Below are positions 1 to 64,000 of a stretch of 64,000 bases of DNA, piece by piece. This DNA is from an uncultured Alphaproteobacteria bacterium (GTDB lineage Bacteria; Pseudomonadota; Alphaproteobacteria; RF32; CAG-239). The stretch's first letter is position 1, and the number at the start of each line of letters is the position of its first letter. The DNA is taken from NCBI GenBank assembly GCA_944392295.1, contig CALXWE010000003.1, positions 1-64,000 of the forward strand. The letters run 5' to 3'. A program made the translations under genes and the position numbers. Below the pieces are notes generated by a model that was given only the letters and a program-made list of their open reading frames with translations, ran no database searches and was not told the origin of the DNA.

Positions 1-17
1 TTATGATTTCGTTTAAA
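1..17 (+). promoter_or_regulatory. Conserved pilin-family upstream box (5' part cut by window edge)
   Basis: The first 17 bases are the end of a box that recurs upstream of three other pilin-like genes (near 10500, 19164 and 21663). It ends in TTATGATTTCGTTTAAA, and 33 nt separate it from the ATG at 51. The A-tract that precedes the box in the other copies lies outside the window. A promoter or regulator-binding role is inferred from conservation and fixed spacing. Confidence 0.7.
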
Positions 18-50
18 TGCCTTTAACAAAACAAACTTGGATGTTTTTAG

Positions 51-671
51 ATGAAATTTAATGAACTTGGTCGGTCAATGGTTGAAATGTTAGGAGTATT
101 GGCGATAATTGGGGTTTTATCCGTTGGCGCTCTATCCGGCTATAACAAAGCCATGTTTAAATACAAGCTCAACAAACAAGCCGAACAAATTTCTACCATA
201 TTCAACAACATGCTCATAGAACACGATAAACTAAAACACTCTTTTACCTCCCCTCAATATCAAAATGATATTACCTCAACCATTCTGGCTATGAATATCG
301 TATCGCCTGAAATGCTCAATTCTCAGCATACTAAAGTAATTGACATTTTTAATAATGAATACCGCATAAGCTATGGTACAGACGGAATAAAAAGGATAAA
401 CTATTCAATAGTTTTTAACAATGTGAAGGACTATGCTTTCACTGAGCAATGCATAAATGTCTATAATACATTAAAAGAGTTTTCTTCTTACCTATGGTTT
501 ATTCAGTTATCATCTACGCCACGTATTTACGGCGACGCCTTTTGCGAGAGGTATACAACCCCCGAATATTGCCTAAAAAACCAAAAACTTACCGATTTTG
601 AAAAAACTTGTAGCACTATGCATAACTCAGGGATACAACGTTCTATATTAAGTATCAACTGGACTTTGTAA
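51..671 (+). CDS. Pilin-like protein with type IV prepilin signal, family copy A
   Basis: This 206-residue protein has a 7-residue leader (MKFNELG) followed by RSMVE and a hydrophobic stretch ending near residue 30. That fits a class III (type IV prepilin) signal: cleavage after Gly7, and Glu at position +5 of the mature chain. The rest is a predicted soluble domain with cysteines near its C-terminus, including GDAFC, YCLKN and KTC. Three further family members lie in this window, and all share the N-terminus and the upstream box. It stands alone as a single-gene unit and ends at a bidirectional terminator shared with tuf. Family membership is clear. Whether it forms a pilus, a pseudopilus or something else is unknown, because no assembly ATPase or prepilin peptidase gene is present here. 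Confidence 0.85.
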   Translation: MKFNELGRSMVEMLGVLAIIGVLSVGALSGYNKAMFKYKLNKQAEQISTIFNNMLIEHDKLKHSFTSPQYQNDITSTILAMNIVSPEMLNSQHTKVIDIFNNEYRISYGTDGIKRINYSIVFNNVKDYAFTEQCINVYNTLKEFSSYLWFIQLSSTPRIYGDAFCERYTTPEYCLKNQKLTDFEKTCSTMHNSGIQRSILSINWTL

Positions 672-713
672 TTATCACCACGTATTAAAATTTTTAATTT
701 GCACTTTGATTAC

Positions 714-749
714 AAAAAAAACACTCTCATTACTGAGAGTGTTTTTTTA
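714..749. terminator. Bidirectional terminator, pilin copy A / tuf
   Basis: A perfect 9-bp stem (ACACTCTCA / TGAGAGTGT, 721-742) with a 4-nt loop has A/T runs on both sides. It lies between two convergent genes, so it can stop transcription from either direction. Confidence 0.9.
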
Positions 750-777
750 CTTAACAATTCCGATAAGTTTATAAATC

Positions 778-1968
778 TTACTTCAAGATTTTAGAAACTA
801 CACCGGCACCTACTGTGTGACCGCCTTCACGAATAGCAAAACGTAAACCTTCGTTCATAGCAATCGGGTGAATCAATTTTGCTGTCATTGTGATGTTATC
901 ACCAGGCATTACCATCTCGGTTCCTTCAGGTAATTCAATCGAACCGGTTACGTCCGTTGTACGGAAGTAGAATTGAGGACGGTAGTTAGAGAAGAACGGA
1001 GTATGACGTCCACCTTCTTCTTTAGTCAAAATGTAGCATTCACAGGTAAATTCTGTGTGAGGTGTAATGGAGCCAGGAGCTGCCAATACTTGACCACGTT
1101 CTACTTCTTCTCTCTTGGTGCCACGCAACAATACACCAATGTTATCGCCGGCTTCACCTTCATCCAACAACTTACGGAACATTTCAATACCGGTACATGT
1201 TGTCTTTTGGGTCGGCTTAATACCTACGATTTCAATTTCATCGCCTACTTTGATTACACCGCGTTCTACACGTCCGGTTACCACTGTACCACGACCGGAA
1301 ATTGAGAATACGTCTTCAATCGGCATCAAGAACGGTTTGTCCTTCGGACGATCAGGTTGCGGAATGTAGTTGTCTACGGCGTTCATCAATTCAATGATAG
1401 AATCGTGACCAATCTTCGGATCGCCGTTTTCCAATACGGCCAAAGCACTTCCTTTAATAATCGGAATCTCATCTCCAGGGAAACCGTAAGAGGTTAACAA
1501 ATCTCTGATTTCCATCTCTACCAATTCCAATAACTCAGGATCATCTACTTGGTCTACTTTGTTCATGTATACAACAATTGCCGGTACACCTACTTGACGT
1601 GCAAGCAAAATGTGCTCACGAGTTTGCGGCATCGGACCATCTGCTGCACTTACTACCAATATTGCTCCATCCATTTGGGCTGCACCGGTAATCATGTTCT
1701 TTACATAGTCAGCGTGGCCGGGGCAGTCTACGTGCGCGTAGTGACGGTTTGCTGTTTCATATTCTACGTGTGAGGTGGAAATGGTAATACCACGGGCTTT
1801 CTCTTCAGGAGCTTTATCAATTTGATCATATGCTGTGAAGTTTGCTCCGCCTTGTTCTGCCAATACTTTGGTGATGGCGGCTGTTAATGTTGTTTTTCCG
1901 TGGTCTACGTGACCAATCGTTCCTATGTTGCAGTGCGGCTTGCTCCGCTCAAATTTCTCTTTTGCCAT
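778..1968 (-). CDS. tuf: Elongation factor Tu
   Basis: This GTPase delivers aminoacyl-tRNA to the ribosomal A site. It is 396 residues, full length for the family. The P-loop GHVDHGKT is at residues 19-26, the switch II motif DCPGH near 80-85 and the NKVD specificity motif near 136-139, followed by the two beta-barrel domains. It is the last gene of the str operon, 75 nt after fusA, and that gap holds a hairpin. A strong terminator follows, so the operon does not continue into the S10 ribosomal cluster as it does in many bacteria. Confidence 0.99.
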
Positions 1969-2005
1969 TTTAAATTAACTCCAAAATTAATTAATCTCAA
2001 AACAA

Positions 2006-2035
2006 GTTCAAGGACGGGGCAAACCGCCCTTGAAC
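2006..2035 (-). promoter_or_regulatory. Hairpin in the fusA-tuf spacer
   Basis: GTTCAAGG and CCTTGAAC (2006-2013 and 2028-2035) pair, and an inner CGG/CCG pair sits in a G/C-rich loop. Read on the minus strand the stem is followed by TTGTTTTGAG, which is only weakly U-rich. It could be a leaky attenuator or a processing/stability element that sets tuf expression apart from fusA. The structure is visible; its role is inferred. Confidence 0.5.
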
Positions 2036-2043
2036 GAATTTAA

Positions 2044-4119
2044 TTAAGCGTTTTTGCTTTTAATTGTATCTGCGATTTCTCTCGGAACTTCAGAATAGTG
2101 ATCAAAGATCATCGTAAACTGAGCACGTCCCTGAGACAAAGAACGCAAAGTATTTACATAACCAAACATATTGGCCAAAGGTACAAATGCATCAACAACA
2201 CGAGCATTACCTCTTTGGTCCATACCGTTTACCAAACCACGACGAGAGTTCAAGTCGCCGATAATATCTCCCATATATTCTTCAGGAGTAACAACTTCAA
2301 CTTTCATAATCGGCTCTAACAAACGCGGATCTGCTTGACGCATACCTTCACGGAAAGCAGCACGAGCAGCAATTTCAAAGCACATTACGTTAGAGTCAAC
2401 TTCGTGATAAGCACCATCATACAGGTTGCAACGAACACCGGTAACCGGATATCCTGCGATTACACCGCTTTCCATGGCGCTTCTTAAACCTTTTTCAACA
2501 CCGGGGATATATTCCTTCGGAACATTACCGCCGACAACCGTATTGATAAATTCAAATCCGGTATGATCTTCAGTCGGTTCAAACTTAATTTTAACACGAG
2601 CGAACTGACCTGCACCACCTGATTGTTTCTTGTGGGTATATTCGATATCACAAGGTTTGGTGATAGTTTCACGGTAAGCTACTTGAGGCTCACCCACATT
2701 AGCTTCAACCTTAAATTCACGTTTCAAACGATCAACGATAATTTCAAGGTGTAATTCACCCATACCTTTAATAATGGTCTGACCGCTTTCAGGATCGGAA
2801 GAAACCTTAAATGACGGATCTTCCATGGCCAAACGCGACAAAGCCAAGCCCATTTTTTCAACATCGGCTTTAGTTTTCGGTTCAACGGCCAATTCAATAA
2901 CCGGATCCGGGAATTCCATATTTTCTAAAACAATCGGATGAGCCGAATCGCATAAGGTATCACCGGTAGTGGTATCTTTCAAACCTGCCAAAGCGATAAT
3001 ATCGCCGGCATAAGCTTCCTTCAAGTCATCACGTTTGTTAGCGTGCATCAACAACATACGACCGATACGTTCTTTTTTATCTTTAACCGAGTTGTAAATG
3101 TAGGTACCGGCATTCATAACGCCCGAATAAATACGGGTAAATGTCAAAGAACCTACGAATGGGTCGTTCATAATCTTGAAAGCCAACGCTGCTAAAGGCT
3201 CATTATCACTCGGGTGACGAACAATAACTTCATCTGTTCCGGGTTTAACACCTTCAATAGCCGGAATATCCATAGGTGACGGCAAATAATCAACAACTGC
3301 GTCCAATAAAGGTTGAACACCCTTGTTTTTGAAAGCCGTACCGCAGAATACAGGAACAAAATCCTGAGCCAATGTACCCTTACGGATGCATTTTTTAAGA
3401 GTATCTATCGATACTTCTTTACCTTCCAAGTAATCTTCCATGGCGTTTTCATCTTGTTCAACAGCCATTTCCACCAACTTAGCGTGATATTCTTCAGCTT
3501 TTTCTTTCAAATCAGCCGGAATTTCTTGCTCTTCAATCGGAGAATCAGCGGTATCGCCGGTATAGATGATGGCCTTCATTTTCAACAAATCAACCACACC
3601 TCTGAAGTTAGCTTCAGCGCCTACCGGCAACTGCATAGCCATCGGGCGAGCACCCAAACGGTCAACAATCATATCTAAACAGCGATAGAAGTTAGCACCG
3701 ATTCTGTCCATTTTATTGCAGAAGCAAATACGCGGAACGCCATACTTATCAGCCTGACGCCATACGGTTTCGGATTGCGGTTCAACACCGGCAACCGAGT
3801 CAAATACGGTAATGGCACCGTCCAAAACACGCAAAGAGCGCTCTACCTCAACGGTAAAGTCAACGTGTCCGGGAGTATCAATAATGTTAATACGGTGTCC
3901 TTTCCAGTAGCAGGTAGTAGCTGCTGAGGTAATGGTAATACCACGCTCTTGCTCTTGCTCCATCCAGTCCATGGTAGCAGCGCCATCATGAACTTCACCG
4001 ATTTTGTGAGATATACCTGTGTAGTACAGAATACGTTCCGTAGTAGTTGTTTTACCGGCATCAATATGAGCCATGATACCGATATTTCTATACATTTCCA
4101 ATTTATGTGTACGAGGCAT
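2044..4119 (-). CDS. fusA: Elongation factor G
   Basis: This translocase GTPase moves tRNA and mRNA on the ribosome and helps recycle ribosomes. It is 691 residues, full length. The P-loop AHIDAGKT starts near residue 17, DTPGHVDF is near 80-90 and NKMD near 135, followed by the family's domain II-V sequence through to an intact C-terminus. It lies between rpsG (18-nt gap upstream) and tuf in the standard str operon order. Confidence 0.99.
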
Positions 4120-4137
4120 TTGCTTAAACCCTTATAC

Positions 4138-4991
<854 letters not shown>

Positions 4992-5027
4992 CACAAATTT
5001 CCTTAAAGTTTAAATTTTAACACAAAT

Positions 5028-5062
5028 CACTTGCTTGAAAAGAGTCCCCCTTCAAGCAAGTG
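5028..5062 (-). promoter_or_regulatory. Strong hairpin at the 5' end of the str operon transcript
   Basis: A perfect 12-bp stem (CACTTGCTTGAA / TTCAAGCAAGTG) closes an 11-nt loop between the predicted promoter and rpsL. The predicted transcription start is near 5061, so the stem would form the very 5' end of the mRNA. No U-run follows it, so it does not look like a terminator. An mRNA-protecting 5' stem or an autoregulatory site is inferred. Confidence 0.6.
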
Positions 5063-5067
5063 AACGC

Positions 5068-5096
5068 ATACTAACTTCAACACCCCAATATGTCAA
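5068..5096 (-). promoter_or_regulatory. Sigma-70-type promoter of the str operon
   Basis: On the minus strand TTGACA (5096-5091) and TAGTAT (5073-5068) are separated by exactly 17 bases. The match to the housekeeping consensus is strong, as expected for a highly expressed ribosomal operon. Confidence 0.8.
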
Positions 5097-5176
5097 GCAC
5101 TTTTTATGTAAAAAAGCGTTCAAAAATTACTAAACTCACCCAATACAAATTTATTTAAAATCAAGATTATAAAAAG

Positions 5177-5206
5177 AAAAAGCTCTTCCTTTCAAGAAGA
5201 GCTTTT
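5177..5206 (-). terminator. rpsA terminator
   Basis: An 11-bp stem (AAAAGCTCTTC / GAAGAGCTTTT) lies just downstream of the rpsA stop. On the minus strand it continues into CTTTTTATAA. Confidence 0.85.
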
Positions 5207-5230
5207 GCTGCATTAAATTGTCAAAAACAA

Positions 5231-6919
5231 TTAAGATGCACTTTTCTTCAGAGCTTCACCCAAAGCATCGCCCAAAGAAGAACCTGAAGCATTAGCTGCG
5301 GAATATTCTTCCAAAGCTTTCTTTTCTTCTTCGATTTCCAATGCTTTTACGGATACACCCAATTTACCGTTCTTCTTATCGACTGAAGTGATTTTGGCTT
5401 CCAAAACCTGACCTTCATGATAATCTTCCGGATTTTGAGCTGCTTTATCTTTTGACAAATCAGCTTTTTTAATGGTAGCGGCAATGCCTTCAACTTCAAC
5501 ATTAACGCCTTTATCATCGGTACTTACAACAACAGCTTTAACAACATCGCCTTTCTTTAAGTTTTCTAAAGCTAAAGCGGCATTATTTTCAGCCATTTGC
5601 TTAATACCCAAGCTGATGCGTTCTTTTTCAACATCAACATCAATGATTTTAGCGGTAATATCTTGACCTTTGGCATAATCTTTAACTGCCTCTTCGCCGG
5701 TTTTACCCCAAGCGATATCAGACAAGTGAATCATACCGTCGATTTCATCTGTTAAGCCGACAAACAAACCAAATTCGGTAATATTTTTAATTTTGCCTTC
5801 AATAACAGATCCGACCGGATGCTCTTCAATGTAAGCAGCCCAAGGATTCGGAGTGCATTGTTTAATACCGAGGCTGATTCTTCTCTTTTCAGGATCAACT
5901 TCCAAAACTTTAACTTGAACTTCTTCAGAAGTAGAAACAATCTTGCCGGGGTGAACGTTTTTACGTGTCCAGCTCATTTCGGAAACGTGAACCAAACCTT
6001 CAATACCGTCTTCTAATTCAACAAATGCACCGTAATCGGTAATATTTGTAACTTTACCGGTGTAAACCTCGCCAACTTTATACTTATCGGCAACAGATTG
6101 CCAAGGATCATTTTCAAGTTGTTTCATACCGAGGCTAATTCTCTGAGTATCTTCATTGAATTTGATAACCTGAACTTTAACTGTTTGTCCAACAGACAAC
6201 AATTCAGCAGGATGATTAATTCTCTTCCAAGAGATATCGGTAACGTGCAACAAGCCGTCAACACCGCCCAAATCGATAAATGCACCGTAATCGGTAATGT
6301 TTTTAACAATACCATCCAATACGGCACCTTCTTTGATGGTGTCAATTAACTCAGCACGAGCTTCAGCTCTGGTTTCTTCCAAAACAACACGACGAGAAAC
6401 AACGATATTGCCTCTTACTCTATCCATTTTCAAAATTTGGAAAGGTTGAGAAATACCCATTAAAGGAGTAATATCTCTAATCGGGCGGATATCAATTTGT
6501 GAGCCGGGCAAGAAAGCAATAGCACCGTTCAAATCAACGGTAAATCCGCCTTTAACACGACCGAAGATAACACCGTTTACACGTTGTCCTGCATTCATGG
6601 CAGCTTCTAATTCGGCCCAAGCTTCTTCACGACGAGCTTTTTCACGAGAAAGAACGATATTGCCGTCTTTATCTTCATAACGATCAACCAAAACCTCAAC
6701 TTGATCGCCTACTTTCAATTCCGGATTTTGACCGAATTCACGAAGCGGAATTCTGCCTTCGGATTTTAAGCCGACGTCAACGGTTACGTAATCGTCATCA
6801 ATTTTAATGATTGTACCCTTTACAACGGAACCGACAATACCTTTATCGCCGAATTGTTCATTAAGAAGAGCTTCAAAACTTTCAGTTGTTTCGGGAGCTT
6901 TAAATTCTGTATTTGTCAT
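5231..6919 (-). CDS. rpsA: 30S ribosomal protein S1
   Basis: S1 binds and unfolds mRNA on the 30S subunit. The protein has about 562 residues with six S1 (OB-fold) repeats. The repeat signature GAFIDLGGVDGLLHVTDISW and its relatives recur near residues 205, 290 and 375, and earlier, more diverged copies lie in the first 180 residues. The start at 6919 (MTNTEFKAPETT) is preferred over a TTG at 6937, because the extra six residues have no family support. No clear Shine-Dalgarno site precedes it, which is also typical of rpsA in Escherichia coli. Confidence 0.97.
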   Translation of the reverse strand: MTNTEFKAPETTESFEALLNEQFGDKGIVGSVVKGTIIKIDDDYVTVDVGLKSEGRIPLREFGQNPELKVGDQVEVLVDRYEDKDGNIVLSREKARREEAWAELEAAMNAGQRVNGVIFGRVKGGFTVDLNGAIAFLPGSQIDIRPIRDITPLMGISQPFQILKMDRVRGNIVVSRRVVLEETRAEARAELIDTIKEGAVLDGIVKNITDYGAFIDLGGVDGLLHVTDISWKRINHPAELLSVGQTVKVQVIKFNEDTQRISLGMKQLENDPWQSVADKYKVGEVYTGKVTNITDYGAFVELEDGIEGLVHVSEMSWTRKNVHPGKIVSTSEEVQVKVLEVDPEKRRISLGIKQCTPNPWAAYIEEHPVGSVIEGKIKNITEFGLFVGLTDEIDGMIHLSDIAWGKTGEEAVKDYAKGQDITAKIIDVDVEKERISLGIKQMAENNAALALENLKKGDVVKAVVVSTDDKGVNVEVEGIAATIKKADLSKDKAAQNPEDYHEGQVLEAKITSVDKKNGKLGVSVKALEIEEEKKALEEYSAANASGSSLGDALGEALKKSAS

Positions 6920-7028
6920 TATTAAATAAATTTTCAAAAAAATGCCGGACCTTCTTTACAAAAGAAGCGGACTTGCACGAAAAAAATCTTAAAAGTGCGT
7001 GCCTCACCAATTTTTAAGATTAGATTGA

Positions 7029-7056
7029 TTTATACACGTAAATAATTATTTTTCAA
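7029..7056 (-). promoter_or_regulatory. Probable rpsA promoter
   Basis: TTGAAA (7056-7051) and TATAAA (7034-7029) on the minus strand are 16 bases apart. A leader of about 100 nt follows before rpsA. The leader contains small inverted repeats (CTTCTTT / AAAGAAG and GCACG / CGTGC) whose meaning is not clear. Confidence 0.6.
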
Positions 7057-7156
7057 GTTAATTTTAAACTTTTTTTAAAAAATATTCATTATCTCGAAAA
7101 CATCTGTTATTCAGAACAAAAAACTCATCCAACCCTTTATTTTTCGGAGAAAATAT

Positions 7157-7753
7157 ATGTTAAACTTAAGCCTTCGTGAATTTTTGAGTGCTTTCATCGT
7201 TTTATTTGCCATAATCGATATAATCGGCACGGCTCCGATTATTATTGACTTACGCAAAAAAGGCAAAAGAGTTAGCGCATCTCGAGCCAGTTTAATTTCC
7301 TTAATTGTCTTTATCGGCTTTTTCTATGTTGGTGAAGGATTTTTAAGATTATTTAACTTAGATATCTCATCATTTGCCGTTGCCGGTTCCATAATTATTT
7401 TCGCTCTGGCCATGGAAATGATACTTGATATTCAGATTTTCAGAGACAGCCCAGATTTACCTAAAGATGCTACCATTACCCCGGTTGTGTTTCCGCTCAT
7501 TGTCGGAGCCGGATCTTTAACAACTCTTTTATCAATCAGAGCTCAATATCAAGATATAAACATTTTACTGGCCGTTATCGCCAATATGATTGTAGTCTTT
7601 TTAGTAATAACCTTAGCTAAGCGCTTTGAAAAAATCTTAGCCCCCGGAGTAATTTACATTTTTCAAAAACTATTTGGAATTATATTACTGGCCATTTCGG
7701 TTAAGTTATTTATTACCAATTTATCATTACTTATTAAAGAGATAGGTTATTAA
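7157..7753 (+). CDS. MarC family inner-membrane protein
   Basis: This 198-residue, very hydrophobic protein has about six membrane helices. The N-terminal LSLREFLSAFIVLFAIIDI and the segment around GTAPI match the MarC/UPF0056 family of integral membrane proteins. The family's biochemical role is unsettled; an early link to multiple antibiotic resistance was not upheld. It is a single-gene unit with TTCGGAGAAAATAT upstream and its own terminator. Confidence 0.88.
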   Translation: MLNLSLREFLSAFIVLFAIIDIIGTAPIIIDLRKKGKRVSASRASLISLIVFIGFFYVGEGFLRLFNLDISSFAVAGSIIIFALAMEMILDIQIFRDSPDLPKDATITPVVFPLIVGAGSLTTLLSIRAQYQDINILLAVIANMIVVFLVITLAKRFEKILAPGVIYIFQKLFGIILLAISVKLFITNLSLLIKEIGY

Positions 7754-7766
7754 CCAACACAACCAT

Positions 7767-7799
7767 AAAAAAGCTCCGTCTTATTTAGGCGGAGTTTTT
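7767..7799 (+). terminator. Terminator after the MarC-family gene
   Basis: A 7-bp stem (CTCCGTC / GGCGGAG, one G-U pair) is followed by GTTTTTC. Confidence 0.75.
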
Positions 7800-7820
7800 C
7801 ATTAGGTTAAGCAAGATATG

Positions 7821-7847
7821 AAAAACCCGCATTACAACAGCGGGCTT
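7821..7847 (-). terminator. rpmJ terminator
   Basis: The stem CCCGC / GCGGG is followed on the minus strand by TTTTTCAT, 45 nt past the rpmJ stop. Confidence 0.75.
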
Positions 7848-7891
7848 AATCTTAATCTAAACAAAACTTAAGGAGCAAAATCTCAAAAACA

Positions 7892-8017
7892 TTAACCTTG
7901 ACGGCATTTCATTTTCGGATTTTTCTTGTTGATTACGTAAACACGACCTTTACGACGAACCAACTTACAGTCCTTATCACGAACTTTCTTAGATTTCAAA
8001 GAGCTATAGCATTTCAT
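7892..8017 (-). CDS. rpmJ: 50S ribosomal protein L36
   Basis: This is a 41-residue basic protein beginning [17 protein letters not shown] and ending CRQG. It matches the short alphaproteobacterial L36 type, including the [11 protein letters not shown] block. L36 helps fold 23S rRNA near the peptidyl-transferase side of the 50S subunit. The four-ligand zinc ribbon of the classical form (CxxC...CxxxxH) is absent. The three cysteines present (positions 3, 17 and 38) are not in that pattern. It stands alone rather than in the spc operon, as is usual for this type. Confidence 0.95.
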
Positions 8018-8174
8018 TTTTCTTATTCCTTTTCATTACAGTTGAGCGCAAGTTATGCTAAATCAAAATAAATGTCAACCCTATTTTTGCATTTTTCTTA
8101 AAAAAATTAAATTAATTGCTTTTTTACTTATTATCTGTATAATGCAAAGCAATGTTAAAACAAGGAAAAGAAAG

Positions 8175-8705
8175 ATGAAAAAAAACGTTTTATTTATGCT
8201 GCTTACACTCCTTGCCGGTACCGCTCATGCCGAAGGTGTCAGTTATATTGAAGAAATGCAGTCATTAGGAGCTGTATCCGGTCAAGGTTTAGCCTGCGAA
8301 GCCAAAAAATATGATACATTTGAGCTTTTGGCCAGAGCAATTATGATATCAAAAGCATCATCAAATGCCGAACAGGAAAAGGGTATGCAGGCTTATAATG
8401 AATATAAAGCCAATGCCTTTATCTCTAAAATGAAAGATGGTTTTGCCGACTGTAAAAATATTGCCAATGCTTTTGACAAGCAAGGAATTTTTAAGGCAAC
8501 ACTATACGGCAACGGCACCATAAAGATGCCCGACGGTACAATTATAAAACCTCGTCACGCTTATGATGCAACATTAGTATATAAAAAAGAGCCTAACGCT
8601 CGTAAAAAATACATAGATATGTATCAAAAACAAACCAAAAAAATCCACAGCGATCCGGCTTATCAAAAAGCCTTACGCGAACGTCAAATGCAAGACGGAT
8701 TTTAA
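8175..8705 (+). CDS. Small secreted protein, function unknown
   Basis: The ATG at 8175 has AAGGAAAAG upstream and gives a clear signal peptide (two lysines, hydrophobic core, AHA just before the predicted cleavage after residue 20). A longer reading frame starting at 8055 would bury that signal. The mature chain of about 155 residues is charged and soluble, with two cysteines (LACEAK and FADCKN) that could form a disulfide in the periplasm. The C-terminal half is rich in lysine and tyrosine. I recognise no family. Confidence 0.75.
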   Translation: MKKNVLFMLLTLLAGTAHAEGVSYIEEMQSLGAVSGQGLACEAKKYDTFELLARAIMISKASSNAEQEKGMQAYNEYKANAFISKMKDGFADCKNIANAFDKQGIFKATLYGNGTIKMPDGTIIKPRHAYDATLVYKKEPNARKKYIDMYQKQTKKIHSDPAYQKALRERQMQDGF

Positions 8706-8750
8706 TTTAAGTACATTGCTCAATAATTAAACAATACGGAGAATTTATAA

Positions 8751-10430
8751 ATGCCCGCATATCAGTATGTTTTTGTAATGCAAAATTTAAGTAAAGTTTT
8801 TCCCGGAGGCAAAGAATTGTTCAAGGGAATAACTTTATCATTTTTACCGGGAGCCAAAATCGGCGTTTTGGGTGTTAACGGCGCCGGTAAATCCACACTT
8901 TTAAAAATAATGGCCGGCGTTGATAAAGAGTTTAACGGTGAAGCCTGGGCGGCAGACGGAGTAAAAGTCGGATATTTGGAACAAGAACCCAAATTAGACC
9001 CATCTAAAAACGTTATGGAAAATGTTATGGACGGTTTAGGCGAAGTTCGCGACTTGTTAGCCGAATTTGAAGCGGTATCTGCCAAATTTGCCGAACCGAT
9101 GAGCGATGACGAAATGAACGCTCTTATTGAAAAGCAAGCCGAATTACAAGAAAAAATAGATGCTTGCAACGGTTGGGACTTAGAGCGCACCATTCAAATA
9201 GCCATGGATGCCTTGCGCTGTCCGCCGGCGGATGCCGATGTTACCAAACTCTCGGGCGGTGAAAAAAGACGTGTCGCTTTATGTCGTTTATTATTGCAAA
9301 AACCCGATATGCTGCTGTTAGACGAACCGACCAACCACTTAGATGCAGAATCCGTGGCATGGTTGGAACAACATTTAAAAGATTATAAAGGAACGGTAGT
9401 TATGGTAACTCACGACCGTTACTTCTTAGACAACGTAACCGGTTGGATTTTAGAGCTTGACCGTGGACAAGGTATTCCTTATGAAGGCAATTATTCATCA
9501 TGGCTAGAGCAAAAACAAAAACGCTTAGAGCAAGAAGCACGTGAAGAAACGGCTCGTCAAAAAACTTTAGCCAATGAATTGGAGTGGATACAAAAAAATC
9601 CCAAAGCTCGTCAAGCTAAATCTAAAGCACGTATCAATGCCTATGATGAGTTATTATCCCAAGCCACCAAAGATAAAATTACCCATGCTTACATTAATAT
9701 CCCCATGACTGAACGTTTGGGCGACTTGGTAATTGAGGCTAATCATATAAGTAAAGCCTTCGGTGACAGAGTTTTGATAGATGATTTATCTTTTAAGATT
9801 CCCAAGGGTGCGATTGTCGGTATAATCGGACCTAACGGAGCCGGAAAGACAACTTTATTTAAGATGATAACCGGACAAGAGAAGCCCGATTCCGGAGAGA
9901 TAAGGATAGGCGAAACCGTAGATTTAGGATATGTTGACCAAACCCGAGACGAATTAAACTCCAATAAGACGGTATGGGAAGAAATTTCCGACGGTTTGGA
10001 TATTATAGAGCTCGGTAAAAAGCAAATGCCGTCCCGCGCCTATGTCGGACAATTTAACTTTAAGGGTTCAGACCAGCAAAAGAAAGTCGGACAATTATCG
10101 GGCGGTGAGCGTAACCGTGTACACTTAGCCAAGATGTTAAGAAAAGGAGCCAACGTGATTTTGCTTGACGAACCGACTAACGACTTGGATGTTGATACAT
10201 TACGTTCTTTAGAAGAAGGTATTATGAATTATCCGGGCTGTGTTTTGGTAACCTCGCACGACCGCTGGTTTTTAGACCGCTTAGCCACCCATATTTTAGC
10301 CTATGAAGATGAAGGACACGTTGAGTGGTTTGAGGGCAACTTTGAAGAATATGAAAAAGACAAGCGCCGTCGTTTAGGTGAAGAGGCGTGCCGCCCTCAC
10401 CGCCTAAAATACAAAAAGCTGGAACGATAA
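8751..10430 (+). CDS. ettA: Energy-dependent translational throttle protein EttA (ABC-F ATPase)
   Basis: ABC-F proteins bind the ribosomal E site; EttA gates entry of new 70S complexes into elongation according to the ADP/ATP ratio. The 559-residue chain carries two ABC modules and no membrane part. The first has GVNGAGKS near residue 41 and LSGGEKRR near 165; the second has GPNGAGKT near 357 and LSGGERNR near 445. Between them lies the basic coiled-coil linker (residues about 245-300). The opening [17 protein letters not shown] is typical of EttA rather than of the Uup or YheS branches. It has its own terminator. Confidence 0.96.
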
Positions 10431-10434
10431 TTAA

Positions 10435-10467
10435 AAAATGCCGCTTACAATTAAGCGGTATTTTTTA
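10435..10467 (+). terminator. ettA terminator
   Basis: The stem CCGCTTA / TAAGCGG with a 4-nt loop is flanked by A and T runs and lies 10 nt after the ettA stop. Confidence 0.85.
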
Positions 10468-10498
10468 CACTATTATCCCTGCCTACTCCTTTTAAAGT

Positions 10499-10534
10499 TG
10501 CAAAAAAAAAAAACGGTTTATGATTTCGTTTAAA
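10499..10534 (+). promoter_or_regulatory. Conserved pilin-family upstream box, copy B
   Basis: A run of A residues followed by CGGTTTATGATTTCGTTTAA matches the boxes at 19164 and 21663 almost base for base, and 33 nt separate it from the ATG at 10568. The preceding bases (CCTTTTAAAGTTGC) also match copy D. AAACG and CGTTT within it form a short inverted repeat with an 11-nt spacer. Confidence 0.75.
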
Positions 10535-10567
10535 TACCTTTTATTTGCATTTTTAAGGAGGATTTAG

Positions 10568-11320
10568 ATGAAATTTAATGAACTTGGGCGGTCTTTCTGC
10601 CGCAAAAAGCTGCAGATGTGTAGCAATTTTGTGACAACGTGTACAATAAGAGGTACACGAGGAGCAAAATTGCCAGCAGATGCGACTTTTTCCGGAAGAT
10701 CTATGGTCGAAATGTTAGGAGTCCTCGCTATCATTGGTGTACTCTCAGTTGGCGCCATTGCTGGATACTCGAAGGCAATGATGAAGTATAAGCTTAATAA
10801 ACACGCAGAGGCGTTAAATGCTCTTATAAACTACGGACTACAATACAAAGATAAATTTGAACGTATTCCCCAACAAGTAACTCGTTATAATCAAATATTA
10901 TTCAAACTTAACATGATTCCTGAAGGTATTTCATATGTTTCCGAAAATTCAATGAAAGATATGTTTAACAATACCATTTCCGTGTTCTACAACAATGGTC
11001 CCGTTGAAGATCACTTTAATGACTTTGGAGGACTATCAATGACGTTTGCCGCGTCACCCCAAGGTGCTGAAATTTGTCGCAATGTTGTAAATGTTGCCAA
11101 AGAAAATAGCGCTGATTTGTGGCAAGTAGAAACATACAAAGGAAATAGCGACAACTCTACAACTATTGTCGGTAACATATATGTCGGTAACATATATGGT
11201 GATAACTACTGCGGGAAAAGTGGCTTAAAATGTTTAAGCAAGTTAAGTCTTTCCGACCTGGATGCCTTATGTAATATATGTGATGACCAAACCTGCACGC
11301 TCTACATACTTTGGAAATAA
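10568..11320 (+). CDS. Pilin-like protein, family copy B, with palindromic insert in its leader
   Basis: This 250-residue protein begins MKFNELGRS like its relatives. It then carries a 36-residue in-frame insert (residues 10-45) encoded by a DNA palindrome. GRS recurs at the end of the insert and leads into MVEMLGVLAIIGVLSVGA. Predicted prepilin-peptidase cleavage is after Gly43, so the whole insert falls in the discarded leader. The mature domain keeps the family cysteine frame: EICRN, GDNYC, LKCLSK, ALCNIC and QTCT. Start and ribosome site (AAGGAGGATTTAG) match the other copies. It is a single-gene unit that meets ftsY tail to tail with only 4 nt between the stops. Confidence 0.85.
   Translation: MKFNELGRSFCRKKLQMCSNFVTTCTIRGTRGAKLPADATFSGRSMVEMLGVLAIIGVLSVGAIAGYSKAMMKYKLNKHAEALNALINYGLQYKDKFERIPQQVTRYNQILFKLNMIPEGISYVSENSMKDMFNNTISVFYNNGPVEDHFNDFGGLSMTFAASPQGAEICRNVVNVAKENSADLWQVETYKGNSDNSTTIVGNIYVGNIYGDNYCGKSGLKCLSKLSLSDLDALCNICDDQTCTLYILWK
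10595..10702 (+). repeat. In-frame palindromic element (element 1) inside pilin copy B
   Basis: This is a 108-bp segment (36 codons) absent from copies A and D. It is an imperfect palindrome centred near 10648. CGTGTAC / GTACACG (10638-10644 / 10653-10659) surrounds an 8-nt loop, GCAATTTTG / CAAAATTGC (10623-10631 / 10665-10673) forms the mid stem, and CCGCAAAAAG pairs roughly with CTTTTTCCGG further out. Codons for Gly-Arg-Ser occur on both sides, as a target duplication would give, although the two copies differ in codons. Its form is like that of Rickettsia palindromic elements; identity with a named family is not claimed. Confidence 0.75.
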
Positions 11321-11324
11321 ATCT

Positions 11325-12236
11325 CTACAATCCTATTAAGCTCTTAGCGTAATCTTGGGCGTTAAAAACATCCAAGTCATCAATCTGCTCGCCGACCCCC
11401 ACAAAATAAACCGGTGTCGGAGATTCTTCGGCAATGGCGGCTAAAATTCCGCCTTTAGCCGAGCCGTCAAGCTTGGTAATTACCAAACCGTTTACATCTA
11501 CCATTTCTTTAAATACTTTTACTTGTGAAACGGCATTCTGCCCGGTTGTGGCATCTAATGTCAGCAAGGTTTGGTGCGGAGCTTCGGGCAAAACTTTTTT
11601 AATTACTCTTACCATTTTCTTTAGCTCATCCATTAAACCGCTCTTGTTTTGTAAACGCCCTGCCGTATCAATAAATACTACATCATCGCCGGCCTTAATC
11701 GCGGCATTTAAACCGTCATAACACAGTCCGGCACTATCGCAGCCGTCAGGGCCGTAAAAAACTCGCAAACCTGACCTATCGCCCCACTCTTTTAACTGCT
11801 CCACCGCCGCGGCTCTGAAAGTATCGGCGGCAATTAACGAAACTTGCTTGCCCTGCGCTTTAAGCTTGGCCGAGAGCTTGCCGATGGTCGTAGTTTTACC
11901 TGCTCCGTTGACACCTACCATTAAAATTACATAAGGCTTAACGGTTTTATCTATTACAAACTCTTTTTCCAAAACTTGTAATAAGCTGCCGATATCTTCG
12001 GCTAACGCTTCCTTTATTTCTTTTTCATCGGCTTCTTTATTCAAACGCTTACCGGCAAACTTAGCAATAATTTTGCCTGAGGCTTTAACTCCCATATCCG
12101 AGGTAATCAGTAATTCTTCCAACTCTTCCAAAGTCTGTTCATCAACCTTTTTCTTGGTAAAGATATCGCTGATACCGCCGCCGATTTTATTTGAAGTCTT
12201 TTTTAAGCCCAAGCCTAACTTTTGTAAAAATCCCAT
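11325..12236 (-). CDS. ftsY: Signal recognition particle receptor FtsY
   Basis: FtsY docks SRP-bound ribosomes at the inner membrane. The protein has 303 residues. A short N domain begins MGFLQKLGLGLKKTSNKIGG, and the G domain has GVNGAGKTTT near residue 108, DTAGRLQ near 190 and TKLDGSAKGG near 255. The long acidic A domain of enterobacterial FtsY is missing, as in most alphaproteobacteria, so membrane contact probably uses the amphipathic N-terminus. It sits 3 nt downstream of mtaB, an order common in this class. Confidence 0.97.
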   Translation of the reverse strand: MGFLQKLGLGLKKTSNKIGGGISDIFTKKKVDEQTLEELEELLITSDMGVKASGKIIAKFAGKRLNKEADEKEIKEALAEDIGSLLQVLEKEFVIDKTVKPYVILMVGVNGAGKTTTIGKLSAKLKAQGKQVSLIAADTFRAAAVEQLKEWGDRSGLRVFYGPDGCDSAGLCYDGLNAAIKAGDDVVFIDTAGRLQNKSGLMDELKKMVRVIKKVLPEAPHQTLLTLDATTGQNAVSQVKVFKEMVDVNGLVITKLDGSAKGGILAAIAEESPTPVYFVGVGEQIDDLDVFNAQDYAKSLIGL

Positions 12237-12239
12237 AAC

Positions 12240-13274
12240 TTATTCCTCTCGCATTTGCCTTAAAATCTTGGCTCTTCTTCTGCGCTCTTCCATATCAATC
12301 TGCGGCATTTTGGCTGCCGGAGTTCCCGGTCTTTCTGAATACGGGAACACGTGCAATTTATCAATTTTTGCCTCATCTACCAGTTTGCAGGTATTGTTAA
12401 ACGCCTCAATACTTTCGGTCGGAAAGCCGCATATAAAATCAGCCCCAAAAACCGCATCCTTGCGAACCGCACGTATTTTATTGCAAAGATTAATCACATC
12501 TTCTCTACTGTGCCGACGCCGCATACGTTTTAAAATCAAATTATCTCCCGATTGAATTGATAAATGAAAATACGGATAAATATTTTTATATTTTCCGACC
12601 AACTCAATAAATTTATCATCAACCGCCGCCGGATCCAGAGAGCCGAATTGCAGAGACGGTAGTTCGGGCACTTGTTCTAAAATATGCTCAACTAATCTAC
12701 TGAAAGAAGGCTCATAAGAACAAGCATCAACACCTGTTAAACAAATTTCATCAAAACCTTGAGCCAAAAGTGTTTTTATTTGCTTAATTATTTCATCTTC
12801 CGGCACCGAGCGATTATTGCCTCTGGCAAACGGAATAATGCAGTATGTACAGCGATGATTACACCCTTGTTGAATTTGCACAAAGGCTCTTTGCCGTCCT
12901 TCAAAGCCGGTAATTAAGTATTTATCATAAGATTCATAAGAGAAAATATCTCCGACAATGGTTTTTTCGGTTATATCATTGTTAATATACTTTTCAATTT
13001 CGGCTTTTTCTTTATTGCCGAGCACCAAGTCTACCTCCGGCATTTGCGTAAACTTTTGCGGATTTACTTGTGCCGCACAACCTGTAACCACAATCTTAGC
13101 CGAAGGGTTTTCTTTACGCAATTTTCTTATAGCCTGACGACACTGCCTTTCTGCTTCTCCGGTAACCGCACAACTATTGACGATAATCAAGTCATCAATA
13201 CTTTTAAATTTTTCTTTTAAAATTTCCGATTCAAAACTGTTGATGCGACATCCGAAAGTTACAACTTCTACCAT
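12240..13274 (-). CDS. mtaB: tRNA t6A37 methylthiotransferase MtaB
   Basis: This radical-SAM enzyme converts t6A37 to ms2t6A in ANN-decoding tRNAs. The start at 13274 (MVEVVTFGCRINS, with AAGGAGA upstream) is preferred over a longer frame. The 344 residues hold the N-terminal UPF0004 domain with cysteines in TFGCRIN, NSCAVTG and VTGCAAQ for one 4Fe-4S cluster. The radical-SAM motif CNHRCTYC near residue 140 binds the second. Length and cluster spacing fit MtaB better than MiaB or RimO, and the C-terminal TRAM domain is short or absent. It is cotranscribed with ftsY. Confidence 0.93.
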   Translation of the reverse strand: MVEVVTFGCRINSFESEILKEKFKSIDDLIIVNSCAVTGEAERQCRQAIRKLRKENPSAKIVVTGCAAQVNPQKFTQMPEVDLVLGNKEKAEIEKYINNDITEKTIVGDIFSYESYDKYLITGFEGRQRAFVQIQQGCNHRCTYCIIPFARGNNRSVPEDEIIKQIKTLLAQGFDEICLTGVDACSYEPSFSRLVEHILEQVPELPSLQFGSLDPAAVDDKFIELVGKYKNIYPYFHLSIQSGDNLILKRMRRRHSREDVINLCNKIRAVRKDAVFGADFICGFPTESIEAFNNTCKLVDEAKIDKLHVFPYSERPGTPAAKMPQIDMEERRRRAKILRQMREE

Positions 13275-13383
13275 ATTTTCTCCTTTTTCGTTAAGCAATA
13301 TAAAGGTAAAAATTTCTGTTTGCAAATTAAATTTTGCTATTTATAATCCGTTACAGCTTAAATTGAAATGAAAGGTTTTAACC

Positions 13384-13869
13384 ATGATAAATAAAATTGC
13401 CCTGTTTATTGCCACCTTTTTCGGCTCAGGCTTATCTCCCAAGGCTCACGGCACCATGGGTTCACTGGCAACTTTGCCCCTAGCTTTTATACTGTCTTAC
13501 TTTTTTGGTCGCACCGGTATTTTACTTGCTGCCGTAATCGTCTTTTTTGTAGGGGTTTGGGCAATTTTTGAAGCCACCAAAAACCAAGCAGAAAAAGACC
13601 CCGGAAAAATAGTAATTGACGAAACTGCCGGACAACTTATTTCTTTTATTTTGGTAGCTCCGGCCCTATATCATAATTTAGCCCCGCAAACGTTTGTTGT
13701 TTATGTTCTCGGGTTTGCTCTGTTCCGTTTATTTGATATTTGCAAAATGGGACCCGTAAAATGGGCAGATACCAAGCTTAAAAACGCTTGGGGTGTAATG
13801 CTCGATGATGTTTTTGCCGGTATTTTTGCCGCAATTATCTTGATGCTGATTACCAATCGAATATTATAA
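13384..13869 (+). CDS. pgpA: Phosphatidylglycerophosphatase A
   Basis: PgpA dephosphorylates phosphatidylglycerophosphate, the last step of phosphatidylglycerol synthesis at the inner membrane. The 161-residue protein has about four membrane helices. The family signatures are visible: GSGLSPKAHGTMGSL near residue 14, DPGKIVIDETAGQ near 76 and the RLFDICKMGPVKWAD block near 117. The start has GAAAGG upstream. It is transcribed away from mtaB. Confidence 0.95.
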   Translation: MINKIALFIATFFGSGLSPKAHGTMGSLATLPLAFILSYFFGRTGILLAAVIVFFVGVWAIFEATKNQAEKDPGKIVIDETAGQLISFILVAPALYHNLAPQTFVVYVLGFALFRLFDICKMGPVKWADTKLKNAWGVMLDDVFAGIFAAIILMLITNRIL

Positions 13870-13903
13870 AACACGTCAGAAAACTCAATTATCGGCAAGA
13901 ATT

Positions 13904-14614
13904 TTATGAATACAGATATAAGTTCTTGCCGAATTTTTTTAGCCACATCTGCCCCTCTTCGTAACCTGGGTACAAATCTTTAACACACTGCCAAAAATCT
14001 GCCGAGTGGTCGCGGTGCTTTAAGTGAGCTACCTCATGTGCCATTAAATAATCAATCACATAATCGGGAGCCAGAGCGATTCGCCAGTTATAGTTTATGT
14101 TATTTAAGGTAGAACAGCTGCCCCAGCGTGAAGCCGTATCTTTAATGGTAACGTTTTTAATTTTACACCCTAGCCTGTCGGCTAACTTTTGCGAGCGCTT
14201 AAAAAACTCGGTTTTGGCTTGTTTAATAATATAATCTTTAACCCGACGATGTAAAAACACTTCATCACCGCCCACTTCCAAAACATTATCATTAAGCTTT
14301 GGAGAGCTAAGCGAATTAGGAATATGTGAGATAGTAACTTTTTGCCCGAATAAAAGTATGGTTTCATTATTTTTAAATTCGCGGGCTATCGGAATTTTTA
14401 ATAAATGAGCTTCAATCCAATCCAAATGGCTCTCTACAAAAGCATAAGCTCTTTTTTTAGAGCACAAAAGCGGCATATTTAAAATAACTTGCCGTTTTTT
14501 GGTGTCTATTCTTAAGCTGAGGCGGGCAATTTTTAAAGACGAACGTACCTTTAAGGGCAGATTAAACGCCTTTTGTAAATCAAAGGTCTTGCCAGTCAAC
14601 AATGTAATTTTCAT
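13904..14614 (-). CDS. YgjP-like zinc metallopeptidase domain protein
   Basis: This 236-residue protein is of the DUF45/YgjP (WLM-related) class. The C-terminal part carries HEVAHLKHRDH with a downstream His and FW, the HExxH zinc site of this family, and the preceding SRWGSCS motif is also characteristic. The ATG at 14614 has GAGG nine bases upstream; a TTG three codons earlier is less likely. It overlaps the 3' end of the upstream cysteine-cluster gene by 35 nt, so the two are probably cotranscribed and translationally coupled. Substrates of this family are not established. Confidence 0.88.
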   Translation of the reverse strand: MKITLLTGKTFDLQKAFNLPLKVRSSLKIARLSLRIDTKKRQVILNMPLLCSKKRAYAFVESHLDWIEAHLLKIPIAREFKNNETILLFGQKVTISHIPNSLSSPKLNDNVLEVGGDEVFLHRRVKDYIIKQAKTEFFKRSQKLADRLGCKIKNVTIKDTASRWGSCSTLNNINYNWRIALAPDYVIDYLMAHEVAHLKHRDHSADFWQCVKDLYPGYEEGQMWLKKFGKNLYLYS

Positions 14615-15086
14615 AATCGTCAACCTCAGATTCGTTTACAAGCTCCCTACCCTTTAAAGAGTTGCCTGAAGTATGTACGCTCATGGCATCGCCGGTAATT
14701 AACGGATGCCATGAAGGCAAGTCATAACCGTTGTCCAACAACCAATATGCACAGGTTTTGGGAAGCCATCTCGGCTTTTCGCGCACGGCTTTAAGGTCAA
14801 TATCCCGACAATCCGGCACTACCTCAAAGCGATTTTTATATATTTTACATAAACAGTTTTCACAATTTAAAAACCGGCAATGGGTATTGGTAAATTTAAT
14901 TTTACCTTTAATTTCAAGCTTATTAAGACAACACTTACCGCAGCCGTCGCATAAAAGTTCCCATTCGGTTTTGTTCATATCTTCAAGCTTTTTATGTTTC
15001 CAAAATTCCGGCTCAACTTTTTTTAAATCATCAAGCCGGCTTTGAGGGGAATATTCAGGCTCAATATCTAAGGTTTTATCGCTCAT
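14580..15086 (-). CDS. YcgN-type cysteine-cluster protein (first of two)
   Basis: This 168-residue protein belongs to the YkgJ/YcgN (UPF0153/UPF0260) group, whose clustered cysteines are thought to bind metal or Fe-S. Visible clusters are CDGCGKCC near residue 47, then FLNCENCLC and VPDC. The tail ends VDWQDL. It begins at an ATGA overlap with its paralogue upstream, and GGAGG precedes the ATG. No reaction is known for the family. Confidence 0.88.
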   Translation of the reverse strand: MSDKTLDIEPEYSPQSRLDDLKKVEPEFWKHKKLEDMNKTEWELLCDGCGKCCLNKLEIKGKIKFTNTHCRFLNCENCLCKIYKNRFEVVPDCRDIDLKAVREKPRWLPKTCAYWLLDNGYDLPSWHPLITGDAMSVHTSGNSLKGRELVNESEVDDYENYIVDWQDL

Positions 15087-15463
15087 AGGTCCTCCCAATC
15101 GACAATATAATCTTCCAAGTTATCGGGGTTAACCAGATTTTCAGATATACAGCGCCCCTTAATGGTGGTTTTAACCGGATTTTTGAAGTTTTCAAACAAA
15201 GCCCTATAGGCACAAGTTTTGGGCATCCATTTAATTTTATCAACATTTTCTGGAGTAAGTTGCAAACACTCCGGTACCAACTCGCAACGTTTATCATAAA
15301 CCGTACATAGGCATTTTTCGGTATCAAAATACTTGCACACCACATTGGTATAATAAATTTCATCGGTTTCTGCATCTTGCAATTTCAACAAGCAGCATTT
15401 TCCGCAGTTATTACAAATATTTTCCCACTCTTCTTTAGTATAGTCTTTAAGTTTTTTCATCAT
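15083..15463 (-). CDS. YcgN-type cysteine-cluster protein (second, shorter)
   Basis: This 126-residue paralogue of the neighbouring gene has the same cysteine pattern (CNNCGKCC, FDTEKCLC, VPEC) and the same ending (VDWEDL). It lacks the N-terminal extension of about 35 residues. Its ATG overlaps the dnaB stop by one base (TAATG), so it sits in the dnaB transcript. It looks intact rather than truncated, because both ends align with the paralogue core. Function is unknown. Confidence 0.88.
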   Translation of the reverse strand: MMKKLKDYTKEEWENICNNCGKCCLLKLQDAETDEIYYTNVVCKYFDTEKCLCTVYDKRCELVPECLQLTPENVDKIKWMPKTCAYRALFENFKNPVKTTIKGRCISENLVNPDNLEDYIVDWEDL

Positions 15464-16935
15464 TATCCTATTTGTTCAGGTAAGTTTTCTTCATTGGCAA
15501 GGTTTCCAAATTGCGCAAATTCACCGTTCCAAAACAGTTTAACGGTACCTGTCGGACCATGACGCTGCTTACCGATAATAACTTCAGCCAAATTGGTGGT
15601 TTCACGATCACGTTTTTGCCATTCTTCCATACGATGTTGGAATTTTTCCGGAGTTTCGTTTTGTTTCATTTTTGGCTCTTCGTTATGGATGTAGTAGTTT
15701 TCACGATATACAAACATAACGATATCGGCATCTTGCTCAATAGAGCCGGATTCTCTTAAATCTGACATAACGGGACGTTTATCATCACGTTGTTCAACAC
15801 CACGATTTAATTGCGATAAGGCAATAACCGGCACTTTAAGTTCTTTTGCTAAAATTTTCAAGCCGCGGGAGATTTCGGATAATTCTTGTACACGATTACC
15901 CTCATTCTTTTTGTTATTGCTGCCGGTAATAAGTTGGATATAGTCAATTACGATAAGCCCCAACCCCTTAGTGCGTTTTAGGCGGCGTGCACGCGTACGA
16001 ATGGAATTAATGGTAACACCCGGAGTATCATCAATGTAAAGCGGAATATTTTCAAGTTCTCTGACAGCCGCGGCAATACGGGTAAACTGAGCATTATCAA
16101 GCTCACCGGTACGCATTTTACTTCCTGGTGTTTGAGTAACGGTAGATAAAATACGCGAAGCCAACTGGTCGGCCGACATTTCCAAAGAAAAGAAAGCAAC
16201 CCCTTTATCATGCGGATCCAAATCTTTAGCGCGGCTCATATACTCAGCAACATTATAGGCCATATTGGTAGCAAGAGCGGTTTTACCCATAGCCGGACGT
16301 CCGGCAATAATAATAAGGTCGGAATTATTTAAGCCGCCGGTCTTATAATCAAGCCTTTCCAAACCGGTAGGCAACCCTGAAATTTTACCGTCTTTTTGGA
16401 AGGCTTGTTCAATATAACCCAAAGAAGAAGTAAGAGCTGAAGCAAAATCAATAAATCCGCCTTGAGCTTCACCTTGATCGGAAAGATTAAACAAATGCTG
16501 CTCAGCCTCTTCTATTTGACTATTAGCCGATAAATCTGCATCTTCTTTGAATGCATTACTGACAATCTCAGAACCGAGATTAATAAGTTCGCGTCTTAAA
16601 TACTTATCATAAATAAACTGCCCGTAATATTCCACATTAGTCATGGGTGAAGCGCTATCAGCCAATTTAATAAGATAATTGGCACCGCCGACATCACTTA
16701 GCGTTCCGTCTTGTTCAAAGTAATTTTTTAAGGTAATAACATCGGCAATATGCCCTCTGGAGATAAGCTTAGACATTACTTCAAAAATCTTAGCATGCAC
16801 AGAATCTGCAAAATGCTGTGGTTTTAAAAATTCCGAAACCTTTTCAAAGGCCTTATTATTAGCCAGTATTGCCCCGATAAGGGCCTGCTCGGCTTCGATA
16901 TTTTGCGGTAATTTTGAAGTATCAATCTGTTCCAT
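15463..16935 (-). CDS. dnaB: Replicative DNA helicase DnaB
   Basis: This is the hexameric 5'-3' helicase of the replication fork. The chain has 490 residues and is full length. The N-terminal helical domain begins near PQNIEAEQALIGAIL and a linker follows. The RecA-like domain has Walker A GRPAMGKTALA near residue 214 and the IVIDYIQLI Walker B near 325. No intein is present. A perfect DnaA box lies about 85 bp upstream of the start codon. Two cysteine-cluster genes and a peptidase follow in overlapping order. Confidence 0.98.
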   Translation of the reverse strand: MEQIDTSKLPQNIEAEQALIGAILANNKAFEKVSEFLKPQHFADSVHAKIFEVMSKLISRGHIADVITLKNYFEQDGTLSDVGGANYLIKLADSASPMTNVEYYGQFIYDKYLRRELINLGSEIVSNAFKEDADLSANSQIEEAEQHLFNLSDQGEAQGGFIDFASALTSSLGYIEQAFQKDGKISGLPTGLERLDYKTGGLNNSDLIIIAGRPAMGKTALATNMAYNVAEYMSRAKDLDPHDKGVAFFSLEMSADQLASRILSTVTQTPGSKMRTGELDNAQFTRIAAAVRELENIPLYIDDTPGVTINSIRTRARRLKRTKGLGLIVIDYIQLITGSNNKKNEGNRVQELSEISRGLKILAKELKVPVIALSQLNRGVEQRDDKRPVMSDLRESGSIEQDADIVMFVYRENYYIHNEEPKMKQNETPEKFQHRMEEWQKRDRETTNLAEVIIGKQRHGPTGTVKLFWNGEFAQFGNLANEENLPEQIG

Positions 16936-17018
16936 TTTTAAAGTCCGTAATAAAAGTTTTTTGTTTTATTTGTTTTGATACAATTTTTTATAAAAAGCTT
17001 GTGAAAAATTTTTCTCCC

Positions 17019-17027
17019 TGTGGATAA
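17019..17027 (-). promoter_or_regulatory. Perfect DnaA box upstream of dnaB
   Basis: TGTGGATAA on the plus strand is the complement of TTATCCACA, the consensus DnaA-binding 9-mer. A weaker related site (GGGGATAAC) begins two bases further on. The sites lie in the 176-bp gap between the divergent genes dnaB and galE. DnaA control of dnaB is inferred; there is no other sign of an origin. Confidence 0.55.
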
Positions 17028-17111
17028 CGGGGATAACCTTTTAAGATAAAATTTGACCAATAAAAAATATTTAAGTATAAGTAAGTGAAAAATTGAAAAG
17101 GAAGGTACAAA

Positions 17112-18077
17112 ATGCCCAAAATTTTAGTAATCGGCGGAGCCGGCTACATCGGCAGCCACGTAGTAAAAGAGCTTTTAGAAGGCGGCTATGAGGCGGTTGT
17201 TTTTGATGATATGTCAAGCGGACAAGAAGTCAACTTATTCAAAGAGGCAGGTTTCATCAAAGGTAACATTTTAGATAAAAAAGCTCTTGATGGAGCCATG
17301 AGCCAAAACATTGATGCGGTTATTCACTTAGCCGGCAAAAAGGCGGTCGGAGAATCAATGGAAAATCCGCAAAAGTACGCCGAAAACAATTTAAACGGGG
17401 TTGTAAACATTGTAAATTCCATGGTAGATAACGATGTTAAACATATAGTGTTTTCATCATCGGCTGCCGTTTACGGAATGCCGCAGTACCTGCCCTTAGA
17501 TGAAAAACATCCGCTCAACCCAATGAGTTTTTACGGTTATACCAAGCTTGCTACCGAAAATTTATTGGCATGGTATGCTAAATTGAAAGATTTTAATTAT
17601 ATTGCTTTAAGATATTTTAATGCAGTAGGCTACGCCGCAGACAAGAGTATAACGGGAAGGGAAAAAAATCCGCAAAATTTGCTGCCGATTATTATGGAAG
17701 CAGCAACCGGAAAGCGTGATGGCTTTGCCATTTTCGGCTCCGATTACGACACTCCCGACGGCACATGCCTACGCGATTACATTCATGTTTCCGACCTGGC
17801 TTCGGCTCATGTTGCAGCCATAAAGCGCTTAATGACCGATAAAAAATCATATTCATTAAATTTAGGCACAGGTAAAGGCATTTCGGTAAAACAGATTGTT
17901 GATGCTACCGAAAACATTATCGGTAAGCGTTTAAACTATCGGTATGCGGCTCGTCGCCCCGGAGATCCGGCGATTGTTGTGGCAAAATCTGATTTAGCCC
18001 AACAAATATTAAACTGGAAACCTAAATATACCAACATCGAAGACATTATACAAACTGTTTGGAATTTAGAAATTTAA
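17112..18077 (+). CDS. galE: UDP-glucose 4-epimerase
   Basis: GalE interconverts UDP-glucose and UDP-galactose using tightly bound NAD. The 321-residue extended SDR has the Rossmann motif GGAGYIGSH at residues 8-16, the catalytic SSSAAVYG followed by YGYTK (Tyr and Lys), and RYFNAVGYAAD. The GDYDTPDGTCLRDYIHV-like block is typical of GalE, although the 2-3 residues around it differ slightly. AAGGAAGG precedes the ATG. It could feed galactose residues to the glycan locus further along. The UDP-GlcNAc-specific variant cannot be excluded by reading alone. Confidence 0.93.
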   Translation: MPKILVIGGAGYIGSHVVKELLEGGYEAVVFDDMSSGQEVNLFKEAGFIKGNILDKKALDGAMSQNIDAVIHLAGKKAVGESMENPQKYAENNLNGVVNIVNSMVDNDVKHIVFSSSAAVYGMPQYLPLDEKHPLNPMSFYGYTKLATENLLAWYAKLKDFNYIALRYFNAVGYAADKSITGREKNPQNLLPIIMEAATGKRDGFAIFGSDYDTPDGTCLRDYIHVSDLASAHVAAIKRLMTDKKSYSLNLGTGKGISVKQIVDATENIIGKRLNYRYAARRPGDPAIVVAKSDLAQQILNWKPKYTNIEDIIQTVWNLEI

Positions 18078-18102
18078 TTAACTTAAAGCATAAGGAAAAT
18101 AA

Positions 18103-19077
18103 ATGGAAAACTTAACTGAATTTTTTACTCATCACGCGGTACTGTCGCAAAACTGGATGTGGACAATTTTCGGCATCAGTGTGATTGTTTTATTGTTTTT
18201 GGATTTATGCGTATTTAACCGCAAAAACGAAGAGCCGCATTTTTGGCACACTTTATGGATTTGCGTATTTTACATTGTAATAGCCCTTATTTTCGGTGTT
18301 TTCGTTATTTACGAAGAAGGTATGGATAAAGGTATGCTGTACTTTACCGGATATTTGCTGGAGAAGAGCTTATCATTAGATAACATCTTTGTAATGTCGA
18401 TTATCTTTTCAACCATTGGGGTTCCGGCAAAATATCAGCACCGTGTATTATTCTGGGGTATTTTGGGGGCCTTAGTTATGAGAGGTATTATGATATTCTT
18501 GGGTGAGGCCTTAATTTCGCGCTTTCACTGGGTACTGTACATCTTCTCCGTATTTTTAATTTACACCGGAGCCAAGATGTTAACCATTAAGCACGAAGAA
18601 CAGACTCCATTTAAAGAATCTAGATTATACAAGGTGTTATCAAAGTTTTTTCATGTAACACACGAACTTCACGACCAGCACTTTATGTTCAAAGAAAACG
18701 GACATTGGCACATAACTCCGCTGTTTTTTGCACTGATTATCATTGAAACGATGGATGTTATTTTTGCCTTTGACAGTATTCCGGCAATCTTTTTAATCAC
18801 GCAAGATGTATTTATTGTTTACACCAGTAACATATTTGCCATTTTAGGCTTGAGAGCCTTGTACTTTTTACTGGCAGCGATTGTAAACAAATTTACATAT
18901 TTAAAGCCGGCATTATCGATTATTTTAATATTTATCGGTTGCAAAATTTTCTTGCCTTATTTGGGCATAGAAATAAAATCTTGGCAGTCTTTAACCGTAA
19001 CATTCAGTTTACTCTTGGGAGGCATTTTGCTTTCGATTTACAAAGAGCACCAAGAAAAAGCCCTTGCCGATAAATAA
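18103..19077 (+). CDS. TerC/Alx family membrane protein
   Basis: This 324-residue integral membrane protein has about eight to nine helices. The acidic membrane motifs EKSLSLDNIFVMS and ETMDVIFAFDSIPA are the hallmark of the TerC/Alx family. Recent work on that family indicates manganese export or metal loading of secreted proteins. It starts 25 nt after galE with AAGGAAAATAA before the ATG, so it is probably in the same transcript, which ends at a strong terminator. No alkali-responsive leader is visible. Confidence 0.92.
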   Translation: MENLTEFFTHHAVLSQNWMWTIFGISVIVLLFLDLCVFNRKNEEPHFWHTLWICVFYIVIALIFGVFVIYEEGMDKGMLYFTGYLLEKSLSLDNIFVMSIIFSTIGVPAKYQHRVLFWGILGALVMRGIMIFLGEALISRFHWVLYIFSVFLIYTGAKMLTIKHEEQTPFKESRLYKVLSKFFHVTHELHDQHFMFKENGHWHITPLFFALIIIETMDVIFAFDSIPAIFLITQDVFIVYTSNIFAILGLRALYFLLAAIVNKFTYLKPALSIILIFIGCKIFLPYLGIEIKSWQSLTVTFSLLLGGILLSIYKEHQEKALADK

Positions 19078-19090
19078 TCGGGCAACCATA

Positions 19091-19130
19091 AAAAAACAAC
19101 ACCATATATCAAAATATGGTGTTGTTTTTT
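19091..19130 (+). terminator. Terminator after the terC-type gene
   Basis: A near-perfect 17-bp stem (AAAAAACAACACCATAT and its complement) with a 6-nt loop is followed by a T-run. Confidence 0.9.
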
Positions 19131-19162
19131 ATTACAACCTGTTGAGACCAGACTCTTTTTGA

Positions 19163-19198
19163 TTGCAAAAAAAAAAACGGTTTATGATTTCGTTTAAA
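19163..19198 (+). promoter_or_regulatory. Conserved pilin-family upstream box, copy C
   Basis: TTGCA(n) followed by CGGTTTATGATTTCGTTTAA has the same bases as copy D, and 32 nt separate it from the ATG at 19231. The bases after the box (GCCCTTTAGTGAA...AAAATCGGAGG) also match copy D closely. Confidence 0.75.
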
Positions 19199-19230
19199 GC
19201 CCTTTAGTGAATAAAAATCGGAGGTTTTAG

Positions 19231-20058
19231 ATGAAATTTTATCAATTTTTATGCCAATTCGTAAAAATCAGCCCCTTTTTTCCCGAAAGTTTGGAGAAGA
19301 GTTTAGATAAAGTCGTTTCTAGGGGCGAAAAAAATTTTAGTGTACACAAAAAGTACATGAATTTTTTAAGACCCCGTAAAACGGCTTTAGATGAGCCCTT
19401 ATACAAACTTTCCGCCGGCAGATCTATGGTGGAAATGCTCGGCGTTTTAGCCATTATCGGTGTCTTATCAGTTGGGGCTCTATCTGGTTATTCACGAGCC
19501 ATGTTCAAATATAAAATCAACAAACAAGCCGAACAAGTTTACCAACTAATAGCCAACACTTATCAATATTTCACTCAAGTTAAATCTCTCAGTGCAAATA
19601 CTGGCTCATCTTTGATACCTTTTTTAGAAAAAATGAACTTAATCCCCGACGGATTAAAACGCGTAACAACCAGCCTATATGACAGCCTTGACACCCAAAT
19701 AAGCGTATATCAAAGTCCCGGAGATAACAGCATAACCTACTTTGCCTTTGTACTAAGTTCAACACTGAGTAAAGATAAAAGCTCAGCTACGCAATCGTGT
19801 TTTAATCTTGCTCAAATTGCTAAAGATTATGCTATTAATCAAGAATCAAATTTTTACATGCTGACCATATCAACTGCCCAAAACAATACTACAAGTAACC
19901 GTTATGCCTACTACGGAACTAGAACCGTTTCTAACTGTTCATCGGTTAAGTGCTTAAAAAACATCAGTGATAATGAATTAATGCAGGCTTGCGGACAAAT
20001 CTCCGATGTTCGCAGTAGCAATGAAAATATCCATATAAGTATTACCGTGTTTTATTAA
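19231..20058 (+). CDS. Pilin-like protein, family copy C, with palindromic insert in its leader
   Basis: This 275-residue protein starts MKF like its relatives. The rest of the usual leader is replaced by about 57 residues encoded by a second, unrelated palindrome. The normal sequence resumes at GRSMVEMLG. Cleavage is predicted after Gly63, leaving a mature chain of about 212 residues that starts RSMVE. The C-terminal half has QSCFN, VSNCSSVKCLKN and QACGQ, a diverged version of the family cysteine frame; the GD.YC motif seen in A, B and D has become YYGTRTVSNC. CGGAGG lies 6 nt before the ATG, and a bidirectional terminator follows about 90 nt downstream. Confidence 0.83.
   Translation: MKFYQFLCQFVKISPFFPESLEKSLDKVVSRGEKNFSVHKKYMNFLRPRKTALDEPLYKLSAGRSMVEMLGVLAIIGVLSVGALSGYSRAMFKYKINKQAEQVYQLIANTYQYFTQVKSLSANTGSSLIPFLEKMNLIPDGLKRVTTSLYDSLDTQISVYQSPGDNSITYFAFVLSSTLSKDKSSATQSCFNLAQIAKDYAINQESNFYMLTISTAQNNTTSNRYAYYGTRTVSNCSSVKCLKNISDNELMQACGQISDVRSSNENIHISITVFY
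19282..19415 (+). repeat. In-frame palindromic element (element 2) inside pilin copy C
   Basis: This is an imperfect palindrome of about 134 bp centred at 19348.5. All arms are symmetric about that point: TGTAC / GTACA (19341-19345 / 19353-19357), GGGG / CCCC (19322-19325 / 19372-19375), AAAGTCGTTT / AAACGGCTTT (19309-19318 / 19379-19388), and GAAAGTTTG / CAAACTTTC (19285-19293 / 19404-19412). It is open in the gene's frame and supplies most of the leader peptide. It shares the central TGTAC...GTACA with element 1 but little else. Confidence 0.75.
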
Positions 20059-20148
20059 CATTTCTGTTGCAATATTAATATGCCGTAATTGCACAAGCAG
20101 TAAAGAGCGTTATTTATACATAGCCTAAAATTAAAACTCATTTAAAGC

Positions 20149-20180
20149 AAAAATCCGTTTCATGCAAGAAACGGATTTTT
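20149..20180. terminator. Bidirectional terminator, pilin copy C / small cysteine-rich gene
   Basis: A 12-bp stem (AAAAATCCGTTT and complement) with an 8-nt loop and T-runs lies between convergent genes. Confidence 0.9.
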
Positions 20181-20440
20181 TAACTATCGGCAAAGAATTT
20201 TACGACATCGTACAATTCTGGCCGTTCTAATGCACATTTTTTACCGAACTCTTCCTCTAACTCCGGTAAAACACGACTAATTTCCCAAGGAGTAACATAC
20301 ACTCTACGAAACCAGCACTCCCAACAGTCTCCTATTTTACAACCTGGTTCATAACACATTAAAGCAAACAGCCTAAAACAATGTGGAAAATGAACTATCA
20401 AACGTTGTTGGACTATTCTAAATACTTCGTCCTCTGTCAT
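20180..20440 (-). CDS. Small cysteine-rich protein, function unknown
   Basis: The ATG at 20440 gives 86 residues (MTEDEVFRIVQQ); a TTG at 20503 would give 107. The middle holds CYEPGCKIGDCWEC, a C-x4-C-x4-C-x2-C pattern suited to metal binding, and KKC follows later. The C-terminus is a charged helix-like segment. No Shine-Dalgarno site is obvious. The gene is supported by its in-frame terminator on the minus strand and its place between two plus-strand genes. If it is not real, 20059-20533 would be a gap of about 470 bases. I recognise no family. Confidence 0.5.
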   Translation of the reverse strand: MTEDEVFRIVQQRLIVHFPHCFRLFALMCYEPGCKIGDCWECWFRRVYVTPWEISRVLPELEEEFGKKCALERPELYDVVKFFADS

Positions 20441-20533
20441 ATAATAATTTAATAAACGTAATACAATGCCCAAACTACTAACATATTGACATCTTTGTGT
20501 CAATTACTAAAATGTACCTTAAAGGATTTACTC

Positions 20534-21628
20534 ATGAACACTCACGCCCCTCTTTCCATATATATTCACTGGCCATATTGCAAAAGCAAATGCCCTTATT
20601 GCGACTTTTTTAAAACCGTTAAAAAAGATGTAAATCAAAAAGAAATTATCAACGGGTATATAGAGGAGCTAAAATTTTATCATGATCTTGTTCCTGAGCA
20701 CAATATACGCTCGGTATTTTTCGGAGGCGGAACGCCCTCTTTAATCGAGCCTCAATATATTGAACTTTTATTAAATGAAATCGCGAACCTCTGGAGCTTT
20801 GAAAATCTGCCGGAAATAAGTTTAGAGGCTAACCCCAACAGCGAATATCCCGATATGTTCAAACAACTAAGGAAAGCCGGCATTAATCGTTTATCTTTAG
20901 GAGTGCAAGCCCTAAACGATGCCGATTTAAAATTTTTGGGACGAACGCATAATCTAAATCAAGCTTTACACAGTATTGATGAGGTAACCAAAAACTTTAA
21001 CAATCACTCAATAGACTTGATATATGCCAGACCTTCACAAACTTTAACGGAATGGGAAAAAGAGCTGCAACAAGCAACCTCATTTGGTTTAAAACATTTA
21101 TCATTATATCAGCTCACCATTGAAGAAGGAACGGTATTTGCTAAAAAGGGTATTAAATCTTTAGACGATGAACAAGCTTCTAAAATGTATCAATATACGG
21201 TAGATTATTTAAGAGATAATGGCTACCCTCGTTATGAAGTTTCCAACTTTGCCTCCAAAACTTATCAATCAAGGCACAACAAATGTTATTGGCTGGGTGA
21301 TGACTATATAGGGATTGGCACCAGCGCCCACGGACGTTTAAAAATCGGCAACAAGCATTATGCGTTTGTGCATCCGCACCTTCAAGAAGAGTTATCCGAC
21401 AATGAGCGTGCCGAAGAACTACTTTTAATGGGTTTACGCCTTGAAGAAGGCATTAACAAGCAGCATTTTTACAACATTTGTGGCTTAGAGCTTGATAATT
21501 TCATCAATGTAGAAGCTCTGCAACAGCTAAGTCAGCTTGGTTTTATAGAGAACACTCCAACAAGTTTAAAAGCCACCGACCAAGGTTTTTTAGTTTTAGA
21601 TTATATTATCAGCAAGCTCTGCCCCTAG
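20534..21628 (+). CDS. hemW: Radical SAM heme chaperone HemW
   Basis: HemW binds heme and is thought to hand it to membrane proteins; it was formerly mistaken for coproporphyrinogen III dehydrogenase. The start at 20534 (MNTHAPLSIYIHWPYCKSKC) has AAAGGA upstream. The 364 residues carry the radical-SAM motif CKSKCPYCDF, then FFGGGTPS, LEANPN and RLSLGVQALND, all typical of the HemN/HemW group. The extra cysteine of CPYCDFF-type HemN proteins (CxxxCxxCxC) is absent, which supports HemW. The usual partner rdgB is not adjacent. Confidence 0.92.
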   Translation: MNTHAPLSIYIHWPYCKSKCPYCDFFKTVKKDVNQKEIINGYIEELKFYHDLVPEHNIRSVFFGGGTPSLIEPQYIELLLNEIANLWSFENLPEISLEANPNSEYPDMFKQLRKAGINRLSLGVQALNDADLKFLGRTHNLNQALHSIDEVTKNFNNHSIDLIYARPSQTLTEWEKELQQATSFGLKHLSLYQLTIEEGTVFAKKGIKSLDDEQASKMYQYTVDYLRDNGYPRYEVSNFASKTYQSRHNKCYWLGDDYIGIGTSAHGRLKIGNKHYAFVHPHLQEELSDNERAEELLLMGLRLEEGINKQHFYNICGLELDNFINVEALQQLSQLGFIENTPTSLKATDQGFLVLDYIISKLCP

Positions 21629-21662
21629 GCTAAGATTTTATCAACGTATTTCCTTTTAAAGT

Positions 21663-21697
21663 TGCAAAAAAAAAAACGGTTTATGATTTCGTTTAAA
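21663..21697 (+). promoter_or_regulatory. Conserved pilin-family upstream box, copy D
   Basis: An A-tract after TTGC is followed by CGGTTTATGATTTCGTTTAA, and 33 nt separate it from the ATG at 21731. It is the cleanest match to copy C, extending through AAAATCGGAGG before the gene. Confidence 0.75.
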
Positions 21698-21730
21698 GTC
21701 CTTTAGTGAACTAAAATCGGAGGTTTTTAG

Positions 21731-22363
21731 ATGAAATTTAATGAACTGGGCAGAAGTATGGTCGAAATGCTTGGTGTTTTAGCCATTATCGGAGTACTCT
21801 CCGTTGGCGCTATTGCCGGCTATTCTAAGGCGATGACTAAGTATAAGCTCAATAAACAAGCCGAACAAATCGGAAGTGTTTTAGATTATATTTCTATTTA
21901 CAGCGAACAATTATCTATTGTTGGCAACCAAGTCTCAAGTTTAAATCAATTATTGATAAAACTGGGAGTAATTCCTACCGAAATGATTAATCCTGACAAT
22001 TTATCTTACGTATACGATGTTTTTGGCAATCGCATATACTTTTTCCGTGGCAAAGAAAGTAACGGTGCTCAGTATTACACTATGGTTATTATTATAGATA
22101 AATATTCTCATGAAATTTGCATGAATCTATATCAAATGGCTAAACTTCGCTCCGCCAACTTATGGCAAACCGTATTTACTAAGGACCAAGAAAGCGGTGA
22201 AAATTCCTCAGGAAACCGCATTTTTGGCGATTCTTACTGCACCAAAAATGTAAAGTGTCTTCAAAATTTAGATTTGTCACAAATGGATGAATTATGCAAC
22301 TTCTGCAATGATGCAAATAGTATATGCCGATTTAACATCTTATGGGATTATAAAAAAGGATAG
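21731..22363 (+). CDS. Pilin-like protein, family copy D
   Basis: This 210-residue protein has the simple leader MKFNELG and mature start RSMVE, with no palindromic insert. The hydrophobic N-terminal helix is almost identical to copy B in protein but uses different codons. The C-terminal half shows the fullest cysteine frame: EICMN, SANLW, FGDSYC, VKCLQN, ELCNFC and SICRF. Copies B and D are the closest pair, sharing KYKLNK, the LW motif and the ILW ending. It meets fmt tail to tail 21 nt away, with no clear terminator between them. Confidence 0.86.
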   Translation: MKFNELGRSMVEMLGVLAIIGVLSVGAIAGYSKAMTKYKLNKQAEQIGSVLDYISIYSEQLSIVGNQVSSLNQLLIKLGVIPTEMINPDNLSYVYDVFGNRIYFFRGKESNGAQYYTMVIIIDKYSHEICMNLYQMAKLRSANLWQTVFTKDQESGENSSGNRIFGDSYCTKNVKCLQNLDLSQMDELCNFCNDANSICRFNILWDYKKG

Positions 22364-22384
22364 CCCTAAAATTCAGGTTCTCAC

Positions 22385-23275
22385 TTAAAATTTAAATCCT
22401 CTAAGCAGCTCTTCGGTAGGCATGACTCTTTTGCCCTGACGCTGAATTTCAAGCACTTCTAATGCCTTATCGGCACAGAATATTATTAACTTGTTGTCTT
22501 CTTGCAAAATAGCCCCGGGAGTGCCTTGCCTATCACAAACCTTGGCTCGCAATACCTTAAACCTCTCCCCGTTATGCTCAAAAAACATCGCCGGAAACGG
22601 ATTAAAGGCTCTTATTTTACGCTCTAAAACTTCCGCACCCATACTAAAATCTATCTTAGATTCATCTTTGGTTAGCTTTTGCGCATACGTAACTAAACTT
22701 TCATCTTGTTCTTGCGGCGAAATATTATCTAAATCAGCCAAAACTTCCGACATTAAATCTGCGCCTATCTCGGCTAATTTATCGTGTAAAATTCCACCCG
22801 TTGTATCTGCGTTGATTTCGACCTCGCCTTTTTTATACATAGCTCCGGCATCTAAGGCTTCAACCACTCGCATAATCGTAACTCCGCTTTTAGCATCTCC
22901 GGCTTCAATCGCTCTCTGAATGGGCGCCGCTCCACGCCACCTGGGCAATAATGAAGCATGCACATTTAAACAGCCGTATTTGCAAGCCTCAATCACAGCT
23001 TTAGGTAAAATCAAACCATAAGCCGCCACTATGGAAATATCAGCATTGAGTGCTCTAAATTTTTCTTGCTCGGTAACATCTTTTAATGTTTTGGGTGTTC
23101 TTACCTCAATGCCATGCTCCTCGGCAATCAAGTGCACCGGCGTTTTGGTAACTTGTTTGCCGCGCCCTGCTTCCTTGGGCGCCCTTGTATAAACACAAAC
23201 AACCTGATGTTCTTTAATTAATCTTTGCAAAACCGGAACGGCAAAATCCGGCGTACCCATAAATATAACTTTCAT
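22385..23275 (-). CDS. fmt: Methionyl-tRNA formyltransferase
   Basis: Fmt formylates the initiator Met-tRNA using 10-formyl-tetrahydrofolate. The 296 residues include VIFMGTPDFAVP at the start, the catalytic NVHASLLPRWRGAAPIQRA block (Asn, His) near 105 and the downstream Asp in GVTIMRVVEALDAG, followed by the C-terminal tRNA-binding barrel. The start at 23275 has GAGG seven bases upstream; the TTG two codons earlier is less likely. Its common partner def (peptide deformylase) is not adjacent. Confidence 0.96.
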   Translation of the reverse strand: MKVIFMGTPDFAVPVLQRLIKEHQVVCVYTRAPKEAGRGKQVTKTPVHLIAEEHGIEVRTPKTLKDVTEQEKFRALNADISIVAAYGLILPKAVIEACKYGCLNVHASLLPRWRGAAPIQRAIEAGDAKSGVTIMRVVEALDAGAMYKKGEVEINADTTGGILHDKLAEIGADLMSEVLADLDNISPQEQDESLVTYAQKLTKDESKIDFSMGAEVLERKIRAFNPFPAMFFEHNGERFKVLRAKVCDRQGTPGAILQEDNKLIIFCADKALEVLEIQRQGKRVMPTEELLRGFKF

Positions 23276-23336
23276 TATCAATCCTCATTATCGCATTATT
23301 GTCCGCAATCTTATCAATTTATATATCATTATCAAG

Positions 23337-23366
23337 AAAAAACCGCCCCGAAAGGCGGTTTTTTTA
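23337..23366 (-). terminator. ppiD terminator
   Basis: The stem AAAAAACCGCC / GGCGGTTTTTT with a 6-nt loop lies between ppiD and fmt. It can act on the minus strand, where it is followed by a U-rich run. Confidence 0.88.
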
Positions 23367-23378
23367 ACATCAGCCCGA

Positions 23379-25259
23379 TTAATACTCGGTCCCTAAAAGC
23401 TTATACTCAATTTTAACGTCATAATCATTAGCATAAGCAGAAAGCATATCTTCGGTAAAATCACCTAAAAGCGATAAATAAGCCTTTTGCTTTACCAAAG
23501 CTTTTTCCGATTCGCTTAAATCTTCGGAACTCTCATAATCGTGGTTGGCAACGGCTACAATATACATATCACCCAACTGAATCTGCCGCGGTGTTAACAA
23601 AGGCTCGGCAAACATTTCTCTGATATCGGCATAACCGATATTGGCAAATGTTTCATTACGGGTAATCGGTTGTGATTTGTATAAAGCTAATCCGTAACGT
23701 TTGGCTACATCGGCAATAGCATCACCATTGTCTAAATCATGCATAACATCATTAAGTTTTTCCTGAGCAATGGCAGTGCGTTCATTTTCCGACCACAAAG
23801 CCACAATTTCATCTTTAACGTCATCTATAGCCTTGGGGTGTGCTTCATCAACGGCAGCTACACGCAATACGGCTATACCGTCATCAGTTTCCAAAGCTTG
23901 ACTTACCTCGCCGACATTGTATGAAAATACGGTTTCAATAAAATCACGATTGTGTGTGGCTTTTTCAAGTTCTTTAGGAGCTGTCAATAAAGTACCGTCT
24001 TCGGCCAAACCTTGAACTTTAAGCAACGCAACTCCGTTATTTTCTGCTACCGATTCCAATGAAGCTCCAGCAGCCAAAGTGTCTTCAATTTTCACCAAAG
24101 TTTCATAGGTTTCATCATACAAGCGCTCATCTTTTAATATATTTTTAATTTGTGCGGAAGCTGTATCATAAGCAACCTTTGAAGCAGGTCTGATATCGGC
24201 AACTTTTAAAATCTGCCAAGAACCATCAACTTCAAAAGGCTTGCCGTAAGCACCTTTACTTAAGGCAAAAGCTTCCTGCGCTAAAGTTTCTATCAACTCA
24301 TCTTCGGCAACATAGCCCAAATCGGTATCTTCTTTAGACTGTCCGGCCTCACTTTCGGCAACGGTATAAAAATCTTCACCGTTTTGCAGCTTAAAGAAAG
24401 CTTTATTGGCCGAGGTTTCATCAGCAAAAATCATCTGTAAGACATCGCGTTTTTCAGGCGTTTCAAACTCTGATTTATGCTCGTCATAATAAGCCTTAAC
24501 ATCTTCATCGGCAATTTGCATATTATCCGCAATATCGGCAAAAGAAAGATATAAAACCTCAACATCGCGGCGTTCCGGCTCTGTAAATTCAGCAGCAAAA
24601 TCTTCATAATACTGGTTAATTTCATCATCGGTAATTGTTCTGTCGATGCTAAGCTCGGTAGGATTAATCATTACATAATTAAATGTACGTCTCTTATTAT
24701 CGGCCTTAGCTACGGCTTTAAGTAACACTTGCGGAACATTAAAACCTTCGGCAGGAGTGTTAACCAACATTTGTTTAGTTAAATCACGTTTTAAGGCACC
24801 AACAAATTCAGCCTCAGAAATTCCTGCTTTTGATAAAATCTGACGGAATAAATCACGATTGAACTGTCCTGAAGCATCTTTGAAAGCCGGATCATTAACA
24901 ATAAGCATTTGCACCAAAGCCGGAGAAAAGAGTACATGATACTTATTTTCGGTTCTATCCAATACTGCATCTTGCACCATACGATTAATAACCATCTGAA
25001 CCAACGCTTGACGCATATCTTCGGTAAGTTCGGCATCTTCACCCAATAAATTTTGTGCAGCATTTAATTCCTTTTGTAAGCTATAAGAAAATTGTGCCCG
25101 TGAGATTTCAATATTATCGACTTCAATTACGGTACGATTCTGCCCGGCACTGTTAATATAGCTTGAAACACCGAACAAAGACATAAAACTCAAAGCTGTC
25201 AAAGTCAAAATCAACTTTGCTATCCAACTTTTTTGTGCTTTTGCTAATTTGTTAATCAT
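23379..25259 (-). CDS. ppiD: Periplasmic peptidyl-prolyl isomerase/chaperone PpiD
   Basis: PpiD is a membrane-anchored chaperone near the Sec translocon. The 626 residues start with a positively charged N-terminus and one membrane helix (residues about 14-32), then the SurA-N-like chaperone region and a parvulin domain (about 240-360). The parvulin domain contains VLQMIFADE, and SKEDTDLGYV stands in the usual GGDLG position. A second, degenerate parvulin-like region follows. The order ppiD divergent from tpiA-secG-pyrG is well conserved in alphaproteobacteria. AGGAAGG precedes the start. Confidence 0.92.
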   Translation of the reverse strand: MINKLAKAQKSWIAKLILTLTALSFMSLFGVSSYINSAGQNRTVIEVDNIEISRAQFSYSLQKELNAAQNLLGEDAELTEDMRQALVQMVINRMVQDAVLDRTENKYHVLFSPALVQMLIVNDPAFKDASGQFNRDLFRQILSKAGISEAEFVGALKRDLTKQMLVNTPAEGFNVPQVLLKAVAKADNKRRTFNYVMINPTELSIDRTITDDEINQYYEDFAAEFTEPERRDVEVLYLSFADIADNMQIADEDVKAYYDEHKSEFETPEKRDVLQMIFADETSANKAFFKLQNGEDFYTVAESEAGQSKEDTDLGYVAEDELIETLAQEAFALSKGAYGKPFEVDGSWQILKVADIRPASKVAYDTASAQIKNILKDERLYDETYETLVKIEDTLAAGASLESVAENNGVALLKVQGLAEDGTLLTAPKELEKATHNRDFIETVFSYNVGEVSQALETDDGIAVLRVAAVDEAHPKAIDDVKDEIVALWSENERTAIAQEKLNDVMHDLDNGDAIADVAKRYGLALYKSQPITRNETFANIGYADIREMFAEPLLTPRQIQLGDMYIVAVANHDYESSEDLSESEKALVKQKAYLSLLGDFTEDMLSAYANDYDVKIEYKLLGTEY

Positions 25260-25453
25260 TTTTCCTTCCTAACTAAAACATTTTGGCGATATTATAAAAT
25301 ATTAATCGTTGAATGCAATTATTAAATATCAGTGTTGACAAGTTTTTAACAAAAAACTCTGTGTTAAAAGCATTTTTAAACTGGAAAAGTCAAAATCAAT
25401 ATGTTAAGAATGTTGCAACAAGTTATTTTAACTTTAAGAATAGGAAAGAAAAT

Positions 25454-26218
25454 ATGTCACGTAAAGTATTGATTGCCGGAAACTGGAAAATGAACGGCTT
25501 ATTGGAAGACGGGGCAGCTTTAGCCAAGGCTGTTGCCTCAGAAGTAAAGAAACTCGGTAAACCCGAATGCGAATTTTTGGTATGTCCTCCCTTTACATTG
25601 TTGACTACCGTAAAGAAAGCCTTAAGAGGCTCTAAAGTAGCTTTAGGCGCACAAGATTGCCATGTAGCTGAAAAAGGAGCTCACACCGGTGATATCAGCC
25701 CGGTAATGTTAAAAGATTGCGGATGTACTTATGTTATTGTCGGTCATTCAGAAAGAAGAACCGACCATAAAGAAAGCAATGAGCTTATCTGCCAAAAAGC
25801 CGAGGCTGCACACAAAGCCGGATTAAAGGTCGTAATCTGCATCGGTGAAACCGAAGCCGAACGTGATGCAGGAAAGACCATTGATGTTTGCACCAAACAA
25901 ATTATGGGCTCCGTTCCGCAAAGTGCTACAGCTGCCAATACCGTAATTGCCTACGAGCCGGTATGGGCCATCGGCACCGGCAAAACTCCTACAACCGCCG
26001 ATGTTGAAGAAGTTCATGCCGCAATTCGTAAAGTTATTGCTAAGAAGTTAGGCAAAAGCAATGCCAACAAAATGCGCATTTTGTACGGCGGTTCGATGAA
26101 ACCTGCCAATGCTGCCGAACTTTTGGCTCTTCCTGATGTAGACGGAGGATTAATCGGCGGAGCAAGCTTAAAAGCTGCCGATTTTATGGCCATAGCCGCA
26201 AGTGTTAATAAGAAATAA
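25454..26218 (+). CDS. tpiA: Triosephosphate isomerase
   Basis: TpiA interconverts dihydroxyacetone phosphate and glyceraldehyde 3-phosphate. The start at 25454 (MSRKVLIAGNWKMNG) has AGGAAAG upstream; the longer frame from 25313 adds residues with no family support. The 254 residues hold the active-site Lys in NWKMN, His in VIVGHSERR and the catalytic Glu in AYEPVWAIGTGK. It is the first gene of tpiA-secG-pyrG. Confidence 0.97.
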   Translation: MSRKVLIAGNWKMNGLLEDGAALAKAVASEVKKLGKPECEFLVCPPFTLLTTVKKALRGSKVALGAQDCHVAEKGAHTGDISPVMLKDCGCTYVIVGHSERRTDHKESNELICQKAEAAHKAGLKVVICIGETEAERDAGKTIDVCTKQIMGSVPQSATAANTVIAYEPVWAIGTGKTPTTADVEEVHAAIRKVIAKKLGKSNANKMRILYGGSMKPANAAELLALPDVDGGLIGGASLKAADFMAIAASVNKK

Positions 26219-26234
26219 CCCGAAAGGAAAAAAC

Positions 26235-26558
26235 ATGGGATCAGTATTGTTAGTTATTCACTTAATTACCGCCATCTTTTTGGTAGCCGTAATTTTGATG
26301 CAACGCTCTAACGGCGGTGCTCTAAATGGTCTTGGCGGAGGCTCAGGCGCCAACAGCTTTTTAACCGCTCGCGGTACCGGAAATTTGTTAACCAGAACCA
26401 CAGCTATTTTGGCTACCATATTTTTTATTACCAGTATTTCGTTGTGCTTGTATTATAAAGGTGCTGAACATCCAAGTACTTCGGTATTAGATGTTGCTCC
26501 CGCAGCTCAACAGGCTCCTGTTGCTCCTGCTGCTCCTAACGTTCCGACGGCAAAGTAA
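26235..26558 (+). CDS. secG: Preprotein translocase subunit SecG
   Basis: This 107-residue protein has two membrane helices (residues about 3-21 and 52-73). Between them is the glycine-rich loop GGALNGLGGGSGANSF typical of SecG. The C-terminal tail is rich in Ala and Pro. The start at 26235 has GAAAGG upstream and lies 16 nt after tpiA. Together with SecY and SecE it forms the Sec channel; its partner genes are elsewhere. Confidence 0.95.
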   Translation: MGSVLLVIHLITAIFLVAVILMQRSNGGALNGLGGGSGANSFLTARGTGNLLTRTTAILATIFFITSISLCLYYKGAEHPSTSVLDVAPAAQQAPVAPAAPNVPTAK

Positions 26559-26585
26559 TATAATATGAGTAACTTAAAAACACAT

Positions 26586-26612
26586 AAGGCACCTTAGAAC
26601 CTAAGGTGCCTT
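26586..26612 (+). terminator. secG terminator
   Basis: A perfect 11-bp stem AAGGCACCTTA / TAAGGTGCCTT with a 5-nt loop is followed by TATC rather than a long T-run. It probably lets some transcription pass into pyrG. Confidence 0.7.
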
Positions 26613-26681
26613 TATCACTTTTAAAAACCTGTTTCAAATAACTTTTATATAACATTTATAACTAGTTAAGGACAAAATAAA

Positions 26682-28322
26682 ATGACTAATCCAAATACCA
26701 AATTTATATTTATCACCGGCGGTGTTGTATCTTCTTTGGGCAAAGGTCTGGCATCAGCCTCCATTGCTGCCACTCTGCAAGGTCGCGGTTTTAAGGTAAG
26801 ACTCCGTAAACTTGACCCATACCTTAACGTAGACCCCGGAACAATGAGCCCTTATCAACATGGTGAAGTATTTGTTACCGACGATGGTACGGAAGCCGAT
26901 TTGGATTTAGGTCATTATGAGCGTTTTTCGGGAGTTGCAGCTACCAAAAACGACAGTGTTACCACCGGTAAAATTTATCAAAGAGTTATCGATAAAGAAC
27001 GCCACGGAGAATATCTGGGAGCTACCATTCAAGTTGTTCCTCACGTTACCAACGAAATTAAAAACTTTATTTTATCAAACTTGACCGATGAAGATTTTGT
27101 TTTATGCGAAATCGGCGGTACGGTAGGTGATATTGAAGGACAACCCTATTTAGAAGCAATTCGTCAAGTCGCATATGATTTGGGTCGTGATCGCGTAATG
27201 TTTGTACACCTGACTTTATTACCGTTTATACCCACTGCCGGAGAATTAAAAACCAAACCGACCCAGCACTCGGTTAAAAAATTGCAAGAATACGGTATTC
27301 AGCCTGATATGCTGTTATGCCGCGCTCAAATGCCCATTCCTAAAAATGAAAAGAAAAAATTGGCTTTATTCTGCAATGTAAGAGAGGAAAATGTTATAGC
27401 TGCATTAGATGTAAGCAATATTTACCAAGTACCTCTAGCTTACTCTAAAGAAGGAATGGACAGAGCCGTATGCCGTCATTTTGGCATCCCTGATGATAAG
27501 CCTGCCGATTTAAGCAAATGGGAAAAAATTATCGAAGTAATCAAAAAGCCTGAAGGAGAAGTAAAAATTGCGGTAGTCGGCAAATACACCAAGCTTTTAG
27601 AGGCCTATAAATCATTACATGAAGCCATTAAGCACGGGGCTATTGCCAATCACTACCAAGTAAATATTAAATGGATAGATTCTGAAAAACTAGAGCATGA
27701 ACCGGCCGGAGACTACTTAAACGATGTTAATGCCATAATCGTCCCCGGAGGATTCGGACAACGTGGTACACAAGGCAAAATAGAAGCCATCAAATATGCC
27801 AGAGAACACAACATTCCGTTTTTAGGCATATGTTTTGGTATGCAAATGGCGGTAATCGAAACAATGAGAAATGTTTGCGGCATAAAAAATGCCAATACCA
27901 CGGAGTTTGACCCCGACTGCGAGCCGGTAGTAGGCTTAATGACCGAATGGGACAAAGACGGTAACAAAGAAGTTCGGCATAAAGACGGCGACTTGGGAGG
28001 AACGATGCGCTTAGGAGCATATCCGTGCCATTTAAAAACCGGAAGCCTGGCACAAAAAGTATACGGTACGGAAAATATTTCGGAACGTCACAGACATCGT
28101 TACGAAGTAAATATGAAGTATGAAGATACATTAAATAAAGGAGGTATGATAATCAGTGGAAAATCACCTGACGGAAAATTACCCGAGATTGTAGAGCGTC
28201 CGGAACATCCGTGGTTTATGGCCGTACAATTCCATCCGGAATTAAAGTCCAAACCGTTTGCCCCTCACCCGATATTTATATCATTAATCAAAGCTGTAAT
28301 AGACAACAGCCGGTTAATGTAA
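26682..28322 (+). CDS. pyrG: CTP synthase
   Basis: PyrG makes CTP from UTP, ATP and glutamine. The chain has 546 residues. The N-terminal synthetase domain has [10 protein letters not shown] near residue 13 and [16 protein letters not shown]. The C-terminal glutaminase domain has PGGFGQRG and the nucleophile in [11 protein letters not shown] near residue 387, with His-Glu in the QFHPE motif near the end. All catalytic residues are present. It is third in the tpiA-secG-pyrG order, 123 nt after secG. Confidence 0.98.
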
Positions 28323-28338
28323 AAATAGCACAGCACAT

Positions 28339-28368
28339 AAAAAATCCCGCAATAATGCGGGATTTTTT
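28339..28368. terminator. Bidirectional terminator, pyrG / glycan locus
   Basis: A perfect 12-bp stem AAAAAATCCCGC / GCGGGATTTTTT with a 6-nt loop marks the 3' end of the long minus-strand glycan locus as well as pyrG. Confidence 0.92.
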
Positions 28369-28373
28369 ATATG

Positions 28374-29324
28374 TTACTTATTAGCTTGTTTGTACATTTG
28401 ATAAGCATCTAACAACATATCTGTATCATTAAACTTCGGATGCCAACCTAATTCTTTTTCAGTTTGGGATATATCAATCAAATAGTTTTCATCGGCAATC
28501 ATATACTGTTCTTTATACATAATTTCCAAACCGATTTTACCAAGCAAAGCCAAAGTAAGCTTAACAGCCTTACCCCATGTCGGTATAATAAGCGACTTTG
28601 AACCGGCTCGCCGAGCTACATCTTTAAGTAAATCTTTCACTTTTGGCGGATTTTTAGATCCTAAATTAAATTCCTTATTAGGACATCCTTTTTCAACCGC
28701 CAAAATAGTAGCAGAAGCACAATCGGCAACGGCAACCATCTGATAACAATTATTTCCCGAACCAATAGTTGGAACCGGTAGATTAAAATCCATCAATTTA
28801 AATAGCTTTTCCAAAATGCCCAAACGTCCTTTGCCGATAATCATTCTCGGACGAAAAATGGTAATGTTAAAACCTTTGGCTCGAAAATCTCGGCAAATTT
28901 CTTCAGCCAACGCTTTACTTTGTCCGTAAAATCCGAAAGGTGCAAGCTGATGGGTAATTTTGACCGGCAGTTCCTGAGGTTTACCATAAACCATATCGGT
29001 ACTAAAAAACACCATATTTTTCGCACCGTCTAAAAGCATTTTATCTAAAATATTTTTAGTACCGTTTACATTAACATTTTCAAAGAACTCCCGACGATTT
29101 TTACGCGGAACTTTATGATGATATTGATTGGCCGCCAAATGAACAACAACATCATCTTTTAAAAATTTAAATTCCAAAGGTTTGGTAATGTCGCAATACT
29201 CAAAATCAACATCTACAGAAGGTTTAACAATATCAAGAACAACCATTGAGGCGTTTTTTTCCTTTAACTGTCTGACCAGTTCCAAGCCCAAAAATCCGGC
29301 ACCGCCGATAATTACATATCTCAT
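28374..29324 (-). CDS. NAD-dependent sugar epimerase/dehydratase
   Basis: This 316-residue extended SDR protein has the Rossmann motif GGAGFLGLE at residues 7-15 and STDMVYG near 115. The catalytic Tyr and Lys are in FYGQSKALAE near 143, followed by FRPRMIIG. This is the nucleotide-sugar epimerase or NDP-hexulose group; the substrate cannot be read from sequence. It is the last gene of the glycan locus and overlaps the SMR gene stop (ATGA), so the two are translationally coupled. It might act on the sugar handled by the membrane transferase and transporter just upstream. Confidence 0.88.
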   Translation of the reverse strand: MRYVIIGGAGFLGLELVRQLKEKNASMVVLDIVKPSVDVDFEYCDITKPLEFKFLKDDVVVHLAANQYHHKVPRKNRREFFENVNVNGTKNILDKMLLDGAKNMVFFSTDMVYGKPQELPVKITHQLAPFGFYGQSKALAEEICRDFRAKGFNITIFRPRMIIGKGRLGILEKLFKLMDFNLPVPTIGSGNNCYQMVAVADCASATILAVEKGCPNKEFNLGSKNPPKVKDLLKDVARRAGSKSLIIPTWGKAVKLTLALLGKIGLEIMYKEQYMIADENYLIDISQTEKELGWHPKFNDTDMLLDAYQMYKQANK

Positions 29325-29704
29325 GACACGAAATCCTTACTCTGAGTTAACACAAAAACTCCGATACAAATTATGATAATACCTAAAACCTTTTGAAAAG
29401 TAATCGGCTCATTAAAAAACAAATATGCTAAAACCGCGGTAATGATATAACCGATACTTAAAAAAGGATATGCCAAAGAAACATTAACTTTAGATAATAC
29501 CACCATCCATAATATGATGCTTATACCGTAACTAAACATTCCAGCCAACAAGTATATATTAGTGAAAACAGCCAAAACCATGTTAAAAAGCTGATCAAAA
29601 GCCAAAGATACCGAACCAATTTTGAGCATACCTTTACGAATAAACAGCTGAGCAAAAGCATTTAAGCTAACACTTGATAAAATCAATAAAAAATTATTAA
29701 ACAT
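29321..29704 (-). CDS. SMR-like small membrane transporter (possible lipid-linked sugar flippase)
   Basis: This 127-residue protein has four membrane helices of the small multidrug resistance/EamA type. The third and fourth helices contain SLAYPFLSIGYIITAVLAYL and the GIIIICIGVFVL ending. The glutamate usual in the first helix of drug-exporting SMR proteins is not evident. Its position between a membrane glycosyltransferase and a sugar epimerase points to an ArnE/ArnF- or GtrA-like role, flipping an undecaprenyl-phosphate sugar. AAGGAG lies 6 nt before the start. Confidence 0.8.
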   Translation of the reverse strand: MFNNFLLILSSVSLNAFAQLFIRKGMLKIGSVSLAFDQLFNMVLAVFTNIYLLAGMFSYGISIILWMVVLSKVNVSLAYPFLSIGYIITAVLAYLFFNEPITFQKVLGIIIICIGVFVLTQSKDFVS

Positions 29705-29713
29705 ATTTACTCC

Positions 29714-31609
29714 TTATATACTATTTATTTTTACACTAATAAAACCTATACCTAACTTTCTTTTATCCTGACTATAACCTAATTCATATGGTGATTTTGG
29801 ATCTTTAATATCAAACTCTAATTGCAAATATCCATTATCTTCCAACATATCTTTGGTTACCATTAAAGATGTATCAGGTCTTGCCTTACCATCTTCAAAC
29901 ACCCAAGTATTTAATATTTTTCCATTATTTTTAATATCTACCGTTAATTTTGGATGCTTAGAATTTATGTATGGTCTTATATCAAAAACTATTTTTGTCT
30001 TAACATCAAAATCTTCTAACTTAAATTTTAAAATTACACGTGTACCATCTGACCACCTTCCCCATTTTTCAATAGATGATAAACCACGCACTTTTAATCT
30101 GCTATCATCTTTAGAAAAAGTTAGCTCATCCCCAATATTAAAAATTTCAATTTTTTCAACAAGCTTACCTTTAGGAAAATTAAGATAAACTGCTGAATGG
30201 CGTGCAATATTTACTTTACGCTTTTGTTTTTCAATAAATTCTTTATCTACTATTTCATATACAGTCAGCAATTTTGATAAAGAATACCTATCAACCAAAG
30301 CTTTTCTGACACTACCACCTTCATCTACCACCACAACCGGTAACTCGGCCAGCCCTTCTGTATTACGAACTCGCTCCTCAAAAATTTCAAATTCCGGATT
30401 GTACAGAGCCGGATAATTTTTACAAACAAAATCAGCCCAAGGTTGCATTTTTACATAAGGATTTCCAATTAACACCCCTAGCAATAATTGCAGAAAACCC
30501 ATAAAAACAATAAATACAGCCCCCATATTTTTATACATAGAAGCAAATTGCCAACAAGCAACAACATAAAATGCCACAAAAGGATATATCCAAGTAACAT
30601 ACCTTGAAACCAAAATATGACCATGATTCCAATTAGGAGTAGTTAATACTAATACCACCATCAAAAAAGATAATACAACCAAAGAAAAATATTGAAAATT
30701 TTTCTGCCAAACATTTTTGCTAAACAGATATATAAAAGCTATAATCAAAAAAACAGCGCAAACTACCATTCCCTGGTTAATATCAAACCAAAAACTAAAA
30801 AATCTTTCAAATCCTACTTGACTCCAAGTTGCACCTCCGGTTTTTTGGATCAAATTAAATGTTCCAAATTTTATGTAATAAAACAACGGAGATAAAGCCA
30901 ATGGTATGGCACATAAACCCATAATAAAGAAATCTCGCCAAATAATTTTCTTTTGTTTAATAATATCTAGCAAATATAAACTTCCGCAAAATACCGTAAA
31001 TAAGCCAATCGGTGGATTTTGACTTGCTGCCATACCCGAAAACAGTACGGCTAGATACAGATTATTACGCATATAAAAACATAAAGACATCCCCACTAGT
31101 GATGTTGTAAATACCTCTGGATGAATCCAATCAATATACAATACAGCAGGAGAAAATAGCATCAAAGCTAAAGCAAAATATGTTTGCTTAACATTCCAAT
31201 TAAGTGGCGGAAACTTATATAACACAAAAATCATCAACAACCAAATGAACAAATTACCGGCATAAAACTCAAATAATACCGGAGCATTCAAAGCTTCTGC
31301 AATAATCTTAAAAGGAACTAAAAATAGCGGATAAAGCCAAAAATGGTAGCTGTATACATTTTCATCATAAGCTTTAAAAAAGCCCTGATTAGGCAGAGCC
31401 TGCTTTGTAATTTCCTGTACAGACTCATACTTATCTATTAAAATTTCATCATCAACAGCAACTGTACTATTTTGTAAAGCCTCAACCATTGCCCAATATT
31501 CTTTACCATCACCTTGTATGGTAAGCGGCGGATTAATCCAAAAAAACATTAATCCTATAAAATATAACAGTCCAAAAATACAAAATGTACTTACTGCAAC
31601 TTTCTTCAT
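29714..31609 (-). CDS. Polytopic membrane glycosyltransferase (GT-C type) with C-terminal beta-rich module
   Basis: This 631-residue protein has roughly ten membrane helices (residues about 7-400). It has an acidic motif, GDGKEYW, in the first periplasmic loop, as in GT-C enzymes that use polyprenyl-phosphate sugars. Residues about 500-630 form a soluble domain containing IEKWGRWSDGT. This domain resembles the one near the end of the neighbouring 1314-residue transferase: both have a WGRWSDG motif, a later W-x-FE-x-GK segment and a final KLxxGFIS. The start at 31609 has AGGGG upstream. It sits between the giant transferase and the SMR gene. It probably adds a sugar in the periplasm; the substrate is unknown. 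Confidence 0.75.
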   Translation of the reverse strand: MKKVAVSTFCIFGLLYFIGLMFFWINPPLTIQGDGKEYWAMVEALQNSTVAVDDEILIDKYESVQEITKQALPNQGFFKAYDENVYSYHFWLYPLFLVPFKIIAEALNAPVLFEFYAGNLFIWLLMIFVLYKFPPLNWNVKQTYFALALMLFSPAVLYIDWIHPEVFTTSLVGMSLCFYMRNNLYLAVLFSGMAASQNPPIGLFTVFCGSLYLLDIIKQKKIIWRDFFIMGLCAIPLALSPLFYYIKFGTFNLIQKTGGATWSQVGFERFFSFWFDINQGMVVCAVFLIIAFIYLFSKNVWQKNFQYFSLVVLSFLMVVLVLTTPNWNHGHILVSRYVTWIYPFVAFYVVACWQFASMYKNMGAVFIVFMGFLQLLLGVLIGNPYVKMQPWADFVCKNYPALYNPEFEIFEERVRNTEGLAELPVVVVDEGGSVRKALVDRYSLSKLLTVYEIVDKEFIEKQKRKVNIARHSAVYLNFPKGKLVEKIEIFNIGDELTFSKDDSRLKVRGLSSIEKWGRWSDGTRVILKFKLEDFDVKTKIVFDIRPYINSKHPKLTVDIKNNGKILNTWVFEDGKARPDTSLMVTKDMLEDNGYLQLEFDIKDPKSPYELGYSQDKRKLGIGFISVKINSI

Positions 31610-31636
31610 TATTAACCCCTGACACAACCTAACAAC

Positions 31637-34600
31637 TTATTTTAATCTCCGTTTTTTTTGTAATAATGTTTTTTCATTAACTAGCATTTTCTGCGTAGTA
31701 AGCTGTTCATTTCTAAGAGCTTTTAGTTCTTTTTGTAAGGTTTCTGTCGTATTTTTTAAAGCATCTATTGTATTTTTCAAGGCAATAATTTCTTTGGCAA
31801 CGACCTGAATCTCCTCTACAGCCTCTACAGACTTAGCTTTCTTTTTAGGTAAATATTTTTTAATTTCATCAACCAGCTTTTTCCATTGTTTTTTTAATTT
31901 GCTTTCCTTCGCATTAACAGGTTTAATTTCCATACTGATAAAGCCAAGCGCCAGTTTTCTTGAATCCGAATTTACCAAAAGTTCTTTCGGTGATTTAGCA
32001 TTCTCGTACTCAAAGCGTAAAAAGACCTTTCCTTTTTTAGTTTTTAAAGCTTTTGGAAGAATCAACTCTGTCTTAGGCATGGGCTTGCCTTGTTCAAAGC
32101 ACCATTGCGCAACAAATTTATCATTTGCATAAATGTTTACAAGTTGACGGCTTAAGGTCTTTGCAAAAAATGGCTTAACCTCAAAGTTAAACAATAAATC
32201 ATTCTTCAACTTTTTAAAATTAAATATCATCGTTGACACGAACCCATCAGACCATCTTCCCCAAGCTTCTGCATTTGAAAAGCCGGATAGTTTAAAATCC
32301 ATGTTTTTCAATCTGGAAAACAAAACTTTTTTACCGATATACTTTTTATACCTGCTGAACTGTATTCCTAAAACAGAATAAATACGAACATACTTACCTC
32401 GTTCACATTTAAATAAACGAGATACAAATTTAGATGCCTTTTTTGCCAAATTATGACCAGAAATTTTTTGATCCAAATATTTTATTTTCTTATTTTTTAA
32501 AGATGATAAATAATAATAAGATCGCCATAAATCTGCTCCACACGCATCGCTATACTGCCAAGGCTTTCTTTTATCTGCTAAATGCAATATCGCAGCATGC
32601 TTTTTTACATAATTTAATTCACAATCATGTAAATTATAAAAGCTTGCAATTTTATCATCCGAAAACATATTCCAAGAGACTGAAATATAGTTAAATTCAG
32701 GAGAAACAAAAAGTACATTATCTGCAAAAACTTTATTAAAAGCGTCTTGATCCATAAAATATTTAGAACTATCATTCTTTTTATATTCCATAAGCTTTGT
32801 AGGAATAGCTTCTTTTCTCATTTTTTCAAGATTTAACAACATCATTCCTGAATTAAAATAATTTTCAAGTTCCAATCTATCATTATGCCGACCTACGAGC
32901 ATACATCCAATATCTTTAACCACTGCGGCATATTTATCTGCTAAGTCGGTAGCAAATAATTCAGATAAATCTTGCTGAATGATAACATCCGTATCTATAT
33001 ATAAAGCCTTATCATACTTAGATAAAATATCTGCAATATTAAACTTCAATAATGCTGCCGCACTTACATGATTATGTGTCCTTTCAAAATCATCAAATAC
33101 ATTATTAAAATTTATCAACTCGACACAATCAATATCATCAAACAACTTTTTTGATGCTTCCGATAAAGAATTACCCAAAACATAAAATTTATAATGAGTA
33201 TTCGCATACTTATTTGTCAAAGCAGATGTAATAGTCACTATCGTAGGAGCGACATATTTTTCATCAGTAATTAAAACAATTGGCAATACTGCATTTTTAT
33301 CTTTCAAATCATCAACAATACAATTGGTAATTTTATCGGCCATATTATTCCAAGAAAATAGTTTAGCCCGTTGCAAGCCTTTATTTTTTAACTTCGTGCG
33401 TAAACTTGCCGATTTGTACAGTTTAACAAAAGCCTCAACAAAATCATCCTTATTTTTGGGAGAAACCAAAAATCCGCAATCTCCAAGTATTTCAGGCATT
33501 GATGAAGTATTTGAGCACACTACCGGACAACCACATTGCATTGCTTCCAAAACTGGTAAGCCAAACCCCTCATACAAACTGGGAAAAACGAACCATTCAG
33601 CTCCTGAATATAAAACAGGCAAATCATCATCTTTTAAATAGCCTGTAGTTAATATTCTATTTTTATATTTTCCCAAGCTCTGCATTTTTTGATTAAATTC
33701 GTTTTGAAAATGATCAGGACAACTACCCGCCAAAACATAAACCAAGTCTTTCACATTATTTTTTTCAATAAAATCTATAAAAGCATCTATTGCCGTAAAT
33801 AAATTTTTATGTGGAGCCAAATTACAAACACTTAAAATATACTTATTCTTAATTTGTAGTTTTTTCTTCAAATTAACAATTTCCGCATTAGATTTATGAG
33901 AAAAACGTTCATTTGCACCTTCATAAGTCACAACCAACTTAGTATTATCAACTTCAGGTACATACTTAATATAATCATTTTTAGTATTGTCAGATATGCA
34001 AAAAAGTTTATTGCATCTAACTGAGCGCTGATGATTTTCTAATTTAGTACTGAATATTTTATCAGGAAAAATGCATCCCATAAAATCATGTATTACTTTG
34101 TATGTTCTTATTCTACCATACTTCAATATAACATCAGGAATATCCGCATGAGGAGAAAAGTAAGCATCCATATTGCCAAAATCAGCTTCAACAGCTACCG
34201 GAACATTTTTCAAATACTCATCTGTAGATAAAAATTGCTTAACCTCATTTAAATTTTTATCTGCGACATATAAAAAGACATTAAATTGATTTTTAGCTAC
34301 CAAAAGTCTCAGCAAATTATAAACCACAAAGAACACACCGCTTCTGACATGCGATTGTTTGTTTCCAAAAATCAATAGATTGGCATCAAACAATAAATTA
34401 ATAGAATTACGCTTTTGAATTATATTATCGCCACTAGGCTCATGTACCATCTTCTCAACCATTTTTTCCTCAATAACATCAACAGCTTTTTTCCACGAAA
34501 AGAGTTTACTTCTTTTCAGCCCCCTGTTAGCCATTTCTTCTCTAAATTTTTTATCAAAATAATATTTTTCATAAGCTTTAATATGCTGTTCATCACTATC

Positions 34601-35581
34601 CCAATCAATCATAATACCAGCGTCTCCGACAACTTCAGGCAATGATGAATTATTACTGGTTATAACAGGGCATCCGCAAGCCATAGCTTCCAAAGGCGGT
34701 AGTCCAAAACCTTCATACTGAGATGTATACACAAACCATTCAGCACCACTGTATAATGGTGCCAAATCTTTATCAGCCACATAGCCTATCGTTAATATTT
34801 TATCTCTATACTTACCCAATAATACCAGTTCCTTCTCCAGAAGCGTCATAAAAGTTTTCCAACTTCCACCACCAAGCACAAATACCATATCGTCAATACT
34901 ATTTTTATCAATAAATTGGATAAACGTTTTAATAGCTCTCAGTAAATTTTTACGAGGTTCTAATGTACATAAGCTGAAAACGTATCTTTTGTTTTCCGGT
35001 ATTTTATATTTTTTCTTCACATCATTTAACGTTTCCAATTTAGGAAGAAAACTACTGTCACATGCTAAAGGAACTACTGCAGAATTTTCACCTGAAATAT
35101 TATGGTTATAGCTAATAAAATCTCGCTGCGTAGATAAGGAATCCATAAAATAAAAGTCATTCTTGTTCAAAGAATGAAACATTTTAAAATACCAATCATT
35201 TCCTCCGGCTTCAAAATAATCACGAAATAAAAACGGCGTCAAATCATACAAAAACAAATATTTTTTTATATGTGGCTGATATTTTATATCATCTGGGACA
35301 GCCTCTTTCGGAGAAAAGAACACATCAACATTCATATAATCTCCGTTAAAAACCTTAAGTTTACCCATAAAAGGCTCTACGGCTTTCAACTCATCTAAAG
35401 AAAAATTTTGATTACTGCTATACAAAGACACATCAAAGACGCTTCTTCTGGCCAATTCTTTCAATATATTATATGATACTGTAAAAATGCCAGTACCTGT
35501 TCTTCTTTTTATATGATCAACCATAGATGATATATCATATAACAACCTAATCTTTTTCTTTTTTACTATAGTCCCAGACAT
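31637..35581 (-). CDS. Multidomain glycosyltransferase: GT4-GT4-GT8 plus beta-rich module and coiled coil
   Basis: This 1314-residue protein is a chain of transferases. GT4 module 1 (about 1-390) has LEPRKNLL and [17 protein letters not shown]4 module 2 (about 405-770) has NLAPHKNLF and [18 protein letters not shown]8 module follows (about 780-1060), with LITDEKY at its start and the metal-binding DTD in YIDTDVII, and [10 protein letters not shown] downstream. A beta-rich module near 1095-1218 carries WGRWSDG, and a lysine-rich coiled coil (about 1225-1314) ends the protein. No signal peptide is seen, so it is cytoplasmic. The start at 35581 is 4 nt after the upstream stop. It probably builds several successive linkages of the polymer. 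Confidence 0.88.
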
Positions 35582-35585
35582 AATG

Positions 35586-38279
35586 CTATTTTCCCTGCTT
35601 ATCAGACAATACCAAATTATACAGTTCATCTGCCAATCTTTTACAACTATATATTTCACACAGCCTATTTTCTTTAACAGAAACATTCAAGGTTGATTTA
35701 ATAACTTTTGCTAAATTAACGGCACTCACATTAACAGGAACGGTTGCACAATAAGGCAAAAGGTCAGAATTTACAAAACCTTCCGTAGTAATAAATCTTT
35801 GATTCATACCTAACAATTCAGCAATACTTCCTGAACTTTCACCATTAGTTTCATTTCTCAGCTGTACTGCCAAATCAACACTTTTCATCAAAGATAACAA
35901 TTTATCACCACTTGGTTCGTTATCAACAATTATATTTTTATTATTTTTAACATTTGCGACATAATCTTTTACATTATACCCTGCCAATAACAACTTAATA
36001 TCGTTTCCTTGTTTATTAAGAAGTTCAATAGCGTCAATCAAGGTATCAGTTCCTTTGGCATGAGATGCAATACCGAAAGCCCCCACAATAACAGAACCCT
36101 TTTGCTTACCCTCAATATTTATCGGTTCAATATTTTGTAAATCTGGTATAGGTAGATAAAGAACATCTATTTTTATACCGTTTAGCTCACCAGGAGTTAA
36201 TTCTTTTTCTATAAGCGCTTTGGCCTTAGGTGTATTTACCACCAAGTGTTTAATATTTGTAACATTTAATAACGGGCGAATTCCCCACAATCCATTAGCT
36301 TTCAACAAATCATAAAGCTGTCCCATATTTTGTAGATTTGCGATTTGTTCGCTCAAATGTGGATACCACAAAGCAAAGAATGACTTTATTTTAGCCATAT
36401 CATAATTAAAAATAGGTCCGAATGTAAAAATTACCGCCGCTTCATGAAGATATAAAATTCTATTTGGCTCGTTTTTGGTCTTTATTGCTTCCGAAAGAGA
36501 TAATCTGTGATGAGAAGAATTACCAAGCACAAATATTTTACCTATATAATTATGAAATAGGTGCATAAAGTCTGCAAACTCAGAAGGAACAATATTACTA
36601 ACACCTTCTTTTGTTATATCCTTAGGTTGTCTAGTAAATACAATTTTTTTAATAACAAACTTTAAGCCTTTAAATAATGTTTGAACTTCCACATTTTCTT
36701 TATCTTGTTCTAAAAGAAGAGGAATTGAAATATGTTTTGATTTAGGGTTGAATGTCCTCTTTAATAAAATAGTTTTTCCCTGATCCACAACTACTCTAAA
36801 CTCACATTCTGAATCCTCTGATAATTCATAATCAATATCCAACATATAATTGCCGGAATATAAAGAAGCATAAGGACCAAAAGAAGCTATCCCTTTGTTC
36901 AAAAAATTACTAAAAACAACAGAGTTATCATCAAAAGCAACATTGTTACTGGGATGATAAGACAAATATCGTCCATAGAATACGTACTTTTCCTCTTCAT
37001 TAAGGAGATTTTGATAATTCCGTAAACTTTTTATGTCAGATATAATATCAAAACGCATATCTCCGGCATGTAGTTTATAGCTATATTGGGCAATACCCGT
37101 TTTATCTGGCGGAAGGGTAGAAAAAACAGCTACTTTATCTTTTTTATTATCTAATTTTTGCAATTCTTCCAATTTTTTTACAACCTTCAATGCCGCATTA
37201 TCCCAGTTAATTTCCTTAACCAGTTTACGCCCAAATTCTAAACTCTTTTTACATAATTCCTCATTTGTATAAATAGAAATGATAGATTGCACAATTTCGT
37301 CTTCATTATGTGGATTAAATAAACATTCTGGGAGTACAAACTCTTTGGTTGCCGATAAATCTGAAGCAAAACAAGGTGTTCCTGCAATATAACTTTCCAA
37401 AAGAGGCAACCCCAATCCTTCGTAGAACGATGGGAAAATAGTAGCCCTGGCTGAAGCTAACAACTCTACCAAAACATCATCTTCTATAAAATCAGTAATA
37501 ATTATATTTTTGCCGATTTTTACACTATAATCCTTTATGGCATTTTCGATTTTAGCAATAAAGTTTGATGAAGATTTACAAACAAAATACAGTTTAGCAT
37601 CCTTAGGCAATTTACCACTTGCATAAGCCTTGGCAAAAGCTCTGGATAAGCCTGTAAAATTCTTTCTTACATCAAAACCGGCAACATATACAATATTGTT
37701 CTTTCTGGAAGCGGCATCATAAACTTTATTTGAGTTGGCAGAACGAAACTTATCTAAATCCGCGCCTCCGTAAATAACCGAAATATTTTTCTCAGGATAT
37801 CCCGCTAATTTAACACAGTCATTTCTTGTACAAACGCTGTCAGCAAATAAATAACCTGCCAAACGCAAAGCCTCGACATTACGCGCATAAACTTTTCGAA
37901 AATTTTTATTTTGCAGGTAACTATTCGGAAAAATCATTGGAATCAAATCATGTATAATTCCCACAACTTGTCCACATTTTATTATAACATTTCTAGGAAA
38001 ATTAAATTCAAACGCACTATCATATAAATCAAAAAAATTACCTTTGAAAAAAAAGTCAAACTTAAAGTCAATGGCATATTCATCAAATTTTTCTAAAACG
38101 TATATTGGAGCATTCTTAACTATGCTATCCGGCAAATTATCATCTAATTTAGAACTCACCAACACATAAGCTTCGACATTATCAAATTTTATAATATGTT
38201 CAAATAACGATAAAAAATACCTGCCGATTCCCCTTCCCGCAAATAATTGATAAGCTCGAAAATCAAACAAAATTTTCAT
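35586..38279 (-). CDS. Double GT4 glycosyltransferase
   Basis: This 897-residue protein has two GT4 units. The first (about 1-370) starts MKILFDFRAYQ and has FPSFYEGLGLPLLESYIAG. The second starts near residue 380 with FSTLPPDKTGIAQYSY, has an inserted beta-rich stretch near 470-550, and resumes with LYLHEAAV and GAFGIASHAKGTD. The second unit's nucleotide-binding part has MNQRFITTEGF where the usual acidic EGFGLP block would stand, so its donor site is diverged. The start at 38279 lies one base after the upstream stop, with GGGGAAAA before it. It is cytoplasmic; the sugars are unknown. Confidence 0.87.
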   Translation of the reverse strand: MKILFDFRAYQLFAGRGIGRYFLSLFEHIIKFDNVEAYVLVSSKLDDNLPDSIVKNAPIYVLEKFDEYAIDFKFDFFFKGNFFDLYDSAFEFNFPRNVIIKCGQVVGIIHDLIPMIFPNSYLQNKNFRKVYARNVEALRLAGYLFADSVCTRNDCVKLAGYPEKNISVIYGGADLDKFRSANSNKVYDAASRKNNIVYVAGFDVRKNFTGLSRAFAKAYASGKLPKDAKLYFVCKSSSNFIAKIENAIKDYSVKIGKNIIITDFIEDDVLVELLASARATIFPSFYEGLGLPLLESYIAGTPCFASDLSATKEFVLPECLFNPHNEDEIVQSIISIYTNEELCKKSLEFGRKLVKEINWDNAALKVVKKLEELQKLDNKKDKVAVFSTLPPDKTGIAQYSYKLHAGDMRFDIISDIKSLRNYQNLLNEEEKYVFYGRYLSYHPSNNVAFDDNSVVFSNFLNKGIASFGPYASLYSGNYMLDIDYELSEDSECEFRVVVDQGKTILLKRTFNPKSKHISIPLLLEQDKENVEVQTLFKGLKFVIKKIVFTRQPKDITKEGVSNIVPSEFADFMHLFHNYIGKIFVLGNSSHHRLSLSEAIKTKNEPNRILYLHEAAVIFTFGPIFNYDMAKIKSFFALWYPHLSEQIANLQNMGQLYDLLKANGLWGIRPLLNVTNIKHLVVNTPKAKALIEKELTPGELNGIKIDVLYLPIPDLQNIEPINIEGKQKGSVIVGAFGIASHAKGTDTLIDAIELLNKQGNDIKLLLAGYNVKDYVANVKNNKNIIVDNEPSGDKLLSLMKSVDLAVQLRNETNGESSGSIAELLGMNQRFITTEGFVNSDLLPYCATVPVNVSAVNLAKVIKSTLNVSVKENRLCEIYSCKRLADELYNLVLSDKQGK

Positions 38280-38280
38280 A

Positions 38281-38574
38281 CTAATTTTCCCCGCCAAAAA
38301 TATCTCTGTTATTATTTTTCATAATCACATCTAAAGCTCTAAGCTGCAACAACTGTGTTTCTAAGTATTTATCATCCTTAACCAGAGTTACTTTATTTTC
38401 AAGCAACTCCTGTCTTACATTAAATGAAAAGAGTTGTATCCCACAAAAATAAACTTTAAGTCTGTGTGTTAAATATTTAACTTTCCAAATCGGCAATCCT
38501 AAAATATAAAAAGTTTCAACTCTGCCTTCTAATTTAGATGTCGGCTTCAATGATTTTTTCAAGCTTTCAAACAT
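38281..38574 (-). CDS. Small protein of the glycan locus, function unknown
   Basis: This 97-residue protein carries FYILGLPIWKVKY and YFCGIQLFSF. Short repeats of this kind (a hydrophobic 'GIP-K-K' pattern) are found in many surface-polysaccharide proteins but have no assigned role. The rest is a charged helix. GGAG lies 7 nt before the ATG. It is tightly packed between rmd and the double transferase, so it is very likely expressed. It could be a scaffold or membrane-contact partner of the transferases; this is a guess from position. Confidence 0.7.
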   Translation of the reverse strand: MFESLKKSLKPTSKLEGRVETFYILGLPIWKVKYLTHRLKVYFCGIQLFSFNVRQELLENKVTLVKDDKYLETQLLQLRALDVIMKNNNRDIFGGEN

Positions 38575-38606
38575 ATAAAGTCTCCAATTGATATAGATTC
38601 AATTTA

Positions 38607-39536
38607 TTAATTTTGTTGCCAATATTTAACAATATCTTTTATTGTCTGTTCAAAATTATATTTTTGGCTCCATGCCAACTCTTGTTTTAACTTGGAATTA
38701 TCGCCCGATATCAGCATCACATCATTGGGACGCAAACGAGCTTCATCAACTCTTATATCGGCTTTTATACCTAAAATATCTTCCGCTGTTTTAATAATTT
38801 CTGACAATTTATGCGAAATTCCGGAACATACATTATAAACCTCACCTGATTTACCACGGTGCAAGATAGTATAATAAGCTGCCACCACATCTCTTACATC
38901 CGTAAAATCTCGTGAAACTTCAATATTACCCACCGACATAAACTCTTGTTTTCCTTGGCTTATAGCTACCAACTGCTTAATAAAAGATGCAATTACAAAT
39001 CTATCACTCTGACGCGGTCCTATGTGGTTAAACGAACGCGTCATTACCACATCAACCCCCAATGCTCCATAGACCTTACATAACATTTCCTGACTTACTT
39101 TAGCCACCGCATACGGATTAAGCGGATTAAGTTTGTAAGTTTCTTTTAACGGCATATCACAAGAAGCATATTCACCATATTCTTCCGATGAACCGATAGA
39201 TAAAACCCTGCATTTTAAGCCGCAACTTTTCACTGCTTCCAAAATATTTAGCATAATATCTGTATTATTCTTAAAGCACTGCTCAGGATTTTGCCAACTC
39301 TGACCTACCGAACTTATGGAAGCCAAATGGATAATATAATCAGGAGCAAAGCCTTCTATAACACTTAAGGTTGTTCCCTTATCGGTTAAATTCACTTTAC
39401 GATATTCTATAGGCATATCGCAACCATCTGCCATATCTAATCCCATAATTTCGGCATCAGGCTCATTTGCATTAAGATACTCTACTAAGTATCTGCCTAC
39501 AAACCCTGCAACTCCGGTAATCAGATATTTACTCAT
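38607..39536 (-). CDS. rmd: GDP-4-dehydro-6-deoxy-D-mannose reductase
   Basis: Rmd reduces the product of Gmd to GDP-D-rhamnose. The 309-residue SDR enzyme has GVAGFVGRYL at residues 8-17, GSSEEYGE near 115, the catalytic NPYAVAKVSQE near 140 and RSFNHIGPRQ near 168. The SFNHIGPRQ signature and the pairing with gmd support Rmd rather than a general epimerase. It follows gmd by 10 nt. GDP-D-rhamnose is used in O-antigens such as the Pseudomonas common polysaccharide antigen. Confidence 0.9.
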   Translation of the reverse strand: MSKYLITGVAGFVGRYLVEYLNANEPDAEIMGLDMADGCDMPIEYRKVNLTDKGTTLSVIEGFAPDYIIHLASISSVGQSWQNPEQCFKNNTDIMLNILEAVKSCGLKCRVLSIGSSEEYGEYASCDMPLKETYKLNPLNPYAVAKVSQEMLCKVYGALGVDVVMTRSFNHIGPRQSDRFVIASFIKQLVAISQGKQEFMSVGNIEVSRDFTDVRDVVAAYYTILHRGKSGEVYNVCSGISHKLSEIIKTAEDILGIKADIRVDEARLRPNDVMLISGDNSKLKQELAWSQKYNFEQTIKDIVKYWQQN

Positions 39537-39546
39537 CTCCGCCTCT

Positions 39547-40626
39547 TTAAGCTGCGTAATTAGTGTTTACCTCGAAACCGTTAGCTTTAAGTATTTTTTC
39601 TTTTTTAGCTAATTTCAAATCTTCTGCCACCATTTCTTTAGCCAAAGCCTTCAAATCATACTGAGGCTTCCATCCTAATTGCGTTCTGGCTTTGGTAGAA
39701 TCACCTAGCAACAACTCTACCTCTGCCGGACGGAAAAATTCCGGATTTACGGCAACAACAACTTTACCGGTTGCTTTATCAATGGCTTTTTCATCAACAC
39801 CTTGCCCTTGCCATTCAAGCTCAAAGCCAAGTTCTTCAAATACCATTTTTACAAAATCACGAATGGATGTTGTTGTACCTGTCGCCAAAACATAATCTTG
39901 CGGTTTATCAGCTTGCAACATACGCCACATACCTTCAACATAATCTTTGGCATGTCCCCAATCTCGTTTAGCATCCAAGTTCCCCAAATATAAACAATCT
40001 TGCAGCCCCTCTTTTATACGAGTTGCCGCCAATGTAATTTTACGGGTAACAAAATTTTCACCGCGACGCGGACTTTCATGATTAAACAAAATACCGTTAC
40101 AAGCAAATATTCCAAAACTCTCACGATAATTTACGGTAATCCAATAACCGTACAACTTGGCGACACCGTACGGTGAGCGAGGATAAAAAGGTGTTTTTTC
40201 AGACTGTATAGGTTCTTGAATAAGCCCATATAATTCAGATGTTGAAGCCTGATAAAAACGCGTTTTCTTTGCCAAACCGTTGATACGAATTGCCTCTAAC
40301 AAACGAAGTGTACCTAAAGCATCAGTTTCTGCCGTAAATTCCGGACAATCCCAAGAAATTTTGACATGAGACTGAGCACCCAAATTATAAATTTCATCAG
40401 GTTCAATTTCTTTTACCAAACGAACAATATTAACAGAATCTGTCAAATCGCAATAATGCAAATGTAGCTTTTTATTCGTTACCAAATGCTCAATACGAGA
40501 TGTATTATATGAAGCACTGCGACGTACAAAGCCATGAACCTCATACCCCTTTTCCAGCAACAATTCCGCCAAATAAGATCCATCTTGTCCGGTAATACCT
40601 GTAATAACCGCCTTTTTATCACTCAT
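39547..40626 (-). CDS. gmd: GDP-mannose 4,6-dehydratase
   Basis: Gmd converts GDP-mannose to GDP-4-keto-6-deoxymannose. The chain has 359 residues. Its motifs are [14 protein letters not shown] at residues 8-21, [21 protein letters not shown], the catalytic TSELYG and [10 protein letters not shown], and [16 protein letters not shown]. These are nearly invariant Gmd motifs, so the assignment is firm. Its start overlaps the upstream transferase by 8 nt. The next gene, rmd, completes GDP-D-rhamnose synthesis; no fcl-type epimerase-reductase for L-fucose is seen. Confidence 0.97.
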
Positions 40627-41830
40627 TTCGACTATCCTTTACTATAGATTCCGTTATTTGTTGTATAAATTTATTCCAACTAAAGCTTTCTGTCTGTTTA
40701 ACTGATTTTTGCGCTAAATGCAACCGCAATTCTTTATCTTTACATATTTTTTTTAGCACTTCTGCCGTTTTATCAATATCTTTACCGTCTATATATAACA
40801 CCGCATCACCGCCCACTTCAGGCAACGAGCTGTTATCGGCGCATATTACCGGTGTTCCGCATTGCATGGCTTCTAAAATCGGCAACCCGAACCCTTCATA
40901 TAAACTCGGATAAACAAATACTTCCGCTCCGCTATACAAAATCGGCATATCTTCATCTGCCACAAAACCGGTTTGAATAATCTTGTCTTTTATATTCAGT
41001 TTGACAATTTCTTCATCAACCGCCTTAAATCCGGCTCTTTTGGGGCCTAATAACACCAAGTAAAGCGTATCATCTTTGGTATTTTTTATCAACTTGGCAA
41101 AAGCCCTCAACAAATGTACAAAATTTTTACGCTCCGATAATTCTGAAACTGCTAAAATATATTTTTTATTATCAATGCCGTACTTTTGCTTAATCTCGGC
41201 TATAATCTTATCATCCGTAATGGGCTTAAACTTAGCATTTGCACCAAGATAAACTACCTCTACCTTATTAGGAAGTATATCTTTTCTGAACTCCAATAAA
41301 TCTTTTTTGGTAGAATTTGATATTGTAAAAATTCTATCCGCATCTAGATGCCCTATCCACTGCTTATACTTTTTAGCAAATTTAGCATTACAAAACTGCG
41401 GAAATTTTATTGGTATTAAATCATGAACAAAAGCAAAAGTTTTAAGTTTTGAGGCATAAACAATCGGTGATATTGGGCTAAATATAGAAATATAGGCATC
41501 ATAATCATTTAGAACCCGCATATATTTTTTACCATAAAAGCAGGCTGCCAACCAAGATACTGCTTTTTTATAAGCATTATCCCATTTACAGGTTTTACGC
41601 AACATCGGAAGATATACCATCTTGGCTTTCAGCTCCGATAATCCGACATAATCCAAATACCCTGCAACATCGCCTCTTGTAGAGGTAACCAGAGGATATA
41701 CATCCAAACTCTCATCTTTAAACAGCCCTTTTAAAAGCTCATAAGCAACTCTGACGATACCGGTTCCTTTTTTCCCGTCAACGCCGAGTTGCTCCATGTC
41801 AAGCAATACTTTTATTTTATGCTGCTTCAA
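40619..41830 (-). CDS. GT4 family glycosyltransferase
   Basis: This transferase of about 403 residues starts with [11 protein letters not shown], the same first strand as the other GT4 proteins here. It has [10 protein letters not shown] near residue 215 and [18 protein letters not shown] near 305, the donor-binding block of GT4. The start is uncertain. A TTG at 41830 with GGTGG upstream fits the family best; an ATG at 41908 would force a 92-bp overlap with the nucleotidyltransferase, and the first ATG inside the gene would cut the first strand. It is similar to WbpY/WbpX-type rhamnosyltransferases, which suits its place next to gmd and rmd. Confidence 0.87.
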
Positions 41831-42260
41831 GACTATGCCACCTTTCCAAAATCCAAGATGAAGAATTGGCTTTATTATCTCCGCCCACGCCAAAAGCCAA
41901 ATCGACATGACATTCTCTGCAAGTCTCTGTTTCCGGAATATTATCTTTTCCTCTGTCTCCTCCGTTAGCAAAAACCAAATGAGCGTCAGGATATTTAGCT
42001 CTTACTCTTCTTATACCATCGCTTGCCGAATTATCATCGTCATTAAATTCTAAAACATCAATAACACCCTTCATATTTTCTAAAATTGCCAGACGTGTTT
42101 TGATTGTATGAAAATTTTTACCTTTTTTACGACACAGCCAAGCATCTGAATTAGCCAGAACTATCACTCCATCACTAGCCTCCGCCGAAGCCTTAATCAT
42201 TTCGATATGCCCTTCATGAATAGGGTCAAAACCTCCGCTCACGATATAGTAAGTTTTCAT
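41817..42260 (-). CDS. Cytidylyltransferase-like nucleotidyltransferase
   Basis: This 147-residue protein is of the HIGH-type nucleotidyltransferase superfamily. SGGFDPIHEGHIEM holds the nucleotide-binding HxGH motif at residues 16-19, and RLAILENM and NGGDRGKDN follow. The SSSWIL near the end stands where this group has its ISSTxIR-like signature. Related enzymes activate sugar phosphates or glycerol phosphate (RfaE C-terminal domain, TagD, GmhC). The substrate is not readable; it may supply a CDP-, ADP- or GDP-activated building block. It lies between the GT2 and GT4 genes of the glycan locus. Confidence 0.85.
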   Translation of the reverse strand: MKTYYIVSGGFDPIHEGHIEMIKASAEASDGVIVLANSDAWLCRKKGKNFHTIKTRLAILENMKGVIDVLEFNDDDNSASDGIRRVRAKYPDAHLVFANGGDRGKDNIPETETCRECHVDLAFGVGGDNKANSSSWILERWHSLEAA

Positions 42261-42269
42261 CTTTTTCTC

Positions 42270-43250
42270 CTAAATTAAATTAGCCAAATATCTGCACGGC
42301 TCAGCCGATTTGCAATGAAGCAACAAAAACAATCTGATTTTATGCTTTAATCTCAAACCGGAATAAGACAAAACACCATCATTATATAACTGCCGCACCC
42401 TTTGTTGCATATGTGCAAAAACCTGTTTCTGCACCTGCTCGTTCTGCTGTCTGCGCACTGCCTGATTTACCATCATTTTAAAACGTGTATTAATAATATT
42501 ACGCTGCAAGTATACTAACTTATCCGAGCACTCGGATTCCCCTATCTCATATACCAAACGCATCACTTTCGCATAATCATCAACATTTTTAATTACAAAA
42601 GGTTGATGCATAAACGATTCCTGATGTTGAAAATAATAATAAAACTGCTGTTTAATCAGCGCCAATTTCTTAGCTTTAAACATCGTTTCAACGCTAAAAG
42701 GAACATCTTCATAACGTATACCCGTAACAAAACGTATTCCTTTTAAAATACTTTTTCTGTACATTCTGGCATTTGACGATGACTTTAGCTTACGGTTTTT
42801 CATAAAATAAGCAAACGGGTCATCAAATACTGCAACATCAAGTTCTGAAAAATCATAATGTTCGCTTTTTATTTTTGAATCTGCATACACTTTTTCAATA
42901 AAAGAATCTACAATATCAACATTATAATCCTCAGCAACCTTCAGAAGCATCTCCAACATTTGCGAATGTATATAATCATCAGCATCAAGGAAACAAACAT
43001 ACTTTCCGCAAGAGTGTTCCAAACCTGCATTTCTAGCGGCAGAAACTCCCATATTAGCTTGCGACAACACACTGACTCTCTTATCCCGAGAGGCATATTT
43101 TTCCAAAATTACTCTACTGGCGTCGGTCGAACCGTCATCAACACACAGCACCTCAAAATCGTCCATTGTCTGAGATAGGACACTATCCAAACAACGGGAC
43201 AAATATTTTTCTGCATTATACACCGGTATAATAACTGACACAGTAGGCAT
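42270..43250 (-). CDS. GT2 family glycosyltransferase
   Basis: This 326-residue protein is an inverting transferase with a GT-A fold. It opens with VSVIIPVYNAEKYLSRCLDS, then the nucleotide-binding CVDDGSTD near residue 39 and the metal-binding FLDADDYI near 89. The C-terminal third is helical and basic and has no membrane helix. The ATG at 43250 is preferred to one at 43256, because AAAGG then lies at a proper distance. It is the first gene of the glycan locus. Confidence 0.9.
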   Translation of the reverse strand: MPTVSVIIPVYNAEKYLSRCLDSVLSQTMDDFEVLCVDDGSTDASRVILEKYASRDKRVSVLSQANMGVSAARNAGLEHSCGKYVCFLDADDYIHSQMLEMLLKVAEDYNVDIVDSFIEKVYADSKIKSEHYDFSELDVAVFDDPFAYFMKNRKLKSSSNARMYRKSILKGIRFVTGIRYEDVPFSVETMFKAKKLALIKQQFYYYFQHQESFMHQPFVIKNVDDYAKVMRLVYEIGESECSDKLVYLQRNIINTRFKMMVNQAVRRQQNEQVQKQVFAHMQQRVRQLYNDGVLSYSGLRLKHKIRLFLLLHCKSAEPCRYLANLI

Positions 43251-43352
43251 TTCCATCCTTTAAATCATGCATATAGTGTATTTGTACGTTTTCGCTTATG
43301 ATATACAATAAAAAAATATTTTCAACCATATTCTTATACAAAAAACAACAAA

Positions 43353-43379
43353 AAAATCCCTGCGCAATGCAGGGATTTT
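43353..43379 (-). terminator. lpxA terminator
   Basis: A perfect 11-bp stem AAAATCCCTGC / GCAGGGATTTT with a 5-nt loop lies 17 nt after lpxA. It is followed on the minus strand by TTGTTGTTTTT and separates lpxA from the glycan locus. Confidence 0.87.
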
Positions 43380-43395
43380 CCTAATTTATTTCCGA

Positions 43396-44193
43396 TTAAT
43401 CAGCTGTCATTATATTGCGGCGACCTTTTAAGGCCTCATCAATAAATGCAATTTGCTCCATAATCATAGCATTATCTTTATATTTTTCATGAGCTTGAGC
43501 CAAACGTTCCTCAAATGTACCTTCTTTACCTTTAAAGATAAACATAAAAGCACGAGTTACCGCTTTAACTGCTGTTTCCTCAACACCACTGCGTTTTAAC
43601 CCAATTACATTTAAGCCTCTGAGTTTACCTCTGTCACCGGTTACCATACCGAACGGAATAACATCTCTGTCAACACCGCTCATACCGCCAACCATAGCCT
43701 TACGACCGATTCTGCAGAACTGGTGAACTGCCGAATTTCCGCCCAATATCACACCATCACCCAAACGCACATGTCCGGCAATAACCGCATTGTTAGTCAT
43801 AATAACATTATTACCGACAACACAGTCATGAGCTACGTGTGAGTTTACCATAAACATTCCGTCATCACCCACTACCGTTGTCATATGCTCTTTAGGAGTA
43901 CCACAATGCATGGTTACATTTTCTCTTATTACATTGCGTTTTCCGATAATAAGTTTGGCATTTTCCTGAAATTCATTACCGTGATCTTGCGGACCGCCGC
44001 CTAAGCAAGCTCCCGGGAACACTACGGTACCCTCACCTATGGTGGTATCGCCCATAACGCTTACACGACCTAACAATCTTACATTTTCACCGATTTTTGC
44101 TTTGGAGCTAATCCAGCAAAAAGGACCGATTTCTGCACTTTGTGCAATTTGAGCGCCGTCCTCAACTACGGCAGTAGGATGAATTTTAGCCAT
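43396..44193 (-). CDS. lpxA: UDP-N-acetylglucosamine O-acyltransferase
   Basis: LpxA adds the first acyl chain in lipid A synthesis, so the cell makes lipopolysaccharide. The 265-residue protein is a left-handed beta-helix with many hexapeptide repeats (IHPTAVV, AEIGPF and on to near 190), then the C-terminal helical domain. The catalytic His is in NSHVAHDCVVGNN near residue 125. GGPQDHGN near 72 is diagnostic. It is a single-gene unit; lpxD, fabZ and lpxB are not nearby. Confidence 0.96.
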   Translation of the reverse strand: MAKIHPTAVVEDGAQIAQSAEIGPFCWISSKAKIGENVRLLGRVSVMGDTTIGEGTVVFPGACLGGGPQDHGNEFQENAKLIIGKRNVIRENVTMHCGTPKEHMTTVVGDDGMFMVNSHVAHDCVVGNNVIMTNNAVIAGHVRLGDGVILGGNSAVHQFCRIGRKAMVGGMSGVDRDVIPFGMVTGDRGKLRGLNVIGLKRSGVEETAVKAVTRAFMFIFKGKEGTFEERLAQAHEKYKDNAMIMEQIAFIDEALKGRRNIMTAD

Positions 44194-44281
44194 TTTATTT
44201 TCCTTTTTAGTTAAATAATTAAGTGATTACAAACTTAGCTAATTTTTTTACCAAAGTCTAAACAACTTGCATTTCAAATTA

Positions 44282-45490
44282 TTACAATTTACGCATCATA
44301 CAAAAGAAAAAGCCGTCCGTATCGGTAACCAAAGGCGAAAACCGTAAAAAACGCTCATCATCAAATACATACGGCTTATCTATTTTTTTAAGCCATAGTT
44401 GTTTATGATTAACAAATTCAATATCATTATGCCGTTTTGCAAATGCCAAGACCTGATTTTCATTTTCTTCTGCCAAAATCGAACACGTAATATACACTAT
44501 GTATCCGCCGTGTTTAGTATGGAGATAGGCTGTTTCCAAAATTTCGGATTGTACTTTGATTATTTCTGCCAAACGATTTTGCGTTAAACGAAACTTAGCA
44601 TCGGGCGAGCGCCGCCAGGTGCCTGTTCCCGAGCACGGAGCATCGATAATAAATTTATCAAAATCACAATCATCGACATTTTTTATAATTTTAATATTTC
44701 TGATTCCCAGCCGCGCCGCTCTGTCTTTTATAACATCCATACGATTCCAGTTAGCATCATGAGCATAAATCAGGCCTTCATTATGATTAATGGCGGCAAT
44801 GGCCAAACTTTTTCCTCCGGCACCGGCGCAATAATCAACAACCTTTTCATCAGAAGATACATCGCTTAATACCGAAGCCAACTGCGAGGCCTCATCTTGT
44901 ACTTCAATTAAGCCTTCCTGATAAGCAACGCAATTATTTAAGTTTATCCGTTCCTCTGAACGCAAGCCGTAAGGCGAATAAGGTGTAAGGCTGAAAAACA
45001 AGCCTTCCTGTTTGAGCTTATTACGCACCACATCTCTATTTTCCATATTAACTCTGACATCGGCGGGTGCTTTAGCGTTTAGGCTTTTTACCAGAGCCGG
45101 ATTGGCAATTTTCTCATAAAGCCATTTAGGGCATTCATCATTAACATAATCAGGGTACACTTCATCCGACAGATTTTTTAAATTTTGGCGTTCTTCCTTG
45201 GTAAGCGCCGCCAAACCATATTCCGAACCGTCGGCAACAATATCAAAATCTTCATTTTTAAGATAACACAAAAGCACATCGCGCACACTTTTGCTTTTAA
45301 TATCAAACTCAAGTTTCATACGATTGCGGATAACTTGCCATACCGTATCAATGATAAAACGCCTGTCTTTAGAACCTATATATTTACGCTGTCTGACGTA
45401 ATCGTTAATAACGTTATCGGCAGGGCGTTCATTTTTAAAAACTTCCGTTAGAATCTCATAAACGGCTTGATATCTGGCACTTATTTGCAT
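44282..45490 (-). CDS. rsmB: RsmB-type 16S rRNA m5C methyltransferase
   Basis: This enzyme methylates a cytosine of 16S rRNA (C967 in E. coli for RsmB). The 402 residues include an N-terminal NusB-like RNA-binding region and the SAM-binding VVDYCAGAGGKSLA near residue 232. The catalytic cysteines are in IIDAPCSGTGTWRRSPD near 288 and VYITCSILAEEN near 340, the two-cysteine signature of the NOP2/RsmB family. The exact target base cannot be confirmed by reading; other RsmB/RsmF relatives are possible. AGAGG precedes the start. Confidence 0.87.
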   Translation of the reverse strand: MQISARYQAVYEILTEVFKNERPADNVINDYVRQRKYIGSKDRRFIIDTVWQVIRNRMKLEFDIKSKSVRDVLLCYLKNEDFDIVADGSEYGLAALTKEERQNLKNLSDEVYPDYVNDECPKWLYEKIANPALVKSLNAKAPADVRVNMENRDVVRNKLKQEGLFFSLTPYSPYGLRSEERINLNNCVAYQEGLIEVQDEASQLASVLSDVSSDEKVVDYCAGAGGKSLAIAAINHNEGLIYAHDANWNRMDVIKDRAARLGIRNIKIIKNVDDCDFDKFIIDAPCSGTGTWRRSPDAKFRLTQNRLAEIIKVQSEILETAYLHTKHGGYIVYITCSILAEENENQVLAFAKRHNDIEFVNHKQLWLKKIDKPYVFDDERFLRFSPLVTDTDGFFFCMMRKL

Positions 45491-45565
45491 ATTTAACCTC
45501 TCTTAAGAGAACTTACAATTTTATTTATAAAAACGCAACAAAATAAATTGGTATTTAAATACGCA

Positions 45566-45591
45566 AAAAGAGCCTTTTCCAAGGCTCTTTT
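45566..45591 (-). terminator. Terminator after unknown paralogue 1
   Basis: A perfect 11-bp stem AAAAGAGCCTT / AAGGCTCTTTT with a 4-nt loop lies 21 nt past the stop at 45612. Confidence 0.87.
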
Positions 45592-45611
45592 CATTCATTT
45601 GTTAAGTAGCG

Positions 45612-46256
45612 TCATTTTTCTTCTTGTGCAGTCTCAAGCGTGCCCATCTCTACGAGCTTTTCTCTGCTCAGCAGCGGATGATACACAAAATACAGCGGAG
45701 CAAAAGATACCCATACGTACTTGCTCTGGCCGTTTCTGCATCCCAGCTCATCTTTCATGGCCACGAGAGTGTCTCCGCGGACCAAAAAATCTCTTGAAAA
45801 TCTGACACCATTTTCCTCAGAGATAAGATATGTTTTCATAACACACTTTCTCTGCCAGAACATGTACCAAGGTTTTAGCGGCTTGATGGTTACAAATTCT
45901 GCCGGAATAATCGTCAGTTCATTGCTGAACGGAACGTATACGACAACGTAATCATGCTCCAAATCCAGAACCCAATCCTCGGCGATGTAGGCAATCCAAG
46001 CTGAAAAACAAAAGCCCTCCAGACCATGAACCTTACGCAAAGGCTCATCTGCCATACAGTACACCTCAGGCTTCACATTTACTGTCGCAAACGCACAACA
46101 ATTACTGGCAATGCGCAAACAACAATGACTGCCGTTTTTGTTAAACAGCAGATTTTCTGCTTCAAAGAGCTTTCTGATTACGGCCGGCGTAATTTTTTTA
46201 TACCCAGCCAACTTAGCACTAACCTCTTTCAGAGTTACTTTATAGATTCTATCCAT
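45612..46256 (-). CDS. Unknown protein, paralogue 1 of a pair
   Basis: This 214-residue soluble protein has no signal peptide. It starts MDRIYKVTLKEVSAKLAGYKK and resembles the gene at 46403. Both have an 'LAG-K-IT' start, then YVVVYVPF...IIPAEFV (here near residues 103-122), then W-x(4)-R/K-C-x(2)-T-Y and a late acidic-hydrophobic stretch. The DNA is visibly richer in G and C than its neighbours. It has its own promoter and terminator. I recognise no family; a host-interaction or accessory role is possible but not shown. Confidence 0.7.
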   Translation of the reverse strand: MDRIYKVTLKEVSAKLAGYKKITPAVIRKLFEAENLLFNKNGSHCCLRIASNCCAFATVNVKPEVYCMADEPLRKVHGLEGFCFSAWIAYIAEDWVLDLEHDYVVVYVPFSNELTIIPAEFVTIKPLKPWYMFWQRKCVMKTYLISEENGVRFSRDFLVRGDTLVAMKDELGCRNGQSKYVWVSFAPLYFVYHPLLSREKLVEMGTLETAQEEK

Positions 46257-46291
46257 AACAATAAATTATAATAAGACTTAAGTTGGAATAG

Positions 46292-46320
46292 AATTTATCA
46301 CAATTTATTTTTTTTGTCAA
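46292..46320 (-). promoter_or_regulatory. Probable promoter of unknown paralogue 1
   Basis: TTGACA (46320-46315) and TAAATT (46297-46292) are 17 bases apart on the minus strand. The -35 box continues into a long A-run, as it also does upstream of paralogue 2 near 47160. Confidence 0.6.
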
Positions 46321-46370
46321 TAAAATTGTTGTTATTTAAAAAACACGACACCTGCCGATTAGGCATAAAA

Positions 46371-46400
46371 AATTCCCTTGTATAAAACGAGGGCATTTTT
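46371..46400 (-). terminator. Terminator after unknown paralogue 2
   Basis: An imperfect stem (AATGCCCTCG / CTTGTA-side with one mismatch) lies 3 nt after the stop at 46403, with T-runs on both sides. Confidence 0.6.
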
Positions 46401-46402
46401 CT

Positions 46403-47077
46403 TTACAGCATACTATCATCTGTGCCCAAGTAATCATACTTGTGCCTTTCCCTATATACCTCAGGGAAAAATCGATTTATAGCATCATTGACACGCGGAT
46501 ACTCTTCTTGGCAAAAATACATCGGCTCAATAAATTTTCGAATACTTCCGTCCTCAAACTCATTATTTTGCAAAATAAGCACATCGTTAACGGCAACGAT
46601 ACTTGTTTTGTAAATATTGTAAGCCCTTTTGATATAAAGGTCGTCACTATACGGTCTATCAGTATAAGAGTAGTCCAGTGTATACATACAGCGGGCTCTC
46701 CTCAGCCAATGTCCGAAATTTGTGTAGCCCACATACTCTTCCGGAACGCAATACAGCTTACCGTAGGGTATGTAACATAACACGTAAGGTTTAGATGTTT
46801 CCCCTTTCCGTACGTGAAACATAAAGCCAAACTGTTCATGAAGCCCCTTTTTTACATCGCTTGAAACAAGTCTGAAAAATTCCGCCTCAATAAAAAATTC
46901 GCCGAAGACACCGTCATCTACAAATGAGAACAACCCTGCTTCACAAAGATTTCCAAGGGTATTATCATCATCAATACGAGCATACTCCTGCAACATACTT
47001 TTAATATAATCTGCGGTTATACGCTCCTTTCCGGCAAGCCTTAAAGCCATATCCGGAGATACTTCAATTGTGTCCAT
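46403..47077 (-). CDS. Unknown protein, paralogue 2 of a pair
   Basis: This 224-residue soluble protein is related to the product of 45612. The shared pattern is the start (LAGKERIT near residue 14), PYVLCYIPY and CVPEEYVGY near 98-120, then HWLRRARCMYT, and VAVNDVLIL near 165. It is acidic and rich in tyrosine. It has no signal peptide and no known catalytic motif. The two genes are 146 bp apart, each with its own terminator, so they look like an old tandem duplication with independent expression. Function is unknown. Confidence 0.7.
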   Translation of the reverse strand: MDTIEVSPDMALRLAGKERITADYIKSMLQEYARIDDDNTLGNLCEAGLFSFVDDGVFGEFFIEAEFFRLVSSDVKKGLHEQFGFMFHVRKGETSKPYVLCYIPYGKLYCVPEEYVGYTNFGHWLRRARCMYTLDYSYTDRPYSDDLYIKRAYNIYKTSIVAVNDVLILQNNEFEDGSIRKFIEPMYFCQEEYPRVNDAINRFFPEVYRERHKYDYLGTDDSML

Positions 47078-47168
47078 ATTTCATAAATTTTTATAGGGTT
47101 AATAATTGGTTGCAATAATATTATTTAGCATGCAGCCTACCACTATGAACTTTTTTTGTCAATATTTT

Positions 47169-47864
47169 TTAATTATGTCCTCTAAACCCTTGAGCCACCA
47201 CATAGGTTTCCGGCGAACCTTGTCTGCTGGCATCAGGCTTAAAATGCGACACTTTGGCAAAATTTTGCTTCATATCGGCAAGTAAACTTCCTTCAGCCCC
47301 GCCTTGAAAGACCTTGGCAATAAAAATTCCGCCTTCGGCTAACACCTCTTTGGCAAACTCATATGCCGCTTCCACAAGACCTATGGTTCGTAAATGGTCG
47401 GTTTGCTGATGTCCGGTAGTATTGGCCGCCATATCACTCATTACAATATCGGCTTTACCGTTTAACAAAGCCTTTAATTTATCTGGGGCATCATCACTGG
47501 TAAAATCTTGGCAAATTAATGTAGCCCCGTTAATGGGAGTAGTTTCCAAAATATCAATACCGACAACTTGTCCGCTGCCTTTATTGCGTTCCACGGCAAT
47601 TTGCGTCCAACCGCCCGGAGCACAACCTAAATCGACAATGGTTTTACCCTTGCCTAAGAACTTATATTTCTCATCTAATTGAATAAGTTTAAATGCGGCG
47701 CGGGAGCGATACCCCAAACGTTTAGATTCTGCAACATACGGATCATTGAGCTGTCGCTCGAGCCACCGATTTGAGGACGGTTTTTTATATTTAGACGTTT
47801 TAACTCTTACCGTTAAGGTTTTTCTACCCCGTACAATTTTAGCCGATTTGGTAAGTTTAGGCAT
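47169..47864 (-). CDS. rlmE: 23S rRNA 2'-O-methyltransferase RlmE (RrmJ/FtsJ)
   Basis: RlmE methylates U2552 in the A-loop of 23S rRNA late in 50S assembly. The 231 residues include SRAAFKLIQLDEKY with the catalytic Lys near 60, the SAM-binding VDLGCAPGGWTQ near 79, VMSDMAANTTGHQ and the catalytic Lys of FIAKVFQGG. A basic N-terminal extension of about 35 residues is typical of alphaproteobacteria. Its start overlaps the upstream Ppx/GppA gene by 8 nt, a gene order often seen in the class. Confidence 0.96.
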   Translation of the reverse strand: MPKLTKSAKIVRGRKTLTVRVKTSKYKKPSSNRWLERQLNDPYVAESKRLGYRSRAAFKLIQLDEKYKFLGKGKTIVDLGCAPGGWTQIAVERNKGSGQVVGIDILETTPINGATLICQDFTSDDAPDKLKALLNGKADIVMSDMAANTTGHQQTDHLRTIGLVEAAYEFAKEVLAEGGIFIAKVFQGGAEGSLLADMKQNFAKVSHFKPDASRQGSPETYVVAQGFRGHN

Positions 47865-48789
47865 TTTTAAGCTCCCTTATAATTTCGTCCTGAGCACCTT
47901 TAAGCGATGCTGTCAATTCATCAAATCCCAAGCCATCAAATATAGTTTTAAAAATCACACAAGCCGCCACTAAAATCGGGGCTCGATTTTCTCCGATATA
48001 CACTGATTGCGCTCTCTGCTGCGTATTCATGGCATAAACTTGCGCCACGGTCTTATTCAGCATATCTTTGGTTAAAACCTTACCGTCAGCTTTATATCGG
48101 TCATAAGCCGGCCAATTTTCAGCCATAGCCAGCAATCTTAACGGCGTACTTGATGTTGCCAACAAACAGCACTGAGACTTATATTTCTCCATATCTGATT
48201 TTTGCTTAAAATTCTCGACATATGTCATAATTTCGGTATGGAGTTTATTAAATCCCGGCTCATTATATTCTTCCAAAGCAAAAGCTTCGGAAGCATTACG
48301 CGCTCCCCAAGGTATAGATATGGAATATAAAATTTTAAGTTCGGGATATCTTTTTGCCAAAGTAATTTCGGTTGACCCCCCGCCCAAATCATAAACTATA
48401 ACATAATCGGCATTTTTTGGGGCATTAAGCACGGCACCTTTTAAGTTTAATTCAGCCTCTTGAAAGCCATCTATAACCTCAAGCTTAATACCGGTTTTAT
48501 CTTCAACGGCTTTAACAAACTCAGCACCATTTTTAGCCATTCGGCACGAAGCCGTAGCAATTGCTTTATAAGTATCGACATTATATTCTTTAATTTTGCG
48601 GGCATAATTTTCAAAAGCCGCCAAACCTCGTTCGATAGCCTTATCGGTAAAGCGCATATGTTCATACATACCCTCACCCAACTTAGTCGAAATGGAATCT
48701 CTATATAAAACTTTACCTTGATTATCGGCAATCATCAAACGACAGGAATTAGTTCCCAAATCAATTGCCGCCAGATTTTTTTGTTGCAT
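47857..48789 (-). CDS. Ppx/GppA phosphatase family protein (second of two)
   Basis: This 310-residue member of the exopolyphosphatase/guanosine pentaphosphatase family has the actin-like ATPase fold. AAIDLGTNSCRLMIA near residue 9 and VYDLGGGSTEITLA near 137 are the phosphate-binding loops; ATASCRMAKN is the third conserved block. The start at 48789 (GAGGAAAA upstream) is preferred over a longer frame. It overlaps its paralogue upstream by 29 nt and rlmE downstream by 8 nt. Whether it acts on polyphosphate, pppGpp or both cannot be read. Confidence 0.88.
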   Translation of the reverse strand: MQQKNLAAIDLGTNSCRLMIADNQGKVLYRDSISTKLGEGMYEHMRFTDKAIERGLAAFENYARKIKEYNVDTYKAIATASCRMAKNGAEFVKAVEDKTGIKLEVIDGFQEAELNLKGAVLNAPKNADYVIVYDLGGGSTEITLAKRYPELKILYSISIPWGARNASEAFALEEYNEPGFNKLHTEIMTYVENFKQKSDMEKYKSQCCLLATSSTPLRLLAMAENWPAYDRYKADGKVLTKDMLNKTVAQVYAMNTQQRAQSVYIGENRAPILVAACVIFKTIFDGLGFDELTASLKGAQDEIIRELKNA

Positions 48790-49861
48790 ATTGTTTTCCT
48801 CTGCGATAGAGCCGACGTCCACGCTTACGGAAATTATGTTTTTGCTGACGTTCATGATGCATCATATCCAGCAAAATTCCCTCACGGATACCGCGATCGG
48901 CTACCGTAATTTCGGAAATCGGCCAATAAGTCATTAGGGATTCAATAATCGCACATCCCGAAATTGTCAAGTCTGATTTAGCAGGTCCTATACACGGATG
49001 CTTACGCCTTCCGGCATCACCCATATTTTTAATTTTGGTAATAACCTTCATTACATCAGGACCAGATATTGAAATACCATCTACCGCTGAACGATTATAA
49101 CGAGACAGGCCTAGATGCACTGCACCCAGTACCGTTACAGTACCCGAAGTACCTATAACCTGAATTTCTTGATTTTTAATACCTTCATAAATGCCGAATT
49201 TTTCATCAAATTCTTTTAACAATCCTTGAGTACGTTCCATAATCGTATTATAGGCCAATTTAGTCATATCTTGCTTAGGAAAAGCTTCGGAAATGGTAAC
49301 CACGCCATAAGGCAAAGAAATAAAACCTTCAATAAAAGTTTTACCCGTATCGGTAATGCGAGCCAATGAAATTTCAGTTGAACCGCCGCCTATATCAAAA
49401 ACTAGCATTCTTTTAATGTTGCGATTTAATAATGGTACGCATCCTACTACTGCCAAACGAGATTCTTCTTTTGAAGATATGACCTCTAAATTGATACCGG
49501 CTTCTTTTTTCACCAGTTCAACAAACTCTTGGCAATTTTTAGCTCTGCGGCAAGCTGCCGTAGCCACAAAACGAGAATTAATAATCGGAGCATATTCATT
49601 AATTACTCCGCGGCAAACCTTAAGAGCCGTAACCGTACGCCTTATAGCCTCGCGAGAAAGTTCGTTATTATTGATAATTCCTTCGCCCAGACGAGTAATT
49701 TTTGAAAAAGTTTCCACTACATGAAACGAAGTAGGCGTTGGGGTTGCAATAACCAAGCGGCAAGAATTAGTTCCCAAATCTATAGCCGCATAATGACCTG
49801 CCGCGGCATTATCATTATGCTGCGGCAGGTGGTTACGACTATATTTGGAAAGACCGGCCAT
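48761..49861 (-). CDS. Ppx/GppA phosphatase family protein (first of two)
   Basis: This 366-residue paralogue of the next gene has AAIDLGTNSCRLVIA near residue 25 and VFDIGGGSTEISLA near 159, plus ATAACRRAKN. It is longer at the C-terminus, ending in a very basic tail (residues about 335-366) that could bind RNA or polyphosphate. The ATG at 49861 lies one base after the ccrM stop; an ATG at 49876 is also possible. The four genes ccrM, two Ppx/GppA and rlmE run with overlaps or one-base gaps, so they form one operon. Confidence 0.88.
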   Translation of the reverse strand: MAGLSKYSRNHLPQHNDNAAAGHYAAIDLGTNSCRLVIATPTPTSFHVVETFSKITRLGEGIINNNELSREAIRRTVTALKVCRGVINEYAPIINSRFVATAACRRAKNCQEFVELVKKEAGINLEVISSKEESRLAVVGCVPLLNRNIKRMLVFDIGGGSTEISLARITDTGKTFIEGFISLPYGVVTISEAFPKQDMTKLAYNTIMERTQGLLKEFDEKFGIYEGIKNQEIQVIGTSGTVTVLGAVHLGLSRYNRSAVDGISISGPDVMKVITKIKNMGDAGRRKHPCIGPAKSDLTISGCAIIESLMTYWPISEITVADRGIREGILLDMMHHERQQKHNFRKRGRRLYRRGKQYATKKSGGN

Positions 49862-49862
49862 T

Positions 49863-50978
<1,116 letters not shown>

Positions 50979-51030
50979 TTATTATGAATCTGCTTCATCT
51001 TAGAAGAATATGGTTATAATTTTATTAACA

Positions 51031-51079
51031 AAAATAGCCAAAATTCTTTTTTACAAACAAAAAGGACTTTGGCTTATTT
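51031..51079 (-). terminator. Probable terminator after the 51101-51661 gene
   Basis: AAATAGCCAAA pairs with TTTGGCTTATTT across one bulge, and inner AAAAAG/CTTTTT pairs extend it. The minus strand continues TTTTGTTAAT. It lies 22 nt past the stop. Confidence 0.6.
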
Positions 51080-51100
51080 AAGTATTTGATTTACTGTTAA

Positions 51101-51661
51101 TTAATCAGCAGGCCGCATTTTAAGCACCAACTCTGCCTGTTTTTGCATTTTTTTAACCAGGTTAATTTCCGCATCGGTAACATTTTCGATGTTGGCAATT
51201 TCATCTTGTTTATTTATCATATCTTGATAAGTGGCAATTCTGTCCTCGTCTTTCTCTTGTTCCATTTGCTCAGACAGCACCTTTTTAACTTCATCGGCAT
51301 GTTGTTTTAAGTATATGGTTCTCAGTATAGCCTGCAGACGCTGTTCGACATAGTAAAAACGCTCAGCCGTCCAGCAATTTTTATTAAGCCAGACATTCAC
51401 TCTGACCGGAAGTTTTTCGGTAAAATTTTCTGAAAGGAGAGATACTTTATCAGGAACATCCTTATAAAGCCCTTTATTCATATATTCTTGCCACAGCTTT
51501 AAAAACGAGTTCAGTTCTTGTTCATTTATCACGACCAAAGTTGACATAGGCTGGCATTTACTGTCATATATCGGAGTATCATAGTCTACCAAACGGCAAC
51601 TTAGCACCTTCAAAACCAGCAAAAAAGCCAAGATGAGAATTATTTGTTTTTTATAGCGCAT
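51101..51661 (-). CDS. Putative membrane-anchored or lipoprotein, function unknown
   Basis: This 186-residue protein has a basic start, a hydrophobic helix (residues about 6-21) and VLSC at its end. VLSC is a near match to a lipoprotein box, though Leu at -2 is unusual. The rest is helical and charged, with a glutamine- and glutamate-rich coiled coil near residues 110-185 and two more cysteines (SKCQP and NKNCW). GGCGGAG precedes the start. It lies 12 nt after the HAD-like gene, probably in the same transcript. I recognise no family. Confidence 0.7.
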   Translation of the reverse strand: MRYKKQIILILAFLLVLKVLSCRLVDYDTPIYDSKCQPMSTLVVINEQELNSFLKLWQEYMNKGLYKDVPDKVSLLSENFTEKLPVRVNVWLNKNCWTAERFYYVEQRLQAILRTIYLKQHADEVKKVLSEQMEQEKDEDRIATYQDMINKQDEIANIENVTDAEINLVKKMQKQAELVLKMRPAD

Positions 51662-51673
51662 TCAACACTCCGC

Positions 51674-52540
51674 CTACCACCTTAACCCGGATATTACATA
51701 ATCAGGATAAACATCAAAGTTAGTTGCCAAGTTACGAGCTTTTTCAACATCGGGAATATATCCTTCTCCTAAGAAGTTAACATGAATTCCTTTAGAAATC
51801 AAGATAGTATCGGCCTCAAGCGAATGTCCCGACTTTATATCGGTAGCAAAACTATCGCCAATAAACAACACATTCGGCTTTAAGTCAAACAAACCCTCAA
51901 GAGCATAATGTAAAAACTTAAATTCTGGTTTGCCCAGAGCATAAATTTTACCGCCCATAACAGCATATTGCTCTGCAATAGCGCCGCTGCCCAAAGATAT
52001 CTGTCCGTTACAATAAGTCGAGACATCATTTCCGGCACATATCAGAGGCAAATTACGAGCAAATACATGTTCCAAATCAGGCATATAATCATCTATAGTG
52101 TCGGCCGCATTTTTAACAGCCCCAATAAAAGCGAAGTCTGCATCATCGATACTCTCCGCTTTATGATATTCCAGACCATCAAACACCGTTTCTGCATCAG
52201 AGGAGCCCAAATTATAATATTTACGCCCCGTCAAGCCAAGAGACTCAGGCTTTTTCAAACGATAATGCAAGACTTCGCCGGCAGATACGATTGACGTTAA
52301 AAAATTTAGATCAGATAAATTTCCGTCGGCCAAAATTTGCGCAACTTCACGAACTCGCATCACCGAGTTGGTAATAATTACAACCTTTTTACCGCTCTGG
52401 GCCATTTTATACAAAGCCTGCAGAGCTTCTTTGTTAACAGTTTCTCCGTTATACAACACCCCATTAAAGCCGCACAAAACGGCATTATATCCGTCAATTA
52501 TTTTAGAAACGCCGACTACCGGCTTGATAATTTTCATCAT
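51674..52540 (-). CDS. HAD-superfamily IIA protein lacking the catalytic aspartate
   Basis: This 288-residue protein looks like the NagD-related HAD-IIA hydrolases (as in TIGR01459). It has the VVIITNS motif II near residue 57, the cap domain, KPEFKFLHYAL, and motif IV FIGDSFATDIKSG near 230. Motif I is altered: the family's DxxGVLxxG reads CGFNGVLYNG here, so the nucleophilic Asp is Gly and the next acidic position is Asn. I rechecked the codons (GGC TTT AAT GGG). Phosphatase activity is therefore unlikely, and a binding or regulatory role is possible. It precedes the putative lipoprotein gene by 12 nt. Confidence 0.82.
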   Translation of the reverse strand: MMKIIKPVVGVSKIIDGYNAVLCGFNGVLYNGETVNKEALQALYKMAQSGKKVVIITNSVMRVREVAQILADGNLSDLNFLTSIVSAGEVLHYRLKKPESLGLTGRKYYNLGSSDAETVFDGLEYHKAESIDDADFAFIGAVKNAADTIDDYMPDLEHVFARNLPLICAGNDVSTYCNGQISLGSGAIAEQYAVMGGKIYALGKPEFKFLHYALEGLFDLKPNVLFIGDSFATDIKSGHSLEADTILISKGIHVNFLGEGYIPDVEKARNLATNFDVYPDYVISGLRW

Positions 52541-52711
52541 TAAGCCCCTGCTAAATATTAAACTTTTAGGGTAAAATAACGCTTATTGCTTTATTTTTCT
52601 TTAATTTTTTGATAAAAAATAAAATATTTATGAAAAAACGATATTATGGTAACTGATAAAAGTCGAACAAGTAACTTTAAATTTAATTTTTACATTTTTA
52701 AAATTTTTTTA

Positions 52712-52740
52712 TTGACATTAAAAAAAATAAAGGTTATTTA
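52712..52740 (+). promoter_or_regulatory. Probable promoter of tRNA-Met
   Basis: TTGACA (52712-52717) and TATTTA (52735-52740) are 17 bases apart and end 16 nt before the tRNA. The 216-bp gap before the tRNA is otherwise very A/T-rich and shows no gene. Confidence 0.65.
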
Positions 52741-52756
52741 AGAACACGAATTAGAT

Positions 52757-52833
52757 GGCGGGGTAGCTCAGTTGGTTAGAGCAGAGGAATCATAATCCTT
52801 GTGTCGAGAGTTCGAATCTCCCCCTCGCTACCA
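52757..52833 (+). tRNA. tRNA-Met (anticodon CAT, elongator type)
   Basis: The 77-nt gene folds as a cloverleaf. The acceptor stem is GGCGGGG with CCTCGCT, the D-arm GCTC/GAGC and the anticodon stem GAGGA/TCCTT around ATCATAA. The T-arm contains TTCGAAT, and CCA is encoded. It lacks the three G-C pairs and the unpaired first base of an initiator, and it closely matches the alphaproteobacterial elongator tRNA-Met. A lysidine-modified tRNA-Ile(CAT) is the alternative but less like this sequence. Confidence 0.95.
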
Positions 52834-52838
52834 ATATC

Positions 52839-52867
52839 AAAACCCTCGTGTAATGCACGAGGGTTTT
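52839..52867. terminator. Terminator after tRNA-Met, usable in both directions
   Basis: A perfect 12-bp stem AAAACCCTCGTG / CACGAGGGTTTT with a 5-nt loop lies six bases after the tRNA. It could also serve the lipoprotein gene that ends at 52900. Confidence 0.9.
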
Positions 52868-52899
52868 GTTGTGTATATTTCATGTCTTAGACATATACA

Positions 52900-53265
52900 T
52901 CAAAGTTTACAGGCATTACCGTCATATCGCCAGTTACTTACGACCCCCCTTTCTACCACAAAAGTAATATTGCAGTTGTGATTTACCGTATATCCGCCAT
53001 AAGTATTTGTATCCGCCCAAATCATATTACCATACCCGTTGATACTAGTTGATTGACTTTGCGGAACATAATATGAAGAAGAATATTCATAAGATAAGTA
53101 TTTTACTGTACCAAGCTGATAAACTCTATGCGGAATTCCCATTTTATCAACAAGTTGCCTTTCCGACAATCCGACCGTAGAATTTAAAGCCTGTTGCAAT
53201 CTTGCCTCGGTTGCACAACCTACAAACAGAAAAAGAACAAATCCCATCATCAATATTTTTTTCAT
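52900..53265 (-). CDS. Small lipoprotein with a SmpA/BamE-like core
   Basis: This 121-residue protein has a lipoprotein signal (MKKILMMGFVLFLFVGC, Cys17). It contains GLSERQLVDKMGIPHRVYQL, similar to the start of the SmpA/OmlA fold seen in BamE-type proteins. A polar tyrosine- and serine-rich middle follows, then two cysteines (HNCNI and NACKL) that could pair. It is probably outer-membrane linked. It is shorter and more diverged than BamE, so it is not called as such. Confidence 0.78.
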   Translation of the reverse strand: MKKILMMGFVLFLFVGCATEARLQQALNSTVGLSERQLVDKMGIPHRVYQLGTVKYLSYEYSSSYYVPQSQSTSINGYGNMIWADTNTYGGYTVNHNCNITFVVERGVVSNWRYDGNACKL

Positions 53266-53419
53266 AACTCGTCTCCCAAACTAGCCGGTCTTATTATTAT
53301 CATAAAAAAAACTCTTGTCAATTTTTATAAACATCAAACAATTTTCAGATTATTATTGATATTTTTTAGCCCGTCAGATACAATTATGGCACATAAACAA
53401 ACATTAACAGGAAAAAGTT

Positions 53420-54271
53420 ATGAAAAAAGCCTTATTTTTACTCTTATTACTACTGTTAAGCTTTGGTAATGCTTGGGCAGAAAAATTTACCGTTACCAAT
53501 GACAATAATGAAAAAATTATCGTTGATGTGGCAAAACCCCTTAATCAAGCGGCAAGAGGTCTGGTGTTTTTACAACATGGATTGGCTTCATCAATGGAGC
53601 ACCCAGTAATCCAAACCGCAAAAAAAGCCTACCTTGACAACGACTACATTGTTGTAAGTTTTGATAGCCGTTATTCAACAGGTCTTAGCGATGGGGATGT
53701 CAAAAATGCTCGACTAAAAACATTTAAGCAAGATTTGCAAACCGTCACGGAGTGGGCAAAAAGTCAAGACTTTTTCATTACACCCTTTGCTTTGGGCGGA
53801 CATTCTCTGGGCGGAGCTTCGGTTTTAAGTTATGCCGCTCAAAATCCCGATAATGTGAGCCTGGTTACCGCCGTTGCTCCGGTTATAAGCGGCGATTTAT
53901 GGGAAAAATCATGTTTTAAAAATATGCCGCAATTTTGCCAGTCGTGGCAACAAAACGGATTTTATGAATATTCTTTTCAAGGTAAAATGTTTTTAATTGC
54001 CTACGATGTTATCAATGAAGCCAAAAACTTTAATGCCTTAGATATTGCCGATTTACTGTCATCGCCTGTTCTGTTGGTATCAGCCGATGATGATAATATT
54101 ATCCCTCGGCAAGATGTTGAAAGTTTATATAAAAAGGTAAAAGCCCAAAAGCAATTTTATGTAACCAAGCAAAGCGGACACAATTTCATGACATCGCAAA
54201 ATCAGCAAGATTTATATAACATATTATATAATTTTATCAAAGATAACACAAAATCATTGTCAAATATGTAA
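53420..54271 (+). CDS. Secreted alpha/beta hydrolase
   Basis: This 283-residue protein has a signal peptide (residues 1-20, ending NAWA). The alpha/beta-hydrolase fold is marked by VFLQHGLASS (oxyanion loop) near residue 50 and by the nucleophile elbow GGHSLGGAS near 127. The acid VSADDDNIIP is near 217 and the catalytic His is in SGHNFM near 254. The whole triad is present. Substrates may be esters or peptides in the periplasm. AGGAAAAAG lies before the start. It precedes ruvX by 19 nt. Confidence 0.88.
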   Translation: MKKALFLLLLLLLSFGNAWAEKFTVTNDNNEKIIVDVAKPLNQAARGLVFLQHGLASSMEHPVIQTAKKAYLDNDYIVVSFDSRYSTGLSDGDVKNARLKTFKQDLQTVTEWAKSQDFFITPFALGGHSLGGASVLSYAAQNPDNVSLVTAVAPVISGDLWEKSCFKNMPQFCQSWQQNGFYEYSFQGKMFLIAYDVINEAKNFNALDIADLLSSPVLLVSADDDNIIPRQDVESLYKKVKAQKQFYVTKQSGHNFMTSQNQQDLYNILYNFIKDNTKSLSNM

Positions 54272-54290
54272 AATAGGGTATCATCAAAGC

Positions 54291-54749
54291 ATGGAATTAC
54301 AAGAATTAAAACAACATTTAAAAACTTACGAGGCGCTTTTAGGCTTTGACTACGGAGAGAAGCGCTTGGGCGTGGCCGTATCCGATTTAATGCGGAGCAT
54401 TGCTACCCCTTATAAAATAATAGAGCGCAAAAGTTTAAGCAAAGACATTGACGAAATCAAAAAGATTATAACCGAAAAAGAAATCGGCGGCATTATTTAC
54501 GGACTGCCTTTACAGATGGACGGAACGGAGGGAGAAACCGCTCAAAAGGTAAAAAAGTTTGCCGAACAGGTATTTTCACAGACAGGACTTCCCTTTGCTT
54601 TTTGGGATGAAAGACTGTCCTCTTCGGCGGTGGAGAGTTTTTTAATCAAGGATGCCGACTTATCCAGAGCCAAACGCAAAAAAGTATTAGATGCTTCGGC
54701 AGCTTCTTACATCTTGCAAGGTGCTTTAGACGCCTTATCCAGAATATAA
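54291..54749 (+). CDS. ruvX: RuvX/YqgF family putative Holliday junction resolvase
   Basis: This 152-residue RNase H-fold protein has GFDYGEKRLGVAVSD at residues 18-32 with the catalytic Asp, YGLPLQMDGTEG near 65 and FWDERLSS with Glu near 103. The final acidic residue is in KVLDASAASYILQ. YqgF/RuvX in E. coli is essential and linked to 16S rRNA 5' processing; the resolvase role rests on fold similarity. It follows the hydrolase gene closely. Confidence 0.94.
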   Translation: MELQELKQHLKTYEALLGFDYGEKRLGVAVSDLMRSIATPYKIIERKSLSKDIDEIKKIITEKEIGGIIYGLPLQMDGTEGETAQKVKKFAEQVFSQTGLPFAFWDERLSSSAVESFLIKDADLSRAKRKKVLDASAASYILQGALDALSRI

Positions 54750-54753
54750 AAAA

Positions 54754-54777
54754 GGTCTTGGTTTTTAAGCCAAGACC
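54754..54777. terminator. Terminator between ruvX and a small minus-strand gene
   Basis: A perfect 8-bp stem GGTCTTGG / CCAAGACC with an 8-nt loop has its U-run on the minus-strand side (TTTTTTATA), so it mainly ends the gene at 54805. Confidence 0.75.
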
Positions 54778-54804
54778 CGTGCGAATTGGATTGAACGAAT
54801 TGCA

Positions 54805-55071
54805 TTATTTACCCAGCTTACGGGCAAATTGCGTTATTTTAGCTTCCAGCTTCGGGACGCCAACTTTACGCACTTTATCAATCAGCAGGGCGTAGGCGTC
54901 TTCACAACCGACGATGTACTGTTTTTTCTGAAACAACACTTGCAGCCTCACTTCATCGGAAGCATCAAACTCATCCTTTTGTAACATTTCGCTGATAGCA
55001 ACCTGTCTTTGCGTTGCAAACTTCACTCTTTTACGGAACGCATCCGCTTTTTCATGATTTAAACTATTCAT
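54805..55071 (-). CDS. Small helical protein, function unknown
   Basis: This 88-residue, charged, all-helical-looking protein has one cysteine and no signal peptide or membrane segment. Its DNA is noticeably richer in G and C than the flanking genes. No strong ribosome site precedes the ATG. The terminator placed on its strand and the clean open frame support it. I recognise no family. Confidence 0.55.
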   Translation of the reverse strand: MNSLNHEKADAFRKRVKFATQRQVAISEMLQKDEFDASDEVRLQVLFQKKQYIVGCEDAYALLIDKVRKVGVPKLEAKITQFARKLGK

Positions 55072-55218
55072 AGATTAATTATTTAATAAAAATACAAAAC
55101 GTTCATTTATACTAACTCATTAAAATAAAAAAACAAGCAAAAAAAACTGGAAAATATTAAAAAAATCCGTTATGCTCACCGCAAATATAAATATTTTGTG
55201 CTTTTAAGGAATAAATTG

Positions 55219-56364
55219 ATGAAAAAATATGCTAAGTTCTTACTAATAATCGTTGCTGCAATTACAGTCGTATATTTTATGCAGGTTGGCAAAAACACTT
55301 ATAGGTATGAAACCGTTCCCTTAAAAAAAGGCAAAATAAGTCAAATTGTAACCGCCTCGGGCATTATTGACCCGATATCAACGGTTATTGTCGGTACACA
55401 GGTTTCCGGTACTATCAAGGAAATTTATGTTGATTACAACTCTAAAGTAAAAAAAGGTGAGATGTTGGCACTAATTGATCCCGATTTATTTGCCGCCACT
55501 GTGGAACAACGCAAAGCCGCATTAGAAATTGCCAAAGCCTTAGTTGAAGTACAACACAATAACATCACCTATTATTCCAAAACATTAGAAAGAATTAAAA
55601 AGCTCAATTCCTCAAGATATTCCTCTCAAAAAGAACTGGAAGCCGCCCAACGCGATTATGATAACGCCGTTGCTCAGTTAAAATTACAAAAGGCTCAGGT
55701 TAAACAAGATAAAGCTTACTTAAATTCCGCCGAAACAGAACTGCGTTACACCAAAATAAAATCACCGGTTGACGGTATTGTTATTTCAAAATCGGTAGAG
55801 GTCGGACAAACAGTAGCCGCCAGTTTTTCCACTCCCGAATTATTTACCGTTGCCGAAGATTTAACCCAAATGGAAATAGACACTTCGGTAGTAGAAGCCG
55901 ATATTGCCAAAGTTAAAGAAGGTCAAAAAGTGCGTTTTTCGGTAGACAGTTTTCCCGACAAATACTTTGACGGTACCGTAAAACAGGTTCGTAACGAGGC
56001 AATTACCAACTCTAATGTGGTAACTTACAGCGTTATCATCGGCATTGAAAACCCCGATTTGGTCTTTAAGCCCGGAATGACGGCCAATGTCGAAATCATT
56101 ACCGATGAAAAAGAAGATGCTCTTTTAGTGCCCAATCAGGCTTTACGCTTTTATATGGATTCCGGCAAACGTTATAAAGAAAAAGGTATTTGGTTATTGA
56201 GAAACGGCTTACCGCAGAGAGTAGCCATAACCGAAGGACTTTATGACGATAACTTTACCGAGGTTATCTCCGAAGATTTGGAAGAAGGGGATAAGGTAAT
56301 TGTAGCTAAAAACAGCAACAATCCTAAGCAACAAGAAAAAACTCGGTTAAGGATGCCTCGTTAA
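55219..56364 (+). CDS. MacA-like periplasmic adaptor of an ABC exporter
   Basis: This 381-residue membrane-fusion protein has one N-terminal helix (residues about 5-24) as anchor. It has a lipoyl-like domain split by an alpha-hairpin coiled coil (about 90-165), then the beta-barrel domain: KSPVDGIVISKSVEVGQTV near 182, VRFSVDSFPDKYFDGTV near 230. The start at 55219 has AAGGA upstream. It is followed by an ATPase and a permease of the MacB type, together a tripartite exporter that would need a TolC-like channel encoded elsewhere. Confidence 0.93.
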   Translation: MKKYAKFLLIIVAAITVVYFMQVGKNTYRYETVPLKKGKISQIVTASGIIDPISTVIVGTQVSGTIKEIYVDYNSKVKKGEMLALIDPDLFAATVEQRKAALEIAKALVEVQHNNITYYSKTLERIKKLNSSRYSSQKELEAAQRDYDNAVAQLKLQKAQVKQDKAYLNSAETELRYTKIKSPVDGIVISKSVEVGQTVAASFSTPELFTVAEDLTQMEIDTSVVEADIAKVKEGQKVRFSVDSFPDKYFDGTVKQVRNEAITNSNVVTYSVIIGIENPDLVFKPGMTANVEIITDEKEDALLVPNQALRFYMDSGKRYKEKGIWLLRNGLPQRVAITEGLYDDNFTEVISEDLEEGDKVIVAKNSNNPKQQEKTRLRMPR

Positions 56365-56375
56365 AAGGATAAAAA

Positions 56376-57071
56376 ATGTCACTAATTGAATTACATAACA
56401 TCAAAAAGAGCTACAAGCTTGACGGTTTTGATTTAAGGATATTAAAGGGTATTAATTTATCCATTGAAAAAGGTGAGTTTGTCGCCATTATGGGTCCGTC
56501 CGGTTCAGGAAAATCGACTTTGATGAATATTTTAGGCTGTCTTGATACGCCAAGTTCCGGCAATTATATTCTGGACGGGCAAAACATTGAAAAATTAAGC
56601 CCTGATGAGCTGGCTCATATCCGCAATCAAAAAATCGGGTTTGTATTTCAGGGTTTTAACTTACTACCCCGTACCACCGCCATTGAAAATGTTGAACTAC
56701 CTATGGTGTATGCTTCCGTCAAAGAAGAAATACGCAAAAATAAAGCCAAAGATGCTCTTGAAAAAGTGGGCTTAAAAAGCCGCATGTACCATTTGCCCAA
56801 CCAGTTATCGGGCGGTCAGCAACAAAGGGTTGCCATTGCCCGCGCCATAGTAAATGAAGCTCCCCTTATTTTTGCCGATGAGCCGACCGGCAATCTGGAT
56901 ACCAAAATGAGTATTGAGATTATGAAACTTTTTACCGAGTTAAACAAAGAAATGGGGCGTACCATAATTTTGGTAACTCATGAAGAAGACATTGCCGCTT
57001 ATGCCGACCGCATTATAAAAATCGTTGACGGTGAAATCAATTCCGATATTAAAAATCCGCAAATTAAGTAA
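56376..57071 (+). CDS. MacB-like ABC transporter ATPase
   Basis: This 231-residue ATP-binding subunit of the LolD/MacB group has MGPSGSGKST near residue 39, FQGFNLLPR (Q-loop), LSGGQQQRVAIARA near 142 and IFADEPTGNLD near 165. It begins 11 nt after the adaptor gene and ends 11 nt before the permease gene, so the three are one operon. In MacB of E. coli this domain is fused to the permease; here it is a separate protein. Confidence 0.95.
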   Translation: MSLIELHNIKKSYKLDGFDLRILKGINLSIEKGEFVAIMGPSGSGKSTLMNILGCLDTPSSGNYILDGQNIEKLSPDELAHIRNQKIGFVFQGFNLLPRTTAIENVELPMVYASVKEEIRKNKAKDALEKVGLKSRMYHLPNQLSGGQQQRVAIARAIVNEAPLIFADEPTGNLDTKMSIEIMKLFTELNKEMGRTIILVTHEEDIAAYADRIIKIVDGEINSDIKNPQIK

Positions 57072-57082
57072 GGTAAATAAAG

Positions 57083-58312
57083 ATGATAGACGCCAAAACC
57101 ACTTTCAGTATTGCATTACGGGCCATTAAAGCCAACAAGAGCCGCTCCGTATTAACAAGCTTAGGTATAATCATCGGTGTAGCTGCGGTAATTATCATGC
57201 TGGCTATCGGTAACGGTGCCCAGCTTAGCATTCAAGAAGATATGAAAACCATGGGCAGCAACATTTTAACCGTCCGCTCCGGCACATCCACTTCGGGCGG
57301 ACAACGCATGGGTCATGGTACTCAGCCTTCCATGAAAGCCGCCGACGGCGATGCCATACAGGAAAGAATAAAAGAAATTTACTTGGCGGCACCGCTTTTA
57401 AACGATACCGCACAACTAGTGCACGGTAACGCCAACTGGTCAACATCCGTTACCGGCACGGATAATCGTTATTTTCAAATCAAAGAATGGAATTTGGCTT
57501 ACGGACGCTTTTTTAGTGTAACTGATTTAAAAAATGCTGCCAAAGTGGTTATTTTAGGTTCAACCGTAGTCGGTGAATTATTCGGCGACATGGACCCATT
57601 AGGTAAGACCATACGCATTAAAGGTATTCCGTTTACGGTTATCGGCGTGCTGGAAACTCGCGGTCTAAGTTCTAACGGTTCCGATCAAGACGATATTGTC
57701 TATATCCCCTTAAGTACCGCTCAAAAAAAGGTTATCGGCATAGCCTTTCCCGACATGGTAAAATCAATAACGTTACAAGCGGTTGATGCTAAAAGTACCT
57801 ACACGGCAGAAGCTAAAATCCGTACATTGCTGCGGCAACGGCACAATTTAGGTAATCATAAAGAAGACGATTTTGTCATCCGCAACCTAACCCAGATGAT
57901 GGAAATGCGTGAAAATTCCAGCAAAGTTTTAACTATTTTGTTAGGTTCCATTGCCTCCATTTCTCTTTTGGTAGGTGGTATCGGCATCATGAACATTATG
58001 CTCGTTTCCGTGACCGAACGCACTCGCGAAATTGGGATTCGCATGGCCATCGGAGCCAAAAGCTGGGATATCAGACTGCAATTTTTAACCGAAGCCTTGG
58101 TCTTATCTTTAATCGGCGGTTTTATCGGCGTAGTTTGCGGTTTAAGCGGTGTATGGCTGGTATCTCATTTTAGTTCTTTTAAGGCCGTAGTATCATTAAA
58201 TTACATAATTCTACCGTTTTCTTTTTCGGGCATGGTTGGACTGTTTTTTGGGTTTTATCCGGCTTACAAAGCCTCACTTCTTAACCCGATAACCGCTTTG
58301 CGATACGAATAA
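57083..58312 (+). CDS. MacB-like ABC transporter permease
   Basis: This 409-residue permease has four membrane helices: one near residues 20-42 and three in the last 140 residues. Between them lies a large periplasmic domain (the MacB-PCD and FtsX-like regions). RSVLTSLGIIIGVAAVI and the GIMNIMLVSVTERTREIGIR loop are hallmark sequences of the MacB/FtsX class. With the adaptor it should export a peptide, lipid-like molecule or toxin; the substrate is unknown. Confidence 0.94.
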   Translation: MIDAKTTFSIALRAIKANKSRSVLTSLGIIIGVAAVIIMLAIGNGAQLSIQEDMKTMGSNILTVRSGTSTSGGQRMGHGTQPSMKAADGDAIQERIKEIYLAAPLLNDTAQLVHGNANWSTSVTGTDNRYFQIKEWNLAYGRFFSVTDLKNAAKVVILGSTVVGELFGDMDPLGKTIRIKGIPFTVIGVLETRGLSSNGSDQDDIVYIPLSTAQKKVIGIAFPDMVKSITLQAVDAKSTYTAEAKIRTLLRQRHNLGNHKEDDFVIRNLTQMMEMRENSSKVLTILLGSIASISLLVGGIGIMNIMLVSVTERTREIGIRMAIGAKSWDIRLQFLTEALVLSLIGGFIGVVCGLSGVWLVSHFSSFKAVVSLNYIILPFSFSGMVGLFFGFYPAYKASLLNPITALRYE

Positions 58313-58332
58313 GCCTGTTTAGTACAAAATAA

Positions 58333-58360
58333 TTGACAAAATGCATCGAAGGTGTATACT
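58333..58360 (+). promoter_or_regulatory. Promoter of the repeat-protein gene
   Basis: TTGACA (58333-58338) and TATACT (58355-58360) are 16 bases apart, a near-consensus sigma-70 promoter 33 bases before the ATG at 58394. The gene is thus expressed apart from the exporter operon. Confidence 0.75.
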
Positions 58361-58393
58361 GCAAATTACACTAATCATTATTAACATATAACT

Positions 58394-59335
58394 ATGCAAA
58401 AAAATACTAATCTTGTCGGAGACAAAAAGTTTTCCGATAACACTTTTGCGTCAGACCTCATAGCACGAGGCAATCATGACGAAATTATGTCTTACATTCT
58501 TCAACACTCTCTGCTTGGTGCCGAAAAAGCCTTAATCTCCCGCGGTAATCACACCGAGATTATGAGTTACATCGTAAGGTATCGTCTTAGCTTTGCCGAA
58601 CCTGAATTCGTATCTCGAGGCAAGCACACGGAAATTATGGAGTACATTAAAAGATTTGCTCCGTTTTACCCCGAAGCCGAGCTGCGCCTGATAAATCGGC
58701 AAAACGTTGAAGAGCTTAAGCTGTATTTTCGCAGATGTTGGCTAAATTTAAAAGCACAAATTACCTTGCTTAGAACCAACAATCATAAGTGCATTGCGGC
58801 ATACATAAAGGTTTGCGACTTCATGAAATCGGCTGAGACGGCTTTTGTAAAACGCAACAACCACCGAGAAATGTTGTGTTACATAAAGTACCACGAGCTT
58901 TGTGAAGATTCGCAGTTAAAGCTTATTAAGCGCGGTAACCATTCGGAAATTATGGCCTACATTAATCGGTCATATCCCTTTACCGAAAATGCCGAAGTCT
59001 GCCTTGTAAAACGAGGAAATGTAAAAGAAATATCTGCATACATTAACTTGCACGACCTTAAGCATAAGGCGCAAATGGAGTTAATTGCCGGCGGAACATT
59101 TATTTCTTTATACATGCAAAAACACTGCTTTACGCCGATTGCCGAGCTTGCTTTGATACAAAGGGGCAAACACGATGAGATTATGGACTACATCACCAAA
59201 TACCCTTTGGCTTGCGATGCCCAAATAGCTCTTGTCAGACGCAAAGTAAATGAAGAAACGGAAGCATATGCCAGGCTGCATAAGTTCAACCGAGTTGCAC
59301 AAATGCAGTTTGCCAGATTGAGCCGCAAAAATTAA
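58394..59335 (+). CDS. Tandem 25-residue repeat protein (solenoid-like), function unknown
   Basis: This 313-residue protein is almost entirely built of about eleven repeats of 24-27 residues, starting near residue 19. The core reads 'AE-x-x-LI-x-RGNH-x-EIM-x-YI', as in ISRGNHTEIMSYI and IKRGNHSEIMAYI. Less perfect units near 90-120 and 225 keep the spacing. Each unit looks like a short helix pair joined by RGNH, so a curved helical solenoid is likely. There is no signal peptide or membrane helix. The repeats are unlike TPR, ankyrin, HEAT or Sel1 consensus. It has its own promoter and terminator next to a MacAB-like operon. Function is unknown; protein binding is the usual role of such folds. 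Confidence 0.82.
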   Translation: MQKNTNLVGDKKFSDNTFASDLIARGNHDEIMSYILQHSLLGAEKALISRGNHTEIMSYIVRYRLSFAEPEFVSRGKHTEIMEYIKRFAPFYPEAELRLINRQNVEELKLYFRRCWLNLKAQITLLRTNNHKCIAAYIKVCDFMKSAETAFVKRNNHREMLCYIKYHELCEDSQLKLIKRGNHSEIMAYINRSYPFTENAEVCLVKRGNVKEISAYINLHDLKHKAQMELIAGGTFISLYMQKHCFTPIAELALIQRGKHDEIMDYITKYPLACDAQIALVRRKVNEETEAYARLHKFNRVAQMQFARLSRKN

Positions 59336-59341
59336 AGTTAT

Positions 59342-59377
59342 AAAAAAACGCATCGGCTTTAGCCCATGCGTTTTTTT
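59342..59377. terminator. Bidirectional terminator, repeat protein / amidase
   Basis: A stem of AAAAAAACGCAT / ATGCGTTTTTTT, with further pairing inside the loop, lies between convergent genes only 43 nt apart. Confidence 0.85.
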
Positions 59378-59378
59378 A

Positions 59379-60077
59379 TTAATATTTTTCGGCAACCGCC
59401 TTTAATACCGGCAAAAACACTTCATCGGCAACTGTAAAATCCGAAGGATTCGGATTATCTATCAAATGCTTAACATCTTTATCATCCGGCACCAGTTCAC
59501 CTAAATAATGACGGCAAAAAGCCCACTTGGCAGCCATTAAATTACTTACATCATAACCGATACGGCTTAAAAGTTCTGCCTGATTTTGAGCTTGAATATC
59601 AGTTTTGGTTTTATCATCATACCACAGCCCGATACAGTGCCGAGCCAAATAGGCCCACGGAAAACATTTTCCGGGATCTGCCTTGCGAGAAGGTGCAATA
59701 TCCGAATGCCCGACAATGTTTTTTTTGCTTATATGATATTTTTTCATTAAAAATTTACATAGACGTACCAGAGAAAAAATCTGTCGTTTATCATACGGGG
59801 TTTGCCCTAAGCTTAAATTGCAAACTTCAATACCTATGGTATTATTATTTAAGCTCTCCTGATTTTTCCAAAAGCTCTTTCCGGCATGCCAAGCCCTTTT
59901 ATCTACATCAACGAGTTTAATTATCTTACCGTTTAAATCAATAATGTAATGAGCCGAAACCCCAGCCTCTTCAAACGATTTTATAGCCTCTTTAGCACTA
60001 AAAGCACAACAGTGCAGTACTATACCGTCTATGGGTTTTGAACGCTCATCGTAATTTTCAAGCGGATATTTTTGCAT
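59379..60077 (-). CDS. N-acetylmuramoyl-L-alanine amidase (Amidase_2/AmpD-like)
   Basis: This 232-residue zinc amidase cuts the bond between N-acetylmuramic acid and the stem peptide. The zinc His is in GIVLHCCAFS near residue 20, SAHYIIDLNGKI follows, and IGIEVCN and VGHSDIAPSRKADPGKCFPW (His and Asp ligands near 125-135) complete the site. No signal peptide is seen, which fits a cytoplasmic AmpD role in recycling anhydro-muropeptides. The C-terminal 60 residues form a helical region as in the longer AmiD-like class. The start at 60077 has AAAGGAAA upstream. It lies last in deoB-pgeF-amidase. Confidence 0.88.
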   Translation of the reverse strand: MQKYPLENYDERSKPIDGIVLHCCAFSAKEAIKSFEEAGVSAHYIIDLNGKIIKLVDVDKRAWHAGKSFWKNQESLNNNTIGIEVCNLSLGQTPYDKRQIFSLVRLCKFLMKKYHISKKNIVGHSDIAPSRKADPGKCFPWAYLARHCIGLWYDDKTKTDIQAQNQAELLSRIGYDVSNLMAAKWAFCRHYLGELVPDDKDVKHLIDNPNPSDFTVADEVFLPVLKAVAEKY

Positions 60078-60087
60078 TAGATTTCCT

Positions 60088-60849
60088 TTACAAACAAATA
60101 CAAGAATATTGTGTCGGGTAATCAAAAGGTTGTTTAATTAAACCTTGTTTGGTATTTCGCCTAAAACTGAAATAACCATTTCCCTCCTGATAGGTATCTA
60201 TTTTACAATTAACCACGTTATCAATATGCAGCTTTTTAAGTTTATCTTCAAGAAAAGAGCTTAAATCAAATAAAAAATGCTCTTCATCGCTGTTTTTTAA
60301 GAAAAACTTATCAGCCTCGGGAACAGCGGCAAGCACCTCAAGACGCATATCATTTTTAACTTCAAACGAGGCTTGCTGCATACAAGGTCCGATGGCAGCG
60401 GCAATATTTTCAAGTTTGGCTCCTTTTTCAAGCATCAGATTTACCACATTTTCCACCACACCTTTATATGCCCCTCGCCAACCGGCATGAGCCGCCCCTA
60501 TTACCTTATGCTTATAATCGGCCAGCAACACAGGTGCGCAGTCCGCCGTTTTTAAGGCAAGAATAATATTTTCTTTATCGGTAACCACGCCATCGGCAAA
60601 AACCTTAAAATGCTCCGGCTTATCGGCATATGTAACATTAGCCGAAACACCTTGATTCATGGTAAACATATCCGCATATGTCAGCCCGAAATAAGCCGCA
60701 ATAATTTGCCGATTGGTTTGTATATGATTTTTATCATCACCGCTTTTCCAGTTTACGTTAAGTGAGGCATAAACCCCTTCAGACACCCCGCCGTTTCGTC
60801 CGAAAAAGCAGTGCTTTTCTTTGATTAAATTAGGAGCAAAGTAACTCAT
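60088..60849 (-). CDS. pgeF: YfiH/PgeF multicopper-like domain protein
   Basis: This 253-residue protein is of the YfiH/LACC1 family, with roles reported as peptidoglycan editing and as a purine nucleoside phosphorylase/adenosine deaminase. It has [12 protein letters not shown] near residue 13, [20 protein letters not shown] near 100 and [18 protein letters not shown] near 112; His, Cys and His of these motifs bind zinc. [12 protein letters not shown] follows. It overlaps the deoB stop by 4 nt (ATGA). Neighbours on either side fit both proposed roles: deoB for nucleosides, an amidase for peptidoglycan. Confidence 0.93.
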
Positions 60850-62033
60850 AGAAAGCTCTTTCCGAAAGGCATCGGTTCCAAATTAAAATACTTGGCAATG
60901 GTTTGGGCAATATCGGCATAAGTATCACGTTGACCGATATTTTCCGCTTTAACATCTAATCCGAACATCAAAACCGGCACCTGCTCCCTAGTATGATCGG
61001 TACCTTTATAAGTCGGGTCACAGCCATGATCGGCGGTAATAAACACAATATCGCCTTTTTGTAAAAGGGCGACCAGTTCGGGAAGCCTTGTATCAAAATA
61101 TTCCAGACCTTGGGCATAACCTTTAACGTCTCTTCTATGTCCCCAGGTCATATCAAAATCCACAAAGTTGGTAAAAATTATAGAATTATCGGGAGCGGTT
61201 TTAACTTCGTTTAAGGTTACATTCCAAAGTTCTTCCAATCCGCTGGCCTTAAGAGCTTTGGTAATACCGGAAGTAGCGTAAATATCATTAATTTTTCCAA
61301 CGGCAATCACATTGCCGCCGGCATCTTTAAGCTTGTTAAGCACGGTCGGAGCCGGAGGCATTACCGAATAATCATGCCGATTTTTGGTACGCTTAAACTC
61401 ACCTTTCTTTTCCCCTTCAAAAGGTCTGGCTATAATTCTGGCAATATTATAAGGCTTTACCTCTTCAAAAGCTATTTGGCATAAATCATAAAGTCTATCA
61501 AGACCGAAATATTTTTCATGAGCGGCAATCTGCAATACGCTGTCGGCCGAAGTATAAAAAATCGGCTTACCGGTTTTAATATGTTCTTCACCCAAACGCT
61601 CAATAATCTCCGTTCCCGAAGCAGCAACATTGCCCAAAATTCCTTTAAGATTACCGCGTTTAATAATTTTATCGGTTAATTCTTGAGGAAAGGAAGGATA
61701 ATCTTTTTTAAAATACCCCCAGTCAAACAAAACCGGAACACCTGCCATTTCCCAGTGACCGGACGAAGTATCTTTGCCATGGCTGATTTCCTGCATATGA
61801 CCATATTTGGAGGGAAGATTAAATAAAGCATCACCCTCAACCGTTATATCTTGGTTTGAAGATTCTTTTAAGGCTTTAACAAGCCCTAAGGCTTTTAAGT
61901 TCGGAATTTTTAGTTTGCCGACACTTTGAGCAATATGAGCCAAGGTGTTGGCACCTTCATCACCAAACTTTGCGGCATCCAAAGCACCGCCGATACCAAA
62001 AGAGTCCATCATCAAGATAATAACGCGTTTCAT
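60846..62033 (-). CDS. deoB: Phosphopentomutase
   Basis: DeoB converts ribose-1-phosphate or deoxyribose-1-phosphate to the 5-phosphate. The 395-residue alkaline-phosphatase-fold enzyme has [13 protein letters not shown] near residue 8 with metal-binding Asp, [10 protein letters not shown] with the phosphorylated Thr near 88, and the ending [19 protein letters not shown] (metal ligands near 345). The start at 62033 has AAGGAGA upstream. No phosphorylase gene (deoD, punA) is adjacent, but pgeF overlaps it. Confidence 0.96.
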
Positions 62034-62144
62034 AACTTTTCTCCTTATGCAACATAATATAACAAATAATTTAAAATTATGTTTAACTTTTATAAACAAA
62101 TAGCATTTATATTGCGCTTAAAGTTATTATCGGAGCAATTTTGA

Positions 62145-62822
62145 ATGCAAAAGAGTTGTTTTTTAAGCGGTTTACAATTAGGTATGGCTTTACAAATCGG
62201 CGGAATAGGACCGATATGCCTTTTACTGTTTCAGCTTGCCACCACGGTACCGTTATTTTCCGCTTTAGAGGGAGTCTTGGCGGCTACTTTGGTTGATGCC
62301 CTGTACATCGGCATTTCGGTTATGGGGATTATGAAATTTATCAACAAAGTACATAGTTTTTCCAAAATATTTACTATAACCATAGGACTGGTTTTAATAC
62401 TGTTAGGTATATCGTTTTGTCTTATGGCAGGCTCCTCACATTCTGAAAGTATAAAAAACATTTGGCACTACAATAACATTTTTCTGACCATATTTTGTAT
62501 TAATTTACTAAATCCGATAGCCATTGTTTGTTACACCGGCATTTTTTCGGCAAAAGCGGCAAGTACGTCATTTACCAACAAACAACTTCTTTTTTACGCA
62601 TTAGGCGTTTTAATTGCCGTCCCGCTATTTTTATCATTTGTAGTTTTTCTCGGACACTGGGGAGCAAACTTTTTCCCGCCGTTTATAATATCCGTACTTA
62701 ATTTAATAGTCGGATTGTTTTTAATTTACTGGGGATTAAGTAATGTATTTCCGGTCATACGCACTCGTAAATACAATTATTTTTCCAAACACAAGCTTTT
62801 TAGAAACAACAGTAACATATAA
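62145..62822 (+). CDS. LysE/RhtB-type amino-acid exporter
   Basis: This 225-residue membrane protein has about six helices. The start, LGMALQIGGIGPICLLLFQLA, stands where the LysE family has its GPxxxx motif, and TLVDALYIGISVMG and NPIAIVCYTGIF follow in the family pattern. It probably exports small amino acids or related compounds. GGAG precedes the ATG, and it is transcribed away from deoB. LysE proteins usually have about 205-210 residues; the extra here is a basic C-terminal tail. Confidence 0.85.
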   Translation: MQKSCFLSGLQLGMALQIGGIGPICLLLFQLATTVPLFSALEGVLAATLVDALYIGISVMGIMKFINKVHSFSKIFTITIGLVLILLGISFCLMAGSSHSESIKNIWHYNNIFLTIFCINLLNPIAIVCYTGIFSAKAASTSFTNKQLLFYALGVLIAVPLFLSFVVFLGHWGANFFPPFIISVLNLIVGLFLIYWGLSNVFPVIRTRKYNYFSKHKLFRNNSNI

Positions 62823-62856
62823 AATAAGCCGAGCAAATAATTTTGCTCGGCTTATT
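62823..62856. terminator. Bidirectional terminator, LysE-type gene / glyS
   Basis: A perfect 15-bp stem (AATAAGCCGAGCAAA and complement) with a 4-nt loop lies between convergent genes and has T-rich flanks. Confidence 0.92.
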
Positions 62857-62871
62857 TTTCATTCAAAAGAA

Positions 62872-64000
62872 TTAACTTAAAAAATACTCTCTTAAGTAAT
62901 TCGGTAAATCGTCTATATTAACGCGATGTTGTTCCATAGTATCGCGGTCACGAATAGTAACCGATTGCGGCAACTGTTCCAATGTTTCAAAATCAACCGT
63001 AATACACAACGGGGTTCCTATTTCATCATGACGACGATAGGCCTTACCTATATTGCCGGTATTTTCAAGAGCCACGCGACCGATACCGAGTTTTAAAAGA
63101 TTATTTTTAATTTCGTGACATTTATTCATAATCTCTTCGTTATTTTTCTTTAACGGAATAACAGCAACCTTAATCGGAGCCAGATGCTTTTTAAGTTTTA
63201 AGACAATACGGCTATTGCCCTCACCTAGATCTTCTTCGGTATAAGCCTCAGTCATAACCGCCAACACACCTCTGTCGACACCCATAGATGGTTCAATAAC
63301 AAACGGAATGACCCAGCGATTATGTTCATCATCACGAATGCATAGTTTAGTAGTCGAATCAGGATTTTCATGGCAATGAGCTTCTAATTCGAACTCATCT
63401 TGTCCTTTAGTATGGTTTCCCAAATCATAATCACGACGATTAGCAATACCTTCAAGTTCTTCCATACCGTGCGGGAACTGATATTCAATATCATAGCATG
63501 CCTTAGCATAATGGGCTAAATCTTCCTTAGGAGTTGTATAAATATTCATATGCTCGCGTTTCAAGCCCTGCTCTTCCCACCATTTAATACGAGCTTCTTT
63601 CCACATTTCATGCCATTTTTCATCTTCACCCGGGTATACAAAATACTCCAGCTCGGCCTGTTCAAACTCGCGAACGCGGAAAATAAAGTTACGCGGAGTA
63701 ATTTCATTTCTAAAAGACTTACCAATCTGAGCAATACCGAAAGGTAGTTTTCGGGAAGTAGCATCGACTACGTTTTTAAATTGTGTAAATATAGCCTGAG
63801 CCGTTTCCGGACGCAAATAAGCCAAATTTTCATCACTTTCTACAGGTCCGACCTGAGTTTTAAACATCAAATTAAAAGGTCTGGGCTCGGTAAGCTCGGT
63901 AGAACCGCAGTTCGGACACTTGTTATCTTTCAAGTGATCGGCTCTGAAGCGTCCTTTACATTTTTTACAATCGACCATCGGGTCCGAGAAAGTATCTTCA
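62872..64000 (-). CDS. glyS: Glycyl-tRNA synthetase, single-chain dimeric type (5' end outside window)
   Basis: The window holds the last 375 or so residues; the frame stays open through base 64000, so the start is missing. Visible are a zinc ribbon (CKKCKGRF and CPNCGS), then class II motifs: [37 protein letters not shown] split around motif 2, and [14 protein letters not shown] as motif 3. The anticodon-binding domain ends the protein. This is the alpha-2 GlyRS. Many proteobacteria instead have the unrelated alpha2-beta2 GlyQ/GlyS enzyme, so its presence here is notable. Confidence 0.95.

Follow-up and report, generated by a model that had tools for sequence, protein, structure and literature searches.

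The window (the whole stretch of DNA analyzed, 64,000 nt) contains a pilin gene, copy B, whose leader is lengthened by an in-frame palindrome, here called element 1 (Table 1). The protein begins with MKFNELGRS, continues with 36 inserted codons, the last three of which encode a second Gly-Arg-Ser, and then reads MVEMLGVLAIIGVLSVGAI. An earlier note on this DNA had reported the 36 extra in-frame codons and had described the insert (10595-10702) as an imperfect palindrome; sequence and translation bore out the former, and the arms of the latter were found as given. The fold of positions 10585-10712 had a free energy of -48.9 kcal/mol, compared with -30.9 +/- 3.6 kcal/mol for shuffled sequences (z = -5.0), and none of the 200 shuffles was as stable.

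Table 1. Features of the extended pilin leader, its surroundings, and related leaders in the window
Feature	Position	Strand	Remarks
Promoter-like stretch TTGC-A12-CGGTTTATGATTTCG	10500..10530	+	Conserved and common to pilin paralogues; putative promoter
Pilin copy B, extended leader	10568..11320	+	250 aa; read from sequence
Original leader start MKFNEL and first Gly-Arg-Ser	10568..10594	+	Layout as in the 27 empty paralogues
Element 1 (type 1), imperfect in-frame palindrome	10595..10702	+	108 bp, 36 codons; ends in second Gly-Arg-Ser
Left terminal arm of element 1, TTCTGCCG	10595..10602	+	TTCTTCCG in most copies
Inner arm of element 1, GCAATTTTG	10623..10631	+	Sequence, fold
Tip arm of element 1, CGTGTAC	10638..10644	+	Sequence, tip-pattern search
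Tip arm of element 1, GTACACG	10653..10659	+	Sequence, tip-pattern search
Inner arm of element 1, CAAAATTGC	10665..10673	+	Sequence, fold
Right terminal arm of element 1, CGGAAGA	10693..10699	+	Codes for Gly(-1)-Arg(+1) at the predicted prepilin-peptidase site
Class III (prepilin) signal core G^RSMVEMLGVLAIIGVLSVGAI	10694..10760	+	Read from sequence
Element 2 (type 2), related palindrome, same tip	19290..19408	+	In leader of pilin 19231-20058
Pilin paralogue, empty leader (MKFNELGRSMVEM)	21731..22363	+	Leader comparison
Pilin paralogue, empty leader (MKFNELGRSMVEM)	51..671	+	Leader comparison

Pilin B has the features of a type IV prepilin: Gly at -1, Glu at +5, a hydrophobic helix, and a single prepilin peptidase in the genome (profile match to PF01478, 8.6e-19). 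A GspF/PilC-type gene is also present. The PF07963 (N_methyl) model scored 12.9 bits on pilin B, below its cut-off of 21.2. Judged by the motif and the peptidase, the leaders, approximately 43-150 aa long when extended, would be removed. The insert had been placed wholly upstream of the cleavage site; this was slightly off because the element itself supplies the cleavage-site codons through its right terminal arm.

Terminal inverted repeats of 8-9 bp (e.g., TTCTTCCG/CGGAAGAA and GAACGACCG/CGGTCGTTC), a feature by which MITEs are recognized, bound the elements. Gly-Arg-Ser flanks the insert on both sides in different codons, the right copy lying inside the terminal arm, and there is no exact target-site duplication. 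At fine scale, the terminal arm and the Gly-Arg-Ser codons co-varied strongly between types (P = 5e-5, pooled); the signal was absent within type 1 and within type 3, and no claim is therefore made within types.

The poly-A tract of the promoter-like region was 9-14 nt long, mostly 12 (9-13 in 42 pilins of the source genome), and variation in its length could switch the expression of individual pilins. The body of pilin B contains an exact 15-bp in-frame tandem duplication (TGTCGGTAACATATA) at 11167-11196.

Sequence searches of the source genome (1.43 Mb, 24 contigs) found 11 copies of element 1, which were 83-100% identical and lay on seven contigs, plus elements of other types. All 11 occupied an identical position in pilin genes, at one and the same codon boundary. 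The pilin family comprises approximately 53 paralogues with a near-constant N-terminus: the short empty leader MKFNEL/GRSMVEM was found in 27, one or two elements in 14, and an apparent tail of element 2, left after an internal deletion, in six more (counts from the raw leader list; the module classifier misses some type 1 copies, such as L009). One copy, L006, has a frameshift within element 2. The tip pattern GTGTAC-N4-10-GTACAYGA had two matches in the window (0.00 expected) and 17 in the genome, compared with none for the reversed control. Pilin leaders held 16 of these 17 cores; the remaining core was intergenic, with a pilin on one side and the 3' end of rpoA on the other. Unrelated genes yielded no in-frame copies, the coding copies being confined to pilin leaders. 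At the ftsY locus, where pilin B resides, no pilin was seen in 17 relatives, so this locus offers no orthologous empty site.

Pilin leaders were also read in two congeners, both uncultured Alphaproteobacteria MAGs (39 of 52 in G001, BRZ_LA__bin12; 40 of 64 in G002, BRZ_EQ__bin53). These leaders were modular, with elements of types 1, 2, and 3 occurring singly or serially, up to four in a row (e.g., 2-1-3-2), and all in frame. Type 1 and type 3 inserts were exactly 36 codons (108 bp) between Ser and Met, and in 33 of 43 leaders the tip was 33 nt away from the second Gly-Arg-Ser. In G001, empty ATGCGGGAAAATGGTAGAAGT/ATGGTC leaders stood beside filled ATGCGGGAAAATGGTAGAAGT/99 nt-GGTCGGTCT/ATGGTC leaders with similar 5' regions, forming matched empty and filled MREN leaders. 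The search for further copies and empty sites that the earlier note had proposed was thus positive (11 copies, 27 empty paralogues, and the matched leaders of G001), and the two findings that it held would count against mobility, the lack of a second copy and orthologues sharing the leader as ordinary protein, were not what we observed.

A 36-codon element occupied the same GRS/M boundary in another genus (G018), in which a REP-like CGTCATTGCGAG repeat was also present in many leaders (of 12 copies retrieved, 11 lay in pilin leaders); more than one kind of repeat has therefore settled in the prepilin leader. Several pilins of this genus (L295, L298, L299, and L308-L310) have in common another in-frame leader insert of approximately 47 codons (KSHPSQSLAKANASRDLQINFNQAEDALTIPAESRHDYKCGSATQS). 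Pilin amplification was extreme in some genomes (approximately 53 in the source genome, G000, 52 in G001, 64 in G002, and at least 150 in G018), and 1-18 pilins were found in each of the other family members searched. The highly amplified pilins share an unchanging N-terminus, with bodies that vary, and their genomes measure approximately 1.4-1.6 Mb.

We consider it probable that element 1 is a palindromic repeat that was inserted into a prepilin leader and then spread through the large pilin family. A terminator-type palindrome would have entered the leader in frame, splitting GRS^MVEM exactly at the Ser-Met codon boundary, and its right terminal arm, encoding Gly-Arg-Ser, would have restored the class III cleavage motif. 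The element would then have spread across the family by founder insertions followed by recombination between paralogues or by re-insertion. It would belong to a lineage-wide hairpin family with a common tip and with arms that change yet remain complementary, found at gene 3' ends in sister genera. Prepilin peptidase should remove the added peptide, whose sequence would then be immaterial. The element may survive in leaders because it has no in-frame stop, because its right arm re-supplies Gly-Arg-Ser, and because the leader should be removed; it would bring the host no benefit. With a peptide that appears unconstrained in sequence and is expected to be clipped away, the leader seems to offer repeat DNA a harmless place to settle.

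A search for the PF01797 family pointed to no transposase as the agent of movement: a Y1 transposase was absent from G001, G003, G006, G007, G010-G012, and other element carriers. The Y1/RAYT transposase was rejected as the driver, as its presence showed no correlation with copy number, and phages and plasmids were rejected as carriers after a search that gave no match to the element. The copies in leaders had one orientation and one position throughout. The codons to the left of the insert were CGGTCA in 7 of 10 filled genes, compared with 2 of 27 empty genes (P = 3.5e-4). This link, together with the fixed position and orientation, is more readily explained by recombination after a small number of founder insertions than by numerous transpositions. 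Terminator-type hairpins may instead insert repeatedly and site-specifically between Ser and Met, their own arm re-creating the cleavage motif each time; we hold this as a tentative possibility, and founder insertion with recombination between paralogues explains the pattern equally well. If repeated insertion were true, selfish DNA would have in the prepilin leader a landing site that is dedicated to it and repairs itself, in bacteria with 50-150 pilins. The mobile history proposed in the earlier note therefore stands as far as a multi-copy insert with empty sites is concerned, and the spread may be recombination between paralogues rather than transposition.

Hairpins of approximately 118 nt with the same GTGTAC-loop-GTACAYGA tip and very different arms were found across this family of bacteria and, outside it, in a few genomes, the whole range being approximately 108-120 nt. 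The copies elsewhere that the earlier note had envisaged thus exist: relatives hold copies outside pilin genes, mostly intergenic. An intergenic tandem array of type-3-like palindromes in G001 (L201, 541-960) is not part of any pilin, so the same element type occurs in and outside pilin leaders of one genome. Among the 77 non-pilin cores, 63 had the 3' end of a gene pointing toward them from the right. Of these, 43 lay at a distance of 25-65 nt from a stop codon, all oriented the same way, compared with none in the mirror arrangement. UUUU followed 27 of these 43 stop-proximal cores (background, 31%). The neighboring genes include rpoA, tuf, rplA, and pgk (names from reading translations). Hairpins of approximately 118 nt abutting stop codons were seen in G003-G012 and others (e.g., L084, L087, L101, L063, and L246), and these hairpins at gene 3' ends are a candidate new family of structured, terminator-like repeats. 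No Rfam family matched near element 1 or its relatives.

Pairing was conserved although the arms differed. In the alignment of the element 1 class (14 copies), 95.5% of cells were paired, double changes occurred in 10 of 24 pairs, and none of 500 shuffles reached this level. In nine copies of one hairpin class, the corresponding values were 95.3% and 26 of 43 pairs (covariation 0.496, compared with 0.191 in shuffles, 0/500), with four one-sided and 69 two-sided changes. The ATAATAAG class was one of the hairpin classes aligned. These figures somewhat overstate the support for covariation, as the shuffles keep relatedness and the structure was drawn from the same alignments; slid-partner controls, of which 30-56% were paired, make the same point as the shuffles independently. 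G-U pairs were rare (5.7-7.6%, compared with 13.7% in folded shuffles), which suggests that pairing is upheld at the DNA level, for example by template switching, or is needed on both strands.

These observations bear on whether the insert acts as a functional 5' hairpin, a structure early in the mRNA that adjusts, for some of the pilins, translation or stability. The very stable fold, the pairing preserved through double changes, and the unvarying orientation in leaders fit such a role, and the presence of elements in only some leaders makes regulation of those genes possible. We nevertheless consider it unlikely: approximately half of the paralogues do without the element, the members of this family in relatives are found at gene 3' ends and are oriented the other way, elements stack to four and decay to remnants, and the few G-U pairs and one-sided changes point to pairing of DNA or of both strands.

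The hairpins and the common leader might also serve the exchange of variable pilin bodies (antigenic variation) and be kept for this DNA function. The genome has more than 50 pilins in which the 5' part is conserved and the body varies, and leaders and bodies have been reshuffled, pilins with 75-93% identical bodies having different leaders. In G002, a chimeric element (L227, 983-1101) joins the left half of type 1 to the right half of type 3 at the tip, with the palindrome broken, which suggests recombination between elements. A role as a recombination handle is still quite unlikely, given that empty pilins are at least as numerous as filled ones, that the conserved N-terminal codons by themselves provide homology, and that the same hairpins occur without any tie to pilins in other genera.

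The divergence of the insert favors insertion followed by spread, the reading we prefer. Synonymous divergence (pS) of the insert lay in the range 0.05-0.15 (0.15 in type 1, 0.06 in type 3), compared with 0.69 and 0.64, respectively, in adjacent codons, and identity of the element was 88.6% in G000 and 95.1% in G001, compared with 82-83% in the left flank and 77% in the right flank. Being less diverged than its flanks, the insert therefore reached the pilin genes after their divergence. The left flanks of filled genes were no less diverse than the corresponding flanks of empty genes, and the different leaders of pilins with similar bodies agree with such spread. Without mobility, an ancestral long leader would have been duplicated with the gene, short leaders would be deletions, and template switching would keep the arms complementary. 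The single position and orientation agree with this, remnant leaders show that deletion happens, and mutation by quasipalindrome correction is documented (PMC7202029) and has been discussed for coding palindromes (PMC6649704). The reading is very unlikely in view of the divergence values, of the different element types that the same boundary holds in different leaders and genera, and of the precise empty sites with intact MKFNELGRSMVEM and MRENGRSMVEM frames.

The pN/pS of the insert was 0.78 in type 1 and 1.25 in type 3, with differences spread evenly across codon positions, whereas the initial 30 codons of the mature part of these genes gave 0.11 (type 1 genes) and 0.13 (type 3 genes). The insert is thus neutral as a peptide, to judge from substitution patterns, which is consistent with a disposable leader. 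The sense frame had no stops in the elements, and on average 3.6 of six frames were open, compared with 0.8 of six in non-pilin relatives. That the insert is ordinary leader protein, palindromic by chance, agrees with the frame being open in all intact copies and is hardly credible, being already contradicted by a pN/pS near 1, by the conservation of base pairing instead of peptide, and by the existence of non-coding relatives.

Among known systems, the closest likeness is to the RPEs of Rickettsia and their Wolbachia counterparts. RPEs are alphaproteobacterial palindromes of 100-150 bp, of several families with dispersed copies, that insert in frame without loss of the open reading frame (PMC3767692, PMC10969869); element 1 is likewise a 108-bp palindrome with dispersed copies, in frame in existing open reading frames. 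RPEs, however, occur in many unrelated genes, whereas the coding copies here are confined to one codon boundary in a leader that should be removed, within a single amplified family of genes; moreover, the present elements can stack, and their relatives lie at gene 3' ends. The comparison with such palindromes made in the earlier note thus holds for the in-frame position, the many copies, and the empty sites, and fails for coding copies in unrelated genes. Because this hallmark fails, and because the comparison was of features rather than of RPE sequences, element 1 was not filed as an RPE; it appears to work like one, and membership is not claimed.

REP/REPIN sequences (GTAG or CGTC tags) are also palindromic repeats frequent at gene ends, and the leaders of G018 hold the REP-like CGTCATTGCGAG. 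REPs are given as 20-40 bp (PMC3733652), whereas the elements here are 108-120 nt; they are not RAYT-driven REPs, because several carriers have no Y1 transposase. The MITE-like terminator elements SPRITE, named as rho-independent terminator-like (PMC10969869), and RUP of pneumococcus are short non-autonomous palindromes as well, but here no parent transposon (among PF01797, phage, and plasmid matches) or exact target duplication was found, and the arms are wholly different between loci yet complementary. The coding palindromes of Nematomorpha mitochondria (PMC6649704) are inverted repeats in coding sequence whose arms stay complementary; they lie inside conserved protein sequence, whereas the present insert lies in a neutral leader. 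In-frame palindromic elements as such are already known, and what is new is the removable leader as the distinguishing feature. A literature search, mostly of journals open without subscription, turned up no description of a palindrome in a prepilin leader.

Rickettsia has been known to carry in-frame palindromes since 2000, and their tolerance by proteins has been a puzzle. Here, tolerance gets a simple candidate reason, as the insert lies in a peptide that is expected to be removed. Each genome provides dozens of natural replicates, in which filled sites can be compared with empty ones alongside and the mature N-terminus serves as a built-in control, and neutrality, spread, and arm maintenance become measurable in the pilin-leader system. 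The in-frame inserts are linked to gene-end hairpins with co-varying arms and few G-U intermediates, which makes the maintenance of palindromes at the DNA level testable.
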